From positions 1 through 21,131 of the IMG/VR virus record IMGVR_UViG_3300030098_003514: 21,131 bases of DNA. The stretch is one strand, 5' to 3'. Position numbers and translations under genes: made by a program. A model generated the notes under the pieces. That model made no database searches and had not been told where the DNA came from. It worked only from the letters and a program-made list of their open reading frames with translations. This document shows, piece after piece, positions 1-21,131 of this stretch. The stretch's first letter is position 1, and each line of letters opens with the position of its first letter. This DNA is from a virus.

Positions 1-956
1 CTGGTGCTGGTGCTGCTGGTGCTGGTGCTGGTGCTGCTGAAGCTGCTGGTGCTGGTGTTGGTGCTGCTGATCAAAATTTTTTCTACGACCAACAAGGCAA
101 TAAATACGCGGATCAACCCGGATATAAAAACACTACAGTAGCTTCTTATTTAGCGGACGGAAGCCTTACGCCTTCTGAAATGCAAAACATACAGAATATG
201 CTTAATGCAAGTTCTGCGGATGGGAAAGCAATGATAATGCAAACATTTGACGCTTTCGATCCCGCTTTTAAGACAGGGTTTGAAAACTATTCAAGTGCAT
301 CTGCTGCTGGTACTACTGGTGGTGCTGGAACACAACCCAGCGCCTATGACCTTTTGATGGCAGGGGCAAAACCTTCATCAGATAACATAGGCACAGTCGT
401 AGACGCAATACAAAGTGGAGAAGCAAGTATTCCACAGGTAGCAGGTAAATTCGGTGTTGGAACATTAGATGTTGCGGAAGACCTGTTAAGGAATAGAGGG
501 TTTACTCCTGCTGATGTTGTAGGCTACATGAATAAAGAAGGGCTTACAGAAGAAGAATTAATAGTACGTTTACTTGATGCAGGTAAGACCACACCTGAAG
601 AAGTCGGTGCTTATTATGGTAAAACTGCCGAAGAAATACGCAATACTTTCAACAATAAGTATAACTATACCACTCGTACATTAGCTCAAGGTGGAGCTTT
701 AGATAGTTACTATTTAGGTGGGCCTACAGACGGTATGGCTGATCTTGTACCTGCTAGTATAGACGGAACACAACCTGCTGCGTTAAGTGATGGGGAATTT
801 GTAGTTCCTGCTGACGTTGTTAGTCATTTAGGTAATGGCAACTCAGATGCTGGAGCAAAACAACTGTATTCAATGATGGATAGGGTAAGAAAAGCTCGTA
901 CTGGAACTACCAAACAAGGTACGGAAATAGACCCTATGCAAAAACTTCCTGCTTGA
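1..956 (+). CDS. Partial virion-associated protein with Gly-Ala repeat and conserved C-terminal module
   Basis: This gene is cut by the left edge. The reading frame is open from base 3, so the first internal ATG (base 180) is not the true start. The visible N-terminus is a Gly-Ala stretch with single Glu and Val interruptions (bases 3-71). Counting from the base-180 Met, residues 85-157 hold three similar helical segments beginning near PQVAGKFG, PADVVGYM and PEEVGAYYG. Residues about 183-242 contain a compact module with LVPASIDG, GEFVVPADVVSHLGNG and a final Met/Arg-rich helix. I recognise that module from tailed-phage structural proteins, mostly from marine phages, but I know no biochemical function for it. 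It is the first of four co-directional late genes. The next gene's Shine-Dalgarno overlaps this gene's stop codon. The virion role is inferred from this context. Confidence 0.75.
   Translation, partial: GAGAAGAGAGAAEAAGAGVGAADQNFFYDQQGNKYADQPGYKNTTVASYLADGSLTPSEMQNIQNMLNASSADGKAMIMQTFDAFDPAFKTGFENYSSASAAGTTGGAGTQPSAYDLLMAGAKPSSDNIGTVVDAIQSGEASIPQVAGKFGVGTLDVAEDLLRNRGFTPADVVGYMNKEGLTEEELIVRLLDAGKTTPEEVGAYYGKTAEEIRNTFNNKYNYTTRTLAQGGALDSYYLGGPTDGMADLVPASIDGTQPAALSDGEFVVPADVVSHLGNGNSDAGAKQLYSMMDRVRKARTGTTKQGTEIDPMQKLPA
3..71 (+). repeat. GCTGGT-type coding microsatellite (Gly-Ala repeat)
   Basis: Imperfect tandem GGTGCT and GCTGCT units encode about 22 residues of almost pure Gly and Ala at the left edge. 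They lie in frame with the 956-stop gene. Only the part inside the window is visible, so total copy number is unknown. Such repeats are prone to slippage, and assembly errors are also possible here. Confidence 0.85.
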
Positions 957-966
957 GGAACTTATA

Positions 967-1785
967 ATGAGCTTATTAGGTAGATCATCCTCTTTATCCC
1001 CATACGCTGGCCCTTATGTGTCAGAGATGTTGGGGCGCGGTGCGGCACTAGCCGATATGCCTTACACCGCATATCAAGGCCCACTCACGGCTGGCCCTTC
1101 TTCTCTGCAAAACCAAATGTTTCAGGGATTAGCAGGGTTGGCCGTTCCTACCGCTACTATGACAGGTTCTTTTACAGGACAAGCACCCACTCTCCCAACC
1201 GCACAAAATGTGATGGACGGTGGTGCACCTTTGTCAGGGGCGGCTGCAAGCTCTGCAAGTCCTGTTTCTCAATACATGAATCCCTACATTGATGCTGCGC
1301 TCAATCCGGCAATAAGACGGGTACAGGAAGAAACAGCAAAAGCACAGCAAAACCTGCAAAGTCAATACGCTCAAGCAGGGGCATACGGAGGTGGACGACA
1401 GGCTGTAGCCGAAGCAGGTTTACAGAATCGTGCCTTGGATAGGATTGGAGATATAACAGCGCAGGGTTATGCAACAGCTTATGATAAAGCAGCTGATATG
1501 TTTGATAGGGAACGTAACTACGGATTACGTGCTTTAGACGCAATGGGTAGGGGAGGAGCACAACAAAGAGGCATTGAACAGGCAGGAATTACTGCCGATT
1601 TACGCCAATTTGAGCAAGAACGCGACTACCCGTATAGACAAGTACAGTACATGCAGTCTCTATTGCAGGGACTTCCTATCAGTACTCAGGAATATCAATA
1701 CGCCGAACCTTCTGGTCTTTCTAACTTTATGGGAGGATCAGGTGGTATTTTAGGGTTCTTGGATACCATAGGCTTATTTGGATAG
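967..1785 (+). CDS. Helical virion-associated protein, 272 aa
   Basis: A GAGGAA ribosome binding site (955-960) overlaps the previous stop and sits 6 bases before the ATG. The first 100 residues are rich in Gly, Ala, Pro and Ser and look flexible. Residues about 104-225 form a long amphipathic helical region from MNPYIDAALNPAIRRVQEET through AYGGGRQAVAEAG to DYPYRQVQYMQSLLQGLPI. The tail is Gly-rich and hydrophobic (FMGGSGGILGFLDTIGLFG). I recognise the NPYID / GGGRQA / DRERNYGLRALDAM pattern as recurrent in phage late-gene clusters, where it is usually left as hypothetical or structural. No catalytic motif is visible. Its place between two other late genes supports a virion or DNA-delivery role, which is inference. 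Confidence 0.75.
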   Translation: MSLLGRSSSLSPYAGPYVSEMLGRGAALADMPYTAYQGPLTAGPSSLQNQMFQGLAGLAVPTATMTGSFTGQAPTLPTAQNVMDGGAPLSGAAASSASPVSQYMNPYIDAALNPAIRRVQEETAKAQQNLQSQYAQAGAYGGGRQAVAEAGLQNRALDRIGDITAQGYATAYDKAADMFDRERNYGLRALDAMGRGGAQQRGIEQAGITADLRQFEQERDYPYRQVQYMQSLLQGLPISTQEYQYAEPSGLSNFMGGSGGILGFLDTIGLFG

Positions 1786-1804
1786 GTTTATTTGGAGATT
1801 AACA

Positions 1805-3487
1805 ATGGTTGGTATAGATAGAGAAATACAAACGCGGATGGATGCAGCCAACGGTAACCCACAAGCTGCAATGCAACGTTACGGGAAGTCACAATCAGTC
1901 TTAGACCTAATCTCTGCACAACTTCTTGCCAACCAGAATGCGGAAGCTGACAACGCAATAAAAGCTATGTTCACTGGTTCCAACCAGACCGAATTACAAC
2001 GGCTGAACCAAAAAAATGCTGCTTCTGCCCAGAACGATGTTATGCGTGCCATCATGCCCGGAGTTGCTCAAAAAGCAGCACGCGATCAACAGGCTATGCA
2101 ACGCCGAGCTATGGGTATACCAAGCCAACCTGCACCAAATATGCGTATGGCTGACGGTGGGATTGTTGGGTTTAAAAAAGGCGCTCCAATACTGAGTGAC
2201 AGACCCACACCCCAAGGAAAACCCAATGCTGCTTCCCAAGATGCAGAGGCTAAAGATATAGATAACTATATTAAAGCGTATAGAGCCTACGAAGCTAGTC
2301 TAGCTAATGCACCTACAGCCGAAGAAAAACAAGACGTAGAAGCTAGGTTTAAGATAAGCCAACAAGGTTTTGATTCTGGTATTAGGACAAAAGCACACCA
2401 GAAAATGTCTGCTGAATCTAGTATGAAAGGTATGGATGATTTTCAGGGCGGCGGTGTTGTTGCACTTGGAGAGGGTGGAGTACTTTCTTTTGGTAATGGA
2501 GGTGGTATAGGCCGAGCTTATTTAGACCCAGAAACAGGCGAACCTTTGGGGGGATTCGATAGAATAAAACGTCTTTATCAAGGAATAACAGGACAATTAA
2601 CCGCAGAAGATTTGTATCAAAACCCTGATGCTATGACTCGTGAAGAACTGGATAATTTTCCTAGCCCAGCAGAAATACGTAGAGCTAGGTATAACGTACC
2701 TGAAGCAGAAAGACTTTCTCCTCAAGAACTTAATACCATGAATCAGGAAGAGAGACGAGAGCGTTTAGTAAACCGTGCATTGAGACGGCGTGGGGAACAA
2801 ACGCCAGAAAAAACTGCCGGAATTGCTGGGACTATGCCTGATGTTTTTAATGTAGCAAGTATGGTAGAGAATTTAGGGAAGCCTCAAGAGGAGTCTGAGG
2901 AGTTCCGTATGAAAGGCGTGACTGATGCAAGAAAACAGGAAGAGCCTGTTGCACGGCGTGGTCTGGCTGGATTACTTGATAAGATAGAAGAAAACGCTGA
3001 TATGAATCGCCTACGAGCTTTCCTACGTGGAGGGGCTGGCCAAACTAGTGTAGCAAATGCACTGGCTGCGGCTGATAGAGGTTTAGCAGCAGAGGACTTA
3101 CGCCAACGTCAATTAGATATACAAGAGACAGACGTACTAGGACGCATAGCCGCATCACGTTACGGTTCAGAACTAGATTATCGTGCAGCACTAGCTAACC
3201 TACGCCAAGACGAACGAGAAATGATCTATAAAGCAGATCGTGAGTTAGAAAAACAGTACTTGGGAGCTGAACAAGACGCGGCTAAAACTTTTTTGTCCAA
3301 CCTAGACGATAGCGAATTATTTAGTTCACAATTTATGCGCTTACAACAAGAATTTGAAGGAGCGCAATTAGCTGCTGAAACTGCTGCCCTTAGAGAAAGG
3401 TTGCTTGATGATTATATGAACTCATATAGAAGAAGCGGGTTGGGAGTATCTACTGGCACTTTTGGATATACACCTCCGTCTGAGTAA
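1805..3487 (+). CDS. Gln/Arg/Glu-rich virion-associated protein, 560 aa
   Basis: The frame is open from a TTG at 1778, which would overlap the previous gene by 8 bases. I prefer the ATG at 1805 because GGAG (1794-1797) lies 7 bases upstream and TTG has no ribosome binding site. The N-terminal 110 residues are Gln/Ala/Met-rich helix. Two Gly-rich segments follow: ADGGIVGF near residues 116-123 and GGGVVALGEGGVLSFGNGGG near 214-233. Both are of a kind often repeated in virion proteins of marine phages. The rest is charged and helical, with dense Arg/Glu/Gln (residues 380-540), suggesting long coiled coil. No enzyme signature is seen. The protein is probably a structural or internal virion component; its exact role is unknown. 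Confidence 0.75.
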   Translation: MVGIDREIQTRMDAANGNPQAAMQRYGKSQSVLDLISAQLLANQNAEADNAIKAMFTGSNQTELQRLNQKNAASAQNDVMRAIMPGVAQKAARDQQAMQRRAMGIPSQPAPNMRMADGGIVGFKKGAPILSDRPTPQGKPNAASQDAEAKDIDNYIKAYRAYEASLANAPTAEEKQDVEARFKISQQGFDSGIRTKAHQKMSAESSMKGMDDFQGGGVVALGEGGVLSFGNGGGIGRAYLDPETGEPLGGFDRIKRLYQGITGQLTAEDLYQNPDAMTREELDNFPSPAEIRRARYNVPEAERLSPQELNTMNQEERRERLVNRALRRRGEQTPEKTAGIAGTMPDVFNVASMVENLGKPQEESEEFRMKGVTDARKQEEPVARRGLAGLLDKIEENADMNRLRAFLRGGAGQTSVANALAAADRGLAAEDLRQRQLDIQETDVLGRIAASRYGSELDYRAALANLRQDEREMIYKADRELEKQYLGAEQDAAKTFLSNLDDSELFSSQFMRLQQEFEGAQLAAETAALRERLLDDYMNSYRRSGLGVSTGTFGYTPPSE

Positions 3488-3499
3488 AGGAAGTTATCT

Positions 3500-6400
3500 A
3501 TGCCTATCGCTACAGGAACAGCACCTTCAGGGGAAAAGTTTGAATTTTATGTGCCTAAAGGTACTCCTGACGAACAAGGCCCAGCGTTAGCAAGGGATGC
3601 TTACTTCAGATTACGCCAAGGTATTGACGTTACACTACCCCCTCCCCCTCCAGAAAGCACCATCGGTGGGGAACTCATGCGGGGTGGGGAATCTCTTTTT
3701 TCTGCTTTACGTACTGCTGGGGGTGCAGCTTTTGGGGATGACGAAGCAGCCGCACTGGCAGGGTTGGAGCGAAGCGAAGACATAGCACAACGCTACGGTG
3801 AAGGCCCATCTTTCCAGAAAGTACTAGATGCTGAAGGAATAATGCCTACTGTAGGCACTGCGCTAGGTCAGATTCCACAAGCAGTTGCGGGTCAAGTTCC
3901 ACAAATACTTACCACAGTTGCTGCGGCAAAAGCAGGGGCACTAGCGGGTGCTGGAATAGGTTCTTTTTTCCCCGGTATAGGCACAGCCATAGGTGCTGGA
4001 ATAGGCGCAGGTGTTGGCGGTCTTGCTTCTCTTATACCTCAATTTACTGGGTACAATCTTGAACGTCAGGCTCAAGCCGACATAGACGAAGGCCGTCCGG
4101 TAGATGTAGACCTTGGTAAAGCTGCTGGTACAGCCGCCTTACAATCAGTGCCAGAGTTAGCGGGACAGTACTTTATCTTAGGTAAAGGTCTTGTAAACAA
4201 GTTGGTACAAGGAGATGTTACAAAGTTAAGCGCCACTCAGCTACGAGGAGCTGCGGAAAAACTAGTGCGGGAGGCAGACTTAGGTACAGCTAAAACTATA
4301 GGGCGAGGCATTGCTAGAGGTGCGGGTGTAGAGATGCCTACAGAAGTGGCTCAACAAGTTTTGGAAAGAGCACAAGCTGGCCTAGATGTACTATCTCCTG
4401 AAGCTCTTTCTGAATACGGTGAAGCAGCTTACCTTGCTGCTACTGTTGGCGGTACACTTGGCCCGATGGGTGCTTTAGGTAGTCGATCACGAGCGCGAAG
4501 ATTACGTGAAGAGCTGAGTGGACGTGAAGACACTGTTGCAGAACCTGTTACAACTGGGACTGATCTCGTACCTGTCCCAGAACCCCCATTGGAAGGAGAA
4601 GTTCTTCCCCCTACTTCTCCCGTTCCTCCCGCTTTGCCTCAAGGAACATATCGCTTACCCCCACCCCCCACTGGAGATGGTTCGGCTATATTAGTTGACC
4701 CACAAGGTAGGGCGTACCCTGAAAGGTTCGCAGCCGCATTTGAAGAAGCGATTGCCAATGAAGAAAAATTAAGAAGTGAGGGTGCACAACGCGAGTTATT
4801 TACGGAGATTATGGCTGAAGAAAAAACAGCTATAACTAAAGAAGATTTAGAAGGTTTAGGTATTACAAGCACTAAGTTAAAGAAAGAACTTCCTGCACTT
4901 GATTTGGCTGACCCACAAGATGCCCGTACTGCTGTAGAAACCATCGTTAATTATGCAAATAACCCTACAGTAAAATCTCGTTACAGAGATAGTCGAAATA
5001 AAGTATTGGGTTTACTTAACATGCCCATACTAACGAGAGCAGAAACGTTAGCCGCAAGAGAAAGCGCACAACAAGAAGCAGGTGAAATAGCTTCTGAAAT
5101 GGATCAGATTGTTCGTGGAGATGCACCGGGACAAGTAACTATAGAAGAAGGTATTGAACAGGATGTTATTCAGGAACAACAGGAAGCAGCTTTTACACAG
5201 CGCGAACAAGAACGTGCAGAAGACTTACAAGCGTTGGCAGCAACGATGGAAGCAGGACAAGATTCTTCTGTAGAACCTACGCTAGGTGCAGTTTTACGAG
5301 AAGCGCAACAAGAACAAGATCGTACTGGCCGTCCAGTAGAGGGACAAGCGCAATTAGAGATACCACAAGTAGACCCTGCTGACCCTGCTGCTCAAGCACA
5401 AGCAGAAAGCAATCGTTTAGATCAGGAGATTGCAGAACAACAACGCATACTTGAAAAACTAGAAGAACAAAGACAAGAACAAGTAGAAATGCTTGGCCCT
5501 CGTGGAGGAATCCTACGACCTAATCGAAGAGAAAACGTTAAGAACGCCACAAACGAAGAGGCACAAGCAGCTAAAGAAGAAGCTACTACTGTCGAGTCAG
5601 AACCACAGGCAACTGGCGATACTCGTAACGCAACAGAAGAAAGCGTAGCTCAACAACAAGTTGACAAAGAATTAGACGAAGAAAAAATCCGAGCAGAGTT
5701 TGAGACAATAGAAACCCAAGAGGAAATGTTAAGTTTTCTTTCGGGTGTTGCTTATGATTCCATTGATGGAACTGCCCAACAAAAAGCAGCCGCAAGAGCT
5801 AAAGTAGCGTGGATTCAACAAAACACTTCTGAAAGCACTAGAAAAAATTTAGAGGCTATGCAGCGCAGTATACAAAGTGACTTGGGTATGCCTCTCCCAA
5901 TGAAGAAACTAGTGGGAGCAGCGGCTGTTTTAGACCCAGAAGTTACCCAGCTACTACGAGAAGGGAAACTGGCAGAAGCTCTGGAACTACTTGGCAATAA
6001 TCAGGATAAAGATGTACGAAGAGTTGCCAGAGCCATCAACAAAGCCATTGCAGAAAGTGGTACTAAGGTTACATTCCAACCGAACTTGATGGATGGGAAA
6101 GGGCGTTTGTTGGCAGGTATGTTCGATCCTAGAACTAATACTATTATTCTTAACGAAAGCATACCCCCTACTAACCACGCTTTGTTGCACGAATCCTTGC
6201 ACGCTGTTACTTCACACGTAATTGCTAACAAAAGCAGTTCAACTACTAAACAGTTACAGACACTCTTTGATAGTGTTAAAGACAGATTAGAAGACGCTTA
6301 CGGTACTACTAACCTTGACGAATTTGTTGCCGAGGCTTTTTCCAACCCAGAGTTCCAAGCCAAACTAGCTTCTATGGACACCAACGGAGACAAGTTAGGG

Positions 6401-9400
6401 ACATGGGAGCGATTCAAGAATATAGTGGCTAACGTAATTCGCGTATTACGCCGTCTTCCTACAAAGAAATTGAACTCAGCAATGAGTGAAGTAGATAAGA
6501 TAGTAGGGGACATGATCTCTCCTGCTCCTCAATACCGTAACGCTCCTGCTATGAACCTAGCGGTAACGGCAGGTAAAGAAGATGCCTTTATGGATGACGT
6601 ATTTGACGGATATGGGGGTAAGGTTCCGCAAGATGCGGCTTCTATATTTAATGCGTATATGCCAGAAGCTCCCACTAACGCTCGTAGATTCTTTTTTAAT
6701 GTACTACCTTTAAACTCCATAGCTGATTGGGCTAAACAAAGTAACAACGAAGGTATACAAGACTTAGGCAGAGCTTTAGATGAACTGTTTAAAGTTATCC
6801 AACAAAAGAATGGCTCTAGGCAAAAATATTTATTGAAAAATAAAGACATGGCGAGGCGGTTTGAAAAAGTACTTAAGCAGTTAGGGGAAAACCAACGCAA
6901 ACTTTTTAACTTTGTAGTTGAAGAAAGTACTTTACTTAGGATAGACCCTTCCAGAGAAAACGCTAAAGAGTACTATACAGGGTATCGTTACACTGTCGTA
7001 GATAAAGACGGTAACAGAAATACTTATCATTTTCCAACTGCGGAAAAAAGAGATGCGGCTTTTGAGAAAGAACAAGCTAAGAATGATAAGTTGCCAAAAG
7101 AAGAACAATCAAAGTTCGGTAAGATAAACCCTAGCGAAGAAGCAGAAAAAGACTACAACAATATAATGGAGTACTGGAATAGGCTTGATCCAAAAGCAAA
7201 AGCGGTGTACGTAGAGTTACGAGATGCTTATTCAGATGCTTACGAAGATTTACGTAAAGCCTTGGTAGCACGTATTGATGGAGTTAAAACCGATTCTGAA
7301 GAAGCGGTACAAGCAAAACAATTATACAAAGATAAAATTTTACTGGATCTTTTAAACAAAGAACTTATAGAACCTTATTTTCCGTTGTTTAGAAAAGGCG
7401 ATTTTTGGTACACCCATAATGGTTTTGACCCAATTACAGGACAACCTGAAGTATTTAAAACTGCTTTCGACTCTAGGGAAGACAGGCGGCGGTACGAACA
7501 AGCTATCTTGCAAGACACAAGACTAAGAGAAGAATTACTTACAAGTGAAGCAGGTATTATTGTTGAAGCTAGAAAAAGAGGACGGGAAGCACTACTAGCA
7601 GATAATCCTAATGCCACTCCTGAACAGATACAGGAAGCAGAATTTAGAGCTGCTTTGGAGGGTTCGACGTTAAATCGCCCTCAAGTTGACGCATCAGAAC
7701 GTTCTTCCGTAGAGATTCGATGGGCACAAGGGCTACTTGCAGATGTACAATCGAAAAAGAACCAAGCCGCAGAAAAAGCCAAACAAAAAATATTAGCTAA
7801 AGCTAAAGAAGAAAATAGAGAACCCACACCTGAAGAACTTGCAGCCGCAGAAGCCAAGTTTGAGCAAGTAATGGAGGCGGGTAATGCCTTTGATAGTATT
7901 TTACAAAATGCTCTTATTGACGCAATGCCAGAGCGTTCTTTGTACCGCGCTTTTAAACGCAGAGAAAATATTCGTGGAGCACAAAGAGATGCTATTGATG
8001 TGTTCCGTCAACGTATGCCAGCTTTTATGGGGCAAGTAGATAATTTAAAGTTTGATGCTCCTTTTGACCAAGTTAAAACTAATTTAAAGAATTTACAAAC
8101 AAAGGTTACTGGTAGTCAGGGCGAACTGGACTACGCGGAACAGTTGGTTAGGAAAGGGACAGAATACATAGACTTTGTTAAAAACCCTAAAATAAGCACT
8201 TGGGCTAGAGGGTTGAAATCATTTGGGTTCTTGATGACGTTAGGTTTTAATGCTTCTTCTGCTGTAGTTAACTCTTTCATCTTACCCATTGTAGTGTTGC
8301 CTTATTTAGCAGGACGCTATGGGATGAGTGACACGATGGCAGCTATGATAGAAGCTAAAAAATTGTATTTTGGCGCTGGTCTTAAACGCAGGGTAGAGGG
8401 ACTTGAAGACCTTGAAGGGCTTGAAGGCGCAGACCTAGATGCGGAGTTAAAGAAACGAGGTTTGACCAAAGATGACCTATATGCGATTGATGGGCCTAGC
8501 CTCGCCAACCTTGATCTTGAAAACTTACCGGAAAAATATGCAGAACTTAAGCCTCTAATAAGAGAACTTGTTGACAGAGGAGCAGCTAACGCAACTACTA
8601 TTGGAGACATGCTAGACGTAGACGACCCAACGGGTGGGAAGTTTGGTCGAATTTTAACTGCTGTAAACGGAATTTCTGGGTTTATGTTTCACCAAGGAGA
8701 AAGGTTCAATAGACAAGTTACAGCGATGGCTGCGTACAAACTAGCGTTGGATAAAGCTAAAGCAAATAGCAAACTAGAAACTGTAAGAAAACCTCCAAAA
8801 GAAGGTGCTACTAAAGAGCAGATTCGTAAATACGAAGCCTATTTGGAAAAAGTACACGCATTAGGTAGTGATTTTGTAAACGAGGTAATGCTTGACGTTG
8901 AGCATACTAACAGTGGTGCATTAATAGAAACAGCTCCTACAATCGCACAAAAAGATATTGCAAGTGTACTTCTTATGTACAAACGATTTGGTGTGTCTAT
9001 GGCATATCTGCAAATAAAGATGGCTAAACAAGCATTTACGCGAATGGGAAATTTTGATCCAGACGAACGAGCACAAGCTAAAAAACAAATTGCTGGGTTG
9101 CTTGGTATATCTGGCTTGTTGGCTGGAGCACAAGGGTTACCTCTTTATGGCATATTTGCAGACGTATTTAATCTCTTACTGCTAGACGATCAAGATGATG
9201 ATTTCGATAGCATTGTAGCCGCTAACATCGGAGAAAACGCTTATTCAGGTATACTCAATCAAATTTTTGATGTGGACATCGCCCCTCGTATCGGCATGAG
9301 TAATTTAATATTTAGGTCGCTACCTAATAGGTCAAATACAGATTCGTTCCAATACTTTATGGAAATGGCAGGTGGCCCTGTTTACGGTATAGTGGATCGT

Positions 9401-9937
9401 ATGTTCCGCAGTAGAGACCTTATGGCTGAAGGCGAATACAGACGTGGGTTGGAGGGAATGTTACCTGCGATTTTTTCAGGGCCATCGAAAAGTATCCGCT
9501 ATGCTACTGAGGGTGCACGTACTCTACGAGGTGATCCGATTACAGAAAACTTATCAACACGTTCTATTATTGGGCAATTCCTTGGGTTTGCCCCTGCTGA
9601 CTACACGAAACAACTAGAGCTAAACGCACGAGATAAACGTATAGACAGAAACATTAGTGAGAAAAGAACTAAGTTGTTACGTCAACGTTACATGGCTTTC
9701 CGTGAAGGAGACTTTACAGGAGTGCTTGACGCGGATAGGGAGATAATGGAGTTCAACATGGAAAACCCTGAAGTAAGGATTACAGGGTCTACGAAGAGCA
9801 GGTCGTTAAGACAACACCGCATAACCTCTATGATAGCACGCAGACTAGGGGGTATAACGGTGAACCGACAACGTTTGAACGCTGTTATTCGTAAACGCCT
9901 CCAAGAACTGGGCGAAGATGACTTTTATGTAGGGTAA
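3500..9937 (+). CDS. Giant internal virion protein (large polyvalent protein type) with HExxH metallopeptidase signature, 2145 aa
   Basis: AAGGAAG lies just upstream of the ATG. Segments in order: a short N-terminal module; a glycine-zipper hydrophobic stretch (residues about 138-180, AGAGIGSFFPGIGTAIGAG) that could enter a membrane; a Pro-rich linker (about 355-393); a Gln/Glu-rich coiled-coil-like region (about 510-735); and a metallopeptidase-like domain with HESLH at 897-901 and EFVAE at 941-945, whose Glu could be the third zinc ligand. A long helical region follows, with two further hydrophobic stretches (about 1574-1605 and 1864-1896). The C-terminus is basic and helical. The size, architecture and segments such as YFPLFRKGDFW resemble phage large polyvalent proteins, and T7 gp16 offers a functional analogy for DNA ejection. 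No lytic transglycosylase motif was found. That it is packaged and ejected is inference. Confidence 0.8.
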   Translation: MPIATGTAPSGEKFEFYVPKGTPDEQGPALARDAYFRLRQGIDVTLPPPPPESTIGGELMRGGESLFSALRTAGGAAFGDDEAAALAGLERSEDIAQRYGEGPSFQKVLDAEGIMPTVGTALGQIPQAVAGQVPQILTTVAAAKAGALAGAGIGSFFPGIGTAIGAGIGAGVGGLASLIPQFTGYNLERQAQADIDEGRPVDVDLGKAAGTAALQSVPELAGQYFILGKGLVNKLVQGDVTKLSATQLRGAAEKLVREADLGTAKTIGRGIARGAGVEMPTEVAQQVLERAQAGLDVLSPEALSEYGEAAYLAATVGGTLGPMGALGSRSRARRLREELSGREDTVAEPVTTGTDLVPVPEPPLEGEVLPPTSPVPPALPQGTYRLPPPPTGDGSAILVDPQGRAYPERFAAAFEEAIANEEKLRSEGAQRELFTEIMAEEKTAITKEDLEGLGITSTKLKKELPALDLADPQDARTAVETIVNYANNPTVKSRYRDSRNKVLGLLNMPILTRAETLAARESAQQEAGEIASEMDQIVRGDAPGQVTIEEGIEQDVIQEQQEAAFTQREQERAEDLQALAATMEAGQDSSVEPTLGAVLREAQQEQDRTGRPVEGQAQLEIPQVDPADPAAQAQAESNRLDQEIAEQQRILEKLEEQRQEQVEMLGPRGGILRPNRRENVKNATNEEAQAAKEEATTVESEPQATGDTRNATEESVAQQQVDKELDEEKIRAEFETIETQEEMLSFLSGVAYDSIDGTAQQKAAARAKVAWIQQNTSESTRKNLEAMQRSIQSDLGMPLPMKKLVGAAAVLDPEVTQLLREGKLAEALELLGNNQDKDVRRVARAINKAIAESGTKVTFQPNLMDGKGRLLAGMFDPRTNTIILNESIPPTNHALLHESLHAVTSHVIANKSSSTTKQLQTLFDSVKDRLEDAYGTTNLDEFVAEAFSNPEFQAKLASMDTNGDKLGTWERFKNIVANVIRVLRRLPTKKLNSAMSEVDKIVGDMISPAPQYRNAPAMNLAVTAGKEDAFMDDVFDGYGGKVPQDAASIFNAYMPEAPTNARRFFFNVLPLNSIADWAKQSNNEGIQDLGRALDELFKVIQQKNGSRQKYLLKNKDMARRFEKVLKQLGENQRKLFNFVVEESTLLRIDPSRENAKEYYTGYRYTVVDKDGNRNTYHFPTAEKRDAAFEKEQAKNDKLPKEEQSKFGKINPSEEAEKDYNNIMEYWNRLDPKAKAVYVELRDAYSDAYEDLRKALVARIDGVKTDSEEAVQAKQLYKDKILLDLLNKELIEPYFPLFRKGDFWYTHNGFDPITGQPEVFKTAFDSREDRRRYEQAILQDTRLREELLTSEAGIIVEARKRGREALLADNPNATPEQIQEAEFRAALEGSTLNRPQVDASERSSVEIRWAQGLLADVQSKKNQAAEKAKQKILAKAKEENREPTPEELAAAEAKFEQVMEAGNAFDSILQNALIDAMPERSLYRAFKRRENIRGAQRDAIDVFRQRMPAFMGQVDNLKFDAPFDQVKTNLKNLQTKVTGSQGELDYAEQLVRKGTEYIDFVKNPKISTWARGLKSFGFLMTLGFNASSAVVNSFILPIVVLPYLAGRYGMSDTMAAMIEAKKLYFGAGLKRRVEGLEDLEGLEGADLDAELKKRGLTKDDLYAIDGPSLANLDLENLPEKYAELKPLIRELVDRGAANATTIGDMLDVDDPTGGKFGRILTAVNGISGFMFHQGERFNRQVTAMAAYKLALDKAKANSKLETVRKPPKEGATKEQIRKYEAYLEKVHALGSDFVNEVMLDVEHTNSGALIETAPTIAQKDIASVLLMYKRFGVSMAYLQIKMAKQAFTRMGNFDPDERAQAKKQIAGLLGISGLLAGAQGLPLYGIFADVFNLLLLDDQDDDFDSIVAANIGENAYSGILNQIFDVDIAPRIGMSNLIFRSLPNRSNTDSFQYFMEMAGGPVYGIVDRMFRSRDLMAEGEYRRGLEGMLPAIFSGPSKSIRYATEGARTLRGDPITENLSTRSIIGQFLGFAPADYTKQLELNARDKRIDRNISEKRTKLLRQRYMAFREGDFTGVLDADREIMEFNMENPEVRITGSTKSRSLRQHRITSMIARRLGGITVNRQRLNAVIRKRLQELGEDDFYVG
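6188..6334 (+). other. HExxH ... E zinc metallopeptidase signature inside the giant virion protein
   Basis: Bases 6188-6202 encode HESLH, and 6320-6334 encode EFVAE about 40 residues later. This matches the gluzincin layout, in which two His from HExxH and a downstream Glu bind zinc and the Glu of HExxH acts as base. The preceding segment (TIILNESIPPTNHALL) fits the strand and helix that normally lead into the motif. Confidence 0.65.
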
Positions 9938-9961
9938 AAAAATGCCCCCACATGGAGGGCA
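9936..9961 (-). terminator. Rho-independent terminator of the minus-strand replication operon
   Basis: Read on the minus strand, bases 9961-9943 form a hairpin (TGCCC pairing with GGGCA, extended by two G-C pairs past a bulged base, loop ATGT). It is followed directly by seven T (9942-9936). The T run overlaps the stop codon of the giant virion gene on the other strand. On the plus strand the hairpin is not followed by a T run, so it should act only on leftward transcripts. Confidence 0.75.
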
Positions 9962-10087
9962 AATTGTCTCTCTACGAGAACGATGTAGGCGCACTGTACC
10001 ACAAACTTGCCACACCTGCACTACCTGCCCTACCCGCATAATCATTGACTGTCTTAACAAGGAAGACTTTTAGGGAAGACTTTTAGC
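9962..10087. other. Convergent junction / 3' untranslated region of the early operon
   Basis: These 126 bases lie between the primase stop and the terminator. I see no supported gene. The minus strand is locally G-rich at 10035-10009 (GGGTAGGGCAGG, then GTGCAGGTGTGG), with short quasi-repeats of GCAGGT. The end nearest the primase gene holds a 13-base tandem repeat listed separately. No tRNA fold could be drawn. Confidence 0.5.
10061..10086. repeat. Perfect 2 x 13-base tandem direct repeat
   Basis: GGAAGACTTTTAG occurs at 10061-10073 and again immediately at 10074-10086, ending one base before the primase-helicase stop codon. It may be a slippage duplication or a binding site; nothing else in the window shows its role. 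Confidence 0.9.
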
Positions 10088-12907
10088 TTACGTTATACTC
10101 TCAGTAACTTCTTCAGACCAAGATAGTTTAAGTACGTGTGTCGATGGAAGTTTCAAGTTAGTGTTAGTTCCTAGCCTGAACTTCATAGCTGTGCCATTCA
10201 TCTGCTCCATAATCGCCCTACGTGTAGAGCCATAGTCTATCTTTCGGAGCAAACACCATTTCTTGAACGGCGCAGGTAACAAGTACAAAGTGTTAGTGTC
10301 GAACTCATGTCGCCCTACGAACTTGTACATAGGTAATTGTTCGGGACTAATTAAAGTCTCCATTTCTGGGTCATACACTTCTTTATCAGTGCTTCTTAGT
10401 CTAAGTATGCTGCGATTGTTGTCGGCCAAGTAAGCCGCTATCGTGTCTTGAATATCTACTGTCATCTTCACCGTCTCATCACGAGCATGGCGTAGTTGCT
10501 TGCAAATCCAATCCTGCAAGTTATCTATGTTCAAACTATGCAACCCTAGCCTACCTGCAATCAGTAAGCCTGTAAGTACTCCGGCAGCTTGCCACAACCA
10601 AAATCTATTCTGGGCAGACAGCTCTGTTTCTTTTATTATATCTTCTATCTTTTGCAACAGTATTTTTTCTATTACATCTTTATTCTTTACTACATACTGG
10701 ATGTACTTTTCACCTGCATGTCCATAGTTGTTTTCTAACAACATGTTAAGTTCAATACCTTCTCTTGTAGTGGCACTATCTTCTTTGAGCTTAACCATTG
10801 TTTCTGCTTCAAGTACTCGTTGAGTCTCTCCTTTTGGGCTTTCTCTAAACTCTGCGGATATTGTTTCTAATATACTAGTATTACCACTAGTTCCCACAAG
10901 AGTCCTCCAAGGATTTCCCCGGTAACGTTCTTTGTTTATTTCACTAGAACCTCTTAACCTGTTACGCTGTTTACCACCACTCACATCGTAAGCAAAGCCA
11001 CTTAACTCTTTGCCTCCCTTGTTAGATAGTTCGTCACAATAGATAATAATATTTTTATAAGTCTCTGCTACCTTCCATATAGAAGCTATAGTGTCATCAC
11101 CTTTTTGCACTACTAAAGTAGGGTCGCCCCACAGAGAAGCTCCTGCAAATTGTCCAGTAGACTTACCAAAACCAGACTCAGCACTTTTTAAGTGGAATAT
11201 ACTTCCTGCTATCTTAGGGGCAAAAACCATAAGTGGTGCAGCAAAGGAAAGCCCAAACATATATTGGTGAGGTTCAAACCCAACCTTGTCAAAAAATTTT
11301 GGTATCTTTTTCCATTCTTCCAAGCTCCCCTTCTTTGCAAAGTGCATGAAATAATCTTCTGTTACAGAACTTGGGTAATTAGGTTCTATAGAATCTGCAT
11401 GAATTTCCCTGTCCCCTAAAATAAAAGACTTGTTGTTATCCGTCCAACCAAATTGGTCTGCTACCTGTATCTCTGGAAGCCCATTAACATCTTTAACTTG
11501 AGCTATCCAAGCAGCTACGTATTTCATTAAATCCATAGGAGCTAGTGTGAATATGTCGTTCTTGCTCATTTGTATCTTAAAAGATTCTGTGCTGATAAGT
11601 TTTTGAGCAGGAATCATAAACTCTCTAATCCCTTCTTGCTTTGTGTGATGCCTAAAAATGTAGGCTGGCCCAACAATCTTATCGCGTAATCTTTTTACGA
11701 TATAAAAGTCTGTGTCGCATAATGGCTTTTCAAACTGATTACCTTCGGCATCTGTCTCCATTACCCCAATGCCTCCATTCCTAAGAGAAAAGTAGGGGTA
11801 AGGGTACTTTGGTATAATAGGTTGTTTTGGGTCTTCCTGTTTTGTTACTTGTGTCTCAGTGTCTTCCCGTACCTTCTTGAGTAATCTGCGTCCTAAATCT
11901 TTCGGACTTCTTATCTTAGGGCTATCCTTATGTATGCAGTCTGCACAACCGTCAGGGTTATTTTGCTCGAAAGTAGTACAGTGGTGCGCCCACTTTAATC
12001 CTGCTGCTACAGATTCTGTTTCTGATTTGCTGTATTTGTCATACTTGTTAGAGATAACGTGTATTGCTTTCGGGCCTTCTTCGCACTCTTTAACCACAGA
12101 CAGAACATCAATCCATTGGTTGTAAGTAATTTCGTTTGGTTTTTCAACTGCCCGATGAATCTGTTGGCATCCTTTGCCTGTGACACTTTTGTTTAAAATG
12201 TCAGTTAACGAATACGAGTAACGTTCCCCACCTCCAGAAGCAAGCTCCATGTCGCGCTTGTCCTCTTCGGAGTATTCTCTTTGTGGGAGAACTGGCATCA
12301 AACTATTAGGGAGCTTGTCTTTAAACTCCTGTAAAGATGTTATGTAATTACTGCTGCTATATAACTCAACAGGTAATGGTACGTTGCCCTTGTAATTATG
12401 CGTTCCCACCGGACGTAGTATTCTGGCAGCGTCTGCCGTAACTGCGGTGTCTGCTTTAAGCCCAAAATCACTGCAAGCGTTTTTTAATTGTTCAGCTACC
12501 GTAATCCATTCGTCACGACCACAAGGTTTATCCAGTACCCAATAGACGTGCCAACCTCTCCCAGAATTAACTATAAGTGTAGGAGGAAGTTTATAGCGTT
12601 TATAAAATGCTTTAAGTGCGTCTAGCCCTTCGTTCCGAGTTGCGTAGTCTTTACCTTCACCACAATCTATATCAAGAAATAAAGTTTTTAATTGTTCGGC
12701 GTATTCAGCTTTCCGTTGTTTTTCTTTAAACGTACTAACTGCAAAGTATGCTTCATTACCCGCTGCATCTATTTGTTTAACACTCTGTACAACATCTTCT
12801 ATTGATTCTTTAAATTCTTGTGTAACCTGTTTGTTTTCTTTGATACAAACTGTGCAGTAAAAACCCTCATCACCCAGAACAGTCTTTAAAAACTGTTCAG
12901 TATCCAT
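10088..12907 (-). CDS. Bifunctional primase-polymerase (AEP) / helicase, 939 aa
   Basis: This protein should prime and unwind DNA at the phage fork. Counting from ATG 12907, the archaeo-eukaryotic primase motifs are LFLDID (catalytic D79, D81), SGRGWH (S115-H120) and the Arg-containing ARILRPVGTHNYK (162-173). A Cys cluster with the spacing C-x10-C-x2-C (310, 321, 324) may bind zinc. The C-terminal half is a DUF927/VapE-like P-loop ATPase with Walker A AESGFGKST (576-584) and Walker B IIIYCDE (D625, E626). The frame extends to a GTG at 12919, but ATG 12907 gives the N-terminus expected for relatives (MDTEQFLKTVLGDEGFYC). Neither start has a clear Shine-Dalgarno. It is the last gene of the minus operon, directly after SSB and before the terminator. 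Confidence 0.88.
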   Translation of the reverse strand: MDTEQFLKTVLGDEGFYCTVCIKENKQVTQEFKESIEDVVQSVKQIDAAGNEAYFAVSTFKEKQRKAEYAEQLKTLFLDIDCGEGKDYATRNEGLDALKAFYKRYKLPPTLIVNSGRGWHVYWVLDKPCGRDEWITVAEQLKNACSDFGLKADTAVTADAARILRPVGTHNYKGNVPLPVELYSSSNYITSLQEFKDKLPNSLMPVLPQREYSEEDKRDMELASGGGERYSYSLTDILNKSVTGKGCQQIHRAVEKPNEITYNQWIDVLSVVKECEEGPKAIHVISNKYDKYSKSETESVAAGLKWAHHCTTFEQNNPDGCADCIHKDSPKIRSPKDLGRRLLKKVREDTETQVTKQEDPKQPIIPKYPYPYFSLRNGGIGVMETDAEGNQFEKPLCDTDFYIVKRLRDKIVGPAYIFRHHTKQEGIREFMIPAQKLISTESFKIQMSKNDIFTLAPMDLMKYVAAWIAQVKDVNGLPEIQVADQFGWTDNNKSFILGDREIHADSIEPNYPSSVTEDYFMHFAKKGSLEEWKKIPKFFDKVGFEPHQYMFGLSFAAPLMVFAPKIAGSIFHLKSAESGFGKSTGQFAGASLWGDPTLVVQKGDDTIASIWKVAETYKNIIIYCDELSNKGGKELSGFAYDVSGGKQRNRLRGSSEINKERYRGNPWRTLVGTSGNTSILETISAEFRESPKGETQRVLEAETMVKLKEDSATTREGIELNMLLENNYGHAGEKYIQYVVKNKDVIEKILLQKIEDIIKETELSAQNRFWLWQAAGVLTGLLIAGRLGLHSLNIDNLQDWICKQLRHARDETVKMTVDIQDTIAAYLADNNRSILRLRSTDKEVYDPEMETLISPEQLPMYKFVGRHEFDTNTLYLLPAPFKKWCLLRKIDYGSTRRAIMEQMNGTAMKFRLGTNTNLKLPSTHVLKLSWSEEVTESIT

Positions 12908-12930
12908 ATTAAAGTACACATCGTAGAGAT

Positions 12931-12952
12931 GGAGCGCCCATGCAGACGCTCC
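12931..12952 (-). promoter_or_regulatory. Hairpin in the primase-helicase leader
   Basis: GGAGCG (12931-12936) and CGCTCC (12947-12952) form a perfect 6-base-pair stem with a 10-base loop. It lies in the 57-base gap between the SSB stop and the primase ATG. No T run follows, so it is not a classical terminator. A GGAG sits inside the stem, about 40 bases from the start codon. A role in mRNA processing or translation is possible but unproven. Confidence 0.5.
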
Positions 12953-12964
12953 GTATGGTTATTG

Positions 12965-13684
12965 TTACCCATCAAAATCATCTAACTCATCAAGAAGTTT
13001 TGATAGATCGTCTTCGGAAGATGGCTCTGCTTTCTTCTTTGTTCTGACTTTAGGTTCTTCCACAGGTTCTTCCACAGGTTCTTCAGCTTGTGGTTTTTCT
13101 GCGGTATCAAAGATAGAGTCAATGTCATCTTTAGGAGCTGCATCGCCTTTTGTAAAACCTTCTTGCGCTGTAAACGGAGAAGGAGGAACAAATTCTTTGA
13201 GGTGAATAACTTGTACCCCACGTAAACGTAACGACACCCCACTACCTTGATAGTTGTAGGGGACTAGTTCTACATACAAGTTGACAGTACTACCCGTTGT
13301 CAACTGGAACCCATCCTCTAGCTTTGTATTTTCTGAGTCATAATGTTTAGGAGGATCGGTAGGTGTGTCATTAAACATAGCAGGTAGTTTTGCCTTGCCA
13401 ATAAAAGCCACAGTGTCACCATCTACTTTTTCAAAAGGCACACTAAACTTCGGCCAACTATCTTCTTTCGCTTCGTTATACGCTTTAAGCATGGCAGCTC
13501 CCAACTCTTTAGCTTGAGAAGTATCCATCTTAAATTTAACGTGGTAGTCAGCACCTTTCGCTCCTGCCTCACATGGGACACTACTGCCTTTCCCTTGGTT
13601 GGCACTCTGATCGTAGCGATACGGTTTATCTAATCGTGGATAAAGAGCTTCCACATTGTTAATCATGTAAGTTTGTCTTTCCAT
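12965..13684 (-). CDS. Single-stranded-DNA-binding protein, gp2.5/DUF2815-like, 239 aa
   Basis: The likely role is coating ssDNA during replication and recombination. Its N-terminus (MINNVEALYPRLDKPYRYD), mixed beta-rich core and very acidic C-terminus (LSKLLDELDDFDG) match phage SSBs of the gp2.5/DUF2815 type. An acidic tip with an aromatic residue is the usual docking site for polymerase and helicase. Before the tip is a flexible linker with the repeat EEPVEEPVEEP followed by a basic patch (KVRTKKK). The frame opens further upstream to 13717, but I chose ATG 13684 because GAGAG lies 7 bases before it and the upstream ATG lies in a leader hairpin. The neighbours are the six-Cys protein and the primase-helicase. 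The family name is by pattern memory, not alignment. Confidence 0.75.
   Translation of the reverse strand: MERQTYMINNVEALYPRLDKPYRYDQSANQGKGSSVPCEAGAKGADYHVKFKMDTSQAKELGAAMLKAYNEAKEDSWPKFSVPFEKVDGDTVAFIGKAKLPAMFNDTPTDPPKHYDSENTKLEDGFQLTTGSTVNLYVELVPYNYQGSGVSLRLRGVQVIHLKEFVPPSPFTAQEGFTKGDAAPKDDIDSIFDTAEKPQAEEPVEEPVEEPKVRTKKKAEPSSEDDLSKLLDELDDFDG
13053..13084. repeat. 12-base coding tandem repeat in the SSB linker
   Basis: GGTTCTTCCACA is repeated in full at 13053-13064 and 13065-13076, with a third partial copy following. On the minus strand it encodes the EEPV repeat in the SSB linker. It keeps the frame, so copy-number change would only lengthen or shorten the linker. Confidence 0.85.
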
Positions 13685-13698
13685 AATTTCGCTCTCGT

Positions 13699-13758
13699 TA
13701 AAGGTTAAAAATAGCATTAGTCTTGCGACTAAGGGTTAAAAAATATTTTCGCGTTTTA
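13699..13758 (-). promoter_or_regulatory. SSB leader: GNRA-loop hairpin and paired direct repeats
   Basis: This is the intergenic region between the six-Cys gene and SSB. On the minus strand, bases 13732-13717 read TTAGTC, GCAA, GACTAA: a perfect 6-base-pair stem closed by a GNRA tetraloop. TGCTATTTTTAACC follows. Near-identical plus-strand direct repeats, TAAAGGTTAAAAATA (13699-13713) and TAAGGGTTAAAAAATA (13730-13745), flank or overlap it. Candidate roles are RNA stabilisation, weak attenuation or a protein-binding operator. Confidence 0.5.
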
Positions 13759-14562
13759 TCAATTACCAGTTTTGTAAACTCCTTCTCCTGTCACTACGCC
13801 AAAAACGTTATCGACATCCTGATGTAGTTCTTTATGAGGTTTTATGTTCAATTCAACAAGCGCCTTAGTATTTGCATCTTTTTGTAGATACGCAACTAAA
13901 GACAGTTCTTCTTTTTCTAATGCACGTTTTGGTGTGAATATAAGTTTCGGTAAATGTGTAGTGTTATCAAAACTTATATTTGTTATCACAGAGGCTAAAG
14001 GACATTGATGTGTGTTCAAGTATTTAGCGTATCCCTGCATAGACATACGCTTTTGATCACGCCCGAACACACTTACACCAGATAAGTCTAATTGATAAAC
14101 ATCTTGTGAAGTTATCTGTCCTTCAGAATCTACCAACATTACCGCAATGCGCTGTCGATATTTACATGCTCTTGAGCTTTGCCCTCCACTACCCTTTATG
14201 TTTTGTGTGCAATCAAAACAAGTGGGGTTCTGACGGTTCCCTTCAGGGACATCAGGACAGGGAGTGCCAGTGCGTACATCTGCGCTCCAACATGTAGGTT
14301 GACTACCAACACCGCTACGGTATTCGCCCTTGTAAAACAAACGAGATATAGCTCCTGTCTTCACAATAACTACGTCTAATTCCTGCTGTGTTAGTTGGGC
14401 AACTTCTGCACCGTCCACAATTTTACGAAACACTTTATCACGAATAGATAGTTTATTTGTTTTTGGAGTGTCGTCTTGTGTAGGTTTTGTTTCTCCATCT
14501 AGTTGAGCTAACAAGTCTTTATAACTATCAGGCATATCGTCTAAATTACTTGTATCTGTCAT
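13759..14562 (-). CDS. Six-cysteine putative zinc-binding phage protein, 267 aa
   Basis: The function is unknown. The first 45 residues are acidic, Thr/Asp-rich and probably disordered. The core (about 85-140) has Cys at 91, 102, 115, 118 and 133, in the contexts PTCWS, TPCPD, CFDC and RACKYRQRIAV, with another at 187 (HQCPL). The C-x2-C pair with flanking cysteines suggests one zinc site. The GSGGQSS-RACKYRQRIAVM stretch recurs, as I recall, in phage proteins encoded next to replication or recombination genes. AAGG lies 7 bases before the ATG. It is encoded directly upstream of SSB and downstream of the HTH gene, so a nucleic-acid role is plausible but inferred. No catalytic motif is visible. 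Confidence 0.72.
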   Translation of the reverse strand: MTDTSNLDDMPDSYKDLLAQLDGETKPTQDDTPKTNKLSIRDKVFRKIVDGAEVAQLTQQELDVVIVKTGAISRLFYKGEYRSGVGSQPTCWSADVRTGTPCPDVPEGNRQNPTCFDCTQNIKGSGGQSSRACKYRQRIAVMLVDSEGQITSQDVYQLDLSGVSVFGRDQKRMSMQGYAKYLNTHQCPLASVITNISFDNTTHLPKLIFTPKRALEKEELSLVAYLQKDANTKALVELNIKPHKELHQDVDNVFGVVTGEGVYKTGN

Positions 14563-14572
14563 TAGACTGCCT

Positions 14573-14833
14573 TTATAAATCCTCGTTTATTTCTCTAACC
14601 ATTTCAGAGAGTTCCGAAACAGGAGTTGCATCTTCAATAGACACATCCTCCTCTGTACCTTCGTCACGCAAAGATGCTTCAACATCTTTCAAACAGAAAC
14701 GATAGGTGCTACCTGCTTTAATGTAAGTGTTACGTGGAATGTAGCCTCTTTTCACCCACTGCCGTACCGTAGATATTTTGACACCTACATGTGCAGCAAG
14801 TTCATCCAGAGTTACGTATGACGCTTCTTGCAT
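14573..14833 (-). CDS. Excisionase/MerR-like helix-turn-helix DNA-binding protein, 86 aa
   Basis: Residues 7-52 fit the HTH_17/excisionase fold: VTLDELAAHVGVKISTVRQW as the HTH, then VKRGYIP and a wing ending in a conserved Tyr-Arg-Phe (TYRFCLKDVEASL). The rest is a strongly acidic tail. The ATG follows the previous gene's TAA directly (TAAATG), with GGAGGA just upstream, so the two are translationally coupled. Proteins of this size act as phage transcription regulators or as excisionases. No integrase lies in the window, so excision cannot be argued here. Placement inside the replication operon favours a regulator or replication accessory. Confidence 0.8.
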   Translation of the reverse strand: MQEASYVTLDELAAHVGVKISTVRQWVKRGYIPRNTYIKAGSTYRFCLKDVEASLRDEGTEEDVSIEDATPVSELSEMVREINEDL

Positions 14834-15277
14834 TTATTTCTTCCTCCGAACAGTAATTGTGTATTCCGATTCGGCGTTTAGGTTTGGCGGTAATTTCTCA
14901 GGGTTTTCCTCCAAGAAGGATTTCATATTACCCTGATGGATACGCCTCTCAAGTAAATCAGTAGCTTCGTTCTCTACGATAAACTTACCCATGCTCTCCC
15001 AATCAGAAGTCCAATACTTTGTTTTAACTGAACGATAAAAACTACCGCACTCGAAAGACATAGACTTAGCACCTGTCTTCTGACAGTGCTCATCTAAAGC
15101 TGCCTTAAACGCTTTGAGTTTGGTATCCAGAGCTTCCAACTTACCGTTAAGTTCGCTAGTAATCTCCGCTTTTTTATCACGAATTTTAATACACGCTTCG
15201 ACCAAACGTTCCAATCCAACTTCTTCAGCTTGAGTCATAGCGTGCGGTTCCTCATTGTCTTGCTTTGCTTTTGCCAT
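14834..15277 (-). CDS. Conserved phage protein of unknown function, 147 aa
   Basis: I chose ATG 15277 because GAGGA sits 7 bases upstream; the GTG one codon earlier would be too close to it. Residues about 17-65 are a charged helix likely to form a coiled coil. The C-terminal half is a compact domain with YRSVKTKYWTSDWESMGKFI, then TDLLERRIHQGNMKSFLEEN, and ends in ESEYTITVRRKK. I recognise the dLLErRi...fLEeNP...Lp...seytitVRr pattern from many phage replication clusters, where it has no assigned function. A near-consensus promoter lies about 40 bases upstream, so this is probably the first gene of an internal transcript. It is coupled to the HTH gene. Confidence 0.75.
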   Translation of the reverse strand: MAKAKQDNEEPHAMTQAEEVGLERLVEACIKIRDKKAEITSELNGKLEALDTKLKAFKAALDEHCQKTGAKSMSFECGSFYRSVKTKYWTSDWESMGKFIVENEATDLLERRIHQGNMKSFLEENPEKLPPNLNAESEYTITVRRKK

Positions 15278-15316
15278 CACATCGTCCTCTTTATTATATT
15301 TTGGTTAAGCAAAGTG

Positions 15317-15345
15317 ATTATATGGGCACTCTTTTTATATTTCAA
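15317..15345 (-). promoter_or_regulatory. Sigma70-type promoter, minus strand
   Basis: TTGAAA (15345-15340; five of six match TTGACA) is separated by exactly 17 bases from a perfect TATAAT (15322-15317). The -35 box overlaps the last codons and stop of the SNF2 gene. Expected transcription start is near 15310, giving a leader of about 33 bases before ATG 15277. It would drive the 147-aa, HTH, six-Cys, SSB and primase genes. Confidence 0.7.
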
Positions 15346-16876
15346 GTAGTTCATTGTATAAATCTATTATTTTTGTGTGCACATCTATTCTTTCGTCAAG
15401 TAGTTTATATACTCTTTTCTCTACTGGTGCTCCCTGTAACTGCACCACAGTACAAGGATGATGCTGTCCTGACCGATGCACTCGTGCGTTAGCCTGTGCA
15501 TACGTTTCCAATGAAGCCACTGGCCCCCACCATACAACGGTATTAGCTGCGGTTAGGGTGACACCATGTGCTGCTGCTTGCGGTTGGATTATTAGTACTC
15601 TGGGATCATCTGTAGTTTGAAAATTACGAAACAGTTCCGTGCGCTTAGAGACGCTAACATCTCCCCGGATAATGCCGTTAGTTATTTTGTCAGCAAGAAG
15701 TTTCTCAGAGAGTATATCAATGACATGTTTGAACGGAACAAAGACCAGCACCTTTTGGCTAGACTCATCAATAGCTTCCTTCAATACTTTGTATCGGTTC
15801 TTTATATCAAACTCTACCGTCTCACCGCTGTCGGCATAAACTGCACCACAGGAGATTTGCAATAGTTTGTTCATCGTAACGGCTGCGTTTGCTGCTGTAA
15901 CTTGTTCCCCTGCTGCCATCGTAAGCATGTGTTCTCGAATGGCCTTGTAGTATTTCTTTTGTTGCGGTGTAAGTTCTACCTCACGTTTGGTGTATGTGAG
16001 TTCCGGTAAATCCAAACATTGTTCTTTGGTGTATCTAATGGCAGGTTGCAAGGCTGCGTGCACTGTGGGTATTGCGGTATCTTTTGGAACCCATTTAAAC
16101 TGAGTTACCTTATACATAACCATCTCACGAAAAGCACTAAAAGAGCGTGGCACTGCCAGAGGGTTTAACATTTTGGCTAAACCAAACGCATCTAATGGCG
16201 ATTGTGCAGCAGGAGTTCCTGTCATCATCCACATCCATGTCTCTGGTTTCATTATTCTGTTAAGTGTTTTCCATCTCTTGGATTGTGCGTTTTTGTAGTG
16301 GGTAGCTTCGTCTACAATAATCAAGTCGTAACCTGCCATCTTGATATGTTCTTCCACAATCTCTACGCCATCGTAGTTTATTATCACAAACTCCGCGTCA
16401 CTCATTATTATCTTACGGCGTTTGTCTTTAGGGCCATGCGCTATGTCTACTGTGCGGTGCATAGCAAACTTAAATAGGTCAGCACGCCAAGCCGAATCCA
16501 TTATGGATAGGGGACATATAATAAGTACTTTCTTAATTACTTGTTCTTTCATTAGAAAGTCTGCTGCCCATATTGCAGAGGCAGTTTTCCCAGTGCCTTG
16601 TTCGTTAAAACAAAAAGCACGAGGATTCATAGTAAGGAAAGAACTTGTGGTCTTTTGATGCTCGAAAGGTTTTAGATGCCCTGTCCATTTATACTTGCCC
16701 AGTATGGGAGACGGTACATCTTTTATGTTCAGGTTACGGAGGACACGAGCTTCGTCTACGCCCCACCGCACCAATACTTCGTTATTACCTAATGACTTGC
16801 TAGTTGGTATGGCAGTCGTAATTCTTTGAGGGTCACGCACCTTCAGGCGTAGCCCCCTGTTCTCAACTACTTGCAT
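15335..16876 (-). CDS. SNF2-type DEAD/H-box helicase/translocase, 513 aa
   Basis: This is an ATP-driven dsDNA translocase of superfamily 2. Motifs in order: I NEQGTGKTASA (GTGKT 94-98), Ia CPLSIMDSAW (121-130), II VDEATHYKN (188-196), III MMTGTPAAQSP (217-227), IV KVLVFVPFKHV (375-385), V VLIIQPQAAAHGVTLTAAN (427-445) and VI QANARVHRSGQ (461-471). The RVHRSGQ arginine finger and DEAT box mark the SNF2/Rad54-like branch. GGAG lies 5 bases before the ATG. Phage SNF2 genes commonly accompany a family A polymerase, a PD-(D/E)XK protein and a DUF2815-like SSB, as here. The likely role is fork remodelling or recombination; the exact substrate is unknown. Its end carries the -35 box of the next promoter. 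Confidence 0.92.
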   Translation of the reverse strand: MQVVENRGLRLKVRDPQRITTAIPTSKSLGNNEVLVRWGVDEARVLRNLNIKDVPSPILGKYKWTGHLKPFEHQKTTSSFLTMNPRAFCFNEQGTGKTASAIWAADFLMKEQVIKKVLIICPLSIMDSAWRADLFKFAMHRTVDIAHGPKDKRRKIIMSDAEFVIINYDGVEIVEEHIKMAGYDLIIVDEATHYKNAQSKRWKTLNRIMKPETWMWMMTGTPAAQSPLDAFGLAKMLNPLAVPRSFSAFREMVMYKVTQFKWVPKDTAIPTVHAALQPAIRYTKEQCLDLPELTYTKREVELTPQQKKYYKAIREHMLTMAAGEQVTAANAAVTMNKLLQISCGAVYADSGETVEFDIKNRYKVLKEAIDESSQKVLVFVPFKHVIDILSEKLLADKITNGIIRGDVSVSKRTELFRNFQTTDDPRVLIIQPQAAAHGVTLTAANTVVWWGPVASLETYAQANARVHRSGQHHPCTVVQLQGAPVEKRVYKLLDERIDVHTKIIDLYNELLEI

Positions 16877-16891
16877 CGTTACTCCGAGATG

Positions 16892-17185
16892 TTATTTAGA
16901 TTTCTTTTTTGTGGTCTTCTTCTTTTTATAATTTCGAGACCGATTCTTACTCTTGCTTTCTATCTTGTACCCGTCTTTGTTAGTACCGCCCTTGCTTAGA
17001 GCTTTCTTGTGGCTAACATCTTTGCCCTCTCGCTTGTCGGCTTTACCGTTTTTGTTTTTGTCCACGCCTGTCTTGTCTATCTTACGTCTAGCACGTTGTC
17101 GTTCCATACGATCAGCGTGTTCGCCTCGTGCTTTCTGTTGTTGGTACTCCTTCTTATAAGGACGTTTCTTTTTTGTGTATGGCAT
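16892..17185 (-). CDS. Small basic HNH-like protein with EF-hand-like loop, 97 aa
   Basis: I chose ATG 17185 because GGAG lies 9 bases upstream and the start is 2 bases after the nuclease stop; the longer frame to 17227 lacks support. The protein is extremely Lys/Arg-rich, including the last 20 residues. Residues 56-82 (DVSHKKALSKGGTN ... SKSKNRS) resemble a minimal or degenerate HNH layout: Asp-x2-His, Gly-Gly-x-Asn, then Asn-Arg. Related small phage proteins with DVxHKDGNP...KSKNRSF are known to me from podoviruses. Just before it, D42-x-N44-x-N46-G47-x2-D50-x2-E53 exactly fits an EF-hand/dockerin calcium loop. Nuclease activity is uncertain because some expected HNH residues are not obvious. 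A DNA-binding or architectural role is an alternative. Confidence 0.7.
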   Translation of the reverse strand: MPYTKKKRPYKKEYQQQKARGEHADRMERQRARRKIDKTGVDKNKNGKADKREGKDVSHKKALSKGGTNKDGYKIESKSKNRSRNYKKKKTTKKKSK

Positions 17186-17187
17186 AA

Positions 17188-17865
17188 TTAACGTCTCCCA
17201 TTGTGTGGACATTCTAGTATGACACAATGTGCCTTACACAATCCAGTGGGTCTTGGATTCCACACATCATTCTCAAAAGTTTTCTCTAATGTTCCATAAC
17301 TAGTTAGCCACTTACGCCATAATCTAGTCTGGTCGTCTCTCGTATACGTTTCTTTAATTAGCTTATTACATACCGTAAATAACAACCCTGACTTGACAAC
17401 TTCTATCTCAGGGAAGTGCCTAAAGACGCACAAAGCCATGAGTTCCAACTGCCCTTTATCAGCGTACCTTGTGGACTTACTTGTTTTGTAATCGAATACT
17501 CGCGCTATTTTATTTTCCCTATCAAGGATTATTAAATCAGCTACACCTCTGTACCACACGTCCTTATCAAAAAACTTACATGGGTCTAAGTTAGAGGTTA
17601 TACCCATTCTGTATTCACACAACTTTTCTCCATCCATTGCTAACAACTTATCTAGCATAACTTTAGCGTAAGAAAATCTAGGATCAAGTTCAGGTACAAC
17701 TTTACTAACATAATCTTCTGCTGCTTTATGGAATTCATTACCATAAAACATTGCTTCCGATTGTGGTTCTTTATAATCCTTTAGTACTCTTAAGTGATGG
17801 TATTTCTTTGGACATTGCTCAAAAGATTTTAAGCTGCTGAAAGACCATGCAGGTTTGGTGTCCAT
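17188..17865 (-). CDS. PD-(D/E)XK nuclease with Cas4/AddB-like cysteines, 225 aa
   Basis: This is a RecB-family nuclease fold. Landmarks are SFSSLKSFEQCPKKYHH (8-24), GNEFH (H46), RGVADLIIL (D110), VFDYKTSKS (D125, K127) and Q139. C18 near the N-terminus and C210-x3-C214-x4-C219 at the C-terminus give the one-plus-three cysteine layout that holds a 4Fe-4S cluster in Cas4 and AddB nucleases. The likely activity is ssDNA exonuclease or endonuclease in recombination or end processing. The ATG lies inside the polymerase gene, which it overlaps by 37 bases, so the two are coupled. It could be compared with DUF2800 proteins, which accompany polA and SNF2 in other phage modules. No CRISPR array or Cas1 is present, so it is not a CRISPR component here. 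Confidence 0.85.
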   Translation of the reverse strand: MDTKPAWSFSSLKSFEQCPKKYHHLRVLKDYKEPQSEAMFYGNEFHKAAEDYVSKVVPELDPRFSYAKVMLDKLLAMDGEKLCEYRMGITSNLDPCKFFDKDVWYRGVADLIILDRENKIARVFDYKTSKSTRYADKGQLELMALCVFRHFPEIEVVKSGLLFTVCNKLIKETYTRDDQTRLWRKWLTSYGTLEKTFENDVWNPRPTGLCKAHCVILECPHNGRR

Positions 17866-19706
17866 TCAATACAGTCCCCATAGTTCTTTCCAATTTCCAC
17901 ATCCCCACGGACAGGAAGGCCAAGTGCCCATTCGGGTACATAAGCCATACAGGAATTAATGTAGTTACAAGCCTCTTCAACTTGTTCATCAGATACACAG
18001 CATACCACGGAATCATGTACTGTTAGCAACACCTTGTATTTCTTTTGTATCTCCAACATTTGCTCTGCCATTACACAACGTGCAATAGCCTGACATACAT
18101 TTTCTATTACCTTACCACCGTAAATTTTAATGTAGCCTTGCCTTGTCTTGTACATAAACTGTGGTCTCCCTTCGTCATCATGTTCTATCTTCAACTTGTT
18201 GTAGTACATGTTTAGACCTGACGGTAACTGGATTGCATTATCTCTAGGTATTATCTTCAACACATTAGCTCTACCTAAAGCATACCTCTGATCACGGTGC
18301 ATCCCAGTTAGTGCATCCCCTGCGTTTCGCCACAACCCTGTTATCTTATTATTAGTATCTCGGTATACCTTTATAATCCTGCGACATTCTTCCTCATCAA
18401 CTTCTACACCTAATGTTTTAAGTTGATCACGAAAGCGCACTGCACCCATACCATATCCTGCTCCGAGTATCGTAGTCTTGCCAATAAAACGTTGATCGGC
18501 TGAGACATCCTCTACAGGAATATTATAGATAGTGCTTGCCATCTTCTTGTAAACATCTTCGTCACGTTCAAAGGCTTGTACCAGATTGTTTTGTTCTGCT
18601 AACCATGCGAGAACCCTAGCCTCTATCTGAGCAGAATCGGCCTGAACAATAGTGTGACCTTCTGGCGCACACATACATGACTTGAGTATCTTGGCATTAG
18701 GCCCACGAGAGGGAAGGTTTTGTAAGTTTACTTTGTCAGCGCCACCCCATCTTCCAGTGTGAGCTGCATAGTAGCGGATAGGTACAGGTAACTGTTTACC
18801 ACGAGTGGATATATCTAAGAACCTTTCCGTTCTTGTTTCTTCTAAAGTGCTCTTTAAACCAAGCCTTGCTGTTACCAGCGTTTGTACTCTTATGTCCTCA
18901 TGTTCTTGTAGAGCCTTAAATGCTTCGTCTGTTTTTGCAAACGCATAAGTTTCTTTCCCAGTTCTAGGACTTACCTTTATCGGTGGGGTAACTTCAATCT
19001 CTTCTAACAGTTCAGCGAACTTATTGTTAGACATAAGGTTTTCTCGTTCCACTCCACTCTCTGTAAGAAGTTGCTCTTTCTGTGCTTTAAGATTGTCCAA
19101 GTGCTGGTCTAGCTTACCCACATCCAACACTAACTGAGGTTCGATAAACATACGTAGGGTCATGTCTATCACCTTAAGTTCCATCTTCGGGAACATGCGT
19201 TTGTTCATAAATATAGAAAACAATTTATGCGTAAGTTCCACGTCATTGATGCAGTAGTCGCCGTACTCTGCTAGTTCTTGTTCGCTGAAGTCGCTTCTTC
19301 TTTTTCCTTCGGCTTTGATAACTTCGTCTCCTTTCTGCCCGATGCCATACATCTCAGACAATGATTTAAGAGATGCAGAGGTGTCGACACCATGAAGTGC
19401 ACGAGCCATACTAAGCGTGTCAAAATAGAGCTTGCAGCGTATGCCAAAAAGCCAATGCAAAATAGCACCATCGAACAAAGTGTTATGAGCCAAGACAGCA
19501 GCGTTTCCCCAATCATAGTTATCTCCTAAATAAGTTTTCAAATCTTCATAGCTACCACTAAGCCAATCAGTCTTTCCATTATTAACTTTTACGGCAACAC
19601 CAATGACTTCAAAATCGGAACTACGCACATATTGTTCAGTAGTAAGTTTCCTAAAACCAAAAGTCTTGCTGTAATAAGTTTCAAAATCTACCGTTATTAT
19701 ATCCAC
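17829..19706 (-). CDS. polA: Family A DNA polymerase with 3'-5' exonuclease, 625 aa
   Basis: This is the replicative polymerase. The proofreading domain has Exo I VDFET (D7, E9), Exo II HNTLFD (N75, D79) and Exo III YCINDVE (Y151, D155). The polymerase domain has motif A VQADSAQIEAR (D357), motif B R406-x3-K410 ... Y418-G, and motif C VHDS (H564, D565). Aligning motif B by R and K to E. coli Pol I R754/K758 places Leu414 at the Phe762 position. There is no 5'-3' exonuclease domain, as usual in phage. The start is GTG: the upstream gene's TAG shares its G (TAGTG), GGGG lies just upstream, and the next Met is residue 100, which would remove Exo I. The C-terminus overlaps the next gene. Confidence 0.95.
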   Translation of the reverse strand: MDIITVDFETYYSKTFGFRKLTTEQYVRSSDFEVIGVAVKVNNGKTDWLSGSYEDLKTYLGDNYDWGNAAVLAHNTLFDGAILHWLFGIRCKLYFDTLSMARALHGVDTSASLKSLSEMYGIGQKGDEVIKAEGKRRSDFSEQELAEYGDYCINDVELTHKLFSIFMNKRMFPKMELKVIDMTLRMFIEPQLVLDVGKLDQHLDNLKAQKEQLLTESGVERENLMSNNKFAELLEEIEVTPPIKVSPRTGKETYAFAKTDEAFKALQEHEDIRVQTLVTARLGLKSTLEETRTERFLDISTRGKQLPVPIRYYAAHTGRWGGADKVNLQNLPSRGPNAKILKSCMCAPEGHTIVQADSAQIEARVLAWLAEQNNLVQAFERDEDVYKKMASTIYNIPVEDVSADQRFIGKTTILGAGYGMGAVRFRDQLKTLGVEVDEEECRRIIKVYRDTNNKITGLWRNAGDALTGMHRDQRYALGRANVLKIIPRDNAIQLPSGLNMYYNKLKIEHDDEGRPQFMYKTRQGYIKIYGGKVIENVCQAIARCVMAEQMLEIQKKYKVLLTVHDSVVCCVSDEQVEEACNYINSCMAYVPEWALGLPVRGDVEIGKNYGDCIEWTPNLHGLSAA

Positions 19707-20128
19707 TACAAAAGCCCCATCTTAATCAACTCTTGCCGATTCGTTTCATGAGCTGCTTTAATTTCTTTTTTATTCTGCCCATGATACTCAACTGCGAGTT
19801 TGTTTTTGATAAGTAGTTTTGTAATAAGTCCCTTTCGCGTTTTAATTTCGCCCAACCATCTTCCAAATTTTCCTTTCTCTTTTGTTCGGAGGATGTACTT
19901 CTCCCCGACTTGGCAGTGTTCTTGGACAAACTTCTTTGCAAGAAGACCATGTGCTTTCTCCTGTCTATTTCGTGTACGAGATTCGGGCGCGTCAATTCCA
20001 AATAAACGAATATTAACACCCCTACCATCATCACCCCTAAGAGTAACCCCAAAACCCAAATCAATGTCGACACGTAATCCATCGCCATCAGTAACAGATC
20101 GTACAATGCAATTGTATTCATAAAGCAT
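19706..20128 (-). CDS. Staphylococcal-nuclease-like (thermonuclease) protein, 140 aa
   Basis: An SNase-fold, calcium-dependent nuclease with an intact active site. Relative to S. aureus nuclease, R41 matches R35, D46 matches D40, E49 matches E43, R90 matches R87, and D16 of the DGDG turn matches D21. Motifs are VTDGDGLRV (12-20), IRLFGIDAPES (40-50), EKAHGLLAKKFV (57-68) and GKFGRWLGEI (86-95). No signal peptide is seen, so it should act in the host cytoplasm, for example on host DNA or RNA or in recombination. AGGAG lies 6 bases before the ATG. Its stop overlaps the polymerase GTG. The substrate is not evident from sequence. Confidence 0.92.
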   Translation of the reverse strand: MLYEYNCIVRSVTDGDGLRVDIDLGFGVTLRGDDGRGVNIRLFGIDAPESRTRNRQEKAHGLLAKKFVQEHCQVGEKYILRTKEKGKFGRWLGEIKTRKGLITKLLIKNKLAVEYHGQNKKEIKAAHETNRQELIKMGLL

Positions 20129-20137
20129 ATCTCTCTC

Positions 20138-20341
20138 CTATTCTAAATGTGCAAGATGACTAGCAACTCTTATAGGCGTACAACGGCGGCGAGTTACCTC
20201 CCCCATCGCTTTATTATCCCGCGCCCACTTGTTAAATTTATTCTCGACTTCTGTTTTGGAAGGCCCATACCAGATTAATCTCTCCTCCCCTGTTCCTGTT
20301 TCTAATCTCCAAAAGTCTTTGCTAACTTCTTTTATTATCAT
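20138..20341 (-). CDS. Small protein of unknown function, 67 aa
   Basis: GAGGAG lies 9 bases before the ATG and overlaps the stop of the upstream zinc-ribbon gene. The N-terminal half is beta-like (IIKEVSKDFWRLETGTGEE then RLIWYGPSKTEVENKFNKW). The C-terminal part is basic, with RRRCTPIRVASHLAH. It has one Cys and no recognisable motif or membrane segment. It sits in the early small-gene cluster 9 bases before the SNase gene. I do not recognise the family; coding status rests on the ribosome binding site, spacing and composition. Confidence 0.65.
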   Translation of the reverse strand: MIIKEVSKDFWRLETGTGEERLIWYGPSKTEVENKFNKWARDNKAMGEVTRRRCTPIRVASHLAHLE

Positions 20342-20354
20342 CGTTCTCTTCTCC

Positions 20355-20531
20355 TCATATATGTATTTTCTTTATATCAGCTTCGGTTATAACTGTTTCT
20401 CGTAGTATAGCTTCCTCAAAATGCTGGCATGCTAAACAGTACCAGCCAACACGTTTACCTGTTTCCATGTTAAGTACTTGCTCAGAGACAGCCTTACACT
20501 TGGGGCACGTATTTGTTCTAAGATCATCCAT
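20355..20531 (-). CDS. Zinc-ribbon mini-protein, 58 aa
   Basis: This short gene lies in a stretch where no ORF of 60 or more codons exists. Translation from ATG 20531 gives MDDLRTNTCPKCKAVSEQ, then a turn with ETGKRVGWYCLACQHFEEA and a helical tail ending in DIKKIHI. The C9-x2-C12 and C32-x2-C35 pairs are a textbook zinc ribbon, which strongly supports this frame. GGAGG lies about 12 bases upstream, and a nearer AAGGAG abuts the ATG. The start overlaps the end of the 43-aa gene by 8 bases. The stop TGA overlaps the ribosome binding site of the 67-aa gene. Small phage zinc ribbons often bind nucleic acid or host RNA polymerase; the function here is unknown. Confidence 0.72.
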   Translation of the reverse strand: MDDLRTNTCPKCKAVSEQVLNMETGKRVGWYCLACQHFEEAILRETVITEADIKKIHI

Positions 20532-20655
20532 CTCCTTTTTTACCCTCCCCTTGTTCCTCCTCTAATATAACAATCACTCTCTCAAGCAAACTAAGAAAGT
20601 GCTCAATGTGTTTAGGGTTCGTATCATGGTCATCAAGTTTTATAGTTATTTCCAT
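20524..20655 (-). CDS. Micro-protein of unknown function, 43 aa
   Basis: Translation from ATG 20655 gives MEITIKLDDHDTNPKH, an amphipathic helix IEHFLSLLERVIVILEEE and a short GEGKKGDG tail. The start shares one base with the upstream stop (TAATG), the classical coupling arrangement. The end overlaps the zinc-ribbon gene by 8 bases. Only a weak AGG precedes it, consistent with reinitiation. No family is recognised. Support comes from the exact coupling at both ends and the sensible helical composition. Confidence 0.58.
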   Translation of the reverse strand: MEITIKLDDHDTNPKHIEHFLSLLERVIVILEEEQGEGKKGDG

Positions 20656-20912
20656 TAGTGCATTACCTGCGAATCATTGCTTGGGTCACCAAAGTGTTCC
20701 CATGCGTTTGCCACCATAGCGTCAAACTCTTCTCGTCCAAACGCCCCCAACCTAAACAATTCAGACACGTTAGCCATCAGCCCACCGCAAACTGCTAATG
20801 GACTTACACCTGCATCTAAATGTTTTTGTATTAACTTTTCGCAGTCATTATTCACTGCTTCAAGGCTTTTATTAAACGTTTCCATATCCCACATTTTTCT
20901 TTCTTCACTCAT
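20655..20912 (-). CDS. Small helical protein of unknown function, 85 aa
   Basis: AAGGAG is followed by ATGATG. The second ATG (20912) has 7-base spacing and the first (20915) has 4, so I prefer 20912. The longer frame to 20975 runs through the upstream gene and has no support. The protein is helical: METFNKSLEAVNNDCEKLIQ, then HLDAGVSPLAVCGGLMANVS and REEFDAMVANAWEHFG. The middle Gly-Gly-containing segment resembles small phage proteins with an AVxGGLxAxA motif, which have no assigned function. The start overlaps the 49-aa gene by 8 bases, and the stop shares a base with the next start. Confidence 0.65.
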   Translation of the reverse strand: MSEERKMWDMETFNKSLEAVNNDCEKLIQKHLDAGVSPLAVCGGLMANVSELFRLGAFGREEFDAMVANAWEHFGDPSNDSQVMH

Positions 20913-21054
20913 CATCGTTCTCCTTAAAAGTAGAACATGCTTCGTCTGCTGCACGCTCTGCAATCTCTTCATCAATCTCCCATTGCTCTACGAACTCAGG
21001 GTCTTGTCTGTCTAAGTACCTATCAAGATCAACCATTACTGGGTCTCGATTCAT
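20905..21054 (-). CDS. Acidic micro-protein of unknown function, 49 aa
   Basis: Translation from ATG 21054 gives MNRDPVMVDLDRYLDRQD, then a highly acidic helix (EFVEQWEIDEEIAERAADEA) and CSTFKENDDE. AAGGAG lies 8 bases before the ATG. The ATG overlaps the previous gene's stop (ATGA), and its own stop overlaps the next gene by 8 bases. It is short and not recognisable, but its ribosome binding site and both overlaps fit the operon pattern exactly. Acidic early phage micro-proteins often bind host enzymes or mimic DNA; that is speculation here. Confidence 0.6.
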   Translation of the reverse strand: MNRDPVMVDLDRYLDRQDPEFVEQWEIDEEIAERAADEACSTFKENDDE

Positions 21055-21131
21055 TTCTTACGCTCCTTCTTAGCTTCTACGGGTTTAAGCAATCCTTCGC
21101 GTTTAACAACTTCATAGTCTTTATGTACTGT
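21051..21131 (-). CDS. C-terminal end of a gene cut by the right edge
   Basis: The frame is open from the window edge to TGA at 21053-21051. It encodes 26 residues ending in LLKPVEAKKERKK, a basic tail. The stop overlaps the next ATG as ATGA, and the next gene's ribosome binding site lies within this tail. The gene upstream is outside the window and its product cannot be named. Confidence 0.55.
   Translation of the reverse strand, partial: TVHKDYEVVKREGLLKPVEAKKERKK

Follow-up and report, generated by a model that had tools for sequence, protein, structure and literature searches.

A predicted zinc-peptidase domain in a giant phage protein recurs in packaged or ejected proteins of short-tailed phages

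The giant gene of an uncultured phage raises the question of whether a five-residue HExxH motif marks a working protease and, if so, what that protease would cut and when. The sequence studied here is a 21-kb virus record (21,131 nucleotides, hereafter the window), and the initial annotation had pointed to a gluzincin-type zinc site, HESLH at residues 897–901 followed by EFVAE, in a 2145-residue protein probably ejected into the host. Translation bears out both motifs, with EFVAE at residues 941–945 (nucleotides 6320–6334), about 40 residues after HESLH, which is the single HExxH in a protein containing just 10 histidines. An HExxH with a Glu 20–60 residues downstream arose in 0.24% of 10,000 shuffles of the protein, and the conservation of the motif, described below, is a stronger argument than this count. 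The features of the gene are:

3500..9937, + strand: giant polyvalent-type protein, 2145 aa (open frame, translation)
3854..4069, + strand: Gly/Ala-rich hydrophobic N-terminal stretch, aa ~119–190, possible membrane-inserting segment (sequence; hydropathy in relatives; weak P22 gp7 match, E 0.099)
5117..5869, + strand: E/Q/A-rich, coiled-coil-like variable linker, aa ~540–790 (composition; low conservation)
5837..6559, + strand: zincin-like metallopeptidase domain, about aa 780–1020 (conserved block; AlphaFold2 pLDDT 85; profile match to ejection-protein domains)
6188..6202, + strand: HESLH, aa 897–901, two predicted zinc-ligand His and putative catalytic Glu898 (invariant in all relatives checked)
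6320..6322, + strand: Glu941, likely the third residue binding zinc (shared with T7-like, N4-like and crAss-like relatives and with the PDB chains)
6332..6334, + strand: Glu945 (restricted to the nearer clade and several crAss-like proteins)
6788..7330, + strand: LPD39 domain, aa 1097–1277 (Pfam PF18858, 29.9 bits, cut-off 27)
7790..9907, + strand: PLxRFG-type helical C-terminal part, aa 1431–2136 (NCBIfam NF032893, E 6.6e-88; phrog_10089; hhalign 1e-101 to Skulduggery/SopranoGao)

The AlphaFold2 model of the domain (48 aligned domains, pTM 0.78) places in order an N-terminal helix, three strands, the HExxH helix and the Glu helix. In domain numbering, the N-terminal helix (66–82) flanks a three-stranded sheet (85–89, 102–105 and 110–114), the first C-terminal helix (121–138) bears H126, E127 and H130, equivalent to residues 897, 898 and 901, and the next conserved helix (168–177) bears E170, equivalent to E941. 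HExxH and Glu thus lie on the helices expected of a zincin, an arrangement in which the predicted ligands would converge. Foldseek against the PDB ranked the zinc-dependent lethal factor, a known zinc protease, first (probability 0.91, E 0.027), with N4 vRNAP gp50 (rank 10), MATCAP and deuterolysin at lower ranks; TM-scores were low and no PDB match reached E 0.001. Against BFVD, 24 matches fell below 0.001, including phi14:2 S0A048, phiKMV-like and Bordetella internal proteins, a Vibrio vRNAP and several LPD proteins, while a crAss-like ‘RNAP associated protein fused to zincin protease’ was found at E 0.011. The Pfam model Tox-MPTase4 (PF15640) scored 16.8 bits, below its gathering cut-off of 25.

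Searching viral contigs with the domain region gave 80 loci which, together with the window’s own region (L001), phi14:2 and cr55_1, make 83 rows. H897, E898 and H901 are kept in all 83, and HExxH was not among the search patterns. DEFVAEAF was such a pattern and its literal string occurs in 81 of the 83 rows, so that the conservation of E941 and E945 in these pattern-selected rows is biased and was rejected as evidence. Free of this bias, E941 is supported by L082, L083, L087–L090 and L093, by the T7-like and N4-like relatives and by three PDB chains; L087–L090 and L093, found through the C-terminal half and absent from the earlier set, keep both HExxH and EF..E, while L091 and L092 start downstream of the domain and are therefore uninformative on the motif. 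The genome-contig scan gave just two matches, both of them MAG contigs whose host is not clear; each keeps HExxH and EF..E, and each was selected on DEFVAEAF. The most conserved 50-residue block, 901–950, is partly inflated by the search pattern, and comparison of near relatives shows purifying selection on the domain core. Every relative with a readable domain carries H897, E898 and H901 and has Glu at 941, so none was found to lack the residues on which the zinc site depends, and the T7-like and N4-like relatives have G, T, W or Y in place of E945. The zinc-site Glu had initially been placed at either E941 or E945; because distant relatives keep E941 and lose E945, the former is likely the third zinc ligand, and E945 was rejected in this role. 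We infer a gluzincin-type zinc peptidase, with zinc bound by H897, H901 and E941 and with E898 as general base. That the domain is homologous to zincins is hardly in doubt, and its catalytic activity, judged from sequence, is probable.

The same domain was found well beyond the window’s near relatives. tblastn with the domain recovered crAss-like structural proteins, Variovorax phages and a P. putida T7-like ‘internal virion protein with endolysin domain’, and gave weak matches to N4-like Pectobacterium vRNAPs; profile searches confirmed all of these. Profile–profile probabilities were 100 for the crAss-like, 99.8 for the T7-like and 99.4 for the N4-like relatives, with column-shuffled controls below 1. 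The first crAss-like and T7-like sets held one and two off-target HExxH stretches, respectively, which dilute but do not create the match; the combined T7/N4 comparison used a clean set and matched the domain with probability 99.6 (E 8e-24). This clean alignment also found three PDB chains, the internal virion protein 9sfn_G (1.4e-26), the PhiM1 tetrameric ejection protein 8vb2_A (7e-11) and gp10 23sg_S (3.5e-8), each of which carries HExxH and a Glu equivalent to E941. In the P. putida phage Ihaste the protein named ‘with endolysin domain’ (L094, 4531–9105) contains the zincin domain and has no Pfam match at E 0.05. The giant protein of Xanthomonas phage SAC (L111, 3289–10311) has two HExxH motifs (943 and 1145 of the open frame) and an N-terminal LPD22.

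Comparison with the closest known systems shows how far the likeness extends. Zincins in polyvalent proteins, including N4 vRNAP, have already been described, in 12 clades (Iyer et al. 2017, PMC5512222), and the window domain resembles these MPTases in its HExxH helix, Glu helix, three-stranded sheet, LPD fusion and late-gene neighbours, differing in its sub-threshold match to Tox-MPTase4. The kind of domain is therefore known, and the window protein adds a member. The C1 domain of N4 vRNAP gp50 (PMC12633501) is likewise an HExxH domain in an ejected giant protein with a large helical part after it, whereas the window protein, for which ejection is predicted, contains no RNA polymerase and its helical C-terminal half is dissimilar in sequence to those of the N4-like relatives. 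The crAss-like, RNAP-associated gp065 of Cellulophaga phage phi14:2, annotated from MS/MS data as present in virions, has a homologous domain with HEIMH and HEFISE but a different architecture and C-terminus, and neighbours a virion RNA polymerase. PhiM1 gp48 (8vb2) and 9sfn_G, both solved virion proteins, share the HExxH...E domain, while C-terminal parts in the T7-like set are not homologous to the window’s by profile. As judged by these profile matches, unrelated short-tailed phages have this conserved domain of zinc-peptidase type in proteins that they package or eject.

The gene neighbourhood bears on whether the window protein is itself packaged and ejected. Upstream of the giant gene lie:

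967..1785, + strand: DNA-ejection-protein homologue, 272 aa, two genes upstream of the giant gene (phrog_4287, E 2.4e-10; orthologue in the relative G003, E 7.8e-11)
1805..3487, + strand: intervening gene, 569-aa ORF with no family assigned (likelier start ATG 1805, with GGAG upstream, rather than TTG 1778)

In the window and its relatives the structural block ends with the giant gene, which faces a replication block on the opposite strand; a terminator-like hairpin with a T tract lies on the minus strand (9943–9961) between these convergent operons. Terminase, portal and major head protein genes are found in the same virus in a relative (G005). The gene of phi14:2 gp065 is also the last of its structural block, and an N4-like record has the same arrangement. 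The window protein thus combines the fusion to an LPD (LPD39, above its cut-off) and the late-gene setting (ejection protein upstream) of polyvalent zincins. Virions of PhiCrAss001 contain RNAP-associated cargo (PMC10172136), N4 vRNAP is ejected (PMC12633501) and the giant vRNAP of DEV is an ejection protein (PMC10925440). The virion-detected crAss-like protein, the N4-like vRNAPs, the T7-like internal proteins, the three solved homologues and the preceding ejection-protein gene together strengthen the earlier guess of ejection, and by analogy with these systems it is likely that the protein is packaged in the capsid of a podovirus-like phage and ejected ahead of the DNA.

Around the peptidase domain, the coiled-coil-like region before it and the half with hydrophobic segments after it are present as initially described, by composition and by the helical character of the C-terminal half. 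Hydrophobic stretches recur at the equivalent of 3854–4069 in many relatives; a PADLOC match to LeoB (E 9e-5) covers only this Gly/Ala-rich stretch and was dismissed. Compared with L003, the linker at residues 351–779 (4550–5836) has a pS of 0.45 and the next domain a pS of 0.03, a contrast that suggests recombination around the linker. NF032893 (PLxRFG) scores 295.8 bits against a curated cut-off of 100. The LPD39-PLxRFG half is homologous over 834 columns to that of the ‘DarB-like’ PLxRFG giants of Skulduggery and SopranoGao, which have an HExxH domain before it but differ in containing SLT and methylase-helicase modules absent from the window protein, their MPTase belonging to a divergent clade (hhalign probability 75). 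Since these giants combine SLT and methylase-helicase modules, HExxH and LPD39-PLxRFG, the window protein looks like a reduced polyvalent protein, consisting of an N-terminal hydrophobic region, variable linker, zincin, LPD39 and PLxRFG part. Pfam detected in it no SLT, the lytic transglycosylase domain of T7 gp16-type ejection proteins, in agreement with the initial reading, which found no such motif elsewhere in the protein, and no DNA methylase or SF2 helicase; no polymerase family of the N4 vRNAP kind was matched in PHROG, NCBIfam or Pfam. An identity as DarB antirestriction protein was rejected, the phrog_10089 match covering only the last ~630 of its 4647 positions, and the label ‘DarB-like antirestriction’ (phrog_10089 and RefSeq phage records) is attached here through the helical PLxRFG C-terminus, not through the methylase-helicase that defines DarB. 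A PDB fold search with the helical C-terminal half gave no match, and the idea that this half is common to the N4-like, T7-like and crAss-like (cr55_1) proteins was also rejected (hhalign probability at most 4%).

What, then, would such a peptidase do? The account that best covers the evidence as a whole, and which we somewhat favour, is a gluzincin in a packaged and ejected polyvalent-type protein that cleaves in cis. Cleavage of the giant polypeptide itself is the most likely job of the domain, although we would put it at a little under an even chance. The cut would probably fall in the fast-evolving linker before the domain (residues ~350–780) and, whether made at packaging or once the protein has been ejected, would separate the membrane-type region at the N terminus from the LPD39/PLxRFG half. 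Three points favour cleavage in cis: the peptidase lies between modules in two divergent lineages, the adjoining linker evolves fastest, and P1 DdrB, which is processed, probably by its own MPTase, offers a precedent (PMC5512222); in very divergent PLxRFG proteins the HExxH domain directly precedes LPD39, a position between modules that would suit a processing peptidase. Against it, the related N4 vRNAP is packaged unprocessed (PMC5512222) and, when purified, is without evidence of degradation (PMC12633501). A zinc site that is a relic or purely structural, with the domain serving packaging, would fit the findings that the N4 MPTase region is needed for encapsidation of a protein that stays uncleaved (PMC5512222) and that the C-terminal domain autoinhibits the polymerase (PMC12633501). 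We consider this unlikely, given that none of the relatives checked departs from E898, a residue that catalysis requires and zinc binding does not. That HESLH is a chance occurrence of a short motif in an unrelated helix is scarcely credible in view of the shuffles, the cross-family conservation and the modelled zincin layout.

Self-processing is at least as likely as an attack on the host, in which the peptidase would act in trans just after ejection, for example by disabling a defence or reprogramming the cell. The family’s resemblance to effector-type zincins (the weak Tox-MPTase4 match and Foldseek) is consistent with a host target, and Iyer et al. offer action after injection as an alternative (PMC5512222), but the T7-like, N4-like and crAss-like phages that share the domain infect very different hosts, which is easier to reconcile with a virion function than with a host-specific target, and a host target seems improbable. 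Less probable still is a role in passage of the cell wall, with the domain acting as a peptidoglycan endopeptidase in aid of the ejectosome. The annotation of related domains as ‘endolysin’ in P. putida T7-like phages and of residues 268–528 of the PhiM1 tetrameric ejection protein (TEP) as ‘endolysin/exotransglycosidase-like’ would fit such a role, as would the window protein’s own want of a lytic transglycosylase by Pfam; however, Titan-X and PLxRFG relatives combine SLT and HExxH domains in one protein, on which ground a zincin substituting for the transglycosylase was rejected, and N4-like vRNAPs have the domain although the polymerase works inside the cell.

Returning to the domain as a putative zinc peptidase, residues 268–528 of PhiM1 gp48 are homologous to window positions 5837–6559 and bear the same HExxH...E signature. 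The published PhiM1 analysis makes no mention of protease, peptidase or HExxH, and uses ‘zinc’ only with regard to nanoparticles. Reassignment of this TEP region to a zinc peptidase is a testable by-product of the sequence comparison and not a demonstrated error. More speculatively, T7-like, N4-like, crAss-like and PLxRFG phages may have in common one zinc peptidase module that works in their ejection machinery and has gone unrecognised there. At least three solved structures of virion or ejection proteins would already contain it, in one case labelled as peptidoglycan-cutting, and its targets, cut as infection begins, would be ejection proteins or a host molecule; we hold this idea only tentatively. 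The sequence comparison links the giant protein of an uncultured phage to a peptidase module met repeatedly among the packaged or ejected proteins of several short-tailed lineages, and the question of its substrate becomes testable in laboratory phages with solved structures. The comparison also suggests that some of the published ‘endolysin’ domains of ejectosomes merit re-examination as zinc peptidases.

Follow-up and report, generated by a model that had tools for sequence, protein, structure and literature searches.

A predicted HNH-derived mini-protein with a conserved EF-hand-type loop encoded beside a phage SNF2 helicase gene

What a calcium-type loop might do directly in front of an HNH-like motif, in a protein of fewer than 100 residues, is the question raised by a small gene of the IMG/VR virus record IMGVR_UViG_3300030098_003514. 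The window, that is, the whole stretch of 21,131 nucleotides analysed here, had been read from its letters, and the original prediction described a basic HNH-like mini-protein with an exact EF-hand loop, encoded between a PD-(D/E)XK nuclease gene and an SNF2 gene and perhaps acting as a calcium- or metal-gated DNA-binding or cutting protein.

The gene is a 97-aa ORF on the minus strand (16892..17185), with its ATG at 17185 and its stop at 16892. A plus-strand reading of the same interval was ruled out by an internal stop, and a longer TTG-start ORF (111 aa) was ruled out because the homologues begin at the Met of MPY. The product, the mini-HNH protein, is highly polar, K-rich and very basic (pI 10.5), and has no Cys. 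Directly upstream lies a PD-(D/E)XK nuclease gene (17188..17865, minus strand; PF12705, E 2.8e-12), whose stop is followed after two bases by the mini-HNH start. Directly downstream is an SNF2-family helicase gene (15335..16876, minus strand; PF00176, E 7.3e-25; PF00271, E 8.5e-15), and both genes are conserved neighbours. A family A DNA polymerase gene, PolA (17829..19706, minus strand; PF00476, E 1.9e-40), belongs to the same replication module, which in the window also holds SSB-like, DUF927 and SNase genes on the minus strand. The cassette order is PolA - PD-(D/E)XK - mini-HNH - SNF2 - SSB-like - DUF927. Searching the 21-kb record, which is a fragment, for VRR-NUC found none, and a repeat scan of the mini-HNH neighbourhood gave short pairs only. 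Elsewhere in the window, a 2145-aa ORF on the plus strand (3500-9937) contains an LPD39 polyvalent-protein domain (E 5.5e-7) and gave a sub-threshold metallopeptidase-type match.

In a profile search the window protein matched PHROG_4590 at E 5e-8 over residues 5-95 of 97; this match, the translation and the shared MPY start place the gene in that large, widespread phage family of unknown function. Pfam and NCBIfam searches with the window protein matched no family, including no HNH model. A first similarity scan confirmed at least 592 IMG/VR relatives among 600 candidate stretches, and relatives were present on five metagenome-assembled genome contigs. Isolated phages with a relative include ICP2, CW02, Klyazma, Alcaligenes phage QDWS535, kuraviruses such as SU10, and others, where the gene is mostly annotated as hypothetical or as a putative endonuclease. 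These isolate relatives are loop-less, as had been expected of other small HNH-like phage proteins. The same loop-less 90-aa mini-HNH recurs in three phage records, L082 (OQ594354.1), L083 (OL906435.1) and PP438419.1, which are all 65014 in length and name different hosts; one of the three annotates it as Cas9/Csn1 family. A search of the open-access literature returned no paper that deals with PHROG_4590 or describes an EF-loop in HNH proteins of phages.

The first scan used six search words, two of them inside the loop, and the loop was present in nearly all of its 80 loci. This loop-biased sample was used only for the codon count, the tree and gene order, and frequencies were taken from a loop-blind scan whose query was solely the C-terminal 51 residues of a relative; 79 of its 80 genes were counted, L097 being left out as it starts inside the loop. 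A wider set comprised 226 distinct proteins, 127 with the loop and 99 loop-less, under a pattern that allows Q at position 12. Identical sequences and L081, L097, L132, L135, L234 and L236 (copy, partial or wrongly shortened) were left out of it, as were L081-L083, L176-L185 and near-identical DNA from the gene-order counts.

The AlphaFold2 model of the window protein (mean pLDDT 78.4, pTM 0.57) has helices at residues 10-20 and 23-39, coil over the loop, strands at 55-59 and 73-77 and a helix at 78-83, the last three elements making up a predicted beta-beta-alpha finger (16937..17023, minus strand; pLDDT about 80). Foldseek gave no match of this model in the PDB, and VIA with the same model was also fruitless; the best viral Foldseek match was an HNHc phage protein in BFVD (E 3.4e-3). 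The AlphaFold2 model of a loop-less relative matched 63 PDB chains at Z of at least 2, most of those listed being HNH. Its neighbours were GmeHNH (best, Z 3.7), Cas8-HNH, colicins E7/E9 and the ZRANB3 HNH, and the Z values are low. Loop-less relatives also matched HNH_5 (best 5e-4) and HNH (best 1.2e-3), both below the curated cut-off, and phage endonuclease VII/HNH families (2.7e-5 and 7e-5), and the family profile run against PDB sequences placed colicin E7/E9 and Cas8f-HNH first at non-significant values (colicin E 0.3). The protein is predicted to be HNH-derived and to contain a beta-beta-alpha finger.

The EF-hand-type loop, DKNKNGKADKRE, covers residues 42-53 (17027..17062, minus strand). 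D42, N44, N46, D50 and E53 stand at ligand positions 1, 3, 5, 9 and 12, G47 at position 6, K48 at the backbone ligand position and Ala49 at position 8; D56 follows the end of the loop by three residues and H59 by six. Translation of the minus-strand ORF confirmed the location of the loop, its ligand positions and the numbering of H59 as originally given. In the loop-blind scan the loop was present in 71 of 79 full-length genes and 61 of 69 distinct proteins. D1, G6, A8, D9, R11 and E12 were invariant in these 61 proteins, position 3 was N (56) or D (5) and position 5 was N (47) or D (14); positions 2, 4, 7 and 10 drifted, with ten different residues at position 2. When changes were counted over the 82 loop rows of a tree built with the loop columns excluded, there were none at positions 1, 6, 8, 9 and 11, one at position 12 (E/Q), five at position 3 and five at position 5 (N/D only), and 32, 21, 10 and 20 at positions 2, 4, 7 and 10. 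Such a substitution pattern would be as expected for metal ligands. Neither R11 nor A8, both invariant, is a side-chain metal ligand, and their fixation shows that the loop has packing or other roles as well.

The synonymous codons were mixed at the fixed residues. Among 136 distinct genes, including those of the loop-biased scan, D1 was encoded by GAT in 69 and GAC in 67, both synonymous codons were common at D1, D9 and E12, and all four Ala codons were used at position 8. In 200,000 shuffles of the window protein the loose EF pattern arose at 2.75e-4 and the strict pattern at 1e-5, and loose matches elsewhere numbered 18 in 563,993 residues of other open frames of at least 100 aa in the fetched loci. 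Conservation in the loop-blind sample is a stronger argument against chance than the shuffles.

DxDxDG calcium loops occur in Excalibur, dockerin and TSP3 proteins. Like canonical EF-hand and DxDxDG loops, the window loop has 12 residues, oxygen ligands at 1, 3, 5, 9 and 12 and Gly at 6. Unlike a canonical EF-hand it is single and lies between predicted helix 23-39 and strand 55-59, not in a paired helix-loop-helix. The Ala that the original prediction had pointed out at position 8 was found in 136/136 distinct genes, in place of the I, L or V of an EF-hand. The EF-hand Pfam profile matched none of 75 members at E<=5, and the Excalibur profile matched only 2/75 (best E 0.19). An EF-hand in the strict sense was therefore rejected, on the single loop, the predicted helix-loop-strand arrangement, Ala at 8 and the missing Pfam match.

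All 82 loop-bearing rows of a 168-row tree grouped in one clade (SH-aLRT 100), which also includes seven loop-less or degraded rows (L109, L115, L121, L146, L268, L270 and L019, the last without the Gly only). On this tree the loop characterises a single supported clade and occurs in no row outside it. The loop label needs eight changes on the tree, of which the starred branches force at least four; the number of losses is approximate, as 88 columns for 168 rows leave many unresolved forks. Eight of the 69 loop-blind proteins had no strict match: L108 and L134 have Gln at position 12 only, L115 is degenerate, and L109, L121, L129, L131 and L146 have other linkers in place of the loop. The loop of L019 (protein positions 42-53, DKNKNKVADKRE) has lost only the Gly at position 6. 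L146, L268 and L270 carry a short linker, RKGKD, just before KD.AH, as in loop-less outgroups, and recombination between loop-plus and loop-minus alleles is a possible origin.

Older relatives outside the clade are loop-less and mostly have the HNH metal-ligand Asp; the loop was gained around the time of losing this usual metal-holding residue. The loop does not appear to be essential, since some lineages lost it and still have the gene with both neighbours. Part of what had been named in advance as evidence against the original prediction was observed: relatives outside the clade have no loop, and several lineages inside it lost or degraded theirs. Loss or degradation in clade lineages that retain the rest of the protein and the gene order weakens the case for an indispensable calcium gate; it does not speak against metal binding. 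An HNH-derived protein with a selected EF-type loop is the description that holds, as judged from the alignments.

Two residues are the same in all 226 proteins of the wider set: H59 (17009..17011, minus strand), which ends strand 1 (55-59) of the model and is a candidate general base, and N81 (16943..16945, minus strand), a candidate sole side-chain metal ligand in helix 78-83. D56 (17018..17020, minus strand), three residues before the His, is found in 127/127 loop and 86/99 loop-less proteins, and R82 is invariant in the loop group (127/127). By the residue counts of the 226 proteins, S58 (17012..17014, minus strand) stands at the place of the usual HNH metal-ligand Asp, which is lost, so that the window protein has no canonical Asp or His ligand at -1. 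The -1 residue in the loop group is A in 78, S in 47, D in 1 and H in 1 (A/S in 125/127), and in the 99 loop-less proteins it is D in 63, A in 24, G in 6, N in 3, H in 2 and S in 1. L139 and L069, both loop-bearing, again have His or Asp there (DVHH, DIDH). Asp at -3 was present in 158/159 proteins where -1 is not D/H versus 55/67 where it is. The middle Asn is absent, with an H-to-N spacing of 23, in 116/125 A/S loop members, and 61/65 loop-less members with D/H at -1 have a spacing of 24 and a middle Asn. The window protein reads GGTNKDGYKI in this region and has no canonical middle Asn. The HNH-like layout proposed originally was thus borne out for the predicted beta-beta-alpha finger and the invariant H59 and N81, but not for the middle Asn or the -1 metal-ligand Asp.

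These residue associations describe clades and are no proof of coupling; the Fisher values calculated on them ignore relatedness. The association between the loop and loss of the -1 Asp amounts to about one event on the tree, and an independent-pair test gave no support. The -1 Asp was lost in another, loop-less clade as well, which rules out the loop as a general compensation for its loss.

In ZRANB3, D1020A, at the equivalent -1 Asp, abolishes cleavage (PMC5481773). Other sources describe sites held differently. In GBS NucA (DKGH), Asn179 is the only direct metal-binding residue, with the -3 Asp145 in a network behind it (PMC4220975); the metal of I-PpoI is held by waters, phosphate oxygens and a conserved Asn (PMC11092635); and a further source describes EndoG as a DRGH enzyme of the H-N-N type (PMC2653514). 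Asp at -3 together with the helix Asn occurs in 127/127 loop members, though Gly at -1, the third feature of DxGH sites, does not occur in the window protein. From the -3 Asp and Asn pattern and from the NucA, I-PpoI and EndoG precedents, we infer that D-V-S-H...N may be a DxGH-like site.

The predicted slot of the gene was confirmed well beyond the window. PD-(D/E)XK lies within 1.5 kb upstream in 126/128 testable loop loci and SNF2 within 1.5 kb downstream in 124/126, and the mini-HNH gene lies between the two in 108/110, the exceptions being L018 and L266; it is directly adjacent to both in 51/110. Both neighbours were present in 33/53 loop-less loci, and the canonical D-H members L226 and L257 adjoin SNF2. 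Since loop-less loci share the order, the partnership with the SNF2 cassette is probably older than the loop. In the three Zobellviridae phages ICP2 (L176), CW02 (L177) and Klyazma (L179), the loop-less gene has tail, internal virion or lysis genes around it and is not beside SNF2, so that a second role or timing of the family is possible. In isolated phages with related SNF2 and nuclease genes, the same slot is annotated as a VRR-NUC gene (Rhizobium phage RHph_TM3_14A) or an HNH gene (Acinetobacter phage HHU4). A nuclease-type gene beside the SNF2 motor is a recurring theme.

Some loci contain additional ORFs in this region. L004, L007, L040 and L106 have an extra ORF of 137-153 aa between mini-HNH and SNF2, which in L040 matches PDDEXK_14 (PF24579, E 3.3e-27). 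L099 and L101 have a 147-aa Cys-containing ORF between PD-(D/E)XK and mini-HNH, that of L099 weakly matching HNH_5 (E 0.046), and a similar ORF of 173 aa is found in L038; these three are possibly free-standing homing endonucleases. A 99-aa ORF before SNF2 in L164 looked like VRR-NUC by eye and was not called so, having no Pfam match.

Among known proteins, the closest are PHROG_4590 and the phage mini-HNH proteins neighbouring it (e.g. Vibrio phage ICP2 gp12, Salinivibrio phage CW02 gp36 and Klebsiella phage Klyazma orf020), which are homologous over almost the full length and share with the window protein an R..R, D..H, GG, N pattern. The isolate proteins (L082, L083, L176-L181) differ from it in having no EF-type loop, and several have the -1 Asp. 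With HNH/His-Me finger nucleases (colicin E7/E9, GmeHNH, T4 endonuclease VII, ZRANB3 HNH) the window protein shares the predicted finger, the strand-1 His and the helix Asn; unlike them it has no -1 Asp/His ligand, no middle Asn and no Cys for a zinc knuckle. It resembles DxGH nucleases (GBS NucA, EndoG, Serratia nuclease) in the -3 Asp, a small -1 residue and a single helix Asn. It differs from them in having Ser/Ala rather than Gly at -1, no sequence-profile match, a tiny size, a place in a phage replication module and an EF-type loop. ZRANB3 itself is an ATP-dependent SNF2-type enzyme carrying an HNH domain (PMC5481773). SNF2 and HNH cooperate at forks in that protein, whereas in the window the mini-HNH (97 aa) and SNF2 (513 aa) are separate ORFs side by side, not a ZRANB3-type fusion, and the mini-HNH protein has neither the D1020-equivalent Asp nor a zinc finger.

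The reading that we favour, tentatively and at a little under an even chance, is a DxGH-like mini-nuclease serving the SNF2 motor and carrying a non-essential divalent-metal staple; its nicking and metal roles are ones that we infer. The protein would be a mini His-Me-finger (HNH-derived) member of the phage replication/recombination cassette and would nick DNA, its probable substrates being structures that the adjacent SNF2 motor exposes or remodels. As general base the site would use H59; one Mg2+ would have N81 as its sole side-chain ligand, supported from the second shell by D56. Such a site (D-V-S-H) would be DxGH-like and would differ from the D-H site with two ligands found in ordinary HNH enzymes. 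A second divalent ion, most likely Ca2+ and possibly Mg2+, would sit in the loop and staple the turn that joins the preceding helix to the catalytic strand. The loop, without being essential, would thereby tune or stabilise the protein. Against this reading, the -1 Asp that is essential in ZRANB3 (PMC5481773) is missing here, and the Gly of a true DxGH is Ser; H59 and N81 could be invariant for structural reasons. A more specific form of it is rather doubtful: that a single branch exchanged the Asp ligand for a DxSH/DxAH one-Asn site and an EF-type Ca2+ loop six residues before the His, giving an SNF2 motor a nicking subunit that depends on Mg2+ and is tuned by Ca2+, with a structural (Ca2+) and a catalytic (Mg2+) site in fewer than 100 residues.

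A serious rival, possible though less probable than the nuclease, is that the protein is a catalytically dead HNH-fold DNA-binding cofactor that clamps or recruits DNA for SNF2 or PD-(D/E)XK, the loop being a structural staple. The -1 Asp has become A/S in 125/127 loop members, nearly all A/S members have lost the middle Asn and one residue, the corresponding D1020A kills cleavage in ZRANB3 (PMC5481773), and a net charge of +27 and a pI of 10.5 would suit DNA binding. Yet H59 and N81 (226/226) and D56 and R82 (127/127) never change, which is unusual for a dead site, and active nucleases with a single Asn ligand exist (PMC4220975, PMC11092635, PMC2653514). That the EF-type loop is itself a replacement catalytic or gating site, at which Ca2+ or Mg2+ switches the nuclease on and offsets the lost Asp, seems improbable. 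The loop does end close to D56 and H59, at three and six residues, and marks the same deep clade as the -1 Asp loss, but as one evolutionary event that association is non-independent evidence; the loop-losing rows L109, L121, L146, L268 and L270 keep A at -1 and the downstream SNF2, and the separate loop-less clade has lost the -1 Asp as well.

There is also little probability, in our view, that the loop binds no metal and is a polar turn balancing charge or touching a partner protein, like an EF loop by chance. The polar, K-rich protein, the lack of a hydrophobic residue at 8 and the fixation of R11 and A8 to the same degree as the ligands would fit such a turn; the restriction of positions 3 and 5 to oxygen ligands while 2, 4, 7 and 10 drift, and the rarity of even the loose pattern among shuffles (2.75e-4), speak against it. 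HNH genes are often mobile, and other HNH-type ORFs seem to be inserted in a few loci (e.g. L099 and L101). That this gene is itself a mobile HNH gene, of the free-standing homing kind or another, which landed here by chance is nevertheless highly improbable, given the same slot in 108/110 loop loci across a divergent clade and adjacency to both neighbours in 51/110.

Gene order and residue pattern give PHROG_4590 a testable role, that of a nuclease-type partner of a phage SNF2 motor. The family is an unusually clean evolutionary case: a tiny nuclease fold gained a 12-residue calcium-type loop and gave it up again several times, while the cassette around it stayed fixed. If metal is bound, this would be a natural DNA protein of very small size with two metal sites, and it could show whether an HNH active site survives the loss of its Asp ligand.
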